Positions 1-64,000 of a stretch of 64,000 nucleotides of DNA are shown here, in pieces. A model generated the notes under the pieces. The model was not told the origin of the DNA, did not search any database, and saw nothing but the letters and a program-made list of their open reading frames with translations. Position numbers and translations under genes: made by a program. Position 1 is the stretch's first letter. Every line of letters begins with the position of its first letter. The stretch comes from Epilithonimonas zeae (lineage in GTDB: Bacteria > Bacteroidota > Bacteroidia > Flavobacteriales > Weeksellaceae): the NCBI RefSeq assembly GCF_023278365.1, contig NZ_CP075338.1, positions 310,001 to 374,000 of the forward strand. Reading direction: 5' to 3'.

Positions 1-380
1 GTTGTATTGGATAAAATGAACTGTAAATCTTCGCCTTTCGCCAGCTCAAGATACTCCGCATAATTTTCGTAAGGACTGAATGAACGCTGGATTGCAGAAA
101 TCACTCTCTGGTCATCTACGATCTGGCCTTTTTTCACACCTCTCACAAAAAGCGTGTAAAGATTATCCTGTTCTTCCAACATATCGACAAGACCACCAAC
201 AGTCGGCTGAACAACAGCTACACCAGCATTGAAACCAGCTTCTTTGTTCATCTTGTCGATTAGGTAATCTACAAATGCACGAAGGAAATTACCTTCCCCG
301 AACTGTAAAAATTTGATTGGAAGTTTCTCAGTCGAACCTGAGTTTTCACGGTTAAGTTTTTGTTTAGTTTGATATTCCAT
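1..380 (-). CDS. uxaB: Tagaturonate reductase (altronate oxidoreductase), N-terminal part, runs off the left edge
   Basis: Translating the complement from the ATG at 380-378 gives an open frame to the window edge (126 codons). The N-terminus contains LPIKFLQFGEGNFLRAFVDY followed by a VAVVQPT stretch, the nucleotide-binding start typical of UxaB-type long-chain mannitol dehydrogenase-family reductases. The enzyme reduces tagaturonate to altronate with NADH in galacturonate catabolism. Its start lies 4 bases after the stop of the ExuT-like transporter gene, so the two are very probably co-transcribed, as the last visible genes of the minus-strand catabolic arm. The C-terminal catalytic part is not in the window. 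The uxaA altronate dehydratase expected next in the pathway is also absent and may lie just to the left. Confidence 0.88.
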   Translation of the reverse strand, partial: MEYQTKQKLNRENSGSTEKLPIKFLQFGEGNFLRAFVDYLIDKMNKEAGFNAGVAVVQPTVGGLVDMLEEQDNLYTLFVRGVKKGQIVDDQRVISAIQRSFSPYENYAEYLELAKGEDLQFILSNT

Positions 381-384
381 TTCT

Positions 385-1914
385 TTATTCTTTAATGATT
401 TTGTATTTAGGAACCAATGATTTCATCACAAACCACGCAATCAGATAAGCCACTGCGCAGATTGAGAAAATAATCATATATCCTTTATCGATACCGTCTG
501 AGATGACAGCACCGGAATTTTTCAATTGAATCAACAGATCATCAGGAAGCCTTGTATCCTTGAATTCAGGATATTTTTCTAAAAGTGGAATCCCGTCAAT
601 AGTTGTCCAGGCTTTGTGGGCGTGGTCAAACAATAATCCAGAACCTTTATTAATAAGAAATGAACCGATTCCGCCAGCCATTCCACCGATTCCTGTAATC
701 GTAGCAATTGCTTTTTTCGGGAACATATCGCCAACCGTTGAGAAAATATTAGCCGACCAAGCCTGGTGTGCTGCACCTGCGATTCCGATAATCAAAACCG
801 GAAGCCAATAAGAGATAGTTCCCGCTGGTTGTGCCACTAAAGCTAATAATGGAAAGAAAGCGAAAATCAACATCGCACGCATTCTTCCTGCATAAGGATT
901 CATTCCTTTTTTGTCTACAAAATATTTTGGAAGCCAGCCTCCGACAATGGAAACCAAGGTTATCATATACAAAACGAAGAGTGGTAATGCACTTTGCGTG
1001 CTATCCATTCCGTAAACTGAGCTCAAGTAAGCCGGAGTCCAGAACAGGTAAAACCACCAGACACCATCTGTCATAAATTTACCAAAGATAAAAGCCCAAG
1101 TCTGTCTGTATCCAAAAGCTTGTTTCAAGCTCATTTTTTTCTGAGGAACTTCTGTTGTTTCTTCTGCGACATCGTCCTGGTCCTGTTGGATGTAAGCCAA
1201 TTCGTGTTCGTTAACTTTCGGATGCTGATGAGGTTTTTTGTAATAGAAAATCCAAAGTCCCATCCAAACGAATCCAAGCGCACCAATGATGATAAAGGCC
1301 ATTTCCCAACCCATCGATTTAGCGATGAAAGGAATAGTAACTGGCGCAGCTAATGCACCAACAGTTGCCCCAGCATTGAAGATACTTGTAGAAAACGCTC
1401 TGTCTTTTTTAGGGAAATATTCTGCAGTGGTTTTAATCGCTGCAGGAAAGTTTCCCGCTTCACCAACCGCTAAAACAAATCTTGCAAAGATGAAAAGCGT
1501 CACACTTGTGCTTGTAACAAGCGATATATTGTTGAGAGTTCCAATGATTTCTTTTGATTCTGCAAATCCTACCAACCAGTTTCCTGTTAAGATTCCCGAA
1601 GTTGCAATACCACAGAATGCGTGTAAAATAGCTCCAATTGACCAAATGAAAATTGCCCAAAGAAATCCTTTTTTCGTATCCATCCAATCCACAAACTTTC
1701 CGGCAAACAACATACTTATTGCGTAAAAAATTGAGAACAATGCCGTGATGTTTCCATAATCATTATTATTCCAATGGAACTCGGGTTGGATAAAATCTTT
1801 CCAGGTCAAAGAAAGAACCTGCCTGTCAAGATAATTGATGGTCGTAGCAATGAACAGAAGTCCACAAATAGACCATCTGAAATTACTCGGTTTTAAGGAT
1901 TTGACTGAACTCAT
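385..1914 (-). CDS. exuT: MFS hexuronate (galacturonate/glucuronate) transporter, ExuT-like
   Basis: 509-residue major facilitator with about 12 hydrophobic segments. The N-terminus has the anion:cation symporter hallmark TTINYLDRQVLSL in TM1, and a GEAGNFPAAIKTTAEYFPKK loop typical of ExuT/GudP-like sugar-acid transporters. It is longer than E. coli ExuT (about 470 residues), partly from an extracytoplasmic insert between the last two helices (around residues 430-475). The predicted job is proton-coupled uptake of monomeric hexuronates across the inner membrane. It sits between the KDPG aldolase gene and uxaB with short spacing, which supports galacturonate as a substrate. The substrate is inferred from context and family. 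Confidence 0.87.
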   Translation of the reverse strand: MSSVKSLKPSNFRWSICGLLFIATTINYLDRQVLSLTWKDFIQPEFHWNNNDYGNITALFSIFYAISMLFAGKFVDWMDTKKGFLWAIFIWSIGAILHAFCGIATSGILTGNWLVGFAESKEIIGTLNNISLVTSTSVTLFIFARFVLAVGEAGNFPAAIKTTAEYFPKKDRAFSTSIFNAGATVGALAAPVTIPFIAKSMGWEMAFIIIGALGFVWMGLWIFYYKKPHQHPKVNEHELAYIQQDQDDVAEETTEVPQKKMSLKQAFGYRQTWAFIFGKFMTDGVWWFYLFWTPAYLSSVYGMDSTQSALPLFVLYMITLVSIVGGWLPKYFVDKKGMNPYAGRMRAMLIFAFFPLLALVAQPAGTISYWLPVLIIGIAGAAHQAWSANIFSTVGDMFPKKAIATITGIGGMAGGIGSFLINKGSGLLFDHAHKAWTTIDGIPLLEKYPEFKDTRLPDDLLIQLKNSGAVISDGIDKGYMIIFSICAVAYLIAWFVMKSLVPKYKIIKE

Positions 1915-1943
1915 ATTGGTTTTAGGAATTTAGTTTTCAATAA

Positions 1944-2603
1944 TTATTTGATAGATTGGATGATGTCCAATACTTTTTTCGTTTCGTTTTCGATGGTTGT
2001 GTAATCTTTGGCAGCCATTAGTTCTTTACTGACTAATTTGCTTCCCATTCCAACCGCGGAAACGCCGGCTTTGAACCAGCTTTCGATGTTTTCTTTTGTT
2101 GTGTCAACGCCACCTGTCGGCATAAATATCAAGTTTGGAAACACATCTTTGATAGCACTCATAAATCCAGTTCCTAAAGCATTTCCAGGGAATAACTTGA
2201 CGAATGTTACACCTGAATTTTCAGCTTCGATGATTTCGGTTGGCGTCATACAACCTGGGCTATACAATACATCTTTCGGAATCAGGAATTCTGCAACTTC
2301 TGAAACAAATCCCGGGCTGATGAAAAAATCAGCACCAACATTGTAATAATCTTCTGCTTGTTTTTGATTTTTAATGGTTCCGATTCCAAGCAGCATATCC
2401 GGCATTTCGGCATTACGGATTTCTACCATTTTTGTGAAATTACTTAGTGCAGATTCGCCCCGGCTTGTATATTCTACTGCTCGGATTCCTGCTTTGTAAA
2501 GCGATTTCAGTATTTCTAAAGTTACCGTTTCATCAGCATTATAATACAAAGGCAAAAGTCCTTGCTTGATGATGGCATTCGTAACTAGTTGAATCTTTGT
2601 CAT
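1944..2603 (-). CDS. kdgA: 2-dehydro-3-deoxy-phosphogluconate (KDPG) aldolase
   Basis: 219 residues, the usual length for class I KDPG/KHG aldolases (E. coli Eda is 213). The Schiff-base lysine is K136 in TFVKLFPGNALG, and the general-base glutamate is probably E44 in AVEYTSRGES. A GIGTIKN strand and a phosphate-binding PTGGV loop are also present. It cleaves KDPG to pyruvate and glyceraldehyde-3-phosphate, the last step of both the saturated and the unsaturated uronate branches of this locus. The gene begins 4 bases after the stop of the YhcH-family gene and lies 29 bases before exuT, so it is internal to the operon. The family also contains 4-hydroxy-2-oxoglutarate aldolases, but the KdgK neighbour favours KDPG. 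Confidence 0.9.
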   Translation of the reverse strand: MTKIQLVTNAIIKQGLLPLYYNADETVTLEILKSLYKAGIRAVEYTSRGESALSNFTKMVEIRNAEMPDMLLGIGTIKNQKQAEDYYNVGADFFISPGFVSEVAEFLIPKDVLYSPGCMTPTEIIEAENSGVTFVKLFPGNALGTGFMSAIKDVFPNLIFMPTGGVDTTKENIESWFKAGVSAVGMGSKLVSKELMAAKDYTTIENETKKVLDIIQSIK

Positions 2604-2607
2604 TTTT

Positions 2608-3057
2608 TTAAATTTTTACTTTAAAAACTATTTTTCTGATGAAACCATTTCCAATCATTGGCGCGTGGACGTCATTGGGATAAAAAACAGCAAACTGATT
2701 TTCATTTAATTGGAAAAACATATCCGGATTATCATTGTAAAAAAGAACATCTTTTTCTGCATTGTATTCTCCGATTGGGTTTGCGCATTTTTGCCTTGAT
2801 TTCCAACCAATATTTTCTATTCCCTTCAGACAGATTTGAATATCAATATTTTGATTATGACATTCGAATTTGGAAAGACTTTCTTCTTTTGTTTTGGCCA
2901 TTTCATCAAAAACAATCATTCGAAGACCTTCCTCAATCTCTGTAACTCCAACCTCTAAAGCATCTAAATTTTTGTATTTTAAATACTCGAAAGCTTTTTC
3001 AAATAATGGATTGAGCAAAGAATATTGAGAAGCATTTTCTAATGTATCTATAATCAT
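2608..3057 (-). CDS. YhcH/YjgK/YiaL (EbgC, DUF386) family cupin-like protein
   Basis: 149 residues with the family pattern: an N-terminal DTLENASQY segment, a central HNQNIDIQI strand and a C-terminal YPNDVHAP motif carrying the likely metal-binding histidines. Family members adopt a double-stranded beta-helix fold and occur in sugar-acid and sialic-acid operons. They are suspected isomerases or lactone/anomer-processing enzymes, but most lack a proven reaction. Here the gene is tightly packed between kdgK (11 bases) and the KDPG aldolase gene (4 bases), implying a role in handling a keto-deoxy uronate intermediate. The exact reaction cannot be read from the sequence. Confidence 0.85.
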   Translation of the reverse strand: MIIDTLENASQYSLLNPLFEKAFEYLKYKNLDALEVGVTEIEEGLRMIVFDEMAKTKEESLSKFECHNQNIDIQICLKGIENIGWKSRQKCANPIGEYNAEKDVLFYNDNPDMFFQLNENQFAVFYPNDVHAPMIGNGFIRKIVFKVKI

Positions 3058-3068
3058 TTTTTTCTAAA

Positions 3069-4073
3069 TTATCTTTTAATTCTTCCTCCTGAATTGCCAT
3101 TCATTACTTCCAGAATATCATTAGCGCTACTCAGATTTACATCGCCTAAAATCGTGTGTTTGATGGCGCAGGCTGCGTTAGCAAATTTCAAAGCTTTCTC
3201 ATCATCGAAGTGGATTAAACCGTAAATCAAACCTGCAGCAAACGCATCGCCGGTTCCGATTCTGTCCACAACAGGATTTACTTCCAGACTTTCGGTTTCG
3301 AAATATTGTCCGTTAACGAAAGCTCTTCCTTGTGTCGCCTGATTGCTCGCTGTAACACCAATTCTGGTCTTATCAAATACTTTTTTGATAGAAGGAATTT
3401 CTTTCATTAATGTCTCAGCAGCATTGATAAAACTGTCTTTGTCATAACCGAAAGTTGTTTCCAGGACTTCATTGATTTCATTCACACCACCGATGAAAAT
3501 TGTAGAGTAGGAGATGAGTTCCTTAAGAACCGAAAATCCTTCTTTTCCGTATTTCCAAAGATTGGAGCGATAAGCCGGGTCGGCTGTGATTTCTATTCCT
3601 TTTGAATAGGCTAATTGTAAACCTTGCTTCAAAGTTTCATAAGCACCTTCCGAAATTCCGGGAGAAATTCCTGTCCAGTGGAAATACTCAGCACCTTCCA
3701 GAGCTTTTTCCCAATCTACTTGTTCCGGTTTGATGTTGGCAAAAGAGCCATTCAATCTATTGTAAGAAATTCGACTTGCACGCATCGCGGAACCAACTTC
3801 CAAGAAATATAAACCAATCGGATGTTCTGTTCTATTGACGAATTGCGTATCAATTCCGTAACTTTTCATTGCTGCAATGGCTGATTCTCCGATGAAACAA
3901 TCGGAAACATTGGTGATATGTCTGGTCTCGCATCCCATAATTGCTAAAGACGCACCGACATTCATTTCTGTTCCTCCGAAGAAGAATTCCATTTCGCGGC
4001 TTTGTCTCAGCATTTTGCTGTCGGACGGAGACAATCTCATCAATACTTCGCCAAAGGTTACAACTTTGCTCAT
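3069..4073 (-). CDS. kdgK: 2-dehydro-3-deoxygluconate (KDG) kinase, PfkB family
   Basis: 334-residue PfkB-family kinase. The N-terminus shows the sugar-binding GGTEMNVGASLAIMG stretch. The C-terminus has DRIGTGDAFAAG (about residues 270-281), the anion-hole and catalytic-Asp signature. It phosphorylates KDG to KDPG using ATP. The position between the DUF386/aldolase genes and the KdgF-like cupin supports KDG as the substrate over other PfkB sugars. The 131-base gap to the cupin gene holds a degenerate dispersed repeat (4114-4180), so the operon is less compact here, although all neighbours are on the same strand. Confidence 0.9.
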   Translation of the reverse strand: MSKVVTFGEVLMRLSPSDSKMLRQSREMEFFFGGTEMNVGASLAIMGCETRHITNVSDCFIGESAIAAMKSYGIDTQFVNRTEHPIGLYFLEVGSAMRASRISYNRLNGSFANIKPEQVDWEKALEGAEYFHWTGISPGISEGAYETLKQGLQLAYSKGIEITADPAYRSNLWKYGKEGFSVLKELISYSTIFIGGVNEINEVLETTFGYDKDSFINAAETLMKEIPSIKKVFDKTRIGVTASNQATQGRAFVNGQYFETESLEVNPVVDRIGTGDAFAAGLIYGLIHFDDEKALKFANAACAIKHTILGDVNLSSANDILEVMNGNSGGRIKR

Positions 4074-4113
4074 TTATGTAGTTTTTTTAGAATCGTGATT
4101 CTTAATTTTTTTT

Positions 4114-4180
4114 TTCTGAACGCGAAGAGCGCAAAGATTTTTTATTTAATTCTATGTTTTAAGTTCATAAAGGCGTAAAA
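4114..4180. repeat. Dispersed intergenic repeat, copy in the kdgK-kdgF gap
   Basis: AT-rich tract with interspersed GCGCAAAGA and GGCGTAAAA words. Its complement reads roughly TTTTACGCCTTT...GAACTTAAAA...ATCTTTGCGCTC...GCGTTC. Recognisably related tracts occur at 4559-4620, 19347-19420 and 39075-39148, all between genes. No reading frame is conserved, so this is a non-coding repeat family. Confidence 0.6.
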
Positions 4181-4204
4181 TTTAACAATGTTCGCAGTGA
4201 GAAA

Positions 4205-4555
4205 TTAATACTTTATAAAATCTTCTCTAAACGGACTGAAAACATCTACCAAAATCCCGTCTTCCAGACATTCGACGCCGTGAAGAACATTGGAAGGAAC
4301 GAAGAATGAATCGCCTTTCTTCAAAATTGAAATATCTTCTCCGATGTTGACTTCAAATTTTCCTTCTGCAACATAAGTCACCTGAATATGAGGATGTTTG
4401 TGTTTGTAACCAATTCCGCCTTTTTTGAAACGGACATTCACCATCATTACAGATTCGTCGTAGCCTACAATTTGGCGGTCGATGTATTCATCTATTTTCT
4501 CCCATTCTGTTGAATCGGATTTGTAATATATTTTGGATGTTTGTTTTGTTTCCAT
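4205..4555 (-). CDS. kdgF: Cupin domain protein, KdgF-like (unsaturated uronate linearisation)
   Basis: 116-residue single-domain cupin. Metal-ligand motif 1 is HKHPHIQVTYVAEGKFEV, motif 2 is PSNVLHGVECLEDG, and the C-terminal DVFSPFREDF is characteristic of KdgF. KdgF converts 4,5-unsaturated galacturonate to the linear ketouronate used by KduI, a step that otherwise occurs spontaneously. Its place in the same operon as kduI, kduD and kdgK fits this role. It is flanked on both sides by intergenic repeats (4114-4180 and 4559-4836). The start at 4555 gives METKQTSK, and no better start is visible. Assignment is by motif and context. Confidence 0.82.
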   Translation of the reverse strand: METKQTSKIYYKSDSTEWEKIDEYIDRQIVGYDESVMMVNVRFKKGGIGYKHKHPHIQVTYVAEGKFEVNIGEDISILKKGDSFFVPSNVLHGVECLEDGILVDVFSPFREDFIKY

Positions 4556-4558
4556 TTT

Positions 4559-4620
4559 ATTTTGAACACAAAGTGCACAAAGATTTTTTATTTAATTCTA
4601 ATGTTTTTAAGTTCACAAAG
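4559..4620. repeat. Dispersed intergenic repeat, second copy flanking kdgF
   Basis: Same family as 4114-4180, with the same arrangement: GAACACAAAGTGCACAAAG, then a run of T, then TTTAATTCTAATGTTTTTAAG and TTCACAAAG. Together the two copies bracket the cupin gene in direct orientation, which could allow recombination across it. Confidence 0.55.
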
Positions 4621-4680
4621 TCCTTCGACTCCGCTCAGGATGAAAACTCTAATAGTAACTTTTTAATCCGCGAATCACTC

Positions 4681-4836
4681 GCAGCCCGACTTGAGCGGAA
4701 ATCCTTTTTTGCTTCTACTTTAGTTCTATATTAAACTGAAATGTTCTGCAAAAAAGATTGACTTCGTCGAACCACTTCGTTGGGTTTGGGAGCCCTTCGT
4801 CAAGCTCAGGATAAACTACAGGCGGATTAAGCTGCC
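4681..4836 (-). repeat. REP-like element with conserved ends and an expanded interior
   Basis: On the minus strand the region starts with GGCAGCTTAATCCGCC (4836-4821) and ends with GCTCAAGTCGGGCTGC (4696-4681). These are the same terminal sequences as in the 70-base elements at 43202-43271 and 57929-57998. Here they are separated by about 125 bases instead of about 38. The interior contains a further common intergenic phrase (GACGAAGGGCTCCC and CCTGAGCTTGACGAAG on the minus strand). It occupies most of the 296-base gap between uxaC and kdgF, and no gene is seen there. Confidence 0.6.
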
Positions 4837-4851
4837 TTAATTATTTTTATC

Positions 4852-6261
4852 TTAAAAGTTGAAATATTCCTTAGCGTTAAAATAACAAATATCTGCCACA
4901 ACTTTTCCTACCAAATCCAAATCCTCAGGAAGTTCGCCAGACTCGATTTCGTTTCCTAAAAGGTTACACAATACACGTCTGAAATACTCGTGTCTTGGGA
5001 ACGAAAGAAAGCTTCTGGAATCGGTCAGCATCCCAACAAATGTGCTGATGAGTCCCATATTGGAAAGGGCGTTCATTTGTTTTTCCATTCCGTCTTTTTG
5101 GTCCAAAAACCACCATCCGGAACCAAATTGAACTTTTCCTTTCACTGAACCGTCATTGAAATTCCCAATCATTGTTGCCATAATTTCGTTATCGGCTGGA
5201 TTCAGGTTATAGATGATTGTTTTAGTCAACTTGTCCTTAGAATCCAATGTGTTCAGGAATCTCGAAAGGTTCGCAGCCTGACTGAAATCGCCTATGGAAT
5301 CCCAACCTGTGTCTGGTCCAAGAACTTTCAACATTCTTGCATTGTTGTTTCTCAAAGCGCCCAAATGATATTGCTGAACCCAACCAAATGAATGGTAAGT
5401 CTCACCCAAGAACAGCAAAATTGCTGTTTTGAACTGCTCAATCTGATGTGGCGTTAAGGTTTCTCCTTTTCTCTTCGTTTCAAAAATTGAGTTGATTTCT
5501 GAATCTGTGAACGTTTCAAAAGAAATGTTATTCAATCCGTGGTCACACAATCTGCATCCATTGGCGTGAAAGTATTCAATCCTTTTGATTAGCGCATCCT
5601 GTACATCCTTGTAAGAGTTGATTTCGATGCCTGCAGATTCGACTAATTTATCGATGTAAGAATTATAATCCTCGTTATCAATCAAAATCGCTTTGTCCGG
5701 ACGGAAAGCCGTGCTAACTGTGATTCCGATATTATTTTGTTTGATTGTTTGATGATACTCTAAAGTGTCAATCGGGTCTTCTGTCGTACAAACCGTTTCT
5801 ACGTTTCTCATTTTTAACAATCCTCGAACAGATTTCTCTGGCGTTTGAAGCTGAGCGGATACATTTTCGTAAACTTGGTCAGCGTTTTTTTCGCTTAACA
5901 AATCGTAAACATCGAAATATCTTGCTAATTCTAAATGTGTCCAATGGAACAAAGGATTTCTCAATGTATTCGGAACTGTTTTTGCCCAAGCTGCGAATTT
6001 TTCTTTGTCAGAAGCGTCTCCGGTGATGAATTTTTCGTTAACGCCCATTGTTCTCATCGCTCTCCATTTGTAATGGTCACCACCAATCCAAACCTGAGTA
6101 ATGTTCTCAAACTGACGGTTTTCTGCAATCTCTTTCGGAGGCAAATGGTTATGATAATCGATGATTGGTTGGTTTTCAGCAAATCTGAAATACAACTCCT
6201 CAGCGAATTTGTTCTTTAATAGAAATGTATCTGTGATAAATGGTTTTGTAAGTGTGTTCAT
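4852..6261 (-). CDS. uxaC: Glucuronate/galacturonate isomerase
   Basis: 469 residues, the standard length for UxaC (E. coli 470). The N-terminal QPIIDYHNHLPP (H37, H39) is the HxH metal site of the amidohydrolase-fold isomerase. The FHWTHLELARYFD segment and a TDSRSFLSFPRHEYFRR tail are characteristic. It isomerises galacturonate to tagaturonate and glucuronate to fructuronate, feeding UxaB. The start codon is at 6261-6259, directly downstream of a 15-base tandem repeat (6263-6312) that fills the whole gap from kduD and replaces any recognisable ribosome binding site. Confidence 0.95.
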   Translation of the reverse strand: MNTLTKPFITDTFLLKNKFAEELYFRFAENQPIIDYHNHLPPKEIAENRQFENITQVWIGGDHYKWRAMRTMGVNEKFITGDASDKEKFAAWAKTVPNTLRNPLFHWTHLELARYFDVYDLLSEKNADQVYENVSAQLQTPEKSVRGLLKMRNVETVCTTEDPIDTLEYHQTIKQNNIGITVSTAFRPDKAILIDNEDYNSYIDKLVESAGIEINSYKDVQDALIKRIEYFHANGCRLCDHGLNNISFETFTDSEINSIFETKRKGETLTPHQIEQFKTAILLFLGETYHSFGWVQQYHLGALRNNNARMLKVLGPDTGWDSIGDFSQAANLSRFLNTLDSKDKLTKTIIYNLNPADNEIMATMIGNFNDGSVKGKVQFGSGWWFLDQKDGMEKQMNALSNMGLISTFVGMLTDSRSFLSFPRHEYFRRVLCNLLGNEIESGELPEDLDLVGKVVADICYFNAKEYFNF

Positions 6262-6262
6262 A

Positions 6263-6312
6263 AGACTAATAGATGATAGACTGATAGATGATAGACTGAT
6301 AGATGAAAGACT
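6263..6312. repeat. 15-base tandem repeat, 3.3 copies, between kduD and uxaC
   Basis: Units are AGACTAATAGATGAT, AGACTGATAGATGAT and AGACTGATAGATGAA, followed by a partial AGACT. The array fills 50 of the 51 bases between the kduD stop and the uxaC start codon, so it occupies the translation-initiation region of uxaC. A copy-number change would shift kduD-uxaC spacing in 15-base steps. Confidence 0.9.
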
Positions 6313-7098
6313 TTATTCGTTTGAAGGTTTTCCGATGGTTGCTAAGATTCCGCCGTCAACGTAGATGATTTGTCCATTAATAAACTGACTCGCTTCGGAA
6401 GCTAAAAATATTGCTGTTCCAGCCAAATCTTCGGGATTACCCCAACGACCTTCCGGTGTTCTGCTGATAATGAACTCATTGAAAGGATGTCCATCCACAC
6501 GGATTGGTTCTGTCTGAGACGTCGCAAAATATCCGGGACCGATTCCGTTTACTTGGATATTATGTTTTGCCCATTCTGTTGCTAAATTTTTAGTAAGCAT
6601 TTTCAATCCGCCTTTTGCAGAAGCGTAAGCCACAACATTATCACGACCCAATTCGCTCATCATAGAACAAATGTTGATAATTTTACCAGATTTTCTTGCA
6701 ATCATATTTTTGGCGACCAACTGAGACATAATGAAAGGTCCTGTCAAATCTACATCAATCACTTTTCGGAAATCGGAAACTTCCATTTCCAGAGCCGGGA
6801 TTCTTTTGATGATTCCGGCATTATTAATAAGGATATCGATTTGCTTGTGATTGGTTTCGATTTCTGCCACTTTTTCAGCAGCAATTTTCTCGTCTGTCAC
6901 ATCAAAAATATATCCTGTTGCTTTGTATCCTTTTGACTGGTAATAAGCAATGGCTTCTTCCAATTTGGATGGAGTAGTACTGGTTACAACCAATTCCGCT
7001 CCTGCTGAAGCCAAACCTTCTGCCATTGCCAAACCTAAACCGTGTGTTCCTCCAGTTACTAATGCTACTTTTCCAGTTAAGTCAAATAAATTTTTCAT
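6313..7098 (-). CDS. kduD: 2-dehydro-3-deoxy-D-gluconate 5-dehydrogenase, short-chain dehydrogenase
   Basis: 261-residue classical SDR. TGGTHGLG (residues 15-22) is the NAD(P)-binding glycine motif, NNAG lies at 92-95, and the catalytic triad is S145, Y158 and K162 in YASAKGG. KduD reduces 2,5-diketo-3-deoxygluconate to KDG after KduI. Gluconate 5-dehydrogenases look similar, but placement directly after kduI in a pectin operon supports KduD. The 114-base gap to kduI contains a palindromic repeat (7137-7196). Confidence 0.88.
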   Translation of the reverse strand: MKNLFDLTGKVALVTGGTHGLGLAMAEGLASAGAELVVTSTTPSKLEEAIAYYQSKGYKATGYIFDVTDEKIAAEKVAEIETNHKQIDILINNAGIIKRIPALEMEVSDFRKVIDVDLTGPFIMSQLVAKNMIARKSGKIINICSMMSELGRDNVVAYASAKGGLKMLTKNLATEWAKHNIQVNGIGPGYFATSQTEPIRVDGHPFNEFIISRTPEGRWGNPEDLAGTAIFLASEASQFINGQIIYVDGGILATIGKPSNE

Positions 7099-7136
7099 TT
7101 AAATATCTTTAGATAGAATATTTCAAATATTTTTTT

Positions 7137-7196
7137 TCTCGCTGATTTTATAGATTTAGCAGATTTGAAATCTGCATAATTTGCTAAATCTGCGAG
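7137..7196. repeat. Palindromic intergenic repeat, kduI-kduD gap
   Basis: The block begins TCTCGCTGAT and ends ATCTGCGAG, with an inner pair CAGATTTGAAATCTG that is itself palindromic. A related copy lies at 21969-22020, between the CE12 and GH28 genes. Both sit between co-directional genes of probable operons and could fold as hairpins in the mRNA. Confidence 0.7.
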
Positions 7197-7212
7197 GATT
7201 AATGTTTTTCTT

Positions 7213-8049
7213 TTATTTTAATTCGTCCGTTTTTACAGCATCCATATCGCCGTAGTCCATATTTTCTCCCGCCATTCCCCAGATAAATGTATAATTGGAA
7301 GTCCCAACACCAGAGTGGATAGACCATTCCGGAGAAATCACGGCATCTCTATTTTTAAGGAAAATGTGTCTTGTTTCCTGAGGTTGTCCCATAAAATGAG
7401 AAACCGTTTGACCTTCTTCCAAATCGAAGTAGAAGTAAGCTTCCATTCTTCTGGTATGCGTGTGAGAAGGCATTGTATTCCAAACGCTTCCTTCGTGCAA
7501 TTCCGTCATTCCCATCTGAAGTTGACAAGTTTCGAGAACACTGTTTACTAGTAGCTTATTGATTGTTCTTCTATTAGCATATTTCGAATCACCTAATTCT
7601 ACGATTTCAGCTTCATTTTTTGTAACCTTTTTTGTTGGATAAGAATGATGAGCCGGAGCAGAATTGATATAGAAATATGCTTGTTCACCCTCAACATTTT
7701 CAAAAGTTACGTTTTTATTTCCTTTTCCTATATATAATGCTTCCTTATTATTAAGTTCGTAAACTGTTCCGTCAACTGTTATTTTTCCTTTCCCACCAAC
7801 ATTGATGATTCCGATTTCTCTTCTGTCTAGAAAGTTTTCAGCTTTTAGTTCATCAATTGTTTCAAGCTTTAAAGCTTTGTCTGTTGGCATTGCTCCTCCT
7901 ACAATTAATCTGTCGTACATTGTATAGACTAATTTGATTTGTCCTTCTTGAAATAAATTGTTGATTAGGAATTCTCTTCTAAGATCTTCTGTTGTGTATT
8001 TTTTTGCATCATTCGGATGATGAGCGTATCTGAATTCTGAAGTTGTCAT
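7213..8049 (-). CDS. kduI: 5-dehydro-4-deoxy-D-glucuronate isomerase
   Basis: 278 residues, identical in length to E. coli KduI. The N-terminal FRYAHHPNDAKKYTTEDLRR and YDRLIVGGAMPT segments are diagnostic. The zinc-site region SHTHTRRMEAYFYFD and the downstream SIHSGVGTSNYTFIWGMAGEN segment are intact. It isomerises 5-keto-4-deoxyuronate, from unsaturated galacturonate, to 2,5-diketo-3-deoxygluconate. It is the first gene of the minus-strand arm and diverges from susC over a 791-base intergenic region. A near-palindromic LacI-type site (8086-8099) lies 36 bases upstream of its start codon. Confidence 0.95.
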   Translation of the reverse strand: MTTSEFRYAHHPNDAKKYTTEDLRREFLINNLFQEGQIKLVYTMYDRLIVGGAMPTDKALKLETIDELKAENFLDRREIGIINVGGKGKITVDGTVYELNNKEALYIGKGNKNVTFENVEGEQAYFYINSAPAHHSYPTKKVTKNEAEIVELGDSKYANRRTINKLLVNSVLETCQLQMGMTELHEGSVWNTMPSHTHTRRMEAYFYFDLEEGQTVSHFMGQPQETRHIFLKNRDAVISPEWSIHSGVGTSNYTFIWGMAGENMDYGDMDAVKTDELK

Positions 8050-8085
8050 TTCTTTATTATATAAATGTTAACTAAAAATTAATTG

Positions 8086-8099
8086 TGTAATCGATTGCA
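8086..8099. promoter_or_regulatory. LacI-type operator upstream of kduI
   Basis: TGTAATCGATTGCA, one base off the perfect palindrome at 8756-8769 and centred on CG as LacI-family operators usually are. It is identical to the site at 27277-27290. It lies 36 bases upstream of the kduI start codon, where bound repressor would block the catabolic operon. The cognate regulator is probably the LacI-family protein at 32479-33510. Confidence 0.75.
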
Positions 8100-8288
8100 T
8101 TAATAAATACTCTTTTTGGCACAATAAATAATTTCTGTAAATATATATATAAATATTAACCAAGAAAGAAAAATTTGAAATAAATTTTAATTACTTTAAT
8201 ATCAATGCTTTGAGCTGTTTTTATTGATGTTTTTAATTATTATTTCTGTCTGTTTTGTGCTCTATTTTGCACTGCCATGTCAAATTTG

Positions 8289-8302
8289 TGCAATATTTTG
8301 CA
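8289..8302. promoter_or_regulatory. Possible degenerate auxiliary operator
   Basis: TGCAATATTTTGCA shares the arms TGCAAT and TTGCA with the operator consensus but lacks the central CGA. It lies between the two strong sites of the divergent region and could assist looping, but the missing central CG makes binding uncertain. Confidence 0.3.
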
Positions 8303-8696
8303 TTTTACCAATTTTTATTGCTTTAAACATTGTTTTAAGTTGTCGTTGTATTTAATTTATTGATAATGAATTGATTAAATTTATTTTTGTGATGTTCTTC
8401 TCATAGAATATATGAAGTCTAAAAAATTTGATTTTGAATATAAAAAATGCTACAATTTCCAAAAATGACTTTCTTAAGTTAAATTTTGGTTAATTAAAAA
8501 TTGATGATATCTATCATTTTTTGACTCGATTAATCGAATATTGTAGCTAAATAAAAATTATTTGATATAATTTTTAATATTTATTTTTAAATGAATGTGT
8601 TTTTTAATTCATTGAAAATGAATTATTTAATTGAGTTTTCGTAATGTAAAAAATTACTATGTTAAATTAATATTAATAAAAAATTGATTTTTTTTA

Positions 8697-8726
8697 TTTG
8701 CCAATTGAAAAATAATCTTAGTTTAG
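8697..8726 (+). promoter_or_regulatory. Probable susC promoter (-33 TTTG, -7 TAGTTTAG)
   Basis: TTTG at 8697-8700 is followed after 18 bases by TAGTTTAG at 8719-8726. This is one mismatch from the Bacteroidota -7 consensus TAnnTTTG with accepted spacing. The start point would be near 8731, placing the operator at 8756-8769 about 25 bases downstream, in a roadblock position. Confidence 0.45.
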
Positions 8727-8755
8727 TCGAGTTAAGAAAAATTAAAAATTTTAAG

Positions 8756-8769
8756 TGCAATCGATTGCA
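8756..8769. promoter_or_regulatory. LacI-type operator upstream of susC (perfect palindrome)
   Basis: TGCAATCGATTGCA is a perfect 14-base palindrome 71 bases before the susC start codon. It is the best-formed member of the site family also seen at 8086, 25779, 26009 and 27277. It would control the plus-strand susC-susD arm. Confidence 0.8.
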
Positions 8770-8840
8770 TTTTTAACCTGTTTTTCAAGACAATTTTGAG
8801 TAAAAAACATTACTAAAATTATAAAAACTAAAAAATATCT

Positions 8841-11800
8841 ATGAGTGGTTTAAAATTAGGTATTCAAAGTGCTTTTATAAAAACGACAATTGCGTCGGTC
8901 TTTTTATTACCCGCCTTTGGATTAGCTCAAGAATTAATTAAAGTTTCAGGAAAAATTACTTCTGACCAAAACAAACCTGTACAAAATGTAGAAGTTACTG
9001 TAAGAAACTCCAAGTTTTCTACAATGACCAACAAAGCAGGACAGTATGAGCTTAACGTTCCCAAGAATGCGACGCTTATTATCCGTTCCAAAGGTTTTGA
9101 AGAACAGGAAGTAGAAGTTAATGGAAGGACTAGCATTAATGTTTCCTTAGCAAAATTTGATGGCAATAAAGAGAAGGCTATTGACGAAGTAGTTTTGGTT
9201 GGTTATACAACTGTTTCTAAAAAAGATGTGACCAATTCTGTTGCCTCTGTAAAAGGAGATCAATTGAATGATATGCCTGTAAACAGTGCTGCGGAAGCTA
9301 TCCAAGGTAGAATGGCTGGTGTGCAGGTAACATTTGGAGAGGGGGCGCCAGGTTCTGATCCTGAAATCAAAGTGAGAGGTGGAACTTCTATCACCCAGGA
9401 TAATGCGCCTCTTTATATTGTAGATGGAATCCAAATGGATAACGCATTATCATTAATCTCTCCAAAAGAAATTGAGTCGATTGAAGTCCTTAAAGATGCA
9501 TCTTCAACCTCTATCTATGGGGCAAGAGGTGCAAACGGTGTTGTTTTGATCACTACAAAAAGTGGTAGAAAAAATGCCAAAACTACTGTGAATTACAATG
9601 GTTATACAGGAGTAAGATCTATTGCTAAAAAATTGGACGTAATGAGTCCTTATGATTTTGTGCTTTATCAATATGAGCTTTATAATAGAGATGGCGATCC
9701 TCAGCTCCATGATAAGTTTATTAGTTTATATGGTAATTATGAAGAAATAAGAGATGCTGAAGGAAGGATAATAGATCCGGGAATCAATAGATATAAAACC
9801 ATCCAAACGAGAGATTGGCAGGAAGAAGTTTTTGGTAAAGAAGCATTCAACTTTACTCATAACTTGAACATCTCCGGAGGTAATTCCAATTCTGCTTTTA
9901 CATTATCATTAAACCACGTTGAAGAGGATGGGATTATGATTAATTCTGGCTATAAAAGAAATATGGCCAACTTCAAGTATGATTTTGATATCAGCAAAAA
10001 ATTGAAAGTAGGAGTGACAGCAAGATATAGCCAAACTTTCATCAATGGTGCTGGAACTGCAACTGCAGGCTCTCAAAGTACAAACAGACTTAGAAATGTT
10101 ATCCGATACAGACCATTTGAAAATGGATTAGGTACGGGAACAGGTTCAGACGAATTTGATACAGACGATTTCGCAGTGACTAACTTGGTAAATCCAGTGT
10201 TGCTTTCTAATAACGAGATCAAATATAATAATGCCGATAACTTATTCTTAAACGGCGTTATTACGTATAATATCTTCAAGGATTTGACTTTCAAAAGTAC
10301 GATTGGATATGTACAGAATGATCAGGAGATTCAGCAATTTTCTGGTCCTAAAACATACTTGTCTAGAATCTATTCTGATATGTCTGTTGTTCAGTTAACA
10401 AGCAATCAAAGTAGAAGAATAACTAATACCAATACGCTAGCATATAAGAAAAAAATAGGCAATCATAAAATGGATTTCTTATTAGGTCAAGAAATTGTGA
10501 AGACAGATGGTAATAAAACAGATATGACTGTAAGATGGTTGCCAACTTCTATGGATGCTAACCAAGCGTTTGCCAACATTATTCTTGCCGCTCCACCAGC
10601 AGGAATGGTTCAAGATGCTCCTTATGCAGGTGTTTTACCTCCATATAGACTGGCATCTTTCTTTGCTAGAGCCAATTATATTTATAACAACAAGTATATC
10701 GCAACTTTATCTATAAGAAGAGATGGATCTAACTCATTTGGACCAGCTAACAGATGGGCTAATTTCCCATCCGCATCATTGGCTTGGAAAATTGGAGAAG
10801 AGAACTTTCTGAAAGATTCTAAAATAGTTAATGATCTTAAACTACGTGTCGGTTATGGTCAATCTGGAAATGATAGAATTGCAGCATTCTTGTTCGATAC
10901 ATTCTACAATCCTTCCAGCACATATGGATATACAGGTGGAGTTGGAATCATTACAGGAGCGGCTGCAGGAAACATTAAGGCAAATAAGAACATCAAATGG
11001 GAAGCAACGGTTTCTAAAAATGCAGGTTTAGATTTTACACTTTTCAATAAGAGAGTTTATGGAGCAATTGATGCTTATATTACAGATACAAAAGATTTGT
11101 TATTACTAGCAAAAATCCCTCAGACTTCTGGTTACGAGTATGAATATCAGAACTCTGGAAAAACTCAGAACAAAGGATTAGAATTCAGTTTAGGAGCTAT
11201 TGTTGTAGGTAATGAAAATTTTACTTGGAAAACAGATTTCAACCTTGCGGCTAACAGAAATATGATCAAAAGTTTAGGTTCAGTAACTCAGTCTGGAACA
11301 GATTTTTATCTGCAACCTTCCGGATGGGTTAATAACTTATTTGATTTCAAAGTTCAGATTAATCAGCCAGTTGGGATGTTCTACGGTTATGTAACGGAAG
11401 GTAGATATGAGGTAAGCGATTTTGATTTCAATCCGGCTAATAATACTTATAAGTTAAAAGATGGAATCCCGACAACCAGTTCTGTAGCTTTAGGAAACAG
11501 AGCAGCGCAACCAGGAGATCTTAAATTGAGAGATATTAACGGAGATGGAATAATCGATAATAAAGATCAAACAGTCCTAGGAAACGCTCAACCAAAATTC
11601 TACGGAGGTTTCAACCAAACTTTCAAATACAAAAATTTTGATATGAGTTTGTTCTTCAACTTCTCTGTTGGAAACAAAGTTTATAATGCTAATAAAATTG
11701 AGTTCACGACCAAGTATCAGTATACAGACCAAAATATGTTAGGCGATATGGCCAACAGATGGAGATGGTTTAATGATGAAGGTGTAAAAGTTACAGATCC

Positions 11801-12131
11801 TACTGCATTAGCAGCTCTGAATGCCAATACTACAATGTGGACGCCAACAGGAGGTAACTATTTCTTACATTCGTACGCAATAGAAGATGGATCTTTCCTG
11901 AGATTGAATAACGTAACAATCGGATATTCATTAAATAAGGATGCGCTTAAAGCCATTGGTATTACCAATTTGAGATTATATGCTACGGCAAATAATGTAT
12001 TTACAATTACCGGTTATTCGGGATATGATCCAGAGGTAAGTACTAGAAAAAGTACACTTACTCCTGCTGTAGATTATGCAGCATTTCCACGAAGCAGATT
12101 TTTCTTAACAGGTATTGATGTAACTTTTTAA
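8841..12131 (+). CDS. susC: SusC-family TonB-dependent outer-membrane transporter
   Basis: 1096 residues. A signal peptide (about 1-30, ending GLAQ) is followed by a carboxypeptidase-regulatory-like domain (about 33-115, VSGKITSDQNKPVQNVEVTV). Next come a TonB-box-like segment (IDEVVLVGYTT), a plug domain (about 130-235, containing IKVRGGTSI and APLYIVDGIQMDN) and a long beta-barrel ending in RSRFFLTGIDVTF with the terminal aromatic expected for Omp insertion. This is the SusC/RagA architecture. It is paired with SusD 10 bases downstream. In this locus it should import pectic oligosaccharides across the outer membrane using TonB energy. Transcription is probably controlled by the operator at 8756. 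Confidence 0.97.
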   Translation: MSGLKLGIQSAFIKTTIASVFLLPAFGLAQELIKVSGKITSDQNKPVQNVEVTVRNSKFSTMTNKAGQYELNVPKNATLIIRSKGFEEQEVEVNGRTSINVSLAKFDGNKEKAIDEVVLVGYTTVSKKDVTNSVASVKGDQLNDMPVNSAAEAIQGRMAGVQVTFGEGAPGSDPEIKVRGGTSITQDNAPLYIVDGIQMDNALSLISPKEIESIEVLKDASSTSIYGARGANGVVLITTKSGRKNAKTTVNYNGYTGVRSIAKKLDVMSPYDFVLYQYELYNRDGDPQLHDKFISLYGNYEEIRDAEGRIIDPGINRYKTIQTRDWQEEVFGKEAFNFTHNLNISGGNSNSAFTLSLNHVEEDGIMINSGYKRNMANFKYDFDISKKLKVGVTARYSQTFINGAGTATAGSQSTNRLRNVIRYRPFENGLGTGTGSDEFDTDDFAVTNLVNPVLLSNNEIKYNNADNLFLNGVITYNIFKDLTFKSTIGYVQNDQEIQQFSGPKTYLSRIYSDMSVVQLTSNQSRRITNTNTLAYKKKIGNHKMDFLLGQEIVKTDGNKTDMTVRWLPTSMDANQAFANIILAAPPAGMVQDAPYAGVLPPYRLASFFARANYIYNNKYIATLSIRRDGSNSFGPANRWANFPSASLAWKIGEENFLKDSKIVNDLKLRVGYGQSGNDRIAAFLFDTFYNPSSTYGYTGGVGIITGAAAGNIKANKNIKWEATVSKNAGLDFTLFNKRVYGAIDAYITDTKDLLLLAKIPQTSGYEYEYQNSGKTQNKGLEFSLGAIVVGNENFTWKTDFNLAANRNMIKSLGSVTQSGTDFYLQPSGWVNNLFDFKVQINQPVGMFYGYVTEGRYEVSDFDFNPANNTYKLKDGIPTTSSVALGNRAAQPGDLKLRDINGDGIIDNKDQTVLGNAQPKFYGGFNQTFKYKNFDMSLFFNFSVGNKVYNANKIEFTTKYQYTDQNMLGDMANRWRWFNDEGVKVTDPTALAALNANTTMWTPTGGNYFLHSYAIEDGSFLRLNNVTIGYSLNKDALKAIGITNLRLYATANNVFTITGYSGYDPEVSTRKSTLTPAVDYAAFPRSRFFLTGIDVTF

Positions 12132-12141
12132 TTCAAAAAAA

Positions 12142-13965
12142 ATGAAAAAACATAGACTTTTAATTGCAATATTGAGTTGTACACTTACTTTATCTACAGT
12201 TACTTCTTGTGATAATTTCTTAGATGCAGAGAACATTTCTAATTCTAATGAAGAGCAGCAGTTTGATAGTACTGCAGATACTTTCACAGCATTGATTGGT
12301 GTTTACAATCAGGTTATTGGTGATGATGGATACGGACAGAGAATCAGTTTATATTTTCCTCAGTCAGCAGACGATTTCAAAACGTCTGGAGACTATAACT
12401 GTAATGATAGAAGAGGACTGAGTACTTATGGAGCTTGTACCTCAAATCCAGATCTTAACAAACCTTTCTTGAAATTATATTCAGGGATAGAAAGAGCCAA
12501 TCTTGTTATCAAAAATATTCCATTATCAAAAGTAATGCAATCTGGCTCTGAAGCTGATAAGAAACTAATGAACCGTTATTTGGGAGAAGCTTATACTTTA
12601 AGAGCGTTATTCTATTTTGACTTGATCAAAAACTGGGGAGATGTTCCAATGCAAATGGTGCCTTCTTCAGATTTGGAGTCGGTTTATTTACCAAAAACAG
12701 ACAGAGATGTCATCTATGACAAAATCATTGCTGATTTGGAAACGGCATCTAATCTAGTACCTTGGAGATCAGAAGCTAACAGCAGCAATACAAGAATTAC
12801 GAAGGCGGCCGTGAAAGGACTTAGAGCAAGAATAGCTTTGGCTAGAGCAGGCTATTCTTTGAGAAGAGAACCAAGAATTATGGCTAAAGGTTCCAATTCT
12901 CAAACTTATTATCAGATTGCTTATGATGAGTGCAAATCGATTATCACAGAAGGACAACACGGTTTGAATGGAAACTTCGAAGCAACTTTCAGAGCATTAC
13001 ACGACAATACAGAAGATGCAGCGCACGAAGTGATTTTTGCGGTCGGAGCTTTTGGTGGTAACGCAGCAACAGATAGTAAAATAGGTTATTATAATGGAAT
13101 GAGACACGGCGATGGTTCTAACTGGAAAAGTAGTGGCGGGATCAATGCTATCGCAACTTATTTCTATGAATTTAGCAAATACGATGTTAGAAGAGATATT
13201 ACAGTAGCATCAATGCAGATTAATGATGCCAACCAAGCGATATTAGCAACAGGTGCTGTTTGTACCGATGGAAAATTCAGAAAGTCTTGGACCAGTGTTA
13301 CAGGAACTGCACAACAATTGGCGATTGACTGGCCTTTATTAAGATACTCAGATATTTTATTAATGTTTGCTGAGGCAGATAACGAACTGAATGGTTCTCC
13401 TTCTGCTGAAGCTGTAAACGCAGTGAAGCAAGTAAGAGATCGTGCGTACGTAGGTAACTTAGGACAAGCAGGAACTATCCCAACAGATAAAACAGGTTTT
13501 TTCAATTATATCGTTAAAGAAAGATTATTAGAATTTGGAGGAGAAGGTCTTAGAAAATATGACTTAATCCGTTGGAATCTTTTGGCGACAAAAATTGCTG
13601 AAACAAAGCAAAAGCTAACAGACTTATTGAATGGAACAGGGCAATACTCAACAGTTCCTTCTTATTTATACTACAAAGCTTCGCCTTACGACAGAACAAA
13701 AACTGCTCAGGCAGCATTGCAAGCTATAGATATATATGTTCAGCCGGGGACGACAAGAGAAGATGTTTATTATACACCTTCCGTAACAAGTACACCAGCT
13801 GGTTATACAAGAGTCAACTGGAGAGTTGCAGTAACTGCAGATTATATCAGCAGTCCTTTGAAAGGTTATGCTCAGTATTTTGAAGCGAACAGAAAAGAAT
13901 TGTTCCCGATCTACGATGATATTATACTATCAAACTATAATCTGAAACAAGATTACGGTTACTAG
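12142..13965 (+). CDS. susD: SusD/RagB-family surface glycan-binding lipoprotein
   Basis: 607 residues. The lipoprotein signal ends TVTSC with the acylated cysteine at C23 followed by DNFLD, typical of SusD. The TPR-rich N-terminal region includes YSGIERANLVIKNI and GEAYTLRALFYFDLIKNWGD, a hallmark SusD stretch. The C-terminal region includes ERLLEFGGEGLRKYDLIRWN. The protein forms the lid of the SusC transporter and captures glycans at the cell surface. The gene starts 10 bases after susC. A hairpin (14036-14054) lies between it and the pectate lyase gene and may separate expression levels. Confidence 0.96.
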   Translation: MKKHRLLIAILSCTLTLSTVTSCDNFLDAENISNSNEEQQFDSTADTFTALIGVYNQVIGDDGYGQRISLYFPQSADDFKTSGDYNCNDRRGLSTYGACTSNPDLNKPFLKLYSGIERANLVIKNIPLSKVMQSGSEADKKLMNRYLGEAYTLRALFYFDLIKNWGDVPMQMVPSSDLESVYLPKTDRDVIYDKIIADLETASNLVPWRSEANSSNTRITKAAVKGLRARIALARAGYSLRREPRIMAKGSNSQTYYQIAYDECKSIITEGQHGLNGNFEATFRALHDNTEDAAHEVIFAVGAFGGNAATDSKIGYYNGMRHGDGSNWKSSGGINAIATYFYEFSKYDVRRDITVASMQINDANQAILATGAVCTDGKFRKSWTSVTGTAQQLAIDWPLLRYSDILLMFAEADNELNGSPSAEAVNAVKQVRDRAYVGNLGQAGTIPTDKTGFFNYIVKERLLEFGGEGLRKYDLIRWNLLATKIAETKQKLTDLLNGTGQYSTVPSYLYYKASPYDRTKTAQAALQAIDIYVQPGTTREDVYYTPSVTSTPAGYTRVNWRVAVTADYISSPLKGYAQYFEANRKELFPIYDDIILSNYNLKQDYGY

Positions 13966-14035
13966 GATATAAGAAATTCTGGACTAGAATTTTTTAAGTT
14001 ATTATATTTTTAATTTTTTTTGAAGAATCACTCTG

Positions 14036-14054
14036 TCAGGGTTTTATGCCCTGA
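14036..14054 (+). other. Small intergenic hairpin after susD
   Basis: TCAGGG, a 7-base loop TTTTATG, then CCCTGA: a perfect 6-bp stem. It is not followed by a T-run, so it is a poor intrinsic terminator. It could be an mRNA processing or 3'-end stabilising structure that keeps susCD transcript in excess. The rest of the 246-base gap (13966-14211) is AT-rich with no gene. Confidence 0.4.
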
Positions 14055-14211
14055 TGGAGCTGACTCTAAGGACTTCTTTGTCCAAATTTTAAACAAAGAC
14101 TACTGCTATTATTTAAAATTAGTTAATGAGATGGGTTCGTTGAGGTTCAACACTAATTATAATAATTACTTTTTATAAAAACTCGTAAAAAACTCATTTA
14201 ATAAATTTTAT

Positions 14212-16776
14212 ATGAATAAACTGAAACTACTTTATGTATTCTTTTTACTTGCATTTATGCAGGTATCAGGACAGTCTGTTACGTTTAACGAATCGGCAGG
14301 CTGGATAGAAACTGCCTTTGTAAAATGGCAGCCGGTGGAAAATGCCGGTAGATACAATGTTTACTATTCTGGTGAAGGTGTAGTCAATAAGCAGGTCGAT
14401 GATTATTTGATTCGTAGCTACGGATCATATCTGAGAGCTGATATTTTGGGATTAAAAGCAGGAAATTATACGATTACTGTTAAGCCTGTGATTCTGGGAA
14501 TCGAAGGTTCTGGCTCTACAACGGGAACTTTGACCGTTCTACCCCAGGACAGAAACGGTTTTGCTTTCCACGGCGGAAGAGTTCCTGGCGGATACAAAGC
14601 TGACGGAACACCAAAAGATAATGCAGTGATTCTTTACATTACTGAAAAAAGTAAAAACACGATCTCTTTCAATGTAATTACGAATAACAACGGAAATACA
14701 ACTAATTATGTTGGCTTCCAGAATATCTTTTCTGGAATCAAAAAAGGAATTGATAAGAGACCATATATTTTCAGACTGGTAGGTAATATTACAGATTTTA
14801 CCGATATGGAAGGTGGTGATCTTGTGGTTGAAAACAAGAATAACGATTTAAGTTACATCACTGTAGAAGGTGTTGGAGACGATGCAACAGCAAACGGTTG
14901 GGGAATTCGTGTTAAGAATGCTACCAATGTTGAGATTGCGAATCTTGGATTTATGAATTGTGACAGCAGCGAAGGCGATAACATCGGGATGCAGCAAAAC
15001 AATTCTTACATCTGGGTTCATAACAACGACTTGTTCTACGGACACGCAGGTAGTGACGCAGATCAGATCAAAGGAGATGGCGCATTGGATAACAAAGGGA
15101 CATCTTATGCAACGTATTCTTACAACCACTTCTGGGATTCTGGGAAAGCAAGTTTATTAGGTCTAAGTGAAAATACAACTGCTGGTTTGTACGTGACCTA
15201 CCACCACAATTGGTTTGATCATTCAGATTCCAGACATCCGAGAGTTCGTTATTATTCGGCTCATATTTATAACAATTATTTTGACGGAATTGCAAAGTAC
15301 GGTTCTGGCTCTACAGAAGGTTCATCTTTATTTTTAGAAGGAAACTATTTCCGCAATGCAAAAAATCCAATGATGATCTCGCTTCAGGGAACAGATGTTT
15401 GGAATCCTTCAAAACAAATGAATGATCCAACTAATCAGGGAACTTTCTCTGGCGAAGATGGCGGAATGATTAAGGCTTTCAATAACTTGATGGACGCTGA
15501 TATTGCAACCAATTCTATGCGTTTTGTAGCTTATGCAGACCCTAATCCTTTATATAATATCGAAGGGAAAATCAGTTCATTGACAGATTTTGATGCTTAC
15601 TTAGCAGCAACTCGTGGCGAAACTGTTCCGGCAACTGTGAAGTCGAAAGTGGGTGCAAAAACGTATAATAACTTTGATACAGATGCTTCGCTTTATGTTA
15701 AAAATTTATCTGTTGAAGAACCAACTGTAGCGAGAGACAGAACAAAATTATATGCTGGACGTGCTCAAGGTGGCGATTTCAAATGGACTTTCGACAACAC
15801 TGTGGATGACAAATCTTACGCAGTAATTGCAGGTCTTAAATCTGCGTTGACAAACTATGGGACTTCTATGGTTTATATTCAGGCAGAAGGTAGTTCTCAG
15901 ACTTTGGTTAATACTTCTGGAAACAAAGATCAAACGGTTGCTACAGGTGCTGCAGTTGCTCCAATTGTCTTCACTTGGGGTGGAGATGCGACAGATGTTA
16001 CATTAACTGGTGTTACAAATGGTCTTACTTTCACAAAAGATGCAACGGCTAAAACTGTTACAATTACTGGAACACCAACTCAAACTACTTCTTACACGGT
16101 TACAACTGTTGGCACTTCAGGAACTTCAGCTTCTATCAGTGGAACAGTAACAGTTGGTACACCTGGAAATCCGGGATCAACAGATGGAATGATTCACAAC
16201 TTCACAACATCTGGAAAAATAAGTACATTCTATGCAATTACAGGTAATATGAACTCTACGGATGGTTCTCAGTCTTACGACGGATTAACGTTGACAAAAC
16301 GTTTCAAAATGGAATCTTCTACGAGTATCAAATACACTACAACAGCAGAATCTACATTAACTTTGGTTTTCGATGCTGATTTTGCTAAAGTGGTTAAGTT
16401 CGATGGCGTGAATTATACAGCGGCCAATGGTATTGTTACAATTCCTAATGTTGCAGCTGGAGAACACACGATTACAAAAGGAGATACAACCAACTTGTAC
16501 TATATCAAGACGGTTTATGCAACAATGGCAACATCCGATATCAACAAAGCCCAAGTCACTTTATATCCAAATCCGGTATCAGATCATTTATATATCAACA
16601 CCGCTGGACAAAAAGTTCTGAGCGTTAAAGTTTACAATTTTGCAGGTGCTTTGGTTAAGAACATTGTTGATGCAAAAGCGGATTCAGTTGATTTGAGAAA
16701 CCTTGTATCAGGTAATTATATCATCAGCATCACAACTGATAAAGGAACAATTACCAAAAAGATTATCAAAAAATAA
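14212..16776 (+). CDS. Secreted multidomain pectate lyase (PL1) with T9SS sorting domain
   Basis: 854 residues. Visible order: signal peptide (1-20), a fibronectin-III-like domain (about 23-110), a PL1 right-handed beta-helix (about 117-562), an Ig-like linker rich in Thr/Val (about 565-653), a beta-sandwich resembling pectin-binding CBM77-type modules (about 659-775, with LKRFKMESSTSIKYTT-like strands), and a T9SS type A sorting domain (about 782-854, starting VTLYPNPVSDHLYI and ending TKKIIKK). The catalytic region contains HAGSDADQIKGD and SDSRHPRVRYYS, with the arginine expected for beta-elimination. The enzyme should cleave polygalacturonate outside the cell to give unsaturated oligogalacturonides. 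The CBM assignment is tentative. Confidence 0.93.
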   Translation: MNKLKLLYVFFLLAFMQVSGQSVTFNESAGWIETAFVKWQPVENAGRYNVYYSGEGVVNKQVDDYLIRSYGSYLRADILGLKAGNYTITVKPVILGIEGSGSTTGTLTVLPQDRNGFAFHGGRVPGGYKADGTPKDNAVILYITEKSKNTISFNVITNNNGNTTNYVGFQNIFSGIKKGIDKRPYIFRLVGNITDFTDMEGGDLVVENKNNDLSYITVEGVGDDATANGWGIRVKNATNVEIANLGFMNCDSSEGDNIGMQQNNSYIWVHNNDLFYGHAGSDADQIKGDGALDNKGTSYATYSYNHFWDSGKASLLGLSENTTAGLYVTYHHNWFDHSDSRHPRVRYYSAHIYNNYFDGIAKYGSGSTEGSSLFLEGNYFRNAKNPMMISLQGTDVWNPSKQMNDPTNQGTFSGEDGGMIKAFNNLMDADIATNSMRFVAYADPNPLYNIEGKISSLTDFDAYLAATRGETVPATVKSKVGAKTYNNFDTDASLYVKNLSVEEPTVARDRTKLYAGRAQGGDFKWTFDNTVDDKSYAVIAGLKSALTNYGTSMVYIQAEGSSQTLVNTSGNKDQTVATGAAVAPIVFTWGGDATDVTLTGVTNGLTFTKDATAKTVTITGTPTQTTSYTVTTVGTSGTSASISGTVTVGTPGNPGSTDGMIHNFTTSGKISTFYAITGNMNSTDGSQSYDGLTLTKRFKMESSTSIKYTTTAESTLTLVFDADFAKVVKFDGVNYTAANGIVTIPNVAAGEHTITKGDTTNLYYIKTVYATMATSDINKAQVTLYPNPVSDHLYINTAGQKVLSVKVYNFAGALVKNIVDAKADSVDLRNLVSGNYIISITTDKGTITKKIIKK

Positions 16777-16838
16777 CCATACATAACTTAATGTCTATCT
16801 GTAGTTTTCAGATCACATTATTTAATTGTTAAATTCAT

Positions 16839-16872
16839 ACAGGTTTTCATCCCGAAAGGGGTGGAAACTTGT
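16839..16872 (+). other. Strong 15-bp hairpin with GAAA tetraloop between PL1 and CE8 genes
   Basis: The 5' arm 16839-16853 and the 3' arm 16858-16872 pair over 15 positions (12 Watson-Crick, 3 G-U) around the stable GNRA-type loop GAAA, with CCC/GGG closing pairs. No run of T follows, and same-strand genes continue downstream. It therefore looks more like an RNA processing or stability element, or an attenuator, than a clean terminator. Confidence 0.6.
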
Positions 16873-17005
16873 ATATTTAAAAAAAGATAAGCTCAATTTC
16901 ATAATTGAAATATCAACGAAGTCAAAATCTTAGTGACCTTAAAAACATTAATTATTAAAATAAAACTTAGTGACTTTTGTGTTTAAAATAAGTTCAAAAA
17001 TTTCA

Positions 17006-18028
17006 ATGAAGATGTCAAAAACCAAAAATCTATTGTTGTTTTTTTCTTTCATTCTTGTTTTGATTGTTATTAATTCTTTCAGCGTTATTCATAATTCTGA
17101 AAAAGTTTATACAGTTTCAAAAGACGGAAAAGGAGATTTTAAAACAATTCAGGAAGCGGTCAATGCAGTTGAAGATAGATTTGAATCTAAAACCAAAATC
17201 ATCATCAAAAAAGGAATTTATAGAGAGAAAATTACAATTCCAGCAACCAAAGGTGCTATTTATTTTCAAGGCGAAAGTTTGGCAGAAACCATTATTGTGA
17301 ATGATGATTTTGCATCTAAGAAAAATGCTGAAGGAAAAGAAATGGGAACGACAGGTTCTTCCACGATTTTTATTTTTTCGGATAATTTCTCGGCAAAGAA
17401 TATCACGTTTCAAAATGATGCTGGAAAAGTAGGACAAGCCGTTGCCGTTTTGATTACAGGTGATAAAGCCATTTTTGAGAATTGTAGATTTCTTGGATTT
17501 CAAGATACACTTTATTTAAAAGGAGAACAGGATGTTCCAACTCCTAAAAAAGAAATTCGGCATTACTTCAAAAACTGTTATGTCGAGGGAACAACTGATT
17601 TTATATTCGGTGCAGCAACAGCAGTTTTCAAAGATTGTACAATCTATGCAAAAGAAAGTGCAACTTATCTTACGGCAGCTTCAACACCGGAAAATAATAA
17701 ATATGGTTTTGTTTTCATCGATTGTAAAATCGTAGGCGAGGCGAAACCAGAATCTGTTTATCTGGGAAGACCCTGGCGACCTTTTGCTAAAACAGTTTTT
17801 ATCAATACAGACATTTCGAATGTCATAAAACCGGAAGGTTGGCACAATTGGAATAAGCCGGAAGCTGAAAAAACAACTTTCTATGCAGAATTCAATTCGA
17901 AAGGAGTTGGAGCTAATTCAGAAAAAAGAGTCGCTTGGTCTCATCAAATAACCAAGGAACAATTCAAAAAATACTCAATTAAAAATATTCTTTCAGGAAA
18001 AGACAACTGGAGTTTTAAAATGAAATAA
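17006..18028 (+). CDS. Pectinesterase (CE8), periplasmic type
   Basis: 340 residues from the ATG at 17006, chosen because it gives MKMSKTKNLLLFFSFILVL, a proper signal peptide or anchor; an upstream in-frame GTG at 16970 adds an implausible leader. The CE8 beta-helix shows the opening VSKDGKGDFKTIQEAVNAV, then GQAVAVLITGDKAIFENC, GFQDTLYL (Gln and Asp of the active site), EGTTDFIFGAATAVF (second catalytic Asp) and YLGRPWRPFAKTVF (Arg/Trp). It removes methyl esters from homogalacturonan so that lyases and hydrolases can act. There is no T9SS domain, so it is probably periplasmic or inner-membrane anchored. Confidence 0.94.
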   Translation: MKMSKTKNLLLFFSFILVLIVINSFSVIHNSEKVYTVSKDGKGDFKTIQEAVNAVEDRFESKTKIIIKKGIYREKITIPATKGAIYFQGESLAETIIVNDDFASKKNAEGKEMGTTGSSTIFIFSDNFSAKNITFQNDAGKVGQAVAVLITGDKAIFENCRFLGFQDTLYLKGEQDVPTPKKEIRHYFKNCYVEGTTDFIFGAATAVFKDCTIYAKESATYLTAASTPENNKYGFVFIDCKIVGEAKPESVYLGRPWRPFAKTVFINTDISNVIKPEGWHNWNKPEAEKTTFYAEFNSKGVGANSEKRVAWSHQITKEQFKKYSIKNILSGKDNWSFKMK

Positions 18029-18059
18029 AAGTTAGTATTAAAAAGTAAAAGTAATTAAA

Positions 18060-19304
18060 ATGAAATTCAGTAAACTCAAAATATTAACCATCGCAGCTTT
18101 AGCAGCAGGATTATTCTTTTCCTGCGCACAACAGCCGAAGCAAAATAATCAACAAGTTTCGAAGGTTGTGAGACAGACCATTTCTACAAAACTGCCTTGG
18201 TCAGAAAGAATGATGCAATCCGAGATGAAGCGTTTTCCCGAAGCCTGGATGCTGGATTTTCACAAATCGCCAAAATGGAGCTATCCCAACGGATTGGTTT
18301 TAAAAGGTGCGGAACAACTATTTAAGAAAACAGGAAAAAGAGAATATTACGATTATATCAAAGCTTATGCAGACGAATTAGTCAATGCAGATGGCACAAT
18401 CAAAACCTACGATATCAACAAGTACAATCTCGATATGCTGAATTCCGGCAATGTTTTGATCTATCTTTTTCTGGCAACTAAAGATGAAAAATATCTAAAA
18501 GGCGCTCAATTGTTGAGATCACAGTTAAACGATCATCCAAGAACTTCAGAAGGCGGATTCTGGCACAAGAAAATTTATCCGAACCAAATGTGGCTGGACG
18601 GTTTATATATGGCGGAACCTTTTTATGCGAGTTACACAAGGTTGTTTAATGATGGTGCGGAAGCTGAAAAAGCTTATAATGATATTATTAATCAGTTTGA
18701 TGTAATTCAGAAACATATGGTTGATTCTAAAACAGGATTGTTGTATCACGGTTGGGATGAGAGCAAAGAACAACAATGGGCAGATAAACAAACCGGACTT
18801 TCTCCTAATTTCTGGGGAAGAGCGATGGGTTGGTACGGAATGGCGATCGTAGATGTTTTGGATTATCTGCCAGAAAATCATCCGGGAAGAGAAAAATTGA
18901 TTGGTTATTTGAAATCTTACTCAGAAGCTTTGTTGAAAGTTCAAGATGGTAAAACAGGTCTTTGGTATCAGGTTTTGGATAAAAGCAATGAAAAAGGAAA
19001 TTATTTGGAAGCTTCAGCTTCATCAATGTTCGTCTACACTTTTGCAAAAGCAGCCAGAAAAAAATATCTTCCAACTTCTTACAAAACAGTTGCAAAAAAA
19101 GCCTACAACGGAATCCTGAAAAATCTAATTACAGTAGAACCTAACGGAGTCGTTAATCTCAATAAAAACTGTGCTGTGGCAGGATTAGGCGGAACACCTT
19201 ACAGAAGCGGAACTTATGATTATTATGTGAATGAAGAAATCCGCTCCAACGATCCAAAAGGTACCGGACCATTCATCCTCGCTAGTTTAGAATTAGAAAA
19301 ATAG
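18060..19304 (+). CDS. Unsaturated uronyl/rhamnogalacturonyl hydrolase (GH105), lipoprotein
   Basis: 414 residues. The lipobox LFFSC places the acylated cysteine at C22. The (alpha/alpha)6-barrel has GH105 markers: WSYPNGLVLKGAEQLFKKTG, HPRTSEGGFWHKKIYPNQMW, and the catalytic aspartate in MWLDGLYMAEPFYA. A C-terminal GLGGTPYRSGTYDYYVNE segment is also typical. GH105 enzymes hydrate the 4,5-unsaturated uronic acid released by lyases, yielding 5-keto-4-deoxyuronate for KduI. The gene lies 31 bases after the CE8 gene, so it is in the same operon. The lipid anchor suggests a membrane-tethered enzyme facing the periplasm. Confidence 0.93.
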   Translation: MKFSKLKILTIAALAAGLFFSCAQQPKQNNQQVSKVVRQTISTKLPWSERMMQSEMKRFPEAWMLDFHKSPKWSYPNGLVLKGAEQLFKKTGKREYYDYIKAYADELVNADGTIKTYDINKYNLDMLNSGNVLIYLFLATKDEKYLKGAQLLRSQLNDHPRTSEGGFWHKKIYPNQMWLDGLYMAEPFYASYTRLFNDGAEAEKAYNDIINQFDVIQKHMVDSKTGLLYHGWDESKEQQWADKQTGLSPNFWGRAMGWYGMAIVDVLDYLPENHPGREKLIGYLKSYSEALLKVQDGKTGLWYQVLDKSNEKGNYLEASASSMFVYTFAKAARKKYLPTSYKTVAKKAYNGILKNLITVEPNGVVNLNKNCAVAGLGGTPYRSGTYDYYVNEEIRSNDPKGTGPFILASLELEK

Positions 19305-19346
19305 AATTATAAATCTGTTTTTTAATTCTTTGTCTTTCTTTGTTGA

Positions 19347-19420
19347 TTTTTACGCCTTTGCGAACCTTAAAATATTTTCAACAAGTTCAAAAAAATCTTT
19401 GCAGACTTTGCGTTAAAAAA
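19347..19420. repeat. Dispersed intergenic repeat, GH105-GH43 gap
   Basis: Contains TTTTTACGCCTTTGCGAAC, then CTTAAAATATTTTCAACAAG, then ATCTTTGCAGACTTTGCGTT. It aligns by eye with 39075-39148 and with the complements of 4114-4180 and 4559-4620. It occupies about half of the 138-base gap, and no gene is seen. Confidence 0.6.
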
Positions 19421-19442
19421 TATTCTATAAAAATTTAAATTA

Positions 19443-21086
19443 TTGAAAATTAACAAGAAACATATCATCCTATTCTTTTTTACATTAGCATTGAATCCGA
19501 TTTCTGCACAAAAAACGAAACCTTATGTTTCAGAAGTTTGGGTTTCGGATTTAGGAAACGGAATGTATAAAAACCCTGTTTTGTATGCAGATTATTCCGA
19601 CCCGGATGTGATTCGTGTTGGCGATGATTATTTTATGACGGCTTCCAGTTTTAACGAAATGCCAGGTTTACCAATTCTTCATTCGAAAGATATGATCAAT
19701 TGGAAGTTAGTGAATTATGCCATTACAGATTTAATTCCAAAAGAACATTTTAATCAACCAAGACGTGGCGACGGCGTTTGGGCGCCAAGTATCCGTTTTC
19801 ACAACAATGAATATTACATCTATTGGGGCGACCCGGATTTCGGAATTTATATGTTAAAAACCAAAGATCCTTTCGGGAAATGGGACGAACCTGTTTTGGT
19901 AATGGAAGGAAAAGGTCTTATCGATTCTTGTCCGTTTTGGGATGAAGATGGTCAGGCTTATTTGGTTCATGGTTGGGCAGGAAGTAGAGCAGGAGTCAAG
20001 AGTATTTTGACGATTAATAAAATGAATCCGGAAGGAACAAAAGTTCTGGACAAAGGTATTCACGTTTTCGACGGACACGATGCGCATCCAACTATTGAAG
20101 GCCCGAAGATGTATAAACGAAATGGTTATTATTACATTTTTGCTCCGGCTGGTGGCGTAGCGACAGGCTGGCAATTGGCTTTACGTTCAAAAAATATATA
20201 CGGACCTTATGAAGAGAAAATCGTTTTAGAAAAAGGTTCAACTAAAATCAACGGACCACACCAGGGTGCTTGGGTTGATACACAGAATGGCGAAGATTGG
20301 TTTTATCATTTTCAGGATGTAGACGCAGGCGGAAGAATCGTTCATCTTCAACCGATGAAATGGGAAAAAGACTGGCCAATAATCGGAATTGATAATAATA
20401 AAAATGAAATCGGAGAACCGGTTCTAACTTTCAAAAAGCCAAATGTTGGCAAATCGTATCCAATTGAAACTCCTGCAGAATCGGATGAATTCAATGATGA
20501 TAAAATCGGTTTGCCATGGCAATGGAGCGCAAATGAAAATGTTGTTTGGTCAGCGAAACTTGTGGGAAAATATTATCTGAGATTGTTTTCAATCAAAATT
20601 CCGGATGGCGAAAAAAATCTTTGGAATGTTCCGAACTTGTTGACTCAGAAATTCCCGGCTCCAAATTTTGCTGCCACTACAAAAGTCAAATTATTTCCCG
20701 AAGATGCCAAAGAAGGAAAAACTGCAGGACTTCTGGTAATGGGGATGGATTACCAGTCATTAGTGATTACCAACAAATCTGACGGATTTTATCTTCAATT
20801 AAGAAATGCTCAAAAAGCAGATAAAGGCGGTGAAGAAAAAATTCTGAACGAAATCAAATTAAAATCAAACGAAGTTTACCTGAAAGTCAATGTCAGCGAA
20901 CCCAACGGAGTCTGTACTTTCAGTTATAGTGAAAATGGGAAGAAGTTTGAGAACATCGGTGAAACATTTCAGGCAAAACCTGGAAAATGGATTGGTGCAA
21001 AAGTCGGAATTTATTCTGTCAGCGATTCCAAAGTTTCAAGAGGTGGTTACGCCGATTTTGATTTTTTCAGAATTACAAAAAATTAA
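19443..21086 (+). CDS. Glycoside hydrolase family 43 protein with C-terminal beta-sandwich
   Basis: 547 residues. The five-bladed propeller shows the catalytic-base motif YSDPDVIRVGDDYFMTASS, then GVWAPSIRFHNNEYYIYWGD, the pKa-modulating Asp region GLIDSCPFWDEDG, and EGPKMYKRNGYYYIFAPAGG with the acid glutamate. The last 200 residues form a concanavalin-like domain common in this family. The substrate is probably an arabinose- or xylose-type side chain of pectin; the subfamily cannot be fixed by eye. The start is a TTG at 19443, since the frame MKINKKHIILFFF with signal peptide ending ISAQ begins there and no in-frame ATG precedes it. There is no T9SS domain, so it is probably periplasmic. 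Confidence 0.9.
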   Translation: MKINKKHIILFFFTLALNPISAQKTKPYVSEVWVSDLGNGMYKNPVLYADYSDPDVIRVGDDYFMTASSFNEMPGLPILHSKDMINWKLVNYAITDLIPKEHFNQPRRGDGVWAPSIRFHNNEYYIYWGDPDFGIYMLKTKDPFGKWDEPVLVMEGKGLIDSCPFWDEDGQAYLVHGWAGSRAGVKSILTINKMNPEGTKVLDKGIHVFDGHDAHPTIEGPKMYKRNGYYYIFAPAGGVATGWQLALRSKNIYGPYEEKIVLEKGSTKINGPHQGAWVDTQNGEDWFYHFQDVDAGGRIVHLQPMKWEKDWPIIGIDNNKNEIGEPVLTFKKPNVGKSYPIETPAESDEFNDDKIGLPWQWSANENVVWSAKLVGKYYLRLFSIKIPDGEKNLWNVPNLLTQKFPAPNFAATTKVKLFPEDAKEGKTAGLLVMGMDYQSLVITNKSDGFYLQLRNAQKADKGGEEKILNEIKLKSNEVYLKVNVSEPNGVCTFSYSENGKKFENIGETFQAKPGKWIGAKVGIYSVSDSKVSRGGYADFDFFRITKN

Positions 21087-21112
21087 AATGAAATAAATTA
21101 TAATTATCAAAA

Positions 21113-21949
21113 ATGAAAATATCCCTCAAAAATATCTCAACAGCATTTTTTATCACAGCTTCTGTGATGATTGTTGCTCAGACAGAACAGGATAATCAAA
21201 AAGAGAGAATCGTTCAACCTTCCAAAGATAAAAGCACAACCAATATTTTTCTAGCCGGTGATTCTACGCTGACAGATTATACTTTGGAAAGCAATTATCA
21301 GGAAAAGCGTTATCCACAGCAAGGTTGGGGCGGTGTTTTTCAAGAGTTTTTTGTTGCTGACAGTCTCAAAACTTTCAAATCTCCATTAGCAAAAAATGTT
21401 TTGGTTGTTGATAAAGCTAAAGGTGGAAGAAGTACGAGAACGTTTTTTCAGGAAGGCAGATGGCGATATATTTTTGAAAATCTGAAACCGAAAGATTGGG
21501 TTTTGATTCAGTTTGGTCACAATGATGAATCGGAGAAAAAGGTTGACCGTTATGTGGATGTTCCGGGTTATAAGGAATATTTGAGATTGTACATTCATCA
21601 GGTTCGGGAGAAAGGAGCAACGCCGGTTTTGGTCACGCCTGTTTCCAGAAATTACCCTTGGAAAGACGGTGTTTTGGGTGACAGCCACGTAGATTATGCG
21701 AAAGCGATGATAGAAGTCGGGCAGGAACAAAAAGTGGATGTGATTGATTTGAATAAGCTTTCCAGAGAATTCTTCACACAAAAAGGAAAAGACTTTGTCA
21801 CAACAACTTATTTTATGAATCTTCCCGAAGGCAAATTCACAGCTTATCCGAATGGACAAAAAGATGATACGCATTTCCAGCCGGAAGGTGCAAAAGCAGT
21901 CGCTCAGCTGGTTTATAATGAATTCAAAAAAATAGTAAGCAAGAAATAA
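21113..21949 (+). CDS. Rhamnogalacturonan acetylesterase (CE12), SGNH hydrolase
   Basis: 278 residues with signal peptide. SGNH blocks are complete: block I IFLAGDSTLTDYT (nucleophile S51), block II KGGRSTRTFFQEGRW (glycine), block III LIQFGHNDE (asparagine), and block V DDTHFQPEGA (D251/H254). This pattern is that of CE12 esterases, which remove O-acetyl groups from rhamnogalacturonan I or homogalacturonan. The gene begins 26 bases after the GH43 gene and precedes GH28, inside the operon. It is predicted to be periplasmic because it carries only a Sec signal. Confidence 0.92.
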   Translation: MKISLKNISTAFFITASVMIVAQTEQDNQKERIVQPSKDKSTTNIFLAGDSTLTDYTLESNYQEKRYPQQGWGGVFQEFFVADSLKTFKSPLAKNVLVVDKAKGGRSTRTFFQEGRWRYIFENLKPKDWVLIQFGHNDESEKKVDRYVDVPGYKEYLRLYIHQVREKGATPVLVTPVSRNYPWKDGVLGDSHVDYAKAMIEVGQEQKVDVIDLNKLSREFFTQKGKDFVTTTYFMNLPEGKFTAYPNGQKDDTHFQPEGAKAVAQLVYNEFKKIVSKK

Positions 21950-21968
21950 TTTTTAAATACAAAATTTA

Positions 21969-22020
21969 TCTCGCAGATTTTGCCAATTCAGCAAATTTAA
22001 AATCAGTCTAATCTGCGAGA
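21969..22020. repeat. Palindromic intergenic repeat, CE12-GH28 gap
   Basis: Perfect 10-base ends, TCTCGCAGAT and ATCTGCGAGA, enclose an AT-rich centre. It is related to 7137-7196. It can form a hairpin in the operon mRNA and leaves only 16 bases before the GH28 start codon. Confidence 0.75.
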
Positions 22021-22036
22021 ATTTAAAAAGATAAGA

Positions 22037-23704
22037 ATGAAGAAAACGATTAAAATTTTAGCTTTAAGCTTAGCAACATTATTTTCAGGAAACGCTTTTG
22101 GACAGAGCATTTCTGATATTTACAAAAATGTAGAATTCAAAATGCCGATGGTCGCAGAAACATCTTTTCCTGCAACTTCTGTTAATATAAAAAATTTTGG
22201 TGCTGTTTCTGGCGGCACCATAAAAAATACCGAAGCCTTCAAAAAAGCCATTGACGAAACGTCTCAAAAAGGTGGCGGAACAGTTATCGTTCCAAGAGGA
22301 ATCTGGTTAACGGGACCAATTGTTCTGAAAAGCAATATCAATTTGCATCTGGAAGACGGCGCTTTGGTGATGTTCAGCAGAGATTTTGCGGATTATCCTT
22401 TGGTGGATGTTAGTTTCGAAGGCTTGAATACAACCCGTTGCCAGTCTCCGATTTCGGCGAAAGGTGCGACCAATATAGCCATCACTGGAAAAGGCGTGAT
22501 TGACGGCAACGGTGATGCCTGGAGATATGTGAAGAAAGGAAAAATGACCGATGGACAGTGGAAAGAATTATTGTCCAGAGGTGGCGTTTTGTCTGCCGAT
22601 AAAAAGATTTGGTTTCCAAGCGAGAGCTCCAAAAGAGGTTTTGAAAGCACGGCTAATTTCAACATTCCGGAAAAGCTGACAACAAGAGAACAATTAGAAT
22701 CTGTAAAGGATTTTCTTCGTCCGGTTATGGTAAGTTTGGTTGGTTGTGACAAAGTTCTTTTGGACGGTCCAACATTCCAGAATTCACCAGCTTGGAATCT
22801 TCATCCATTGATGTCAAGCAATTTAATTTTGAGAAATTTAACTGTTAGAAATCCTTGGTATTCTCAGAATGGCGACGGTTTAGATTTGGAATCTTGTAGG
22901 AATGTTTTGGTTTATAATAATACATTTGATGTCGGTGATGACGCGATTTGCATCAAATCAGGAAAAGACAAAGACGGCCGTGACAGAGGTGTTCCGACAG
23001 AAAATGTCATCATCAAAAATAATACGGTTTACCACGCTCACGGCGGAATTGTTATCGGAAGTGAGATGTCCGGTGGTGTGAAAAATCTTCACGCTTCAGA
23101 TTGCACGTTTATCGGAACAGATATTGGTCTTCGTTTCAAAACGACCAGAGGAAGAGGTGGTGTTGTTGAGAATATTTGGATTAGCAATGTGGATATGACG
23201 GGGATTCCGGCTCAGGTTATTGGTTTCAATATGTTCTACGAAGGTAATTCGCCAATTATCGAAGAAGACCAAAATGAGGACGACGAAAAAAGAGTAGAGA
23301 AACAAATTCCTGTAACCGAAGAGACACCAATTTTTAGAAACGTATTCTTCAAAAATATCACAGCTTCCAATTCTTATGAAGCTTTGTCATTAAACGGTTT
23401 ATCTGAAATGAACCTTAAAAATATCGTGGTGGAAGATTCTTATTTCGATACTAAAAAAGCTTTAACCATTGTAGATGCAGACGGAATTACACTGAAAAAT
23501 GTAAAAATAAAATATACCGACGGAACCGGTGCAACAATCTATAATAGTAAGAATGTTGACATCTCAGGACTGACTTTGGAATCTTCTAAAACGCCTTTTG
23601 TAAAGGTTATCGGAAGTAAAACTAAAGCTATTAAATTACCAAAAGAAATCTCAGGCGATAAATTATCGATTTCCAAAGATGTTCCGAAGAATGCTGTAAA
23701 ATAA
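22037..23704 (+). CDS. Polygalacturonase-like glycoside hydrolase family 28 enzyme
   Basis: 555 residues with signal peptide (to about residue 22, FGQS). GH28 active-site blocks are in order: NGDGLDLESC (first Asp), VGDDAICIKSGKD (Asp-Asp pair), HAHGGIVIGSEMSGGV (the GHG-like His) and IGLRFKTTRGRGG (the RIK-like substrate-binding site). The early segment VNIKNFGAVSGGTIKNTEAF and an insert around residues 175-235 resemble Bacteroidota exo-acting members. It should hydrolyse terminal galacturonic acid from oligogalacturonides in the periplasm. Galacturonate would then enter by the ExuT-like carrier. It lies in the same operon as CE12. Confidence 0.94.
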   Translation: MKKTIKILALSLATLFSGNAFGQSISDIYKNVEFKMPMVAETSFPATSVNIKNFGAVSGGTIKNTEAFKKAIDETSQKGGGTVIVPRGIWLTGPIVLKSNINLHLEDGALVMFSRDFADYPLVDVSFEGLNTTRCQSPISAKGATNIAITGKGVIDGNGDAWRYVKKGKMTDGQWKELLSRGGVLSADKKIWFPSESSKRGFESTANFNIPEKLTTREQLESVKDFLRPVMVSLVGCDKVLLDGPTFQNSPAWNLHPLMSSNLILRNLTVRNPWYSQNGDGLDLESCRNVLVYNNTFDVGDDAICIKSGKDKDGRDRGVPTENVIIKNNTVYHAHGGIVIGSEMSGGVKNLHASDCTFIGTDIGLRFKTTRGRGGVVENIWISNVDMTGIPAQVIGFNMFYEGNSPIIEEDQNEDDEKRVEKQIPVTEETPIFRNVFFKNITASNSYEALSLNGLSEMNLKNIVVEDSYFDTKKALTIVDADGITLKNVKIKYTDGTGATIYNSKNVDISGLTLESSKTPFVKVIGSKTKAIKLPKEISGDKLSISKDVPKNAVK

Positions 23705-23707
23705 TTA

Positions 23708-23762
23708 CAATTGTCATTCAGAACGGAATTTTGCGAAGCATTATGAAGTGAAGAATCTTAAC
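23708..23762. repeat. Intergenic repeat of the TTGTCATTC family
   Basis: AATTGTCATTCAGAACGGAA followed by a GCGAAGCATTATGAAG tract. It shares the TTGTCATTC opening with the large inverted repeat at 58037-58093 and resembles degenerate intergenic elements common in flavobacteria. It fills the short GH28 to alpha/beta-hydrolase gap. Confidence 0.45.
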
Positions 23763-23784
23763 ATACCAAAAAAAGATTAAACGG

Positions 23785-24729
23785 ATGAAACCTACCAAAG
23801 CTAACTTGAATCACAATAGTCATCTGCGGAAGATTTTCATCCGTTTTTCCATTGTTTTGATTTCGGTTTCGAAGATTTATTCTCAGGAAATCGAAAGACC
23901 AAAAGCACAACCTTACACCATTGAAGGAACTTATGAAAAACTGAAAAAGAAATATCCTTTCATTCAACCGTTGAATCTGGAATTTCCAAAAAATATCAAA
24001 GTCAAAAGAGACATCGAATACAAAACCAGAAATGGTAAATTGCTTTTGGCAGATATTTATTATCCTAAAGATTCGACTCAGAAATATCCTGCAATTGTTT
24101 TGGTTCACGGTGGCGGTTGGATTTCTGGAAGTAAAGAAAACGAAAGATTTCTCGCCCAGAAATTGGCTTCTAAAGGTTATGTGGCGATGGCAATCAATTA
24201 CAGCTTGAGTGATGATGCAAAATATCCTGCTGGAGTTGAAGATATAGAAGATGCTTTAAAATTTTTGAAGAAACATCATAAAGAATTTGCTGTTAATAAA
24301 AGGAAAATTGCGGTTGGTGGAAACTCTGCCGGAGCGCAATTGGCAACTTTGGTTGGTGTGAAAAATAAAGTTCAGGCAATTGTCAATATCGATGGAATTG
24401 TCTCATTTATTCATCCCAAATCCGAAGAAGGTACTTATGCGGCTTATTGGTTTGGTGCGACAAAAGCTCATAATTTCGAACTTTGGAAAGAAGCATCACC
24501 TTTAGAATATGTTGGAAAAAATACGCCTCCAACATTATTTATTAATAGCTCTCAGCCGAGATTTCACGCTGGCAGAGATGATATGATGAAATTATTAAAA
24601 AGTTACAATATCCCAACAGAATTTCACGAAATCAAAGATTCTCCACATTCGTTTTGGTTGGTTCAGCCTTGGTTTGATGAGACTTTGAAATATACGGTTG
24701 ATTTTCTGGATAAAGTTTTGAAAAATTAA
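23785..24729 (+). CDS. Alpha/beta-hydrolase (BD-FAE-like esterase), probable pectin side-group esterase
   Basis: 314 residues with an N-terminal signal (ISVSKIYSQ). The oxyanion motif VLVHGGGWISGSK and the nucleophile elbow VGGNSAGAQLATLV are clear; the acid is probably in the RFHAGRDDMMKLL region and the histidine in IKDSPHSFWL. This arrangement fits carbohydrate esterases of the lipase/BD-FAE type. The stop codon is 4 bases before the second CE8 start, so translation is probably coupled. An acetyl- or methyl-esterase acting on pectin is inferred from context only; no esterase family number can be given safely. Confidence 0.8.
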   Translation: MKPTKANLNHNSHLRKIFIRFSIVLISVSKIYSQEIERPKAQPYTIEGTYEKLKKKYPFIQPLNLEFPKNIKVKRDIEYKTRNGKLLLADIYYPKDSTQKYPAIVLVHGGGWISGSKENERFLAQKLASKGYVAMAINYSLSDDAKYPAGVEDIEDALKFLKKHHKEFAVNKRKIAVGGNSAGAQLATLVGVKNKVQAIVNIDGIVSFIHPKSEEGTYAAYWFGATKAHNFELWKEASPLEYVGKNTPPTLFINSSQPRFHAGRDDMMKLLKSYNIPTEFHEIKDSPHSFWLVQPWFDETLKYTVDFLDKVLKN

Positions 24730-24733
24730 TCCA

Positions 24734-25705
24734 ATGAAAAAACTATTTTCTTTTCTAAATTTTTGCTTCGTGGTTTTGTATTTTGCTCAATCACCTTATG
24801 TCACGATTACAGTTGCTAAAGATGGTTCCGGAGATTTCAAAACGATTCAGAATGCGATTAATTCGATTCGGGATTTAGGTCCGGGTGAGGCTTTGATTAA
24901 AATTAAATCAGGAATTTACAATGAAAAAGTAGTGATTCCTTCTTCAAAGCATTGGATTACAATTGAAGGTGAAGACAAAGAAAATACTATCATTACTAAT
25001 GATGATTTCTCAGGAAAACTGAACCCTTTGACCAATGAAAAACTCAATACATTCAATTCCTACACATTTTTAGTTGCCGGAGATAATATTAAAATTTCTA
25101 ATTTGACCATTAAAAATTCTTCGTGTAATGAAGGTCAAGCAGTTGCACTTCACGTAGAAGGTGACAGATTTGTGATGAAAAATTCCAAAATTTTAGGTTG
25201 TCAGGACACGCTTTATTCCGCAACTGACCACAGCCGGCAATATTATGAAAACTGTTTTATAGAAGGCACGACGGATTTTATTTTTGGTCAGGCGACTGCA
25301 GTTTTCAAAAATTGTGAAATCAAAAGTTTGGCGAATTCTTATATCACAGCTGCAGCAACAAGTAAAGACAATCAATATGGTTTTGTCTTTATTGATTGTC
25401 ATTTGACAGGAAAAGAAGGTATTACAAAAGTCTATCTCGGGCGACCGTGGCGGCCTTATGCCAAAACGGTTTTCATCAATACAACAATGGAAAACCATAT
25501 TTTGCCAGAAGGCTGGAATCCTTGGAAAGGCGATAAAATGTTTCCTGATAAAGAGAAAACGGCTTTCTATGCAGAATTTGGAAGCAAAGGAGTCGGCTCA
25601 AGTCCCGACAAAAGAGTAGAGTGGTCACATCAGCTTTCCAGGTACGAATTGAAAAACTATTTGATTGAAAAGATTTTCAAGAAGTCGAATAATTGGATTC
25701 CATAA
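24734..25705 (+). CDS. Pectinesterase (CE8), second copy
   Basis: 323 residues with signal peptide (to about residue 18, FAQS). CE8 blocks are conserved: VAKDGSGDFKTIQNAINSI, GQAVALHVEGDRF, GCQDTLYSATD, EGTTDFIFGQATAVF and YLGRPWRPYAKTVF. It is a full-length paralog of the enzyme at 17006-18028 with the same domain layout and no T9SS tail. It probably differs in pattern or preference for methylation. It is the last gene of the compact operon; the next 355 bases contain operators for separate units. Confidence 0.94.
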   Translation: MKKLFSFLNFCFVVLYFAQSPYVTITVAKDGSGDFKTIQNAINSIRDLGPGEALIKIKSGIYNEKVVIPSSKHWITIEGEDKENTIITNDDFSGKLNPLTNEKLNTFNSYTFLVAGDNIKISNLTIKNSSCNEGQAVALHVEGDRFVMKNSKILGCQDTLYSATDHSRQYYENCFIEGTTDFIFGQATAVFKNCEIKSLANSYITAAATSKDNQYGFVFIDCHLTGKEGITKVYLGRPWRPYAKTVFINTTMENHILPEGWNPWKGDKMFPDKEKTAFYAEFGSKGVGSSPDKRVEWSHQLSRYELKNYLIEKIFKKSNNWIP

Positions 25706-25778
25706 GATTGTTGCACAAAACGAAATTTTATTCAAGCTTAAAATTTTGACTTTTCGGTTACGATTTTGGGAATTTTTA

Positions 25779-25792
25779 TGCAATCGATTGCT
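25779..25792. promoter_or_regulatory. LacI-type operator, distal site upstream of the first small T9SS protein
   Basis: TGCAATCGATTGCT, 13 of 14 identical to the palindrome at 8756-8769. It lies 230 bases upstream of the proximal site (26009), a distance at which a tetrameric LacI protein could form a loop. Confidence 0.7.
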
Positions 25793-25966
25793 ATGTATTT
25801 TTACCATTATTCTTTCATTGTGTCATTTTATAAATAACTTGTTTGAAAAATATTTAAACAATTATTTAATCTGCTGGTTCTTTATTTAAAGCAAATTTTA
25901 ATCATTTGTTAATTTAAACTAAACTCAATTTCAAAAAAAAATCAGAAAAATATCGGATGAGATAGA

Positions 25967-25991
25967 AATAATTTTATATTAGAACCGTCGA
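25967..25991 (+). promoter_or_regulatory. Conserved promoter block of the first small T9SS gene
   Basis: 25 bases identical to 27235-27259. The block includes the -7-like TATATTAG (25975-25982) and GAACCGTCGA. It is followed after 17 bases by the operator and then after 38 bases by the start codon, the same spacing as in the paralog. Confidence 0.55.
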
Positions 25992-26008
25992 TTAATTACA
26001 TAAAATAG

Positions 26009-26022
26009 TGTAATCGATTGCG
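26009..26022. promoter_or_regulatory. LacI-type operator, proximal site
   Basis: TGTAATCGATTGCG. It lies 38 bases before the start codon at 26061 and about 26 bases after the -7-like element, as at 27277-27290. Confidence 0.75.
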
Positions 26023-26060
26023 CAACTAATATAAAACAAACAACTATAAACTCATTTATT

Positions 26061-26852
26061 ATGAAAAAACTATTATTTTCTTTAATGTTTGCGGGGATTT
26101 CTGCAGTTACATTCAATTCTCAAAGTAAAACTTGGGACTTTAGCGATACTTCAAGATTTCCTGCTGGTGCCATTGCGATTGATAAAACTGTGGATGGTTT
26201 GTCCTTTGTTACAGGAGGCAGCAATCTTACTATAGCGACTAACAGTCTTGCAACGTTTGACGACGGTTATGCTCCTACTCAACGTTTACAATTTGGCGGT
26301 AACAGCTATAGCGGTTCTACGAATCCTGCTGTAGGAACGACTTCTATGCCGACAAGAAGGTATTTGCAATTTGCGGTGTCTAGCAACGCTGTGATTAAGT
26401 TTTGGGCAAGAGGAGGAGGAGCTAACAGGTCAATTCTGATTTCGGACGAAACCGGAAAGGTGTTGAGCTCAACAACATTTGCAGGAAATACAACTGCTGA
26501 TATAGCTATTGCGACTTATACTTATACAGGTGCTGCTGGAAACATCTTGATAACGACTGGTAGTGGTGATAATAGTTTGTATAAAATAGAATATACTGAT
26601 AATGCTACAATGGCTGTTGGTGATGTAAAGTCTAAAAATAAACTAAATGCCTTCTCTGCAGGAAACAAAATCTACATCAAAGATTTAGATGCTAAGAATA
26701 CTCAGGTTAATGTATATTCTGCTAATGGTACGTTGGTCAAATCTTTGAAAACGACTTTGGATACTGATTTTGTGATCGATAATAAAGGTATTTACATTGT
26801 AAATCTGAAATCAGAAGCAGTAGAAAAATCTGTGAAGGTTATGATTAAATAA
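26061..26852 (+). CDS. Small T9SS-exported beta-rich protein of unknown function, paralog 1
   Basis: 263 residues: signal peptide (about 1-20), one beta-rich domain of about 165 residues starting KTWDFSDTSRF with the conserved stretch RRYLQFAVSSNAVIKFWARG, and a C-terminal sorting-type domain of about 75 residues ending GIYIVNLKSEAVEKSVKVMI. No catalytic motif was recognised. The beta domain recalls accessory modules found beside pectate lyase domains, so a pectin-binding role is possible. The whole layout is repeated in the protein at 27329-28108. The gene has its own promoter block, operator and terminator, making it a single-gene unit within the pectin regulon. Confidence 0.8.
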   Translation: MKKLLFSLMFAGISAVTFNSQSKTWDFSDTSRFPAGAIAIDKTVDGLSFVTGGSNLTIATNSLATFDDGYAPTQRLQFGGNSYSGSTNPAVGTTSMPTRRYLQFAVSSNAVIKFWARGGGANRSILISDETGKVLSSTTFAGNTTADIAIATYTYTGAAGNILITTGSGDNSLYKIEYTDNATMAVGDVKSKNKLNAFSAGNKIYIKDLDAKNTQVNVYSANGTLVKSLKTTLDTDFVIDNKGIYIVNLKSEAVEKSVKVMIK

Positions 26853-26896
26853 AAAATTAAGTTATAAATATTTTTCATATTATTTTTTTAAGAAAG

Positions 26897-26929
26897 CCCT
26901 TGGAATCTTTATTCTAAGGGTTTTTCTTT
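26897..26929 (+). terminator. Intrinsic terminator of paralog 1
   Basis: The 10-bp stem CCCTTGGAAT / ATTCTAAGGG has one G-U pair and a 4-base loop, and is followed by TTTTTCTTT. Confidence 0.85.
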
Positions 26930-27069
26930 GATTCGAATATTATTAAAGCAATTTTATTTTAATATTTCTATTTGAAACAATAGATGTCTATCAGTATGAC
27001 ATAGATAATAGATTTTTTTTTGGAAATTTAGTTATTCCAAGAACTTGGATGTGTTTTTAGTTAAATTAA

Positions 27070-27083
27070 GACAACCGATTGCG
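27070..27083. promoter_or_regulatory. Degenerate operator-like site upstream of paralog 2
   Basis: GACAACCGATTGCG keeps the right half-site CGATTGCG of the operator family, but its left half is diverged. It sits 207 bases before the good site at 27277, mirroring the paired-site arrangement in front of paralog 1. Confidence 0.4.
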
Positions 27084-27222
27084 CAGATTTTAATCTAAAA
27101 AATAACTTTTTCAAGATTAAAATATTAAAATTTACACTTGTTATTTTAATTTGAAACCATTATTAATAGAGGGTTTCTGTCTAGTGTTAAAGAAAATTAA
27201 TATTAAATTAAAAGAAAATATC

Positions 27223-27259
27223 TTGGAATTGAATAATAATTTTATATTAGAACCGTCGA
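27223..27259 (+). promoter_or_regulatory. Promoter region of paralog 2
   Basis: TTG at 27223-27225, 17 bases, then TATATTAG at 27243-27250 (one mismatch to TAnnTTTG). The block 27235-27259 is identical to 25967-25991. The rest of the 476-base gap (26853-27328) shows only the terminator, the operator-like sites and AT-rich sequence. Confidence 0.5.
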
Positions 27260-27276
27260 ATTACTATAAATATTTG

Positions 27277-27290
27277 TGTAATCGATTGCA
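27277..27290. promoter_or_regulatory. LacI-type operator upstream of paralog 2
   Basis: TGTAATCGATTGCA, identical to the kduI site at 8086-8099. It lies 38 bases before the start codon at 27329. Confidence 0.78.
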
Positions 27291-27328
27291 TTAAAAACTT
27301 AAACAAACAATTAATAAATCATTTTATC

Positions 27329-28108
27329 ATGAAAAAATCATTACTTCTTTTAGCATTTGCAGTTGTTGCTACTGTAGGGAACGTGAAAGCGCAAACCACT
27401 TGGGACTTTTCATCTGCTGCTTGGCCAGTGATATCTGGTGAAACTGCAAAAGTGAAAAATAATCTGGCATTGGTTCCTGGACCAGAAACTGTTGTTAATT
27501 TTGGAGCTGTGGAAGCTAATACTGCTACTTTTTCAGATGGCTACTCCGCATCAAAACGTTTTAAACTGAATGGTGGAGGTTATACTTCGACAGGAGTTAA
27601 TACAACGCCGACACAACGTTACATATACTTTAAAGCAAATGGTAACTCTTCTATTACTATTTGGTACAAAAACGGAGGTGGTGGAGACCGAACTTTGTAT
27701 ATCGGTACAGGAACAGAAATTTTAGCTTCTAAGACTTATTCTAATTCGCAAGATGGTATTATCTATACTTATGATTATGCTGGACCTGCAAGAGATATCT
27801 ATATCTACGGAGATCAGTCTCTTAACATTTATAAAATTACGGCAACTAACGTTGGAAACACAGTTCTTGGTGTGAATGATGTGAAGAAAGATTTGAAAGC
27901 TACAGTTTATACCAATGGAAACAAAGTAGTGGTTTCTAATCTTGAATCTAAAAATACAGAGGTTAATATTTTCAATGCGAACGGATCTTTGGTAAAATCT
28001 ATGACGACTTCTACTGATGCTAACTTTGAATTGAGTACTAAAGGTTTATATATCGTAAATCTTAAATCTCAGGCAGGTGAAAAATCTGTGAAAGTTTTAA
28101 TCAGATAA
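27329..28108 (+). CDS. Small T9SS-exported beta-rich protein of unknown function, paralog 2
   Basis: 259 residues and clearly homologous to the preceding protein: signal peptide ending KAQ, TTWDFSSAAWP start of the beta domain, DGYSASKRFKLNGGGYTS, RYIYFKANGNSSITIWYKNG, and a C-terminal domain ending GLYIVNLKSQAGEKSVKVLI. The C-terminal domains are the most similar parts (KNTEVNIFNANGSLVKSM against KNTQVNVYSANGTLVKSL), while the beta domains have diverged, consistent with different ligands. No enzyme motif is visible. Like its partner it is a stand-alone transcription unit under the pectin operator. Binding of pectic glycans outside the cell is a hypothesis. Confidence 0.8.
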   Translation: MKKSLLLLAFAVVATVGNVKAQTTWDFSSAAWPVISGETAKVKNNLALVPGPETVVNFGAVEANTATFSDGYSASKRFKLNGGGYTSTGVNTTPTQRYIYFKANGNSSITIWYKNGGGGDRTLYIGTGTEILASKTYSNSQDGIIYTYDYAGPARDIYIYGDQSLNIYKITATNVGNTVLGVNDVKKDLKATVYTNGNKVVVSNLESKNTEVNIFNANGSLVKSMTTSTDANFELSTKGLYIVNLKSQAGEKSVKVLIR

Positions 28109-28171
28109 GACTATTTCTACAGCATATAGAGAATCAATAAAAATTTAAATAAATTAAATTTTTCATTAATT

Positions 28172-28209
28172 AAAGTTTGATGAAACGTGTTTTTATCAAA
28201 CTTTTTTTT
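28172..28209 (+). terminator. Intrinsic terminator of paralog 2
   Basis: Perfect 10-bp stem AAAGTTTGAT / ATCAAACTTT with a 13-base loop, then a T-run. Confidence 0.85.
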
Positions 28210-28222
28210 GCCTCAATTAAAA

Positions 28223-28230
28223 TAATTTTG
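28223..28230 (+). promoter_or_regulatory. Candidate -7 element for the PL1-CE8 unit
   Basis: TAATTTTG matches TAnnTTTG, about 83 bases upstream of the PL1 start and just after a terminator. No well-spaced -33 TTG was found, and no LacI-type operator is visible here. Confidence 0.35.
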
Positions 28231-28313
28231 ATGTTTAAATTACTGTTAATCAATTATATGTGATTTAAATCAACTTTAATCTTCTCATCAATTCTTACAT
28301 ATTTTTATTTCTA

Positions 28314-29621
28314 ATGAAAAGAATATTTTTAATACTCACATTTCTTACATCAACTATTATTACCCATCTAAACGCACAATGTCCTGTTTCCGGTTGGGCT
28401 TCTACAAATGGTGTTACCGGAGGCGGATCAGCAACTCCTACTGTTGTTACGACTTATGCAGAGTTAAGAGCTGCAGTAAACAGTACCTCGGTAAAAGTTA
28501 TACACGTTTCGGGGCAAATTACTTTTCCTGCTGCCGGACGGTTGACGTTGAATAATCAAACCAACAAATCCATTTTAGGTTTATCCGGCGCTAGATTGAT
28601 TTCTACGGATCTTACGGCTGGCGGTTCAGGAATTCTTACCCTGAAAAGCAGTTCCAATATTTTGATAAAGAATATCACGTTTGAAGGTCCTGGTGCTTAT
28701 GATGTAGATGGAAATGATAATATGACCATTGATAACTGCACCAATGTTTGGGTGGATCACTGTACATTTCAGGATGCTTTGGATGGTAATCTTGATATCA
28801 AAAATGCTTCTGATCTAATTACTATAACATGGACAAAATTCGAATATCTGAAAGCTCCGATTCCTGGCGGTTCTGGTGGAAGTAATGATCACCGTTTCTC
28901 TAATCTTTTTGGCTCTGGTGATGATGCGACTCAAGATGAAGGAAAATTGAGAATTACGATGCAATATTGTTGGTGGGCCAATGGTGTAAGAGAAAGAATG
29001 CCAAGAGTACGTTACGGAAAAGTTCATCTTTTGAATAATTATTTTAATAGTTCTGTAAGTAATTACTGTATTTATGCAGGTTATAAAGCAGATTTGCTAA
29101 TAGAAGGTAATTATTTTGAGGGCGTGAAAAATCCAATCCGTTTAGAAACCGGGAATTTCACTGCCGCTCAATCTGTTGATAATACATTTGTTGGGACATC
29201 GGGAACAGCAGTTGGTTCAGGAACAGCTTTTACGCCACCTTACTCGATTAACAAAATTGCATCTCAGGATGTGAAACAAACGGTTATGTCAGGTGCAGGC
29301 GCAGTTTTGTTACAACCAACCGATTGTGTTTTTTTAGCAACAAATGAAATCCATTCCAAGTCAAAATCTGAATTTCTACTTTTCCCAAATCCGGCTTCGG
29401 AACAGATTTCTTTAAAAGCTTTTTCTGAAAATAATCAGTTGGTAAAAATTAACGTGACAGATATTTCAGGAAAATCAGAAGGAACAATTTATCAGGGAAA
29501 TATTAATAAAGGAAATAATACAATCCATTCAATTTCAATTAAAAAATTGAGTAAGGGAGTGAAGCTTTTTGAAGTGAAAACTGATAAAGGTTCTTACACC
29601 CAAAAAGTGATTGTAAAATAA
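28314..29621 (+). CDS. Secreted pectate lyase (PL1), compact, with T9SS sorting domain
   Basis: 435 residues: signal peptide (about 1-22), PL1 beta-helix (about 25-340) and T9SS domain (about 355-435, FLLFPNPASEQISL to YTQKVIVK). Calcium and catalytic motifs include CTNVWVDHCTFQDALDGNLD (classic PL1 WVDHC) and ERMPRVRYGKVHLLNNYF, with the catalytic arginine. The shorter single-domain build differs from the 854-residue PL1, suggesting a different PL1 subfamily and complementary action on polygalacturonate. The gene lies 42 bases upstream of the third CE8 gene, so the two probably form one transcript: de-esterify and cleave at the cell surface. Confidence 0.93.
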   Translation: MKRIFLILTFLTSTIITHLNAQCPVSGWASTNGVTGGGSATPTVVTTYAELRAAVNSTSVKVIHVSGQITFPAAGRLTLNNQTNKSILGLSGARLISTDLTAGGSGILTLKSSSNILIKNITFEGPGAYDVDGNDNMTIDNCTNVWVDHCTFQDALDGNLDIKNASDLITITWTKFEYLKAPIPGGSGGSNDHRFSNLFGSGDDATQDEGKLRITMQYCWWANGVRERMPRVRYGKVHLLNNYFNSSVSNYCIYAGYKADLLIEGNYFEGVKNPIRLETGNFTAAQSVDNTFVGTSGTAVGSGTAFTPPYSINKIASQDVKQTVMSGAGAVLLQPTDCVFLATNEIHSKSKSEFLLFPNPASEQISLKAFSENNQLVKINVTDISGKSEGTIYQGNINKGNNTIHSISIKKLSKGVKLFEVKTDKGSYTQKVIVK

Positions 29622-29663
29622 ATTAGAATCAAATACTACACTTACTATTAACTTTAACTACTC

Positions 29664-32300
29664 ATGAAAAAAAGTCTAATCTTGCCAATTGTGCTGTTCA
29701 GTACAGCTACGATTTTCGGAATCGGAAAGAGCATTTCTTTTTTGTCAGATTCTATCAATGAAGTTTCAAAGCCATCTTTTTCCTCAATAAAGGAAATTGA
29801 GAGTAAAACAGAATCTTCAAAAAAATATTCAAAACTATTTGAAGCAACACCGGCTTCTGTCAACTGGCCTCTGATTGCAGATGTTACCACCAAATCTTTA
29901 GAAGGTAATCTGGAATCAGCAGTAAGTTATCCAACGACAATATTAAAAACGGAAGTCAATTATAAAGTTGATTTCACGGGTGATGGAACAACTGATAGTA
30001 ATGTCGATTTCTACCAGTATACAGGAACCAACACCAATAGTTGGACGGGAACTGGAAGTACGACAGTTATCGACGAAACGAAATATGTTCAGTTTGAAGT
30101 TAACGCTACTAATAGCGGAACTTTTACCATCAATAGAGTAGAAGCTCAGGTTGGAGCTGGTGGAACTAGCAATATGTATTATCAGGCATTTTATAGTTTG
30201 AATGCAGATTTCTCGGACAGAGTTCAGATCAAAAGTGCGACTCAGTTAACACCTAGCGGAAAAGCGTTAACTCTGGATGTCACTCTTGCCACATCGGTTG
30301 TAATCTCTGGAAGTCAAAAATTTTATCTTCGATTCTATCCTTACATTGCTTCTGCAACTACAGGGAAACAATTTGCACTTAGAAATGTAAAAATATCCGG
30401 AACTATGGAAGGCTCTGTTGCTAATCCTGCGACAGTTTCTACAACAGCAATCTCATCTATTTCCACAACAACAGCAGTTACAGGAGGAACAATTTCCAGC
30501 AACGGCGGTGGCGCAATCACAGCAAGTGGTGTTGTTTACAGCACAAGTGAAAATCCAACGATCGCAGATTCTAAAACGACTGAAAATGCGACTTCAGGCT
30601 CGTATGTAAGTAATTTATCAGGATTGCTGCCAGAAACAACTTACTATGTTAAGGCTTACGCAACCAATTCTGCAGGAACATCGTACGGAAGTCAGGTTAG
30701 TTTTACAACATTATCCAATATTATTGCACCAACAGTAACAACAACTTCTCAATCCCAAGTTACCAATAAGTCTTTTGTGGTTTCTGGAAACGTTACAGAC
30801 TGGGGCGGTGCCAATGTAACAGAAAGAGGAATCGTTTATTCAACAGCGGAGAATCCAACAATTAATAATGCCACAAAAGTTTCTACAGGAACAGGTCTTG
30901 GTGCTTTTTCATCTTATGCTTATGGTGTGATGCCTTCTACTTTATATTATGTTAGAACATTTGCAACCAATTCGGCTGGAACATCTTATGGTTCCCAAGC
31001 TACCGTTAATACAAAAGCTACAGAACCAGATGTTATCAAAACAATTGCTAAAGACGGTTCCGGAGATTATACAACTGTACAGGCAGCTTTTGATGCAGTA
31101 CCGGATAATTACACAGGAAGATGGATTCTTCATATCAAACCTGGAACTTATACAGAAAGACCGACGCTTTTGTCTAGTAAAATTAATGTCTTTCTAGTTG
31201 GAGATAATGCGGATACAACTGTTATTACCAATAATATTTCTGCTGGAGACATCAACCCTGATACGGGAACTGCTTATGGAACTTCTCTGTCACAAACGAT
31301 GGCGATTTTCGGAAGTGATTTTACAGCGTCCAAAATTACTGTTGCCAATACATTTGTTAACTCAACCGCTAATACTCAAATCAATTCATCTACTCAGGCT
31401 GTAGCGCTTAAAACGCAAGGCGATCGTCAGGCTTTTTATGATTGTAAGATTTTGGGTTATCAGGACACTTATTTAGGAAACAGTATTGGAAGAGCTTACT
31501 TTAAGAATTGTTATATCGAAGGAAATGTGGATTTCATATTTGGACGCCAAACGGTTGTCTTTGACCATTGTATAACTTATATCAATCGTAACAATAGTGT
31601 TGTAACAGCACCTTCTACAGAAGCAACTACGAAATACGGATTTGTTTTCCTGGATTGTAATTTGACTGTACCAGCAGCCGGAACAACTGACTTTAACGGA
31701 ATAGTAATCAGCAATTTTCATTTCGGAAGAGCTTGGCAGAATATACCAAAATCAGCTTTCATCAGATGTGAAACACCTTCTATGCTGAATGTAACAGGTT
31801 GGACAACACCAATTAATGGGCCGCTTCCAGTAACATTCGTGGAATATGGAAATACCGGAGCTGGAGCAACGCCTGACAGATTAGCACAGAGAGCCAATGG
31901 TGGAGTAGTTTTAACTCAAACCGAATCTCAGGTTTACACTGTTTCTAACGTTTTCAAAAAAGATACAGATCCTTCATTCGTTTTCGATTGGATGCCGGAA
32001 GCTTCGGTTAATATAGACTTTGAAACTTTAGCAGTTAATGATATCAAAAACAGCAAGCTTTTAGTTTACCCAAATCCGTTTGCAGACCAAGTCACCATTG
32101 CATTTGATTTGAAATCTAATTCTGATGTTAGTATTAAAATTTATGATGTTAATGGAAGGGTTGTGAAAACAATCACAAGTAACGAAAAGAAAGGACTGAA
32201 TAATTTAAAAATCGATACAAAAGATTTGAGAACCGGAATCTATTTTTACAATTTGAAAACCAATTCGGGAGAATCAACTGGTAAACTGATTAAAAAGTAA
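29664..32300 (+). CDS. Multidomain secreted pectinesterase (CE8) with Fn3-like repeats and T9SS domain
   Basis: 878 residues. Order: signal peptide (about 1-20), an uncharacterised region (about 50-250) that includes a beta-rich part with YVQFEVNATNSGTFTINRVEAQ, two Fn3-like repeats (about 252-350 and 355-450, each with a YYVKAYATNSAGTSYGSQ or YYVRTFATNSAGTSYGSQ ending), the CE8 domain (about 456-775) and a sorting domain (about 792-878, VYPNPFADQVTIAF to STGKLIKK). CE8 motifs are TIAKDGSGDYTTVQAAFDAV, GYQDTYLGNSIG, EGNVDFIFGRQTVVF and HFGRAWQNIPKSAF. Unlike the two smaller CE8 enzymes of the locus, it is clearly tagged for the cell surface or medium. Confidence 0.92.
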   Translation: MKKSLILPIVLFSTATIFGIGKSISFLSDSINEVSKPSFSSIKEIESKTESSKKYSKLFEATPASVNWPLIADVTTKSLEGNLESAVSYPTTILKTEVNYKVDFTGDGTTDSNVDFYQYTGTNTNSWTGTGSTTVIDETKYVQFEVNATNSGTFTINRVEAQVGAGGTSNMYYQAFYSLNADFSDRVQIKSATQLTPSGKALTLDVTLATSVVISGSQKFYLRFYPYIASATTGKQFALRNVKISGTMEGSVANPATVSTTAISSISTTTAVTGGTISSNGGGAITASGVVYSTSENPTIADSKTTENATSGSYVSNLSGLLPETTYYVKAYATNSAGTSYGSQVSFTTLSNIIAPTVTTTSQSQVTNKSFVVSGNVTDWGGANVTERGIVYSTAENPTINNATKVSTGTGLGAFSSYAYGVMPSTLYYVRTFATNSAGTSYGSQATVNTKATEPDVIKTIAKDGSGDYTTVQAAFDAVPDNYTGRWILHIKPGTYTERPTLLSSKINVFLVGDNADTTVITNNISAGDINPDTGTAYGTSLSQTMAIFGSDFTASKITVANTFVNSTANTQINSSTQAVALKTQGDRQAFYDCKILGYQDTYLGNSIGRAYFKNCYIEGNVDFIFGRQTVVFDHCITYINRNNSVVTAPSTEATTKYGFVFLDCNLTVPAAGTTDFNGIVISNFHFGRAWQNIPKSAFIRCETPSMLNVTGWTTPINGPLPVTFVEYGNTGAGATPDRLAQRANGGVVLTQTESQVYTVSNVFKKDTDPSFVFDWMPEASVNIDFETLAVNDIKNSKLLVYPNPFADQVTIAFDLKSNSDVSIKIYDVNGRVVKTITSNEKKGLNNLKIDTKDLRTGIYFYNLKTNSGESTGKLIKK

Positions 32301-32322
32301 ACAATTTAATTTTCATAATAAG

Positions 32323-32353
32323 AGCCGTCTTCATTTCGATGGGACGGCTTTTT
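32323..32353 (+). terminator. Intrinsic terminator after the third CE8 gene
   Basis: Perfect 7-bp stem AGCCGTC / GACGGCT with a 13-base loop and TTTTT tail. It closes the PL1-CE8 unit before the regulator gene. Confidence 0.85.
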
Positions 32354-32478
32354 ATCTGCTATGAAATTACGAATTGTAAAACTGAAAAAAGAAATCAAAA
32401 GATTTTGATTCCGGAAGCAGTTGTGACGGGTATTATTTATATATTTACAACCAACCAAATATTCATCAAAAAGAATAT

Positions 32479-33510
32479 ATGACTAAGAAAAACACGACGA
32501 TATATGACATTTCCAAAAAACTGAATGTAAGCGTAGCCACTGTTTCCAGAGCGCTAAACGACCATCCAAGAATTAGTCAGGAAACCAAGGAATTGGTAGC
32601 TGCTACAGCTAAGGAAATGAATTATAAACAGAACAATTTGGCAAAAGCCCTGCAAAGTGGAGAGACCAAAACTGTGGGTGTGATTGTGCCTTATATCAAT
32701 ACCAATTTTTTCTCATCCGTCATTAGAGGAATAGAGGAAGAGCTGTCTCCTCACGGCTATCGTGTGATTATTTGTCAAAGTCACGATGATGCTGCAATAG
32801 AAAAGAAACAGCTCAATACGTTGTTGCATACTCAGGTAGATTGTATTTTCATTTCGATATCAAGAAACACGACGGATATGGATTATGTGAGAAAAATCCT
32901 GAGCACAACCAATACACCAATTATTCTTTTTGATAGAAAAAAAGATATACCAGGCGTAAGTACAATCACGATTGATGACCACAAAGGGGCATATCAGGCA
33001 ACAGAACATTTGATCAACCAAGGTTATAAAAATATTTGTCATTTCTCTGGAGATCAGAATCTGGAAATTTATCAGAATCGTTTGAATGGCTATATTGATG
33101 CTTTGAAAGATCATAATCTACCAGTATTGAAGGAAAATATTATCAATACAGGAAGTTCTATCGAAGAAGGAATCAGTGCTATGAAAAGTCTTTGGAAACG
33201 CAAAGTGAAACCGGATGCTATTTTCTCTGCCAGTGATTTTACAGCTTTAGGTGCATGCAAAGAAATCAAAAATCTTAAACTTAAAATCCCTCAGGATATT
33301 GGCGTAATTGGTTTCAGTAATGAGCCATTTACTCAATTTATGGAGTTATCAATAAGCTCTGTTGACCAAACACCTGTTTTGATGGGGAAAATCTCAGGAA
33401 ATGTCTTTCTGGAAAGTATCAAAGACAATTCTTCCGGAATCAGTATCGAAAAAAAATTGGTTTTGACGCCAACGCTTCATATCAGACAATCATCCAGCAG
33501 AAAAAAATAA
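32479..33510 (+). CDS. LacI-family transcriptional regulator, probable pectin-regulon repressor
   Basis: 343 residues. The N-terminal LacI HTH is TIYDISKKLNVSVATVSRAL (helix-turn-helix and hinge in residues 1-60), followed by a periplasmic-binding-protein-like effector domain starting TVGVIVPYINTNFFSSVIRG and containing FDRKKDIPGVSTITIDDHKG. It is the only recognised DNA-binding regulator in the pectin locus. LacI proteins bind palindromes with a central CG, matching the TGCAATCGATTGCA sites at 8086, 8756, 25779, 26009 and 27277. The effector is probably a uronate pathway intermediate such as KDG, by analogy only. No copy of the operator was found in front of this gene itself. Confidence 0.93.
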   Translation: MTKKNTTIYDISKKLNVSVATVSRALNDHPRISQETKELVAATAKEMNYKQNNLAKALQSGETKTVGVIVPYINTNFFSSVIRGIEEELSPHGYRVIICQSHDDAAIEKKQLNTLLHTQVDCIFISISRNTTDMDYVRKILSTTNTPIILFDRKKDIPGVSTITIDDHKGAYQATEHLINQGYKNICHFSGDQNLEIYQNRLNGYIDALKDHNLPVLKENIINTGSSIEEGISAMKSLWKRKVKPDAIFSASDFTALGACKEIKNLKLKIPQDIGVIGFSNEPFTQFMELSISSVDQTPVLMGKISGNVFLESIKDNSSGISIEKKLVLTPTLHIRQSSSRKK

Positions 33511-33539
33511 AAAAACTCCCGAATTTTGGGAGTTTTTTC
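33509..33539. terminator. Bidirectional terminator between lacI-type gene and DUF2807 gene
   Basis: ACTCCC, 7-base loop, GGGAGT, flanked by A-run and T-run on both strands. It separates two convergent genes. Confidence 0.88.
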
Positions 33540-33568
33540 TTTCTACTTTTTACTAAACTATCAAACTG

Positions 33569-34234
33569 TTAACGGTAATTGATTTTACCGCCTACTACTT
33601 TTTTCTCATTTTTCATCTGTGGTTTTCCATAAACATCTATTACACCGCCGGCTCTGGTTGTAGCATCTACAGATTTAGAAGCGTATACGGACGCGTTTCC
33701 GCCAGCGTTGGTTGTTATTTTTGTAATTTCTGTTTTCAGATTTTGTCCGTCATACTGTCCGCCAGTATTCACAACTACGGTTTGGGATTCCACATCGCCG
33801 GATAATTTTAAAATTCCGCCTGTGTTGACTTTTCCTTCAAGAACATCAGCGTCAATATTAAGATCAATCTGAGAACCTTCATTAGAAGTAACTTCTAATT
33901 TGGTAAATTTCACAGGGTCATTTGAAGTGATTCTTGCACCTTGACTGGCCTGGATTTGATTAATGTCTTTATAATAAAGAATAACTTTGACATCATCGCC
34001 TTGCAATAATTTGGTTGCTTTCATTTTCACTTTCAGTTCATTTCCTGAGCTAACCAATTCAACTTCATTGGCTTTTGTTCCACTTAATTCTGCTTTATAG
34101 GAAGTGGATGAAACCAATTCTACAGGTATTTTATCAAAGACTTTGAGTGATGTGAACGCCGCTACATCTTTTGTCTGCGCAAATGAAAACTGAGAAATCA
34201 GAAATACAGATGCTGCAACAATTATACTTTTCAT
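33569..34234 (-). CDS. DUF2807-type head GIN domain protein, exported
   Basis: 221 residues from the ATG at 34234, chosen because it gives MKSIIVAASVFLISQFSFAQ, a clean signal peptide; an upstream in-frame start would add 14 residues without merit. The rest is a repetitive right-handed beta-fold with regularly spaced turns (GARITSND, EGSQIDLNI, GGQYDGQNL, GGNASVYAS), as in putative auto-transporter adhesin or DUF2807 proteins of Bacteroidota. The function of the family is unknown. It is divergent from the S41 peptidase gene, sharing about 115 bases of promoter region. Confidence 0.78.
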   Translation of the reverse strand: MKSIIVAASVFLISQFSFAQTKDVAAFTSLKVFDKIPVELVSSTSYKAELSGTKANEVELVSSGNELKVKMKATKLLQGDDVKVILYYKDINQIQASQGARITSNDPVKFTKLEVTSNEGSQIDLNIDADVLEGKVNTGGILKLSGDVESQTVVVNTGGQYDGQNLKTEITKITTNAGGNASVYASKSVDATTRAGGVIDVYGKPQMKNEKKVVGGKINYR

Positions 34235-34349
34235 TATTAATTTAAATTTCGTTGTGATCAACAAATTTAAAACCACTTTATGTTAGAATATGTTAAATTT
34301 CATTCTGCAATTACCGTTGTGTGATTTAATAATCTTATTTTTATTCATT

Positions 34350-35894
34350 ATGAGAAAAGCTTTATTCTTATTGGTATTTATTTTTCTAATGTCTTGTCAG
34401 TCTGTCAGGAAAAACAACTTGTTACTAGAGAAAAAAATACCGGTTTCTGAACTTAAAAAAGATATTGATTTCACTTATAATAAACTGAAAAAATTCCATC
34501 CGGAACTCTATTGGTATATTTCTAAAGAAGATTTGGATTATAAATTCGATAGTCTGAAAACCAGTCTTAAAAAACCAATGACACCTAACGAATTTTATTT
34601 CCAACTGTCACCTGTCATCGCAAGCATTAATGAAGGTCATCTCCGACTGAGAGCGCTTTCCAGAAGGTATACAAAGGCAGAACAAAAAGCCTTTAAAAAT
34701 AAACGTCCTCTCTTTTCTTTGATGGATTATCAAGTAGTGGATGATAGACTTTTTATTAAAGAAAATAAAGAGAACATCAAGGATATAAAAGTTGGGACAG
34801 AGATCTTGAAAATCAATGGAGAAGATGTATCAGCTCTGATTAAAAAATACAGAAAGCTCATCAGTTCCGATGGTAAGAATAAGACCTATCAAAAATATTT
34901 TCTTAATCTGGCTTTTCTGAATTATTATACTTTGGAGAAAGGCTATCTGGACAGTGTTGCTTTGCAGACCAAATACGATAATAAGATTGCAGATATTTCT
35001 ATCAAAAGACAGAGTAAAACCGATAAAGAACTTGTTACCGATAAAGTACAACCAAAGGTAACCGCCGAACAAAAAGTTCAGGATTATGATATTAATTCCA
35101 AAACTTATAACAGAAGCTTTAAATTCATAAAAGCTGACAGCAGTGTTGCTTACATCAAAGTGAAAACTTTTTCTTCAACTTTGGCCAGCAAGTTTTATAA
35201 AGAGACTTTCGAAAAGATAAAACATAGCAAAGCAGATTATCTGATTTTGGATATCAGGGATAACCTTGGAGGATCGCTTTCGGAAATCAATACGCTCTAT
35301 TCTTATCTTACGGATAAAGAATTTGTATTGGTGAAAACACCGGAAATGACTTCTAAAACGTCCAGTATGCATCAGAATTACTTCAGAGGTAAGACTTTTT
35401 TTTCAAAGATTTATATTGCTGTGACTTATCCATTCTTTTTGGCTGGCAATTATTTTATGTCTTCTAAAAAAGATGAAAAGTATTACTTCCGAGAGTTCGC
35501 CTCTAAACCTACCAAACCAAAGCACAATGCGTTTAAGGGTAAAATTTACGTCCTGGTAAATGGTGCCAGTTTTTCAGCGTCATCAGTGATTTCGGCAAAA
35601 TTGAAATACGAAAAAAGAGCCACCATCGTAGGCGAAGAAACAGGCGGTGCCAACGACGGAACCGTTGCCGGCGTAAGTAATACCGTGATTTTGCCACATT
35701 CTAAATTAGCTTTACCAATCGGACTTTTACTAATCCGTCCGAATATCGAGTTTGATAATCAGCACAGAGGCGTTATCCCAAATGTAGAAATAGATCCAGA
35801 TTTCGGAAACCTATCTGATACTGAAGATAAAACAATGAAGTGGGTGATGGATGATATTGATTTTCGAACTTCAATTACAGGTACTACAAAATAG
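34350..35894 (+). CDS. S41-family peptidase, lipoprotein
   Basis: 514 residues from ATG 34350, selected because it yields a lipoprotein signal MRKALFLLVFIFLMSC (C16); 20 upstream residues in the open frame look spurious. The early part has an N-terminal helical domain (LKKDIDFTYNKLKKFHPELYWY) and a PDZ-like segment (IKVGTEILKINGEDV). The tail-specific protease core follows: YLILDIRDNLGG, VLVNGASFSASSVISAKLKY with the catalytic Ser, and GEETGGANDGTV. It is a periplasmic or outer-membrane anchored protease related to C-terminal processing peptidases; the substrate is unknown. Confidence 0.88.
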   Translation: MRKALFLLVFIFLMSCQSVRKNNLLLEKKIPVSELKKDIDFTYNKLKKFHPELYWYISKEDLDYKFDSLKTSLKKPMTPNEFYFQLSPVIASINEGHLRLRALSRRYTKAEQKAFKNKRPLFSLMDYQVVDDRLFIKENKENIKDIKVGTEILKINGEDVSALIKKYRKLISSDGKNKTYQKYFLNLAFLNYYTLEKGYLDSVALQTKYDNKIADISIKRQSKTDKELVTDKVQPKVTAEQKVQDYDINSKTYNRSFKFIKADSSVAYIKVKTFSSTLASKFYKETFEKIKHSKADYLILDIRDNLGGSLSEINTLYSYLTDKEFVLVKTPEMTSKTSSMHQNYFRGKTFFSKIYIAVTYPFFLAGNYFMSSKKDEKYYFREFASKPTKPKHNAFKGKIYVLVNGASFSASSVISAKLKYEKRATIVGEETGGANDGTVAGVSNTVILPHSKLALPIGLLLIRPNIEFDNQHRGVIPNVEIDPDFGNLSDTEDKTMKWVMDDIDFRTSITGTTK

Positions 35895-35914
35895 GCTAAA
35901 AAATATTTGCCTTA

Positions 35915-35949
35915 ACTCGTCCGAACAAAGCATCTTTGTCCGAGCGAGT
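35915..35949. repeat. Intergenic nested hairpin, S41-grpE gap
   Basis: Outer pair ACTCG / CGAGT encloses the inner pair ACAAAG / CTTTGT with loop CAT. It is followed by a G-poor tract (about 35988-36052) of repeated CACTC/CAAACTC words. There is no gene in 35895-36116; no T-run follows the hairpin, so termination is uncertain. Confidence 0.45.
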
Positions 35950-36116
35950 AAAGTGTCTTTATAAAATCAGCTAAAAAAATATTCAACTTCTTACACTTTC
36001 ACACTCCCAAACTCTAAAACCCTCTCACACTCCAACTCAACACCAAACTCTGCCTAATTGTCAAAAAAACACAATTGGCAAAGGAATTGAAAAAACAACC
36101 CTGTAAAATTACCATA

Positions 36117-36656
36117 ATGGAAGAAAACAAAGATATACACGAAGAAAGCCTGAATACAGAGACTACAAACACTGAAGCTACGGAAAACGTAAATCAGGAA
36201 AATGTGTCACAACAACCGACTGCCGAGGAACTTTTGGCAGAAGAAAAAGACAGATACATCCGTTTGTATGCAGAATTCGAAAACTATAAAAAAAGAACGC
36301 AGAAGGAAAAGAACGATTTCTACCTGTATGCCTCTAAAGATTTGATGACATCTATGCTTGGTGTTTTAGATGATTTTGAAAGAGCTATCAAAGAAATTTC
36401 CAAAAACGGAAACGAAGCTGAGTTAAAAGGCATCGAATTGATTTACCAAAAACTGAAAAGTAAATTGGTAGAAAAAGGCTTGAAGGTGATCCACGTAGAG
36501 CAAGGTGATGCTTTCAACGTAGATTTACACGAGGCTATTACATCTATTCCTGCGCCTTCAGAAGATTTGAAAGGGAAAATCGTCGACGTGATAGAAACGG
36601 GCTACGAACTACACGACAAAGTGATTCGATTTGCAAAAGTGGTTACAGGAAACTAA
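36117..36656 (+). CDS. grpE: Nucleotide exchange factor GrpE
   Basis: 179 residues from ATG 36117; the open frame reaches back to a TTG at 36075, but MEENKDIHEESLN is the natural acidic GrpE start. The long N-terminal coiled coil contains KDRYIRLYAEFENYKKRTQKE. The C-terminal beta domain has VIHVEQGDAFNVDLHEAI and a KIVDVIETGYELHDKVIRFAKV ending. GrpE releases ADP from DnaK. It is followed by dnaJ after a 77-base gap containing palindromic repeat material, as is common in this phylum. dnaK is not in the window. Confidence 0.95.
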   Translation: MEENKDIHEESLNTETTNTEATENVNQENVSQQPTAEELLAEEKDRYIRLYAEFENYKKRTQKEKNDFYLYASKDLMTSMLGVLDDFERAIKEISKNGNEAELKGIELIYQKLKSKLVEKGLKVIHVEQGDAFNVDLHEAITSIPAPSEDLKGKIVDVIETGYELHDKVIRFAKVVTGN

Positions 36657-36670
36657 AATTTTTGGCTAGA

Positions 36671-36720
36671 TGTCGGAAGCTGGATGATACCAACATCCAT
36701 CATTCGACACCCATCATCCA
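36671..36720. repeat. Palindromic repeat between grpE and dnaJ
   Basis: Nested inverted repeats: TGTCG (36671-36675) with CGACA (36705-36709), and TGGATGAT (36681-36688) with ATCATCCA (36713-36720). These GATGTCGGA/GGATGAT words look like degenerate intergenic repeat filler. It ends 13 bases before the dnaJ start and may influence its translation. Confidence 0.5.
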
Positions 36721-36733
36721 ACAATAAAAAATT

Positions 36734-37852
36734 ATGAGCAAGCGAGATTATTACGAAGTTTTGGAGGTTTCCAAAAGTGCAAGTGCTGACGAAATAAAAA
36801 AAGCCTACCGAAAAATGGCTATCAAATATCACCCGGACAAAAATCCTGGTGACAAAACTGCTGAGGAGAAATTCAAGGAAGCGGCAGAAGCTTATGAAGT
36901 TCTGAGCGACGACAACAAAAAAGCAAGATACGACCAATACGGTCACGCAGGAATGGGTGGCGCTGCCGGCGGCGGCGGTTTCGGTGGATTTGGCGGCGGA
37001 ATGAATATGGAGGATATCTTCAGTCAGTTCGGTGACATCTTCGGCGGTGGATTTGGCGGCGGTGGCGGTCAAAGACAGCAGCAATCTCGTGGTTCTAACC
37101 TGAGAATCCGTATCAAACTGAATCTAGAAGAGATGATTAACGGAACTCAGAAAACCGTTAAAGTTAAGAAGATGAAGTTGGCTGCAGGCGTAACTTCTAA
37201 AACTTGTCCTACCTGTGGCGGTAGCGGTGTTCAGGTAAGGATGATGAACACAATGTTCGGCCAAATGCAAACCCAAACCACTTGTGGAACTTGCCAGGGT
37301 GTTGGAAAAGTGGCGGATAAAATTCCTTCTGGAGCTAATGCACAAGGTTTAATTAAAGAAGAAGAAGAAATCACAATCAATATCCCAGCCGGAGCTAGAG
37401 ATGGCATCCAACTGAATGTAAGAGGAAAAGGAAATGATGCACCTTTGGGTGGTGTTCCTGGAGACCTTTTGGTTGTAGTAGAGGAGGAAGTGGACAAAGT
37501 GATTAAGCGTGAAGGGGACAATCTTCATCAGGAATTGTATGTTTCTTTTGCAGAAGCAGCTTTGGGAACTTCAAAAGAAATCAATGTGGTTGGTGGAAAA
37601 GTGAAAATCAAAGTGGACGAAGGTACGCAGTCTGGTAAAATCCTGAGATTAGCTGGCAAAGGTCTTCCAAACATCGAAGGTTATGGTGGAAAAGGCGATA
37701 TGTTTGTTCATATCAACGTTTGGACACCACAAAAATTGACCAAAGAGCAAAAAGAATTCTTCCAGAAACAATTGGACAGTGGTGATATGAACGCCGAGCC
37801 AACCGGAAAAGAAAAGACATTCTTCGAGAAAGTAAAAGATATGTTCAACTAA
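36734..37852 (+). CDS. dnaJ: Chaperone DnaJ with a reduced zinc finger
   Basis: 372 residues: J-domain with HPD at residues 33-35, Gly/Phe-rich linker (about 72-120), then the client-binding beta domains and the C-terminal dimerisation region. The cysteine-rich region is unusual. Only two CxxCxGxG repeats are present, CPTCGGSG (C158/C161) and CGTCQGVG (C184/C187). Canonical DnaJ has four. Repeat 1 is replaced by [11 protein letters not shown] and repeat 4 by IPSGANAQG. The remaining pair corresponds to repeats 2 and 3, which form zinc centre II, the one known to matter for work with DnaK. Co-located with grpE, it is probably the main housekeeping DnaJ. Confidence 0.95.
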
Positions 37853-37860
37853 GAATAAAC

Positions 37861-37891
37861 AAAAAGAGACTTAAAATTAAGTCTCTTTTTT
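37861..37891 (+). terminator. Intrinsic terminator of dnaJ
   Basis: Perfect 12-bp stem AAAAAGAGACTT / AAGTCTCTTTTT with a 6-base loop. The facing pseudogene on the minus strand ends inside it. Confidence 0.9.
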
Positions 37892-38317
37892 ATTATAAAA
37901 TATTTTATAATTCTTTATTATTTCCTTTAATTTTTTACCACTGACATTGAGTTCACTTATTTCAATTTCAAAATCTTTATCAGCTTTGGTTGTTAATGAT
38001 AAAATTCTACAGAAGTTTTTCCTGTACTTACTTTATCAATGTTAATATCATTGATTTGATTCCAACTTAAAAAGTGATTTTTAAGTGTAATCCCTTTATT
38101 ATTAATCTTAAGCTGAGTTTTATTATTTGTTATTCGGCTGATTGTAATAAATAGAATTTAAAATTCCTATTACTAAAAGGATGATAGCTAATCTCAAATT
38201 ATTTTTCTCAAAATACAAATATCCTGCTAATACAAAAGTTGCCAAGACAAATATAGATTCAAAGCTTAATAAACTTTTTGAGTATTTGAAATTATATTCT
38301 TTTAATTGGTTATTCAT
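37877..38317 (-). pseudogene. Frameshifted small membrane protein, about 145 codons
   Basis: The minus strand from ATG 38317 encodes MNNQLKEYNFKYSKSLLSFE with two hydrophobic helices, then stops at NSIYYNQPNNK. Directly after, another frame continues as ITNNKTQLKINNKGITLKNH to TGKTSVEFYH and stops. A third frame continues as LSLTTKADKDFEIEISELNV to NYKIFYNKKET. Joined, the three pieces make one coherent protein: two TM helices plus a PH-like soluble domain. Removing one C near 38128 and adding one T in the T-run near 38006 (minus-strand sense) would restore it. Either the gene has decayed or there are two sequence errors. The frameshift positions are approximate, read by eye. Confidence 0.72.
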
Positions 38318-38329
38318 TATCAAACAATT

Positions 38330-38977
38330 CTATTTCACCAACAACCTATCACAAACCGTTTTACTAAAATTCTCTTCCTGACCGTTATAAAAAACCTTTA
38401 TCGATTGGTCAAAATCTTCCTTTTGTAAAACCTTAATTTCAGTTCCAAGGCTAAGATTTCTTTTGTTAAGAAAATTCAAGAATTCCTCGGAAGAAGTCGT
38501 TACTGAAGCCAGTTCCACCGTTTCATTTTCTTTGCATTTACTCAGTTTCTTCAAATCTGGTTGGATCACATTGCCGTCTTTATCAGGAATTGGTTCGCCG
38601 TGTGGATCCACTTTTGGATAGTTCAGAATTTCGTCCATTTTATCAAAGAAAATATCAGAGTGGATATGTTCCAATTGCTCTGCGATTTCGTGGACATTTT
38701 CCCAGCCAAATCCCATTTTTTCTACCAAAAACATCTCTGTCAGTCGGTGTTTTCTTACGATTAGCGATGCTTCTTTTTTTCCGGATTCGGTGAGTTTGAT
38801 GGGTTTGTACGACTCATATTTCACCCAATTTTTGTCTGCAAATTTCTTTATCATACTATTTACAGACGGCATTTTGATGTTAAGCTGTCGGCTCAAATCA
38901 TTCACAGAAACTTCATCATTCTCATTCACAAGATGATAAAGCGCTTTTAGATAATTTTCCTCGGTTAAAGAATTCAT
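38330..38977 (-). CDS. DtxR/MntR-family metal-dependent transcriptional regulator
   Basis: 215 residues. N-terminal winged helix (LTEENYLKALYHLVNENDEVSVNDLSRQLNIKMPSVNSMIKKF), then the metal-binding and dimerisation domain with RKHRLTEMFLVEKMGFGWENVHEIAEQLEHI and the conserved YPKVDPHGEPIP, and a C-terminal SH3/FeoA-like domain. It is a manganese- or iron-responsive repressor; which metal cannot be decided by eye. No metal transporter gene is adjacent in the window. The upstream gap (38978-39233) contains a dispersed repeat and the divergent promoter of the aldolase gene. Confidence 0.9.
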   Translation of the reverse strand: MNSLTEENYLKALYHLVNENDEVSVNDLSRQLNIKMPSVNSMIKKFADKNWVKYESYKPIKLTESGKKEASLIVRKHRLTEMFLVEKMGFGWENVHEIAEQLEHIHSDIFFDKMDEILNYPKVDPHGEPIPDKDGNVIQPDLKKLSKCKENETVELASVTTSSEEFLNFLNKRNLSLGTEIKVLQKEDFDQSIKVFYNGQEENFSKTVCDRLLVK

Positions 38978-39074
38978 AGGTCAAAATTAGTAAAAAGTTA
39001 GAAAAGATTATGTTTTATTCTAACAATTTAAAACTTAAAATAATTTGAATATTAAGTCATCCTTTGCTGAGCGA

Positions 39075-39148
39075 AGCGCCTTCGTGAAAACTTAAAAATA
39101 TTTTCAACAGGATTTAAAAAAAACTTTGTGCTCTTTGCGTTCAAAATA
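39075..39148. repeat. Dispersed intergenic repeat, dtxR-aldolase gap
   Basis: AACTTAAAAATATTTTCAAC, then ACTTTGTGCTCTTTGCGTTC. Same family as 19347-19420, and as the complement of 4114-4180. Confidence 0.55.
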
Positions 39149-39200
39149 TATTAATTTAGGCCATTTAACCTTGGTTTAATTTTATCTTAAGATAATTCAA

Positions 39201-39208
39201 TAACTTTG
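39201..39208 (+). promoter_or_regulatory. Candidate -7 element of the threonine-aldolase-like gene
   Basis: TAACTTTG matches TAnnTTTG, 25 bases before the start codon. The sequence AGAGGTAG between them may serve as a ribosome binding site. A well-spaced -33 TTG was not found. Confidence 0.4.
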
Positions 39209-39233
39209 ATTCATCAAAAAAGAGGTAGAAATA

Positions 39234-40265
39234 ATGAAGAAATATTCTTTCAAAAACGATTATTCAGAAGGTTGTCATCCCCATATTTTAGAAGCATTAA
39301 TCCAAACCAATCTCAGTCAGCAAAATGGTTACGGTTACGATGATTATTCCGAGGAAGCCAGAGAATTAATTAAAAAAAAAACTAATCATCCAAATGTTGA
39401 TATTCATTTTGTAAGTGGTGGAACTCAAGCTAATTTATTAGTCATTTCTTCGATTCTTCGTCCACACGAAAGTGTTGTTTCTGCTGAGACGGGACATATT
39501 TTTACCAACGAAACCGGCGCTATAGAAGCAACAGGACACAAAGTTCACGGATTAGTAACCGAAGATGGAAAACTGAAGCCCAAACACATTCAATCGGTTT
39601 TGGATACGCATACCAATAAACCACATCAGGTTAAACAAAAACTGGTTTACATTTCCAATTCTACAGAAGTCGGAACGATTTATACAAAGCAAGAATTACA
39701 AGAATTATCTACGTTTTGCAAAGCCAATGATTTGTATCTTTTTATGGATGGTGCAAGGTTAGGTCAGGCTTTAACTTCCGAAGTCAATGATTTGACATTA
39801 GAAGATATTGCCAACTTAACAGATATATTTTATCTCGGCGGAACCAAAAATGGAGCACTTTTAGGTGAAGCAATTATCATCACCAACAACAAGCTGAAAG
39901 ATGAATTCGGATTCCATATCAAACAAAAAGGTGCCATGTTGGCAAAAGGCAGATTGTTGGGAATTCAGTTTTTGGAATTGATGAAGGATGATTTGTATTT
40001 CGATTTGGCAAAACATTCCAATGTTCAGGCAATGAAAATTAAGTCTGCTTTTCAGAATAAAGGTTTCCTGTTTTTGTCTGACACATTTACCAACCAAATT
40101 TTTCCAATTCTCAATAATTCTCAAATCGAAAAGTTATCAGAGAACTTTGATTTCTATGTTTGGAAAAAGATTAATGAAGAAAACTCAGCAATTCGATTGA
40201 TTACATCTTGGGCAACTTCTGATGAGGTTATGGAAGATTTTGTAAATGAAATCCAATCATTATAA
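39234..40265 (+). CDS. Low-specificity L-threonine aldolase-like PLP enzyme
   Basis: 343 residues, fold-type I PLP enzyme of the beta-eliminating lyase/threonine aldolase group. Visible are SGGTQANLLVISSILRP (cofactor phosphate region), SAETGHIFTNETGAIEATGHK, LFMDGARLGQAL (aspartate pairing with the pyridine ring) and YLGGTKNGALLGEA with the Schiff-base lysine K205. It would cleave threonine or allo-threonine to glycine and acetaldehyde. It starts at ATG 39234, right after a TAACTTTG promoter element, and ends at a strong bidirectional terminator. Confidence 0.88.
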   Translation: MKKYSFKNDYSEGCHPHILEALIQTNLSQQNGYGYDDYSEEARELIKKKTNHPNVDIHFVSGGTQANLLVISSILRPHESVVSAETGHIFTNETGAIEATGHKVHGLVTEDGKLKPKHIQSVLDTHTNKPHQVKQKLVYISNSTEVGTIYTKQELQELSTFCKANDLYLFMDGARLGQALTSEVNDLTLEDIANLTDIFYLGGTKNGALLGEAIIITNNKLKDEFGFHIKQKGAMLAKGRLLGIQFLELMKDDLYFDLAKHSNVQAMKIKSAFQNKGFLFLSDTFTNQIFPILNNSQIEKLSENFDFYVWKKINEENSAIRLITSWATSDEVMEDFVNEIQSL

Positions 40266-40267
40266 AT

Positions 40268-40296
40268 AAAAACTTCCGATTCAATCGGAAGTTTTT
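40268..40296. terminator. Bidirectional intrinsic terminator
   Basis: AAAAACTTCCGAT / ATCGGAAGTTTTT (13 complementary positions) around TCA. It serves the aldolase-like gene and the convergent serine hydrolase gene. Confidence 0.9.
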
Positions 40297-40318
40297 ATTT
40301 GAATTTATCTTGATATTT

Positions 40319-41518
40319 TTACAATGCATTCCAAATGTCGAAGAAAGCTTTGTTCCCTTCTTTGTCAGAGAAATTGGTGTTTAAAATCATTATTCTGCCA
40401 AGATTGGTTTTAGGATTAAAAAACATAATCGACATTGTTCCCGGATCGCCTCCCGTATGTCCAACATAGCCAGTGTAACCAAAACCCATAAAAATGCCAA
40501 CATTGTAAGATTCATTATACGGATTTTTGGTATTTCTTTCAATGAAATTGGTTTCAGAAAGCTGCGGTTTGAAATATTCTTTATAACTTTCTTTTGTAAG
40601 AATCGTTCCATTGCCATTGTAACCTTTGATTAGCTCTGATAGGTATTTACTTAAGTCATTAACATTGGTTATAAATCCGCCGTCAGGATATGTAATCAGT
40701 TCGTAATAGGGAAGAGGCGTTGTTGGATTTTCATAAAGTCTTGAATAGTTCGTCATATTTATTTCTTCCGATTTCCAACCAGACTCTTTCATTTTCAAAG
40801 GCTCAAGAATATATTTTTTAGTGAATTGATTGAATGATTCTCCAGTTGCCTGCTCAATGATAAAACCTGCCAAAGCAGTTCCCACATTCGAATATTCATA
40901 AATAGTTCCTGGTTTGTGAGCAGAAAAACTGTCTTTGTTCCATTTTCCATTTTTTGTGAGAACGTTTTCCAAAAATGATTTAAGAGAAATAATAGAATCG
41001 GATGGATTGAAAGATTGTTCATCTTCAAATGTCAGCTTAAGTCCTTTCAGATTTTGATTAGGCTTTAAATAATAGTTCTTTGAGGAATAAAATTCGTTAT
41101 CAGTAATGGATGAAGTATGAGTTGCTAATTGACGAATTGTTATTTTTTCCTGTGGAAAATTCGGATTAATAACTTTAAAGGGAAGATATTGATCAATCGG
41201 GTCATCCAATTTTAATTGTCCTAATTCCTGAGCCTTTAAAAGTGCAATCCCGACAAAAGTTTTGGAAACAGATCCGATATTCTGGATGGTTTCTGTAGTG
41301 TATTTTCTTTGAATCTCGACATCGGAAAATCCAAATCCATTTTTATACAAAGTTCCATTTTCATTAACAACCGAAACTGCAAATCCATTGAATTTTTTCT
41401 GATTATAAATGGTATTGATTTCATTCGTCAATGCTATTTTATTGTTTTTATTTTCTTTCGAAACAGAGCAGGAAATCAAAATAAAAAATGAAATGAAAAG
41501 CAAATATATTTTTGACAT
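40319..41518 (-). CDS. Serine hydrolase (class C beta-lactamase/penicillin-binding-like), lipoprotein
   Basis: 399 residues. The lipoprotein signal ends ILISC (C17). Serine beta-lactamase-like motifs: SxxK as SVSK (S83-K86), YxN as YSN in YEYSNVGTALAG, and a KTG-equivalent HTGG in GYVGHTGGDPGTMSIMF. This family includes D-aminopeptidases, esterases and cell-wall enzymes; true beta-lactamase activity is not implied. It probably faces the periplasm on a lipid anchor. It stands alone, convergent with the aldolase-like gene. Confidence 0.85.
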   Translation of the reverse strand: MSKIYLLFISFFILISCSVSKENKNNKIALTNEINTIYNQKKFNGFAVSVVNENGTLYKNGFGFSDVEIQRKYTTETIQNIGSVSKTFVGIALLKAQELGQLKLDDPIDQYLPFKVINPNFPQEKITIRQLATHTSSITDNEFYSSKNYYLKPNQNLKGLKLTFEDEQSFNPSDSIISLKSFLENVLTKNGKWNKDSFSAHKPGTIYEYSNVGTALAGFIIEQATGESFNQFTKKYILEPLKMKESGWKSEEINMTNYSRLYENPTTPLPYYELITYPDGGFITNVNDLSKYLSELIKGYNGNGTILTKESYKEYFKPQLSETNFIERNTKNPYNESYNVGIFMGFGYTGYVGHTGGDPGTMSIMFFNPKTNLGRIMILNTNFSDKEGNKAFFDIWNAL

Positions 41519-41574
41519 AAACTTTTTTCAAATTAGACAATTGGACGACCATTTTGTTACACCATTGTTTTGTT

Positions 41575-41603
41575 AAAAAAAAAACTCCCAAATCTGGGAG
41601 TTT
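41575..41603 (-). terminator. Intrinsic terminator of lgt
   Basis: On the minus strand AAACTCCCA, a 4-base loop and TGGGAGTTT are followed by a run of T (the A-run 41575-41584 on the plus strand). Confidence 0.85.
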
Positions 41604-41608
41604 CTATT

Positions 41609-42883
41609 TTATGCGGTTGCATTTTCTTCTTTCGGAAGTTTGAATTTCTTAGAATAAATCATAATCACCAAACCGGCAATCATAAACGGAATACTCAAAA
41701 CCTGACCTGTATTAAGCCCGGCAAAATGAATAATCTCGTCACCTTGTGGCTCTTTCAAGAATTCTACAAAGAATCTAATCGCCCAAAGTAAAATGAAAAA
41801 CAATCCGAATAACCAGCCTTGTTGATATTTCTTATCAGTTTTACGGTACAAGAACCAAAGTAAAACGAAAAGACAAACATAACCAAATGCTTCAAATAAC
41901 TGGCTTGGATAACGTGGAATAGTTACACCATATTCAGAACTTTGCTGAGGGAAAAGAATCGCAAATGGCGAAGATGGGTCAACAGGTTTTCCTAAAATCT
42001 CAGAATTAAAGAAATTTCCCATTCTCACAAATGCGCCGCCTAAAGCTACCACAATCCCAATTCTGTCATAAACCCAAAGCGGATTTTTTTTGATGATTTT
42101 CAAACTGTAATATAATGTAGTTGCAATTACCGCAATCGCAGCACCGTGACTTGCCAAGCCGGAAAAGCCTGTGAAATGCAATCCACCTCTCGTACTGATT
42201 GGCAAGAAAACACTCAGGAAATCTTCTTTGAATAATTCTGGCTGATAAAAAATCACGTGACCTAATCTAGCTCCAAGAATAGTTCCTACCAAAGTCCAAG
42301 TGAAAAATGGCTCTACAAATTTTTCATCTACACCGTCTATTCTGTAAATTTTGGTCATAATAACATAACCGAATCCAAATGCGAAAATGAACATCAAACT
42401 ATAGAAATGCAGCATTACAGGCCCTAATTTAATACCTTTTATAGGATCCCAAATTTTGAAACCGGTTTCCAGTTCTACTTGGTCAGTTGGTTTTATAACG
42501 GTTTTAGATTTCAGAAGATATTTGAAATTCTCAATATTTTTCTGCTCCAGCGTAGCATCTACAGGTTTGAAATCCTTATCCAAAAATTGAAAATTGAATG
42601 CTTTATATTTTAAAAGGATATTCTGGATGCTTCCAAGATGTTCTGCAGATTCCGCTTTGATGTTGTCTTCATTCAGAATAACCAATTCATTCGGAATGTT
42701 ATTGGATGCTTCATCATAAAACTTGGTGTTGTTTTGCGTTGCGAAGATTTTCACAGCAACCGTTTCTTTGTTGTTGATTTTCAAAGTTCCGTCAGAAAGT
42801 CCTGATACAGCACTCTGCGCAGAAACCATCTGGAAAATTCCGGCAAAAATAATGAGATAAAATCTTAGAAAAATATGGTTCAT
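41609..42883 (-). CDS. lgt: Prolipoprotein diacylglyceryl transferase with N-terminal periplasmic extension
   Basis: 424 residues, about 140 longer than usual. Residues 1-22 look like a cleavable signal peptide (ending VSAQ), followed by about 120 soluble residues of no recognised family. The Lgt core starts near residue 145 (WDPIKGIKLGPVMLHFYSLM aligns in style with the E. coli N-terminus). It retains GARLGHVIFY, the SHGAA histidine, and the Lgt signature GGAFVRMGNFFNSEILG. Lgt attaches diacylglycerol to lipobox cysteines, serving the many lipoproteins seen here. The gene starts 12 bases after yidD and ends at a terminator, so yidD-lgt is probably one unit. Confidence 0.93.
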   Translation of the reverse strand: MNHIFLRFYLIIFAGIFQMVSAQSAVSGLSDGTLKINNKETVAVKIFATQNNTKFYDEASNNIPNELVILNEDNIKAESAEHLGSIQNILLKYKAFNFQFLDKDFKPVDATLEQKNIENFKYLLKSKTVIKPTDQVELETGFKIWDPIKGIKLGPVMLHFYSLMFIFAFGFGYVIMTKIYRIDGVDEKFVEPFFTWTLVGTILGARLGHVIFYQPELFKEDFLSVFLPISTRGGLHFTGFSGLASHGAAIAVIATTLYYSLKIIKKNPLWVYDRIGIVVALGGAFVRMGNFFNSEILGKPVDPSSPFAILFPQQSSEYGVTIPRYPSQLFEAFGYVCLFVLLWFLYRKTDKKYQQGWLFGLFFILLWAIRFFVEFLKEPQGDEIIHFAGLNTGQVLSIPFMIAGLVIMIYSKKFKLPKEENATA

Positions 42884-42895
42884 TGATAATTGATT

Positions 42896-43132
42896 TTAAT
42901 GTTGTTTCGGCGGAACAGGGTCGTAGCCTTCGCCTCCCCAAGGATGACAGCTCCCGATTCTTTTCATCGCCAGCCAGCTCCCTTTGATCAGTCCGTGCAC
43001 CTTCAAAGCTTCCAAAGTATAATGCGAACATGTCGGGTCATACCGGCAGTTTTTTCCCAGCCAAGGTGAGATAGCGAGTTGATAAAACTTTATCAAAACC
43101 ACCAACGGAAAAGTCAGAATCTTGTTCAGCAT
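42896..43132 (-). CDS. yidD: Membrane protein insertion efficiency factor
   Basis: 78 residues with the YidD signature: [20 protein letters not shown] followed by [20 protein letters not shown] and a terminal [13 protein letters not shown]. It is a small amphipathic inner-membrane-associated protein thought to assist YidC-dependent insertion. It precedes lgt by 12 bases on the same strand. The upstream 293-base gap to the MFS gene (43133-43425) contains a REP-like element and no gene. Confidence 0.93.
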
Positions 43133-43201
43133 AATTTTGAGCTATGCAAAAATAGCAGAAAAATCAAAACACTGTTAGAATTTAACTAATTATAATACTT
43201 T

Positions 43202-43271
43202 GGGCAGCTTAATCCGCCTTCCACTCCCGCTATCCGCCAGAGGCGGATGAGCTCCGTTTAAGTCGGGCTGC
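43202..43271. repeat. REP-like element, copy A
   Basis: 70 bases beginning GGGCAGC and ending GCTGC, with a central perfect hairpin ATCCGCC-AGA-GGCGGAT (43232-43248). It differs from 57929-57998 at only a few positions. The GC-rich block stands out from the AT-rich surroundings. Confidence 0.8.
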
Positions 43272-43425
43272 GAGATTTCAGGATAAAATTAGATTTGAAT
43301 ATCCAATACACCATTTCCAGTTCAATGTTAACTAGATTTAAACAATAGTTTAATTTAATAACACCATTCGATATTTTGAATCTCTACATCTTGATTTTTC
43401 TCGTTAAATTGAAGACTTTTGCAAA

Positions 43426-44577
43426 ATGGATAAAAGGATATTTCCACTGGCATTAGGTGGATTGGGATTAGGCACAACAGAATTTGTAATTATGGGACTT
43501 TTGCCAGACGTTGCAGAATCACTTAAAATCTCCATTCCGCAAGCTGGACATTTGATTTCTTCTTATGCATTTGGAGTAGTTGTAGGTGCACCGATCCTGA
43601 TTGGTTATGCTGCAAAATATCCACCAAAGAAAATCCTTATTTTCTTGATGATTGCCTTTACTTTGTTCAATGCGCTTTCTGCTTTTTCGAATGATTATTA
43701 TTCGATGATGGCGATCAGATTTTTGGCTGGGCTTCCTCACGGGGCATTTTTCGGGGTTGGAACTGTGGTTGCAACAAGATTGGCAAAGCCTGGAAAACAG
43801 GCACAAAGTATCGCAATGATGTTCACTGGACTCACATTGGCGAATCTTGCAATGGTACCTTTCGTAACTTGGCTTGGACATCAGCTAAATTGGCGATATG
43901 CTTTTGGAGTGGTCGCTATCATTGGATTGATAACAATTGTCGGTCTCAAATTCCTGCTTCCATCAATGAACAGTTTACGAACCACAACATTGAAAAAAGA
44001 ACTGGAGTTCTTCAAAACTGCAAAAGCTTGGCATATTATCGCTATTACAGCCGTTGGATTTGGCGGATTATTCGCTTGGTTCAGTTATATCACACCGTTG
44101 ATGACTAATGTTTCTAAATTCGAAACTGATTTTATCGCTTATATTATGATTCTCGCAGGAGCTGGAATGGTGGTTGGTAATTTTCTTGGCGGAATTTTGG
44201 CTGATAAGATGCGTCCTGCTTTGGCTGGAGCAATACTTTTAAGTGCCATGATTCTTGCTTTGATTGGTGTGTTCTTTTTTTCGGAGAATCAAACTATTTC
44301 TTTGATTTTGACATTCATCTGTGGTGCTTTATCGATGGCTGTGGGAACTCCAGTAAATATTATGATGTTACGCTCTGCGAAAAATTCTGAAATGATGGCA
44401 GCTGCTTTTATGCAGGCCGCTTTCAATATCGGGAATTCTGTAGGCGCGCTTTTTGGCGGATTTCCTTTAGAATTTGGATTGTCATATAATTATCCGTCGT
44501 TGGTTGGTGCAGGTTTGGCCGCGCTAGGATTCTTGCTTTGTCTTGCTTTTATCAAGAAATATAAACCGGTTATTTAG
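43426..44577 (+). CDS. MFS transporter, DHA1-type (AraJ-like) exporter
   Basis: 383 residues with about 12 hydrophobic segments. The N-terminus LALGGLGLGTTEFVIMGLLP is the AraJ/YdeA-type TM1, followed by a conserved RFLAGLPHGAFFGVGTVVAT in TM4. It probably exports sugars, purine nucleosides or drugs; the substrate is unknown. It starts at ATG 43426. The stop overlaps the end of the convergent alkB gene by 8 bases, so there is no room for a terminator between them. Confidence 0.85.
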   Translation: MDKRIFPLALGGLGLGTTEFVIMGLLPDVAESLKISIPQAGHLISSYAFGVVVGAPILIGYAAKYPPKKILIFLMIAFTLFNALSAFSNDYYSMMAIRFLAGLPHGAFFGVGTVVATRLAKPGKQAQSIAMMFTGLTLANLAMVPFVTWLGHQLNWRYAFGVVAIIGLITIVGLKFLLPSMNSLRTTTLKKELEFFKTAKAWHIIAITAVGFGGLFAWFSYITPLMTNVSKFETDFIAYIMILAGAGMVVGNFLGGILADKMRPALAGAILLSAMILALIGVFFFSENQTISLILTFICGALSMAVGTPVNIMMLRSAKNSEMMAAAFMQAAFNIGNSVGALFGGFPLEFGLSYNYPSLVGAGLAALGFLLCLAFIKKYKPVI

Positions 44578-45184
44578 ACTTATCAATTGTCCGGAAAGTC
44601 AGACTAATTCTTGATTTGATAATTCTTGTAGTTGTTGGTAATCTGTGGAGCCAGAATTTCTGAGTTGTATCTTTCATCATCAAAAGACTGCCGTGTTCAA
44701 GAACAAGAGAAATCAATTCTTTCGTAGTTTTATGTTTGAAATTGAATTTCCTTTCAGCACCAAAACTCACAGAGCTTATTGCGCCATTATCTTTCAAATC
44801 CTTTTCGCCGTCGCTGTGATAAGCCATTCCTTCGGAACCGTCGTGATAGAGATTCAGTAAACAGGAATTAAAAGTTTCGCCACTTACGTTTTCAATTTTT
44901 TCTTTGATTTCAAGAAGGGTTTTGTTCCAAGGCAAAGCTGTTTTCGTCCTTCCTGAATAGGTATAACTGAATTCCTCATTGCCATACCACGCGACTTTTC
45001 TTTTGGTTTCAATAAGTTTTCCGAAGATGACCGCTTCATCACTTTTCCATTCAACTTCGGTCATTAATTTTTGAAAATAATTGTTCGCTTCTTCTTCAGA
45101 AAATATTTTTCCATAGTAAGAAGTTGTTCCATCATAGGGCAGAATGTTTTCTATGATGTCGAATTGGTCGTCAAAAAGGCTCAT
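44570..45184 (-). CDS. alkB: AlkB-like 2-oxoglutarate-dependent DNA/RNA demethylase
   Basis: 204 residues. The double-stranded beta-helix has the iron ligands H123 and D125 in AYHSDGEK and H180 in FWLHRLP, and the 2-oxoglutarate-binding arginines in SRISLTFR (R192, R198). The N-terminal nucleotide lid includes ARG-rich KRKVAWYGNEEFSYTYSG. It oxidatively removes alkyl lesions such as 1-methyladenine. Its ATG shares one base with the stop codon of the NTF2-like gene, so the two are translationally coupled. The 3' end overlaps the convergent MFS gene. Confidence 0.92.
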   Translation of the reverse strand: MSLFDDQFDIIENILPYDGTTSYYGKIFSEEEANNYFQKLMTEVEWKSDEAVIFGKLIETKRKVAWYGNEEFSYTYSGRTKTALPWNKTLLEIKEKIENVSGETFNSCLLNLYHDGSEGMAYHSDGEKDLKDNGAISSVSFGAERKFNFKHKTTKELISLVLEHGSLLMMKDTTQKFWLHRLPTTTRIIKSRISLTFRTIDKSK

Positions 45185-45639
45185 TATTTAGTTTCGTCAA
45201 AATTATCGTAATAAGTAAAATCTTTGGTAATTTTTCCATTCTCAATGGTGAAAATAGTACAAATAGGCAATTTAAATTTGGAATTATCCGGCGCAGTTCC
45301 TGTCGAAACAAATTCAACGATGACGTTATTATTACCAGATACATAAATTGTTTTGATTTCGTCCTTCAGGTCAGGAAACATTTGGTTTAACTCCGAATAT
45401 TTTCTGACGAATTCTTGCCGGCTTTGCTTTACAATTCTGGTTCCGAAACTTGGATCTTTGAATTCTGCGTTTTCTACATAAAGCTCGGAAAGCGCTTTCC
45501 ATTGATGTTGGTTGAACAATTGGAAATATTTCTTTACGAATTGTTCATTAGTCGAATTGTCCTTCGAATCACAATTGTTACAGGCAATTGTCATTACAGA
45601 AATAAATAATGCCGTTATCAGAATTTGAATGGTTTTCAT
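45184..45639 (-). CDS. NTF2/SnoaL-like lipoprotein
   Basis: 151 residues from the ATG at 45639, chosen because it yields a lipoprotein signal MKTIQILITALFISVMTIAC (C20); the open frame continues upstream into the antiporter gene and is not used. The mature part is a SnoaL-like cone fold (FVKKYFQLFNQHQWKALSELY through TIENGKITKDFTYYDNF). The ligand or reaction is unknown. It is positioned between the antiporter gene (10 bases) and alkB (1-base overlap), suggesting a three-gene transcript. Confidence 0.8.
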   Translation of the reverse strand: MKTIQILITALFISVMTIACNNCDSKDNSTNEQFVKKYFQLFNQHQWKALSELYVENAEFKDPSFGTRIVKQSRQEFVRKYSELNQMFPDLKDEIKTIYVSGNNNVIVEFVSTGTAPDNSKFKLPICTIFTIENGKITKDFTYYDNFDETK

Positions 45640-45649
45640 ATTATATTTT

Positions 45650-47233
45650 TTAGATGCTCTTAATTCGTTCCTCTTCCAAATCAATCTGATACAATTGCTG
45701 ACGGATGATTTCCTCATCAATTTTCGGATCTTGATTCAGTTCTGTCAGATATTCTCTTTGGTTTTCAAGAAGTTCGTAAAATATTTCTTTCGATTCATTG
45801 CTCATCCAGTTGTCGTCATTCGCATTGATTTTTTCTTCCCAATGTTTCATAATCCTATCAAATCCTGGATTTCCATTCAAACCGTTGTCATATTTAAATT
45901 TCAATTTGTCATAAATATGGTGTCGCAATCCGTGCTTGATTTTTCGTCTGGTTTCCAATTCGTCTTCCTCATTGTAAATTCCCCCAAACAAACCTGTTCT
46001 TTGAATTAGCACAGGCAAGGTAAGCCCCTGAATCACCAAGGTCAATAAAATGACGATAAATGTGATGAATAAAATCAAATTTCTGTGTGGAAATGCTTCG
46101 CCATTTAAACTCACCGGAATAGCCAAAGCAGCAGCAAGTGAAACCACACCACGCATTCCTGTCCAACCGAGAAGTAATGGCATTAGATAACGTCTGCGTC
46201 TGGATGAAGCATTAGGAATGACACTGGGACGGAAAATAATCGTCGCCACCAAAGCCGCATAAGCACTGATAATTCTGGCCAAAATCAAAACAGCTGTCAC
46301 CAAAATGCTATAACCAACTGCCGTTCTTACCTGAACACCCTCCGAACGGATGCCGTCTACAATCTCCGGAAGTTCCAATCCTATCAACAAAAACACGATG
46401 CCGTTGAGAATGAAAACAAAACTTTCCCAAACGCTGTAACCTTTGATTCGGCTGGCACTGTTAAGAAAAATCAAACGTTTGGAGGACATATACAATCCGC
46501 CGGCAACTACCGCCAAAACGCCGGAACTATGTAATAATTCTGCAGCGAGATACATAAAATAAGGCTCAATCAATGTCAATGCGACATCAGAAGCAGGTTC
46601 TGTATCCAGTAACTTGTGAATCTGAACGAATAACCAACCCAAAAGCAATCCGATTCCAGCACCGCCGATGACCATCCATACAAAGCTGGTAGCTGCTTCC
46701 TGCCAGATAAATTGTCCAGTGCCTACAGCAATCAGCGCAAATCGGAAAATAATTAATGATGAAGCATCGTTCAGGAGACTTTCGCCTTCAAGAATTGCTG
46801 ATGTTGATTTTGGAATTTTGACGAATTTGGTAATAGCACCCGTACTTACAGCATCAGGAGGTGAGACAATTCCGCCCAAAAGAAATCCCAATCCGATGGT
46901 GAAGCCGGGAATAAAATGATTGGCGAAAATGGCCACTGACAATGCCGTGAAGAAAACCACCAGAAATGCGAAGCTGCCGATGATTCGCCACCATTTTTTC
47001 ATTTCTTTAAAAGAAATGCTCCAAGCTGCTTCGAACAATAAAGGTGGTAAGAAAATGAAAAAGATGAGGTCCGGGTCTACTCTCACCATTGGCAAACCAG
47101 GAACAAAACTGATGAGTAAGCCGGCTACCACCAGCAAAATAGGATAGGCGATTCTCAGCTTATTGGCCAAAATGGTAAGCAACACAATGGCCGCAACCAT
47201 AGCAAGCAAAAAAGGTAAAAGTGTATGCATCAA
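45650..47233 (-). CDS. Na+/H+ antiporter, CPA1 (NhaP/YjcE-like) family
   Basis: 527 residues, about 12 membrane segments plus a C-terminal cytoplasmic tail of about 110 residues (from about 415) rich in charged residues. Core motifs are FFIFLPPLLFEAAW in TM3, GGIVSPPDAVSTGAI and the ion-binding GESLLNDASSLIIF with the Asn-Asp pair. It exchanges cytoplasmic sodium (or potassium) for protons. It heads a probable operon with the SnoaL-like lipoprotein and alkB. Confidence 0.92.
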   Translation of the reverse strand: MMHTLLPFLLAMVAAIVLLTILANKLRIAYPILLVVAGLLISFVPGLPMVRVDPDLIFFIFLPPLLFEAAWSISFKEMKKWWRIIGSFAFLVVFFTALSVAIFANHFIPGFTIGLGFLLGGIVSPPDAVSTGAITKFVKIPKSTSAILEGESLLNDASSLIIFRFALIAVGTGQFIWQEAATSFVWMVIGGAGIGLLLGWLFVQIHKLLDTEPASDVALTLIEPYFMYLAAELLHSSGVLAVVAGGLYMSSKRLIFLNSASRIKGYSVWESFVFILNGIVFLLIGLELPEIVDGIRSEGVQVRTAVGYSILVTAVLILARIISAYAALVATIIFRPSVIPNASSRRRRYLMPLLLGWTGMRGVVSLAAALAIPVSLNGEAFPHRNLILFITFIVILLTLVIQGLTLPVLIQRTGLFGGIYNEEDELETRRKIKHGLRHHIYDKLKFKYDNGLNGNPGFDRIMKHWEEKINANDDNWMSNESKEIFYELLENQREYLTELNQDPKIDEEIIRQQLYQIDLEEERIKSI

Positions 47234-47338
47234 TTATTGTTGTGTTTTTAAATTCAAAATAATTCTTAAAAATATGAAAATGCCCGAATTTTTCCTATAA
47301 GTTATTTCTGATTTTAGAAACCTTTGTTTGATTATTCT

Positions 47339-47346
47339 TATTTTTG
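47339..47346 (+). promoter_or_regulatory. Candidate -7 element of hisS
   Basis: TATTTTTG fits TAnnTTTG, 41 bases before the hisS ATG. The -33 region is not clear. Confidence 0.35.
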
Positions 47347-47387
47347 CAGTCGATTTATCATTTATCAATCATCATTTATTTTATATA

Positions 47388-48737
47388 ATGAAGCCGAGCT
47401 TAGCAAAAGGAACAAGAGATTTTACCGCGAAAGAAGTTTCCAGAAGAAAATATATCATCAATACATTACAGAATAATTTTGAATTATTTGGATTCCAGCC
47501 GTTGGAAACACCAAGTTTCGAAAATCTTTCAACTTTGACAGGAAAATATGGGGAGGAAGGTGATCGATTGATTTTTAAAATCTTAAATTCCGGTGATTAC
47601 GCTTCAAAAACCAATGAAGAAGACTGGATCAATAAAAATTCTCAGAAACTGATTTCCCAGATTTCCGAAAAAGCACTTCGTTACGACTTAACGGTTCCAT
47701 TCGCTCGTTTTGTAGCAATGAATCACGGACAATTGGCTTTTCCTTTTAAACGTTATCAGATTCAGCCGGTTTGGAGAGCTGACAGACCTCAGAAAGGGCG
47801 ATTTAGAGAGTTTTACCAATGTGATGCGGATGTTGTAGGAAGTATCAGTCTTTGGCAGGAAGTTGAATTGTTGCAATTGTATTTTAAATCATTCAAAGAT
47901 TTGAAGTTATCGGTTTCGATTCATATCAATAACAGAAAAATCCTTTCTGGATTAGCCGAATATGCCGGAATTGCCAATCAATTGATTGATTTTACAGTTG
48001 CGTTGGACAAGCTTGATAAAATTGGAAAAGAAGGCGTTGTAAAAGAAATGCAGGAAAAAGGAATTTCTGAAGAAGCAATTTCTAAACTGGATTTTCTTTT
48101 CAATCAAACGACAGATGCGTTGGAAAATCTTCTTAATCTTAAAGAAAAATTTGCTGGAAACGAAATCGGACTGAAAGGCGTTGAAGAATTAGAATTTGTT
48201 ATTACCAATGCTTTGAATCTCGGCATCGATTCTCAAAATTTAGTTTTTGATATTACTTTAGCTCGAGGTTTGGATTATTATACCGGTGCTATTTTCGAAG
48301 TTAAAGCTGATGAAGTTGCAATGGGTTCTATCGGCGGCGGTGGACGTTATGATAATCTGACGGAAGTTTTTGGCGTTAAGGATATTCCTGGAATTGGAAT
48401 TTCTTTTGGCTTGGACAGAATTTATCTGGTAATGGAAGAACTTGGAATTTTCCCTGAAGATTCTGTAAATAATGTAAAGTACCTTTTTGCCAATTACGGA
48501 GAAGCTGAATCTATTGAAGCTTTAAAACTGATTGCTGAACTGAGAGAAAGAAATATTTCTGCAGAGCTTTATCCGGAAGCCTCAAAATTGAAAAAGCAGT
48601 TCACTTATGCTGAGAAAAAAGGAATAGAAAATCTGGTTTTTCTTGGTGAACAGGAAATTAAAGATGGAAATGTGACAGTTAAAAATCTTAATTCCGGCGA
48701 ACAGCAAACATTAAAAATAGGTAAGTTTCTGAATTAA
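47388..48737 (+). CDS. hisS: Histidyl-tRNA synthetase
   Basis: 449 residues from ATG 47388 ([20 protein letters not shown]); 20 extra codons upstream in the same frame are not credible. Class II motifs: motif 1 region [13 protein letters not shown], motif 2 in [31 protein letters not shown], the histidine-specific [14 protein letters not shown], and motif 3 [15 protein letters not shown]. The C-terminal anticodon-binding domain ([14 protein letters not shown] to end) is complete. It charges tRNA-His in the cytoplasm. Its stop region overlaps by 4 bases with the end of the convergent regulator gene. Confidence 0.96.
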
Positions 48738-50494
48738 TTTTCAGAAACTAAACCCTGAATATTATCAACAGAAGAATTAATATTAACTCCCGCTATTTCT
48801 TTTTTTCTGTTTCGTATAAAATCTGTGGGTCTAATACCGTTGATCTCAAAGAAAAGGTCTGAGAAGTTTTGTCTTGAAGCAATTCCACATTCTTTTGCCA
48901 AAGTATCAATGGTATAATTGAGGTAGATATTCTTTTCAAAAAGTAATTGAGTGATATGTCTGATTCTCAAATCGCCTAGGTACTTGTTGAAATTCATTCC
49001 TTTGTTATCATTAATAACATGAGAAAGATAATTGGAATTGGTGTCCAACTGAGTAGCTAACTTCTGTATAGTCAGCCCTTTCTGAGTGAATTGTTTCTTC
49101 TCTTCAAATACTTTCAGCTTGTGTAATAGTTCTTCTTTTATCGTCTCTGCGATGTGAGATCGCTTATCGTCATTATTTTCTGTATTATTAACAACAGGTA
49201 TAGAACTTTCAGGACGTGTATAATTATGTGTTTGCAATTTTTCTTGCAAAACAAAATATTTTTGAAGGATATCTTTTTCTTTTTTAAACTTTTTGAACAG
49301 AGTAATGATGAGAAAAGTGGCCAATCCAGCTAACAAAATGATAAACACTCCACCCCAAATATTAACTTTTTCTAATTTACCCTTTTCTTCAAGAAGCGCA
49401 TTGGTATCGTATTCTCGATGAACTTTAGGAGACAGATAAGCAAAATCTCTTGAGATAATACTATCAGCTTTTAATAATTGAGTAGTATAATACAATTGTT
49501 GTTTTGCATCATTCTTTCCTTTATAATAATTGATGAGAAGTTCATAGTTTTCTCTTAATTCGGGCAACAAAAATTCTTGTTTAGTAAAAATAGAATCAAT
49601 TTTCTTAAAATTAGAAATTGCCAGATCTTCTTTTTTAAGAGCCAAATAACTTTTTCCAATATAGAAGTAATCAACAGATTTCCAAGCAAAATCTTCTTTC
49701 ATCAAATCCAAAGACTGAGTAAGATAATCGATTGAAGATTCGTATTTACTATTGGAAAATTCAGATAGTCCCTTGCTTTTTAAGAAATAGCCTCTCTCTT
49801 GGGAAAAATCTGGTTCGTTGAAAGTTTTTAGTAATCCAATATTGATTAAAGAATCTACTTTTACAAAATCTTTCTTATTTCTATAACAGATAATCATTTG
49901 ATGTAGACTGTTCAGATAACCTTTTTGATTATTAAAGATTTGAAATTTATGAGCTTTTGTGTTATTAACCTCACTTTCAAAAAAATTGACGCATTCTCGG
50001 AATAGATCTAAAGCTTCATCATTATAACCTAAATAGTTTTTAACAACTCCTAAATGGTAAGAAACCTTGTTCTTAAGATATAAATCTCCCGTATTTTTAG
50101 AATATTTATAAGCCATTAGATATTCATCCAAAGCAGGCTTATATTTTTTCATTTTTGCATAATAAATACTGCCTTTCAGTACATAAGCTGTAGAAATCCT
50201 GTCCTCACTTGTTGATTTGTAGGCGGCATCCAAGCAGCTATCTGCATATTTTATTTTTTTATCAACAGATTTGGAGTAGAAAACCGCATCTCTGTATGCC
50301 TGGAAAAGTTCAGGATATTTTTTTTCCTTTTTTGCTTTCTGAATATAAGGATTGATGTAAGAAAAAGCTCGTATGTCATTTTCTGAATAACTTTCATATC
50401 CTTTTCGAAAATCTTCATAGCTTTTTGGATTAATGTCTTTGGAAAAAACAAAACCGAAAAACAGGACGAATATGATAAAGAAAAAATTTTTCAT
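48734..50494 (-). CDS. TPR-containing membrane regulator with AraC-type HTH
   Basis: 586 residues from the ATG at 50494, chosen for its signal peptide [19 protein letters not shown]; earlier in-frame ATGs (50530, 50518, 50515) are possible. Residues about 35-340 form tetratricopeptide-like helices in the periplasm (e.g. [20 protein letters not shown]). One transmembrane helix lies at about 355-378 ([21 protein letters not shown]). After a coiled linker, a C-terminal AraC-type DNA-binding domain (about 480-575) contains [20 protein letters not shown] and [16 protein letters not shown]. This layout lets an extracytoplasmic signal reach DNA directly. Target genes are unknown; the divergent small lipoprotein gene at 50790 is a candidate. 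Confidence 0.85.
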
Positions 50495-50789
50495 TTCAAA
50501 TTTTAAAAACTTCATCATTTGTGTCCACAAAAATACGGAATTATCAAATATTATTGAAAATTATTTATTAAGAAAAGGTTATGGATTAGAATAATGTAAT
50601 TTGCGGTTTATATAATTGAAAATCAATTGTTTATATTGGTCGCTATTTGTGAATTAGGACGTCATGATTTCCCAATCGTGACCATGATTTCTTTCACGTA
50701 TCAAAATTAGGATATAATTTCGTCACAGAAAATGAGAAGAAAACCTTTGTTTTGCATCTCAATAAAATTTATAAAAATTATTACTCAAT

Positions 50790-51011
50790 ATGAAAAAATT
50801 CATTTCAATCTTAGCAATTGCTTTTGTGTCTTTGAACTTTGTATCTTGTAGACAAGATGATTCAACTTCTGATATGGAAGTTACTTCTCCTCAGGACAAT
50901 GTCAGCTTTAAAAAAGGCGGTGATAGTACAGAGACGGACACAATAACAGTAACTGCAAATAAAAGACCTGTAGATCCAGATCCACCTGTGAAAGATGGAA
51001 CTAGCTGGTAA
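50790..51011 (+). CDS. Small lipoprotein, uncharacterised
   Basis: 73 residues: lipoprotein signal ending NFVSC (C20), then about 50 acidic, Ser/Thr/Pro-rich residues (DTITVTANKRPVDPDPPVKD). There is no domain; the mature peptide looks disordered. Similar small lipoproteins are common in flavobacteria. It is followed by a 10-bp hairpin (51053-51084). The upstream 259-base gap to the TPR-AraC gene shows no other gene. Confidence 0.65.
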   Translation: MKKFISILAIAFVSLNFVSCRQDDSTSDMEVTSPQDNVSFKKGGDSTETDTITVTANKRPVDPDPPVKDGTSW

Positions 51012-51052
51012 TCTATAGTAGATTTTACAACATTCATTCAAGCACTATAAAC

Positions 51053-51084
51053 TGCCTCAATTTATTCAATTAGATTGAGGCAGA
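51053..51084 (+). terminator. Hairpin after the small lipoprotein gene, possible terminator
   Basis: Perfect 10-bp stem CTGCCTCAAT / ATTGAGGCAG with a 12-base loop. The following bases ATTTGAAAAT are only weakly T-rich, so termination may be partial. Confidence 0.55.
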
Positions 51085-51160
51085 TTTGAAAATAGGCATT
51101 TGAAATGAATATCGGTACGTCATAAAACTGAAATTTGATTTCTTATTTACTTTTAAAGCG

Positions 51161-51976
51161 ATGAAAAACATCCCAACAATTATTTTAGTTTTATTAATGG
51201 GTAATGTCAATGCCCAAATTGGAATCAATACTTCTAATCCGTTAGCAACTTTGGAAGTACATAAGTCAATGTCATCCAAGGTTCCGGAAGGGATTATTCC
51301 ACCCAGAATTACGGCAGATTCTCTTCAAATGAAAGATCATCTTTATGGTCCGGCACAAAATGGAGCGATGATTTATATTACAAAACCTGTTTCAAAAACA
51401 TCAAGTAGAACACAACAAGTTACAAGTTCTGGCTATTATGTTTATGATGCAGGATATTCTAATCAAGATAAATCTAGAGGGACTTGGAAGAAAATGTTCA
51501 GCGACCCAAATGCTTTTGCAGCAAACAGTATTTCTCCAGTTTCTTTTGCTTCAATAGACTTAAGTTCATCTAAATTAAACTTTCAGGCTATTAAATTTGA
51601 TTCAGCAATTGAGAATGAAATCGGTTCAGAATATATCGCAGATAATCAATATATAGTTCCGGAAACTGGATTGTATGTTATTAATTATTATATCACATTT
51701 GATAATATTAATGACAAAGCGGTTACTCAGAGGCCAAGTGTTGCGATTGCAAAATCAAATTCAAGTACTTCTAATCGTACTGTATTAAGCTCAAAAATGT
51801 TTGATGGTGTTTTGTCTGAAACTTCAAATAGGATGTCTCTTTCTTCACAGGCGGGAATCAATCACATTTATAACCTTAAACAAGGAGAGAAACTAAATTT
51901 TGGATTGATGACAGAGAATGAATCTCTTTCTTTCGGACAGGTTTCTACAGAAATATCAATTTATAAAATAAGATAA
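51161..51976 (+). CDS. Secreted C1q-like hypothetical protein
   Basis: 271 residues. Signal peptide (about 1-18), then the IGINTSNPLATLEVHKS opening seen in many flavobacterial surface or tail-fibre-like proteins, a GTWKKMFSDP segment, and a C-terminal jelly-roll about 130 residues long resembling C1q/TNF domains (QYIVPETGLYVINYYITF, INHIYNLKQGEKLNFGLM). No catalytic motif is seen. Function unknown; an adhesive or structural surface role is possible. It stands alone between a hairpin and the CvfB-like gene. Confidence 0.7.
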   Translation: MKNIPTIILVLLMGNVNAQIGINTSNPLATLEVHKSMSSKVPEGIIPPRITADSLQMKDHLYGPAQNGAMIYITKPVSKTSSRTQQVTSSGYYVYDAGYSNQDKSRGTWKKMFSDPNAFAANSISPVSFASIDLSSSKLNFQAIKFDSAIENEIGSEYIADNQYIVPETGLYVINYYITFDNINDKAVTQRPSVAIAKSNSSTSNRTVLSSKMFDGVLSETSNRMSLSSQAGINHIYNLKQGEKLNFGLMTENESLSFGQVSTEISIYKIR

Positions 51977-52099
51977 AAAACAATGTCTAAATTCAATAAT
52001 CTAATCTTCGTAAAATTGGTCAACTTCAGTTTGGTAGTTTTAAGAATTTGTTTTGGCGACGGAATCTTCCGTAACAGACCAGAATAAAAAAAGTTTAGT

Positions 52100-52107
52100 T
52101 ACTTTTG
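52100..52107 (+). promoter_or_regulatory. Candidate -7 element of the CvfB-like gene
   Basis: TACTTTTG fits TAnnTTTG, 17 bases before the chosen ATG at 52125. It supports that start over the upstream TTG at 52053. Confidence 0.35.
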
Positions 52108-52124
52108 CAGCAAATTCAATTTTT

Positions 52125-52949
52125 ATGAAGCCTGGACAAACTCAAACTCTTACAATTTCTGAACAAATTTCATCCGGATTTATCCTTCGAGATGAAAACG
52201 GTGAAAAAGCTTTCATCCAAAAAGTTTTTGCAGATGATTCTTGGGAAATTGGAGGAGAAGTAGAAGTTTTTGTTTATCAGGAAGAAGGTAGCCTAAAAGC
52301 TACCACTGAAAAAGCGAATGCCGAAATAGGGGAGTTTGCAGTTATGACAAGCGTGCAAAGTTTGCCAAGTGGTGCTTTTATGGATTGGGGAATTATCAAA
52401 GATCTTTTTATTCCATATAAGCAGCAAAAATCTAAAATCATCGAAGGAAAGCGTTATCTGGTATATGTCTATATCGATGAAGCTACTGGACTGATTACGG
52501 GAACAACCAAATTCAAACGTAATCCCCAATACGAAAATTTACCTTTTAAAAATGGCGATAAAGTAGATCTGATTGTCATGAACGAGTCTGAATTAGGTTG
52601 GAATGTCGTTATCAACAAGCAATATATAGGATTAATCTACGCTTCTGATGTTTTCAAAAAACTGTATCCACTGTCAGAAGAATCTGGTTATATCAAAACT
52701 ATTCGTGAAGATGGCAAAATAGATATCACGTTGCAGCCTCAAGGTTTTGAGAATGTAGACGAGTTCAAACAAAAAATCATCGATAAACTAAATGATAACT
52801 ACGGATTACTTTATTTATCTGACAAATCTTCTCCTGAAGAAATCAAAGACGAGTTGCAAATGAGTAAGAAAAACTTCAAAAAAGCAATTGGAAGTCTTTA
52901 TAAAGATAAAGTTATCGAAATTTTGGAAGATAAAATCCGATTGCTTTAA
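52125..52949 (+). CDS. S1-like RNA-binding protein (CvfB/YitL family)
   Basis: 274 residues from ATG 52125 (MKPGQTQTLTISEQ); an open frame reaches back to a TTG at 52053 but the family starts here. Three OB/S1-like domains are followed by a winged helix. Recognisable strands are SGFILRDENGEKAFIQKVF, SLPSGAFMDWGIIKDLFIPYKQQK and GLIYASDVFKKLYPLSEESG. The C-terminal winged helix has MSKKNFKKAIGSLYKDKVIEI. CvfB-type proteins bind RNA and affect expression of virulence or stress genes in Firmicutes; the role in Bacteroidota is unclear. Confidence 0.85.
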   Translation: MKPGQTQTLTISEQISSGFILRDENGEKAFIQKVFADDSWEIGGEVEVFVYQEEGSLKATTEKANAEIGEFAVMTSVQSLPSGAFMDWGIIKDLFIPYKQQKSKIIEGKRYLVYVYIDEATGLITGTTKFKRNPQYENLPFKNGDKVDLIVMNESELGWNVVINKQYIGLIYASDVFKKLYPLSEESGYIKTIREDGKIDITLQPQGFENVDEFKQKIIDKLNDNYGLLYLSDKSSPEEIKDELQMSKKNFKKAIGSLYKDKVIEILEDKIRLL

Positions 52950-53036
52950 ATCTGTAAATTATCAGCTTTTTCGAAAATCAATCCTAATAATTTTTCATTG
53001 GAATCGTTTTTGTTAATAAAGACAAAATAAAAACTG

Positions 53037-53936
53037 ATGAAAAAAATTCTCATAAGCGGCGCAACCGGACTTGTTGGTAAGAAACTCACCCGAAAGCTAT
53101 ATGAGCGCGGCTACAAAGTTGAAATTCTTGTTCGTTCCAAATCAAAAAATACAGACTTCAAATCCTATATCTGGGACTATGAAAATGGATTTTTAGAAGA
53201 AGGTGCCTTAGACAATACTTATATTTTTATCCATTTGGCAGGAGCTTCGATCAGTAAGCGCTGGACGAAAGATTACAAAAAAGAAATCTATAAAAGCAGA
53301 ATAGATTCGGCGCAGTTCATTTATGAAAAGATGCTGGAGAAAGATATTCATCCAGAGGCAGTTATCTCATCTTCTGCCGTAGGTTTTTATGGACAAATCA
53401 CATCAGAACATATTTTTTCGGAAGATGATTCGCCCGCAGAAGATTTTTTAGGAAGCATTTGTACAGATTGGGAACTCAAAGCTTTGCAATTTGAAAATCT
53501 TGGTAGCAGAGTGGTCAGAATCAGAACTTCAACTGTTTTATCAGAAAAAGGTGGTGCTTTGGAGACGCTGAAAAAACCAATTGAACTGAATGTTGGTGCT
53601 GCTCTAGGAAGCGGTAAACAGTATTTTCCTTGGATTCATATTGATGATTTGGTGAATATCTATTTCAAAGCTGTAGAAGATGTTTCTATGAATGGTGCTT
53701 ATAATGCTTCGGCTCCTGATTTCGTAACCAACGAAATTCTGACCGAAAAAATCGCTTCTCATCTCAATAAGAAAATATTTCTTCCCCATATCCCCAAGTT
53801 TATGATTAAAACTATTTTAGGGGAAATGTCAGTTTTGGCTTTGGAAGGAAGTCGAACTTCTTCAGCAAAAATTGAGAATGCAGGATTTAAATTTGTATAT
53901 GATAATTTGGATAAAGCTTTAGCTGATGTTATTTAA
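53037..53936 (+). CDS. TIGR01777-family NAD(P)-binding epimerase-like protein (SDR39U1 type)
   Basis: 299 residues. The Rossmann start is KKILISGATGLVGKKLTRKL. Family markers are HLAGASISKRWTKDYKKEIYKSRI, ISSSAVGFYG, RTSTVLSEKGGALETLKKP and the C-terminal helical DUF1731-like part (LPHIPKFMIKTILGEMSVLALEGSR). Members are widespread; the substrate is unknown, and some are linked with cell division or photosystem assembly in other organisms. The start codon ATG 53037 directly precedes the Rossmann fold. Confidence 0.87.
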   Translation: MKKILISGATGLVGKKLTRKLYERGYKVEILVRSKSKNTDFKSYIWDYENGFLEEGALDNTYIFIHLAGASISKRWTKDYKKEIYKSRIDSAQFIYEKMLEKDIHPEAVISSSAVGFYGQITSEHIFSEDDSPAEDFLGSICTDWELKALQFENLGSRVVRIRTSTVLSEKGGALETLKKPIELNVGAALGSGKQYFPWIHIDDLVNIYFKAVEDVSMNGAYNASAPDFVTNEILTEKIASHLNKKIFLPHIPKFMIKTILGEMSVLALEGSRTSSAKIENAGFKFVYDNLDKALADVI

Positions 53937-53972
53937 CAATTTGTATATTTGAGATTATTCAGTTTCTTATTT

Positions 53973-54563
53973 ATGAAAAATAAAATAACACTTAGGAGTT
54001 TAATTTCTTTAAGTTTCCTACTTTTCTTTTTACCATTTTTAAAAACCTGTTCTGACACTCATAGAGCAGAAATAGTTGAAACTGTAGTCGTAGATTCGAC
54101 AAATACAATTATAAAGGAAAATGACACAGGACATGCATTTAAAAGATTGTCGCAAAAACAAGAAAGTGAAGCTTTAGTAAGAGATGAAAATATTCAAATT
54201 GCTAATAAAAAAGAATCTTTGACTTATAGTTTTTATGGACTTTTGATAAACACTTTAGGTAAAGGAGAATTCGATTCAAATCCATTTTTAGACAAAACAT
54301 TTTATCCATTATTTGGATTTTTGTTGGTATTAATAATAAAAATCGTAATGCTTGGATTATCATTTACTCATAAGATACAAACCGTGAAAAGGCTATCTGT
54401 AATTAATTTAATTTTATTAGCGACTTCTACAATTTTACTCTATTTTTGTGAAGTTTTGGAAGCAATAGATCAGATTAAAATTGGTTACTATTTAATCATT
54501 ATTAATTTTATTTTAATTATTATTTTTTGCAGAAAAGTTCTGAAAGAAAATCCAATAGCTTAA
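53973..54563 (+). CDS. Uncharacterised inner-membrane protein, four to five helices
   Basis: 196 residues from ATG 53973; an upstream in-frame TTG at 53949 is less likely. A hydrophobic N-terminal segment (about 8-24) is followed by about 80 polar residues (DTHRAEIVETVVVDSTN...) on the far side of the membrane, then three hydrophobic helices (about 105-125, 140-160, 168-186). No family was recognised. The 3' end of this gene is only 11 bases before the start of the coiled-coil membrane protein, so the two are probably expressed together. Confidence 0.65.
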   Translation: MKNKITLRSLISLSFLLFFLPFLKTCSDTHRAEIVETVVVDSTNTIIKENDTGHAFKRLSQKQESEALVRDENIQIANKKESLTYSFYGLLINTLGKGEFDSNPFLDKTFYPLFGFLLVLIIKIVMLGLSFTHKIQTVKRLSVINLILLATSTILLYFCEVLEAIDQIKIGYYLIIINFILIIIFCRKVLKENPIA

Positions 54564-54574
54564 AAAAATCATCA

Positions 54575-55120
54575 ATGAGATTGACTGAAGAAAATAAAGA
54601 AAAACTATCTGTTTTAGAAAAAATTGCGAATGGAATTATTTGGTGGGTAGGTTCTATTCAGTCATTGGTTTTTCATACTATTTTTTTTATTGTCAGTTTT
54701 GCTTTACCTGTTTTTAATATTGTAGAATTTGAACATATGTTGTTGGTTCTCACAACGGTAGTTTCTTTGGAGGCAATTTATCTGGCAATTTTTATTCAGA
54801 TGTCAGTTAACAAAAGTTCTGAACATATAGAGGATTTGAAAGAAGATGTTAATGAAATTCAGGAAGATATAGATGAGATTCAGGAAGATATTGAGGAAAT
54901 TCAGGAAGATGTAGAGGAAATCCAAGAGGATATTGATGAAATCCAAGAAGATGTGGAGGAAATCAATGAAGATGATGACGACGAAGACCACAGCGAACGT
55001 GCCAGAACAGTAATGCTGAAAAGCAAGGTCACTAATAATAAGAACGATATCAAAAACCTGAAAGATAAAATCAAAGAACTCGAAAGTTTGATTGAAAAAA
55101 TAAAAAAAGAAGGGGAGTAA
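54575..55120 (+). CDS. DUF1003-like membrane protein with heptad-repeat coiled coil
   Basis: 181 residues from ATG 54575 (MRLTEENKEKLSVLEKIA). Two membrane helices (about 20-42 and 50-75; WWVGSIQSLVFHTIFFIVSF and VVSLEAIYLAIFIQMSVNKS) resemble DUF1003. These are followed by a strongly acidic cytoplasmic coiled coil built from near-identical 7-residue units EIQED(I/V)(D/E), then an EDDDDED patch and a second, basic coiled coil (KNDIKNLKDKIKELESLIEK). The coil is encoded by a 21-base tandem repeat (54854-54979). It would oligomerise or scaffold partners at the inner face of the membrane; the function is unknown. Confidence 0.75.
   Translation: MRLTEENKEKLSVLEKIANGIIWWVGSIQSLVFHTIFFIVSFALPVFNIVEFEHMLLVLTTVVSLEAIYLAIFIQMSVNKSSEHIEDLKEDVNEIQEDIDEIQEDIEEIQEDVEEIQEDIDEIQEDVEEINEDDDDEDHSERARTVMLKSKVTNNKNDIKNLKDKIKELESLIEKIKKEGE
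54854..54979 (+). repeat. 21-base tandem coding repeat, 6 copies
   Basis: Six in-frame units of the form GAAATTCAGGAAGATATAGA(T), each encoding EIQED plus two residues; the last is degenerate (EINEDDD). Base identity between adjacent units is high enough for slippage or recombination to change coil length in steps of one heptad. Confidence 0.9.
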
Positions 55121-55121
55121 A

Positions 55122-56234
55122 TTATAACTCCAATTTCAAAATCTTCTCCATTTGGTTTTGGTTAACAGCTTCCGGAATCATACTAAAAATAAAATTCCGA
55201 AATCCTGTAAAATGTTCCCATTGTGCTAGTTTTCCAAGTGTCCAACTTGTGTTCACAATATGATTAACCTTTTCCTTCCTGAGTATTTCAAATTGAGAAA
55301 AAATCTTATTCCAATCCTTTTCAGTTTCCAATAGTTTCCCAATCACAAAAGCATCTTCAACGGCTTGGCAACCGCCTTGTCCCATATTAGACGTTGTTGC
55401 GTGGGCTGCGTCACCAATTAAACAAAGATTTTCCGTTGACCAATTATCCATTGGTTTGATGTCGATGATGTCATTCAGAATAATTTGGTCTTTGGAAGTT
55501 TTAGAAATCATTTCCAAAATATCAGGATGGAAACCTCTGAATTCCTTCAACAAATCAATACTCTCCGAATAAAACCTCTCATTGATCAAAGCGTACCAAT
55601 ACAAAGTGTTTTCTCTGATTTTCACAAAGCCAAAACGTTTTCCTTTTCCCCACATTTCATAGGCGTTGTGCCTGTATCTTTTCGGAATTTCGGTTTGTAG
55701 AATTCCACGCCAGCATTTTTGTTTGGCATTTCTGATTTCGCCAGATTTCAGAATTTGATTTCGAACCAAAGATTTTACGCCATCCGCTCCAAAAACGATT
55801 TCACTTTCAATTTCTGTTTTATCTTCAAAAGTCAAATGGTAATTTTCTTTCTTCTCAATTTTCGAAAGACGTTTATTTAGAACAATATGTTCCGAAATAT
55901 TTTCACTCAAGATTTTTTGCAAATCCGCTCTGTGAATGGCAATGTTGCAGACCTTATATTTGCTTTCAAGTTTTAGAACATCGGTTTTGGAAATGGTTTT
56001 TAGATTTTTATCAGTAATGATTAATGCGTGCATTTTCGTTCCTGCATCCTCGATTTTCTCTTTCAATCCGAGTTTGTCAAAGATTTGCATTGCATTTCCA
56101 GCCATTGCTATTCCTGCTCCCACAGGTTTTATTTCCGGCGCACTTTAATAGATTTTGAAATCGATGTTTTGTTGCTTTAGAACATTTCCCAAAGTCAAAC
56201 CGCCAATTCCGCCACCAATGATTGAGATGCTCAT
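55122..56234 (-). pseudogene. FAD-dependent aromatic-ring monooxygenase interrupted by an in-frame stop
   Basis: Starting at ATG 56234 the minus strand reads MSISIIGGGIGGLTLGNVLK, a perfect GxGxxG FAD-binding start, up to FKIY at codon 29. Codon 30 is TAA (56147-56145), and the same frame continues SAPEIKPVGAGIAMAGNAMQ for another 333+ codons to 55122. The PHBH-family motifs VFGADGVKSLVRNQI (DG motif) and CLIGDAAHATTSNMGQGG (GD motif) are intact. Homologs usually have a glutamate at the stop position (IYE), so GAA to TAA is the likely change. The gene follows the upstream lipoprotein gene without a gap. A downstream GTG restart at 56123 would lack the dinucleotide-binding motif. Confidence 0.85.
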
Positions 56235-56828
56235 TTATTTAACGCTTTTTAATTCTGTCAACAACTGATTTTGCTTGTTGACGAATTGAGTCAAGCTGTC
56301 GGTCTTCAAAGGATGGGCTTGTTGATATTTTTCAATTTCAGGAATTGTTTTCTTAATTCTGAAAACAATATATTGGTCTTTGATTTTAGATTGATTTCCA
56401 TTAATTCGTTGAATCAAATCCTTAATATTCTTAGTCTTTAACTCGTATTTTTCCGAGCTCATCTTTATATATGCTCCCACTTGTTTCTTTGTTATAGAAT
56501 CTGTAATTGCTCTGGTCAAATGCTTTGCATCATTATAATAGATAGCTGATTTATTAATCACATCCTCATATCTCGAAATTGTCTTTTGAGTTCTTTCATT
56601 GATATCGCTGATTTTCTCATCCAATAATTTAAGGTTTTTATCATTTTTCATCAATTCATTATAAATCTGATGAACCATATTTTCACTATATCGCCCTCGT
56701 TTTAACGAACTCATTGGAGAAGATTCTGCATTGTCAACGGCATTTTCTACAATTGGAGGATTAGTTTTAGTTTCATCGCAAGAAATAACAAAGAAAGAAA
56801 AAGCAAACAATAAAAATATTCTTTTCAT
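56235..56828 (-). CDS. Uncharacterised lipoprotein
   Basis: 197 residues. The lipoprotein signal ends FFVISC (C17), followed by a mostly helical, charged mature protein with coiled-coil propensity (LKLLDEKISDINERTQKTIS...). No domain was recognised. Its stop codon abuts the start codon of the interrupted monooxygenase gene. The sequence gives no hint of function beyond envelope location. Confidence 0.7.
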   Translation of the reverse strand: MKRIFLLFAFSFFVISCDETKTNPPIVENAVDNAESSPMSSLKRGRYSENMVHQIYNELMKNDKNLKLLDEKISDINERTQKTISRYEDVINKSAIYYNDAKHLTRAITDSITKKQVGAYIKMSSEKYELKTKNIKDLIQRINGNQSKIKDQYIVFRIKKTIPEIEKYQQAHPLKTDSLTQFVNKQNQLLTELKSVK

Positions 56829-56879
56829 AGTGGTTTTTGATTTTAAACAAAGTTAATTTATTCCTTCAATTATAGACAC

Positions 56880-56908
56880 AAAAAAAGCAAGACCAAAAAG
56901 TCTTGCTT
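56880..56908 (-). terminator. Intrinsic terminator of rpoD
   Basis: Stem AAGCAAGAC / GTCTTGCTT (9 bp) with a 6-base loop; on the minus strand it is followed by a run of T. Confidence 0.88.
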
Positions 56909-56933
56909 CAATTTCATTCCGAAAAATGAATTT

Positions 56934-57800
56934 TTATTTACCAAGGTAAGACTTCAAAATCTTACTTCTTGTATTATGTTTCAATCTCTTGATTGCTTTT
57001 TCCTTAATTTGACGAACTCTTTCTCTCGTTAGGTCAAAAGTTTCTCCAATTTCTTCCAAAGTCATTGGGTGTTTTCCGTTCAATCCGAAATACAATCTTA
57101 CCAAATCAGCTTCTCTCGGCGTCAAAGTTTGAAGAGCCCTTTCAATTTCAATTTGTAGAGATTCCAACATCAGATCTTTGTCTGGACTTGGAGATTCTCC
57201 CGAACGCAAAACGTCATAAAGGTTAGAATCTTCACCTTCCACAAGCGGCGCATCCATCGATAGGTGACGACCACTGTTTTTCATAGATTCTTTGATGTCT
57301 TCCTCGCTCATATCCAGAACTTCTGCCAATTCTTCCGGAGAAGGCGGTCTTTCGTTCTCTTGCTCCAAGTGAGCATAAGCTTTGTTGATTTTGTTGATAG
57401 AACCAATCTTATTCAAAGGTAATCTTACAATTCTCGACTGCTCAGCCAAAGCCTGCAAAATCGATTGACGAATCCACCAAACAGCATAAGAAATGAATTT
57501 GAAACCTCTCGTTTCATCATATCTTTTCGCTGCTTTCATCAAACCAAGATTTCCTTCGTTAATCAAATCCGGAAGAGAAAGTCCTTGATTCTGATACTGT
57601 TTAGAAACCGAGACCACGAAACGTAAGTTAGCTTTGATTAGTTTTTCCAATGCAGCTCTGTCTCCGGCACGGATTCTCTGAGCCAAATCTACCTCTTCAT
57701 CAGCGGTAATCAATTCAACTTTTCCAATCTCTTGCAGATACTTGTCTAGTGATGCGGTTTCCCTGTTGGTAACCTGTTTTGTAATTTTTAATTGTCTCAT
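56934..57800 (-). CDS. rpoD: Primary sigma factor (RpoD/SigA family, short Bacteroidota form)
   Basis: 288 residues: no region 1.1, region 1.2 at the start ([20 protein letters not shown]), region 2 with the aromatic melting patch and -10 recognition helix ([20 protein letters not shown]), region 3 ([16 protein letters not shown]), and region 4 HTH ([30 protein letters not shown]-like). The short size is normal for the phylum, whose sigma recognises TTTG/TAnnTTTG promoters. It is a single gene with its own terminator. The convergent side is repeat-rich intergenic DNA. Confidence 0.96.
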
Positions 57801-57928
57801 TATAAAAACCTCATTCTGTTAGGTTGCATTATATTATACGATGAGAACATCAAAAAGGTTACAAATATTTTAATTTCATCAGATTAATGTTCATTTTTAA
57901 CTTAATTTAAAATTAATTAGTAAAATTT

Positions 57929-57998
57929 GGGCAGCTATTTCCGCCTTCCACTCCCGCTATCCGCCAGAGGCGGATGAGCTCCGTTCAAGTCGGGCTGC
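57929..57998. repeat. REP-like element, copy B
   Basis: Nearly identical to 43202-43271, including the central ATCCGCC-AGA-GGCGGAT hairpin and the GGGCAGC / GCTGC ends. It lies in the same strand sense as copy A. Confidence 0.8.
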
Positions 57999-58036
57999 AA
58001 GATTCCACATAAAAACAACATTAAGTAATAAAATCC

Positions 58037-58093
58037 AATATTGTCATTCCGTAGGAATCTAGACTGCTGAAATTCCTACGGAATGACAATATT
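58037..58093. repeat. Perfect 22-bp inverted repeat (large hairpin)
   Basis: The arms 58037-58058 and 58072-58093 are exact reverse complements over 22 bases (core TTGTCATTCCGTAGGAAT) with a 13-base spacer. There is no T-run and no reading frame. It resembles palindromic intergenic elements beginning TTGTCATTC; a degenerate relative is at 23708. Confidence 0.85.
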
Positions 58094-58235
58094 ATGTTTA
58101 ATACTAAATCAGCAAAATCCCATAATCAGCGATAAATTTATAATCAATAAGTACTTCAACCACACATTTCTCTGTAAATCAATTATTCTTAACAAAAATT
58201 AGGTTTTCAAAATTCTCTGTATCAATTCTAATTGT

Positions 58236-58243
58236 TATTTTTG
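58236..58243 (+). promoter_or_regulatory. -7 element of gldD, possibly leaderless transcript
   Basis: TATTTTTG matches TAnnTTTG exactly and ends 4 bases before the gldD ATG, so transcription would start at or next to the start codon. Confidence 0.45.
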
Positions 58244-58247
58244 CCGA

Positions 58248-58808
58248 ATGTTTAAAAATCTGATCAGAATTTTTGTTGGTCTATCGTTATTCTCCTGTGG
58301 CAAAGAACCTGTTCCAAAGCCCAAAGGAGACTTGCGTCTGGAATACCCCAATCCAAAATATCTGAGTTTTTCTTCACCCTGCAATTATTCCTTTGACTAT
58401 TCGGATTTCGCGAATATCAAAGATGCAAAACAGCCTTGCTGGTACAATCTGTCTTATCCGAAGATGAAGGCTAATGTTTTCATTACTTATTTTCCAATTA
58501 AGAATGATTTTCAGTTACACGTAAAAGAGGTAGAAAAAATGGTTTATGAACATACGATAAAAGCGAGTTCTATAGATACCAAGACTTTTGCTTATCCTGA
58601 AAAAAAAGTATACGGGAATTTCTATGAATTGAAGGGACAGACAGCGTCTAATATTCAGTTTTTTGTGACGGATAGTACGAGACATTTTGTAACAGGGAAT
58701 TTATATTTCAATTCCCGTCCGAAACCGGATTCTTTAGCGCCGGCTGTGGATTATATCAAAAAAGATCTTCTGCATATTATAGATTCCTTTGAATGGAAGA
58801 ATAACTAA
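58248..58808 (+). CDS. gldD: Gliding motility lipoprotein GldD
   Basis: 186 residues. The lipoprotein signal ends LSLFSC (C17). The mature sequence begins GKEPVPKPKGDLRLEYPNPK and includes CNYSFDYSDFA, KQPCWYNLSYPKMKANVFITYF and a QFFVTDSTRHFVTGNLYFN strand, all hallmarks of GldD. GldD is needed for gliding and is linked with T9SS function, consistent with the many T9SS cargo proteins of this window. No other gld or spr gene lies nearby. Confidence 0.9.
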   Translation: MFKNLIRIFVGLSLFSCGKEPVPKPKGDLRLEYPNPKYLSFSSPCNYSFDYSDFANIKDAKQPCWYNLSYPKMKANVFITYFPIKNDFQLHVKEVEKMVYEHTIKASSIDTKTFAYPEKKVYGNFYELKGQTASNIQFFVTDSTRHFVTGNLYFNSRPKPDSLAPAVDYIKKDLLHIIDSFEWKNN

Positions 58809-58900
58809 GAAACAAGATAAAAAAAATCAAGAAACAAGATTCTTAATTAAAATTATAAATTAAAATATCCGATCTGATCTCGGAAAAAAAACAAATAAAT

Positions 58901-59821
58901 ATGAAATTACTAGCAGTAGGAACTGTAGCATTTGATGCCATCGAAACACCTTTTGGACAAACAGATAAAATTCTTGGTGGTGCAGCCACTTATATTGGTC
59001 TAGCAGCTTCATCTTTGGATACAGAAGTAAGTTTGGTTTCTGTAATCGGAGGTGATTTTCCGCAGGAATATCTTGATATGATGACTTCTAAAAACATCAA
59101 TGTTGATGGAGTAGAAATGGTAAAAGATGGTAAAACTTTTTTCTGGAGCGGGAAATATCATAACGACCTTAATTCCAGAGATACTTTGGTTACGGAACTT
59201 AATGTTTTAGCTGATTTTGATCCAAAAGTTCCGGAACATTCTGCAGATGCCGAAGTTTTATTGTTGGGAAATCTTGATCCCGTAGTTCAACTTTCGGTTT
59301 TAGAAAGAATGAAAACAAAACCACAACTGGTAATCCTTGATACAATGAATTTCTGGATGGATATCGCTTGGGATAACCTAATGAAAGTAATTGCTAAAAC
59401 GGATGTTATTACAATTAATGACGAAGAAGCAAGACAACTTTCAGGAGAGTATTCTTTGGTAAAAGCTGCTAAGAAAATCCACGAATTAGGACCAAAATAT
59501 GTCATCATCAAAAAAGGAGAACACGGCGCTTTGCTTTTCCACGAGGGGAAAGTTTTTGCCATTCCTGCTTTGCCTTTGGAAGAAGTTTTTGATCCAACAG
59601 GAGCTGGTGATACTTTCGCTGGAGGATTTGCGGCTTATCTTACGAAGAAAGGCGATTTCAGTTTTGAAACTATGAAAACGGCTATTCTTGTAGGAAGTGC
59701 AATGGCTTCTTTCACGGTAGAAAAATTCGGGACAGAAAGAATCGAAACTGTTACAAAAAAAGAATTGTCTGAGAGAATCAATCAATTCAAAGAATTGACC
59801 TCTTTCGAATCTACAATATAA
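58901..59821 (+). CDS. PfkB-family carbohydrate/nucleoside kinase
   Basis: 306 residues. N-terminal GTVAFDAIETPFGQTDKILGGAATYIGLAAS is the substrate-lid region, and ITINDEEARQLSG and FDPTGAGDTFAGGFAAYL (catalytic Asp and anion hole) are classical PfkB signatures. The substrate is not evident; similar Bacteroidota proteins are labelled sugar or adenosine kinases. It lies between gldD (92 bases) and the first PPIase gene (57 bases), all on the plus strand. Confidence 0.85.
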   Translation: MKLLAVGTVAFDAIETPFGQTDKILGGAATYIGLAASSLDTEVSLVSVIGGDFPQEYLDMMTSKNINVDGVEMVKDGKTFFWSGKYHNDLNSRDTLVTELNVLADFDPKVPEHSADAEVLLLGNLDPVVQLSVLERMKTKPQLVILDTMNFWMDIAWDNLMKVIAKTDVITINDEEARQLSGEYSLVKAAKKIHELGPKYVIIKKGEHGALLFHEGKVFAIPALPLEEVFDPTGAGDTFAGGFAAYLTKKGDFSFETMKTAILVGSAMASFTVEKFGTERIETVTKKELSERINQFKELTSFESTI

Positions 59822-59878
59822 ATTTAACCTTATCAGAATTTAGCACTCAAATGAGTGTCATAAATTAACATATATAAA

Positions 59879-61714
59879 ATGAAGAAGATTTTTTTTCCAG
59901 TTGTTTTAGCATTTGTCTCGCAAACTGCTTTTTCACAATATCTGATTGTTGGCAAAGACAGCATCTCTGTAAAAGATTATATCAAAGAAAATAAATATGG
60001 GCTGGAAACCAACGGTCCTGATAAATCTGTAAATTCTACAGTAGAATTTTTGCTATTACAACAATTAGCAAAGGAAAAAAAAGCAGATACGCTTAATTTT
60101 TTCGTTAATTCTTACAATCAAAAATTATCTGAGTTAAGAGAGCAAAAATTCTATCCAAAACCGATTATAGATCCATTGGTTCAGGACTTTGTTAATTCGA
60201 ACAAGATTGAAACTCAGGTTTTACTTTTCATCAAAGAAAAAAAATCGGATGATAAAACCGACTACAAAGCACTTTACAATGAAGTGAAAGCCGGTAAAAT
60301 GACAATGGAAGATTTCTTGGCAAAAAATGCTAAACCAGAAGCCGCAAAACCATTTTATGTAAAACCAGGAATGCTGGATTATGAGCTTTATCAGCAGATA
60401 AAAAATGCTCCGGCTAATTCATATACCACATTTATAGACAAACCCAATGTTGTCGCTTTTGCAAAAGTGGTGAATACAAGACCTAGCCTTGGTTACATGA
60501 TTTTTGGCGTTTTGTCTCTTCCAAAGGATGATAATTATGAAACGACTAAAGCTAAAATTTATAAAGAACTGGCTTCTGGAAAGAAATTCCAAGCGGTTGT
60601 AAAAGAATTTGGCGCTACTGAAGAAGAGAAAAATTCTGGAGGTGCAGTAATGGGATCACCAATTTTACCGGATGAAGTTTATAATGCTCTGAAAGGTCAG
60701 AAGAAAGATTATTACACAACAGAACCAATTTTGTTTGGCGACAAATATTTTATCTTCAATATTTATAATATCGAGCCTTATCAATTGACAGATGATAACA
60801 GAAGATTTTTCCAAAAAGAAATGTTATCTACAAGTTATGGTGAAGAGGCGACTTCTAAATTGGTAAACTGGCTGAAAACTCAGGATAAATTTACAGAAAC
60901 TAAAGATTTTGCTGAGATCAAAAAATCTTATCAGGCTTACCTTAATCCGAAAAATCCTAAAGCTGTTCTTTTCACTTATGGGAAGAATGCAGTGACTTAC
61001 GAAGATCTTAAAAAAGCCATAGATTCTCAGTACAAAAGTTTGGAATTGATTCCAACTGCTCAGTGGGCAGAGCTTGTAGATTACCAGGCGGAGCAATACA
61101 TTATTGGTGTTTATGCTAAGAATTTTGAAAATCTTCCTGAGGTAAAACCAGAATTGACAGAACTTAAGAAAAATTTATTCTCTGAATATATCTTCTCTGA
61201 ATATCTGAAAGATGAGGTGAAAAATAATCCTCAGCTTTTTACTGAATATTATAATGCCAACAAGTCCAAATTTGTTTGGGAGAAAAGAGCAGAATCCAGA
61301 GCGGCTGTTATTTCTGACCCAAAACTGGTAAATGAAATTGAGAAAGAAGTAAAAGATCCTAAAAAATGGACGGCACTAAAAGAGAAATATAAAAATCAGG
61401 TAAACGATAAAAACCAAGTTTTGGTTCATTTTGAAGAAGGTAAGATTCAGGAAAGTGCGGATATTTTCAAAAAACATAATGTACCATTTAAAAAAGGAAC
61501 TTTTGCAACCAAAATATCAGACAGAGATGTGATTGTTGCCATTGATGAATTGTTGCCGGAACAGCAGATGACGTTGGAAGAATCTAAGGAAGATATGACA
61601 GATGCTGTAACAGAAAAAGTATTGCAGACGACTATAGCCAATCAGAGAGCAAAAACTAAAGTTGAGATTGAGCCTGCTTTTATGGCAGAACTGAAGAAAA
61701 ATTTTAAGAAATAA
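59879..61714 (+). CDS. Large periplasmic peptidyl-prolyl isomerase-like protein
   Basis: 611 residues with signal peptide (about 1-19, AFSQ). A parvulin-like domain is visible at about residues 195-300: SLGYMIFGVLSLPKDDNYET, SGKKFQAVVKEFGATEEEKN, SGGAVMGSPILPDEVYNALK and FGDKYFIFNIYNIEPYQL. The long helical C-terminal part resembles SurA/PpiD-like chaperone regions and ends in a Lys-rich tail. It is probably a periplasmic chaperone for outer-membrane proteins. It sits 66 bases before the surA-like gene, so the two may work together. Confidence 0.82.
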   Translation: MKKIFFPVVLAFVSQTAFSQYLIVGKDSISVKDYIKENKYGLETNGPDKSVNSTVEFLLLQQLAKEKKADTLNFFVNSYNQKLSELREQKFYPKPIIDPLVQDFVNSNKIETQVLLFIKEKKSDDKTDYKALYNEVKAGKMTMEDFLAKNAKPEAAKPFYVKPGMLDYELYQQIKNAPANSYTTFIDKPNVVAFAKVVNTRPSLGYMIFGVLSLPKDDNYETTKAKIYKELASGKKFQAVVKEFGATEEEKNSGGAVMGSPILPDEVYNALKGQKKDYYTTEPILFGDKYFIFNIYNIEPYQLTDDNRRFFQKEMLSTSYGEEATSKLVNWLKTQDKFTETKDFAEIKKSYQAYLNPKNPKAVLFTYGKNAVTYEDLKKAIDSQYKSLELIPTAQWAELVDYQAEQYIIGVYAKNFENLPEVKPELTELKKNLFSEYIFSEYLKDEVKNNPQLFTEYYNANKSKFVWEKRAESRAAVISDPKLVNEIEKEVKDPKKWTALKEKYKNQVNDKNQVLVHFEEGKIQESADIFKKHNVPFKKGTFATKISDRDVIVAIDELLPEQQMTLEESKEDMTDAVTEKVLQTTIANQRAKTKVEIEPAFMAELKKNFKK

Positions 61715-61751
61715 TTATAACAAAAAATGAAGCAGAATTGATGGATAATCC

Positions 61752-61759
61752 TAATTTTG
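61752..61759 (+). promoter_or_regulatory. Candidate -7 element of the surA-like gene
   Basis: TAATTTTG fits TAnnTTTG, 21 bases before the ATG at 61781. The -33 spacing is not convincing. Confidence 0.3.
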
Positions 61760-61780
61760 CAGCTTAATAATCAAAATATA

Positions 61781-63157
61781 ATGTTAAAATACACAAAATG
61801 TCTTTTTTTATTGTCTGTTTTTGTTTTCCTGTTTAGTGGAAAATTATCAGCACAATTACAAAAAGGTCAGCTGATAGATGGGATCGCAGCCGTAATTGGT
61901 AATGAGATTGTTCTGGAATCTGACATAGAGGATCAAGCGAACTATGCGAAACAGCAGGGCGCCAATGTAGGTGATAAATGTGATTTTATGGAAAGTATCC
62001 TGAACAACAAGTTGCTGATCTACGAAGCAAAAAAGGATACATTGATAGAAAACAGAAGTGCAGCTATCAAGGAAATGGCGGGGAACAAATACAACCAAAT
62101 TCTTGGTCAGTTTCCGGATGAAAAAACAATGTTGGCAGCGTACAAATTTAGAACATCTTACGAGATGAAAACTGCAATCGAAAAAATTGATGCTGATAAC
62201 TATTATGGCCAGGCCAAATATGGAAGAATTACTGAAAAAGCGGATGTAACGCCAAATGAAGTAACGGATTTTTATAATCAATTCAAATATCAGCTTCCGA
62301 ATGTAAAAGATGAAGTGACGCTTTCTAAAATCAGTATCTATCCGAAGATTTCTGCAGCTCACAAAAAAGAAATTATTGATAAGCTTAACAAAATAAAGCA
62401 GGATATCAAAGGTGGTGAAAGTTTTGAAAACCAAGCAAGAATCTATTCTGAAGATGAAGGTTCTGCTGCTGTTGGTGGGATTTACAAAAACATCAATATG
62501 GGACAGATGGTAAAACCGTTTGAAGCTGCCGCGCTTAACCTTCAGGAAGGTGATTTGTCAGATCCTGTGGAATCGGAGTTTGGATACCACTTGATTCAAT
62601 TGGTGAAAAGGAATGGTAAAAAGTACGACGCAAGACATATTCTCATAAAAAGTACGCCAAACGCCGAGGAAATTACAGCTGCAAAAAAAGAGTTGGATAG
62701 TATCAGAACTTTGATTTTGGAGAAGAAAATTACTTTCAAAGATGCAGCTTACAAATATTCAGATGATAAGAGCAACAAATTCAGTGCTGGTATTATGACC
62801 AACAACCAAGATGGTTCTGATAAACTAGAGAAACTGAATCTGGATCCAACCATTTCTTATCAGATTGCAGGACTTAAAAAAGGTGATGTTACAGATCCTT
62901 TCCAACAAGAGGATTCTCAGAAAAGAAAAATGATAAGCATTGTTCAAGTGAATGATATTATCGATGCGCATCAACTGGAATTGTCCACAGATTATGAAAG
63001 AATCAAGGATATGGCGCTGAACAAAAAGAAAAATGAAATCGTAGAAAAATGGGTGACGAATAAAATCCCATCAATTTTTATCTCGATTGACAACAAATAT
63101 AAAGATTGTAAGTTCCATACAAACTGGTTGAAAACATCAGTTGTTGAAGCTAAATAA
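61781..63157 (+). CDS. surA: SurA-like periplasmic peptidyl-prolyl isomerase/chaperone
   Basis: 458 residues from ATG 61781 (MLKYTKCLFLLSVFVFLF with signal ending LSAQ); an upstream in-frame TTG adds nothing. The N-terminal SurA core begins LIDGIAAVIGNEIVLESDIE. Two parvulin domains follow: about 170-275 (EVTLSKISIYPKISAAHKKE, FENQARIYSEDEGSAAVGG, LQEGDLSDPVESEFGYHLIQ) and about 285-385 (YDARHILIKSTPNAEEITAA, FKDAAYKYSDD, LKKGDVTDPFQQE). It folds and delivers outer-membrane proteins such as SusC. It ends at a strong bidirectional terminator. Confidence 0.92.
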   Translation: MLKYTKCLFLLSVFVFLFSGKLSAQLQKGQLIDGIAAVIGNEIVLESDIEDQANYAKQQGANVGDKCDFMESILNNKLLIYEAKKDTLIENRSAAIKEMAGNKYNQILGQFPDEKTMLAAYKFRTSYEMKTAIEKIDADNYYGQAKYGRITEKADVTPNEVTDFYNQFKYQLPNVKDEVTLSKISIYPKISAAHKKEIIDKLNKIKQDIKGGESFENQARIYSEDEGSAAVGGIYKNINMGQMVKPFEAAALNLQEGDLSDPVESEFGYHLIQLVKRNGKKYDARHILIKSTPNAEEITAAKKELDSIRTLILEKKITFKDAAYKYSDDKSNKFSAGIMTNNQDGSDKLEKLNLDPTISYQIAGLKKGDVTDPFQQEDSQKRKMISIVQVNDIIDAHQLELSTDYERIKDMALNKKKNEIVEKWVTNKIPSIFISIDNKYKDCKFHTNWLKTSVVEAK

Positions 63158-63174
63158 TCAACTTATTCGAAAAT

Positions 63175-63208
63175 AAAAAATGATGAACATCATTGTTCAT
63201 CATTTTTT
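63175..63208. terminator. Bidirectional intrinsic terminator
   Basis: AAAAAATGATGAACA / TGTTCATCATTTTTT (15 complementary positions) with loop TCAT. It separates the surA-like gene from the minus-strand hypothetical gene. Confidence 0.92.
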
Positions 63209-63226
63209 ATTGTTTTTAATCTAAAC

Positions 63227-63565
63227 TCATTCTGGTTTTACAATTTTATAATCACCAAATATCCCATCCCATTTTTCATTGTATGTATTGAATTCTATGG
63301 AAGTGATTTCGCCATTACTGACATCAACGACATAACTCAAGCCATCTTTTAAACCTTTAATTTCGATATTTTCTCCATTGCTGAATAAAGCATTAATATC
63401 GTCAAAATCTCCACTGAAATCCGAATAAATAAGATTGACAATCAAACTATCTTTGTTAAGTTTTCTTTCCTTAACTTTTAGAAAAGGAAGGTGAGGTTTT
63501 AAGGATGGATATTTTATTGTTAAGTTATCTACGAGAATTAGTTCTAGTTCGTTTAGTTCATCCAT
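63227..63565 (-). CDS. Hypothetical protein, 112 residues
   Basis: Starts MDELNELELILVDNLTIKYP at 63565 and has no signal peptide. It is acidic, with alternating beta strands (SLIVNLIYSDFSGDFDDINA, GLSYVVDVSNGEITSIEFNT) suggesting a small cytoplasmic alpha/beta fold, perhaps of the immunity-like or SMI1-style hypothetical class. No family was recognised with confidence. The gene lies 27 bases after the stop of the MBL-fold gene on the same strand. Confidence 0.6.
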   Translation of the reverse strand: MDELNELELILVDNLTIKYPSLKPHLPFLKVKERKLNKDSLIVNLIYSDFSGDFDDINALFSNGENIEIKGLKDGLSYVVDVSNGEITSIEFNTYNEKWDGIFGDYKIVKPE

Positions 63566-63592
63566 ATCACAAATTTAAATGAGTATAATAGT

Positions 63593-64000
63593 TTAAGAAT
63601 TCCACCACTCTGGAAAAACCTTCGAATCATCATTCAGATTCAATTTTTCGCCAATGATGGGTGTGGCTATTTTGAAATTTTTACCTTGGCTGTTTTCAAA
63701 TATTTTCTGCAAAGGTTCGTTCCAAGAATGTTGCGCTAATGCAAATTTTGAAGAATGAACGGGCAAAACATTTTTCACATTCAGATCTTCTACAACCTGT
63801 ACCAATTCTTCTGGAAGCGTATGGATGTTTCGCCATTTCACATTGTATTGTCCATTTTCTAAAATGGCCCAATCGAAAGGTCCGAATTTCTCTCCAATCT
63901 GTTTGAAATGAGAATCGTAACCACTGTCTCCACCAAGAAAAATTGTCTTACTCGGCGTTTCCAGAACAAAAGAAGACCAAAGTGTATTATTCCTTTTAAA
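63593..64000 (-). CDS. MBL-fold metallo-hydrolase (UlaG/NAPE-PLD-like), C-terminal part, runs off the right edge
   Basis: The minus-strand frame is open from the window edge to a stop at 63593, so the true start lies outside. It contains TIFLGGDSGYDSHFKQIGEK (metal-binding GDSG Asp), FGPFDWAILENGQYNVKWRN and KNVLPVHSSKFALAQHSWNE (last His). This is the C-terminal half of a metallo-beta-lactamase-fold hydrolase of the NAPE-PLD/UlaG group, usually acting on lactones or phospholipid-like substrates. The N-terminal HxHxDH motif would lie outside the window, so activity cannot be judged. Confidence 0.85.
   Translation of the reverse strand, partial: FKRNNTLWSSFVLETPSKTIFLGGDSGYDSHFKQIGEKFGPFDWAILENGQYNVKWRNIHTLPEELVQVVEDLNVKNVLPVHSSKFALAQHSWNEPLQKIFENSQGKNFKIATPIIGEKLNLNDDSKVFPEWWNS

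Follow-up and report, generated by a model that had tools for sequence, protein, structure and literature searches.

The window analysed here, a 64,000-nucleotide stretch of the 3.94-Mb single-contig genome of Epilithonimonas zeae, carries two adjacent paralogous genes, A and B, which in all likelihood encode stand-alone (orphan) carbohydrate-binding modules for pectic galacturonan, predicted to be exported and placed under LacI-type control (Table 1). The main part of each protein resembles the sugar-binding modules of pectinases and is accompanied by no enzyme, so A and B probably help the cell grip pectin.

A and B are intact open reading frames whose products are 39% identical over their full length (E 1e-52), in agreement with the first-pass annotation, which had described two paralogs sharing a signal peptide, one beta-rich domain and a sorting-type C-terminus and lacking a catalytic motif. 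Each protein combines a signal peptide (judged by eye) with a single beta domain of about 155 aa, in which cysteine is absent, and a C-terminus that passes the curated cut-off of 23 for TIGR04183, the T9SS type A sorting domain, a model matched by 12 of 13 homologs; both C-termini score below the stricter cut-off of Pfam PF18962. The host genome encodes SprA of the T9SS, and A and B thus have the features of T9SS type A cargo, for which export is predicted. Neither N-terminus contains a lipobox cysteine, which separates the two proteins from SusE/SusF-type lipoproteins. Identity between A and B amounts to 37% in the signal peptide, 35% in the beta domain and about 51% in the C-terminus, so the earlier wording of divergent beta domains with conserved C-termini is borne out. 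No catalytic family matched A or B in Pfam or NCBIfam, or the 45 homologs in Pfam, and the confident match to a known enzyme that had been named in advance as contrary evidence did not appear for either protein in those two collections. Additionally, no model in Pfam, NCBIfam or PHROGs covers the beta domain (PHROGs gave weak chance matches only), and a plasmid search for the domain returned no match.

Table 1. Positions of genes A and B, their domains and predicted control elements, and related features (window coordinates unless a locus or the genome is named).
Feature	Position	Strand	Description
Perfect GYAATCGATTRC sites	window 8087, 8757, 25780, 26010, 27278; genome 538281 and 3552105 (L136, L137)		
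PL1 pectate lyase	14212..16776	+	854 aa; CBM77 (residues 660-765) and T9SS tail; co-occurs with the A/B family
A distal operator	25780..25791	+	GCAATCGATTGC; 230 bp upstream of proximal; spacing kept in genus where sequence reaches
A promoter-like block	25970..25991	+	AATTTTATATTAGAACCGTCGA
A proximal LacI-type operator	26010..26021	+	GTAATCGATTGC; 51 nt upstream of ATG
Gene A	26061..26852	+	263 aa; signal peptide ~1-20, beta domain 20-181, T9SS type A sorting tail ~195-263
A beta domain	26118..26603	+	homologous to 8x8h and 8wc1 carbohydrate-binding domains; pI 5.2
A T9SS type A sorting domain	26643..26849	+	TIGR04183, 27.1 bits
A intrinsic terminator	26892..26925	+	strong hairpin and T-run, -18 kcal/mol, z -4.5
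B degenerate distal operator	27071..27082	+	ACAACCGATTGC; 207 bp upstream of proximal; CGATTGC kept in poorly conserved DNA
B promoter-like block	27238..27259	+	identical to that of A; ATTTTATATTAGAAC core invariant in 13 genomes
B proximal operator	27278..27289	+	GTAATCGATTGC; 51 nt upstream of ATG
Gene B	27329..28108	+	259 aa; architecture as in A; conserved slot of the pair
B beta domain	27389..27859	+	homologous to 8wc1 and 8x8h; pI 8.0
B T9SS type A sorting domain	27896..28105	+	TIGR04183, 30.8 bits
B intrinsic terminator	28172..28204	+	A/T-rich hairpin and T8, -12.2 kcal/mol, z -4.5
LacI-family regulator	32479..33510	+	probable reader of the operators
A-slot examples in Epilithonimonas-like genomes	L017:139-945, L020:2518-3333		
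G1036 tandem two-module protein	L127:9047-10270		T9SS tail
G1036 PL1	L128:5583-8087		contains homologous module

A profile search and a structure search agree on the same two PDB entries, 8wc1 and 8x8h, as the best relatives of the beta domain. Both entries bear the title 'A carbohydrate binding domain of a putative pectate lyase', and their proteins are named 'Pectate lyase family 9' and 'Pectate disaccharide-lyase', respectively. Specifically, a profile of 45 homologs compared with all PDB sequences gave E < 1 for these two entries only (7e-5 for 8wc1 and 0.0015 for 8x8h), and hhalign of the A/B family against the pair gave a probability of 94% and an E of 1e-7; single-sequence PDB searches with A and B returned chance matches only (an L,D-transpeptidase at E 0.09) or none. 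Structure prediction, one of the checks proposed with the first-pass annotation, led to the same two binding domains. AlphaFold models made template-free from alignments of 13 sequences each reached a pLDDT of 81.1 for A and 83.9 for B, and in Foldseek searches with either model 8wc1 and 8x8h were the top two matches (target TM-scores 0.79-0.82, E 7e-7 to 6e-10), with values of E 6e-10 and TM-score 0.82 for the A model and E 7e-8 and TM-score 0.79 for the B model. When aligned, A, B, 8wc1 and 8x8h have in common arginines and a glycine of the KR-x-K-x-x-G, R-Y and R-T motifs, and the alignment also contains a near-invariant Asn. Pfam has no model that matches the 8wc1 and 8x8h modules, and a literature search found no paper on either entry.

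By sequence homology and by fold, A and B are of the same kind as 8wc1 and 8x8h; the attachment to a pectinase is missing, as neither protein has an enzyme domain. Such an attachment is found in G1036, a genome of the same class reached with a combined profile, in which an 835-residue PL1 pectate lyase contains a homologous module at residues 517-654 (i-E 2.8e-14). The same genome encodes a 408-residue protein, where a clear module and a second, weaker one stand in tandem ahead of a T9SS tail, and a 192-residue protein with a single module. The fused and free copies of G1036 indicate that the domain exists both as an accessory module of an enzyme and as a stand-alone protein, and because A and B have no enzyme while a G1036 homolog is fused to PL1, we assign them to the same domain family as a stand-alone variant. 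The combined profile also scored weakly against proteases and further long proteins (L119-L123, E 1e-6 to 8e-4), and these matches we judged to be other repeats or unrelated beta domains.

According to Pfam scans, the window holds a full homogalacturonan locus. A minus-strand uronate pathway, consisting of an MFS transporter, KDPG aldolase, PfkB kinase, a cupin protein, UxaC, a short-chain dehydrogenase that we took as KduD, and KduI, is followed by SusC, SusD, PL1-CBM77, three pectinesterases, a glycoside hydrolase of the GH88 Pfam family, GH43, a GDSL esterase and GH28, and then by a further esterase, genes A and B, a second PL1 (PL1b) and a LacI regulator. A literature search found no paper on pectin use by Epilithonimonas, and no such protein is discussed in the available parts of a pectin proteomics study of F. 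johnsoniae (PMC8056085) or of a report on the pectin PUL of Gramella flava (PMC5306329). A survey of co-occurrence with pectin loci had been suggested. Among 249 Weeksellaceae genomes, the domain occurs in 27 and CBM77 in 40, and all 27 carriers fall within the 40 that have PL1-CBM77 (naive p 1e-26, with kinship ignored); at the genus level, all six genera with the domain lie within the seven CBM77 genera of 33 (p 6e-6). Beyond Weeksellaceae the family is rare (15/298 genomes of the order and 6/396 of the phylum). In 21 neighbourhoods (20 extracted loci and L044), every copy lies within 10 kb of a pectate lyase or pectinesterase gene, and SusC/SusD are also near nearly all copies. In many genera the homologs adjoin genes for proteins of 1072-1499 aa that contain a pectinesterase domain and, beyond this CE8 part, are mostly uncharacterised (L096-L115).

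The constant company of pectinases could also mean that A and B have a structural or protein-binding role, as beta-sandwich subunits that would scaffold surface pectinases, for example by docking PL1b or CE8, but would not themselves bind glycans. Many beta-sandwiches bind proteins rather than glycans, a PL1b, PL1-CBM77 or CE8 gene is near an A/B-family gene in all 21 loci, and adhesin domains and enzyme beta-sandwiches also enter the Foldseek lists, at much lower quality. We nevertheless consider such a scaffold unlikely, since every close homolog whose context is known is a carbohydrate-binding domain of a pectate lyase, and the module itself is fused to PL1 in G1036.

The carbohydrate-binding module in question does not appear to be CBM77. 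The first-pass annotation had likened the beta domain to residues 659-775 of the PL1 upstream in the window, and these residues are indeed a CBM77 (PF18283, E 5e-31; 5fu5, E 7e-25), but the likeness itself found no support. PF18283 matches neither A, B nor any of the 45 homologs at E up to 1, hhalign of A/B against CBM77 gives a probability of 17% over 19 columns, BLAST of A/B against the CBM77 module finds nothing beyond an 11-residue DG...KRFK patch, and the CBM77 structure 5fu5 is not among the best 50 matches listed for either fold model. Although the DG...KRFK and N-x-Y-[YK]-I patches are in common, Pfam, hhalign and BLAST reject A and B as true CBM77 members like the module of the neighbouring PL1, and we regard such membership as most improbable. 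On the other hand, the 8x8h module weakly matches 5fu5 (E 0.013), and CBM77 reaches 58% in hhalign with the two pectate-lyase modules, a faint likeness by which a very distant common origin is possible. That A and B are instead cryptic enzymes (lyases, esterases or similar) of an unnamed family, an idea invited by exported single-domain proteins of a pectin regulon with no assigned function, is hardly credible in view of homologs annotated as carbohydrate-binding domains, the lack of cysteine and a set of near-invariant residues (Arg, Gly, Trp, Asn and Pro) that includes no obvious catalytic set.

The control regions agree with the earlier description of A and B as stand-alone units with an operator and a terminator each, as both genes have a GTAATCGATTGC site at the same distance upstream of the start and a hairpin downstream, that of B having been missed by the GC-based terminator scan. 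In addition, a 22-bp block is identical before A and B and was found 0 times in shuffles. The window contains five GYAATCGATTRC sites compared with 0.03 expected from shuffles, and the whole genome contains seven perfect sites compared with one in a reversed-pattern control. All seven are located at pectin genes, five of them in this locus (KduI, SusC, A twice, and B), one before the gene of a RhaT transporter that has PL11 and GH88-family genes next to it, and one before a distant GH28. As judged from sequence, the seven sites define a compact pectin regulon, including RhaT beside PL11 and the distant GH28, and A and B fall within it by a predicted, conserved operator in common with other pectin genes. 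Across 13 genomes of the genus, the proximal GTAATCGATTGC is invariant at 12 of 12 positions and lies 44-51 nt upstream of the start in all 26 A/B genes; the B alignment shows no variation at any of the 12 operator positions or in a 15-nt promoter-like core. Outside the genus, 17 of 19 homologs are preceded within 330 bp by a site that has no more than one mismatch. The secondary sites upstream of the proximal ones keep their spacing across genomes, which suggests repression by DNA looping, and the LacI-family protein encoded downstream probably reads the GTAATCGATTGC operators. A sigma-70 promoter scan gave chance numbers only, as is expected for Bacteroidota. PL1b (28314-29621) is without a separate operator and begins some 110 nt downstream of the B terminator, so read-through from B is possible and PL1b expression may depend on it.

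The two genes have evolved at different rates. In 13 genomes, the mean identity of the beta domains is 77% for B-B, 51% for A-A and 34% for A-B pairs, whereas the tails are nearly equal (B-B 71%, A-A 65% and A-B 63%) and do not seem to track paralogy, as if they had been exchanged between genes or held by a common constraint. Recent gene conversion of tails within genomes has no support, the A-B identity being 63% both within and across genomes. The A-slot domain of two genomes, G131 and G143, falls nearer to B in the tree, on long branches that make its placement unsure, and it may not be orthologous to the A of the window. A fast-evolving A slot, a conserved B and the differing pI of the two domains would fit different ligands served by a common export tail.

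Taken together, we propose that galacturonate breakdown products would relieve a LacI-family repressor at the GTAATCGATTGC operators, A and B would each be transcribed separately, as a short message, in parallel with SusCD and the KduI pathway, and Sec and the T9SS would export them to the cell surface or the medium, where the beta-sandwich may hold homogalacturonan near surface pectate lyases, pectinesterases and SusCD. B would be the conserved module, and A a faster-evolving second module, probably for a different form of pectin, such as one of another methylation degree. We infer induction by uronates, export and the holding of galacturonan from established knowledge of PULs and the T9SS. 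The original idea of secreted or surface-bound, non-catalytic pectin-binding proteins is thereby retained, on the strength of homology and fold relating them to pectate-lyase binding domains, the PL1 fusion, the co-occurrence and the operator regulon, with its CBM77 likeness removed. Against binding, the acidic A domain is not like a lysine-driven polyanion binder such as BT0996-C, and the conserved arginines of the domain may be structural. A bolder proposal, possible rather than probable, is that A and B together act as a dedicated pectin-capture layer with separate dosing, in which a constant, galacturonan-binding B and a rapidly diversifying A tuned to local pectin (methylation, acetylation or side chains) use an interchangeable T9SS tail, as a non-SusE/F surface glycan-binding system specific to pectin loci of Bacteroidota.

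These results give a probable function to a family without a Pfam or NCBIfam name, which ranges over pectin loci of Weeksellaceae, of another family of the same order and of more distant Bacteroidota, and supply a biological setting for the solved structures 8wc1 and 8x8h. Compared with these two, A and B have a homologous domain by profile and predicted fold, with the Arg/Gly motif in common; 8wc1 and 8x8h are modules of enzymes, whereas A and B are an adjacent pair with no catalytic domain, with T9SS tails and with their own operators, so that homology and modelling identify them as a stand-alone, T9SS-tailed variant of the pectate-lyase carbohydrate-binding domain. CBM77 (PF18283, 5fu5) is likewise a pectate-lyase-associated binding module, encoded in the same gene cluster and with a short motif in common, but A and B are not members by sequence, and their domains, at about 155 residues, exceed its 108. 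BT0996-C of Bacteroides thetaiotaomicron, a polygalacturonate-binding CBM that is CBM6/35-like, lysine-rich and of pI 9.43, is also a beta-sandwich module tied to pectin degradation, yet it has no detected homology to the A and B domains, whose pI values are 5.2 and 8.0 (PMC9843283). A and B probably share their task, the non-catalytic capture of polysaccharide beside SusCD, with the surface glycan-binding proteins of PULs (SusE/SusF, SGBP-A/B); unlike these, A and B have no lipobox (no cysteine), carry a T9SS tail and match no SusE/F family, and in this genome their genes lie about 12 kb from SusD. If our reading is true, the paired conserved and fast-evolving slots would readily yield pectin probes that differ in specificity, and PULs would gain, in addition to SusD and the SusE/F lipoproteins, a type of glycan-binding protein delivered by the T9SS.
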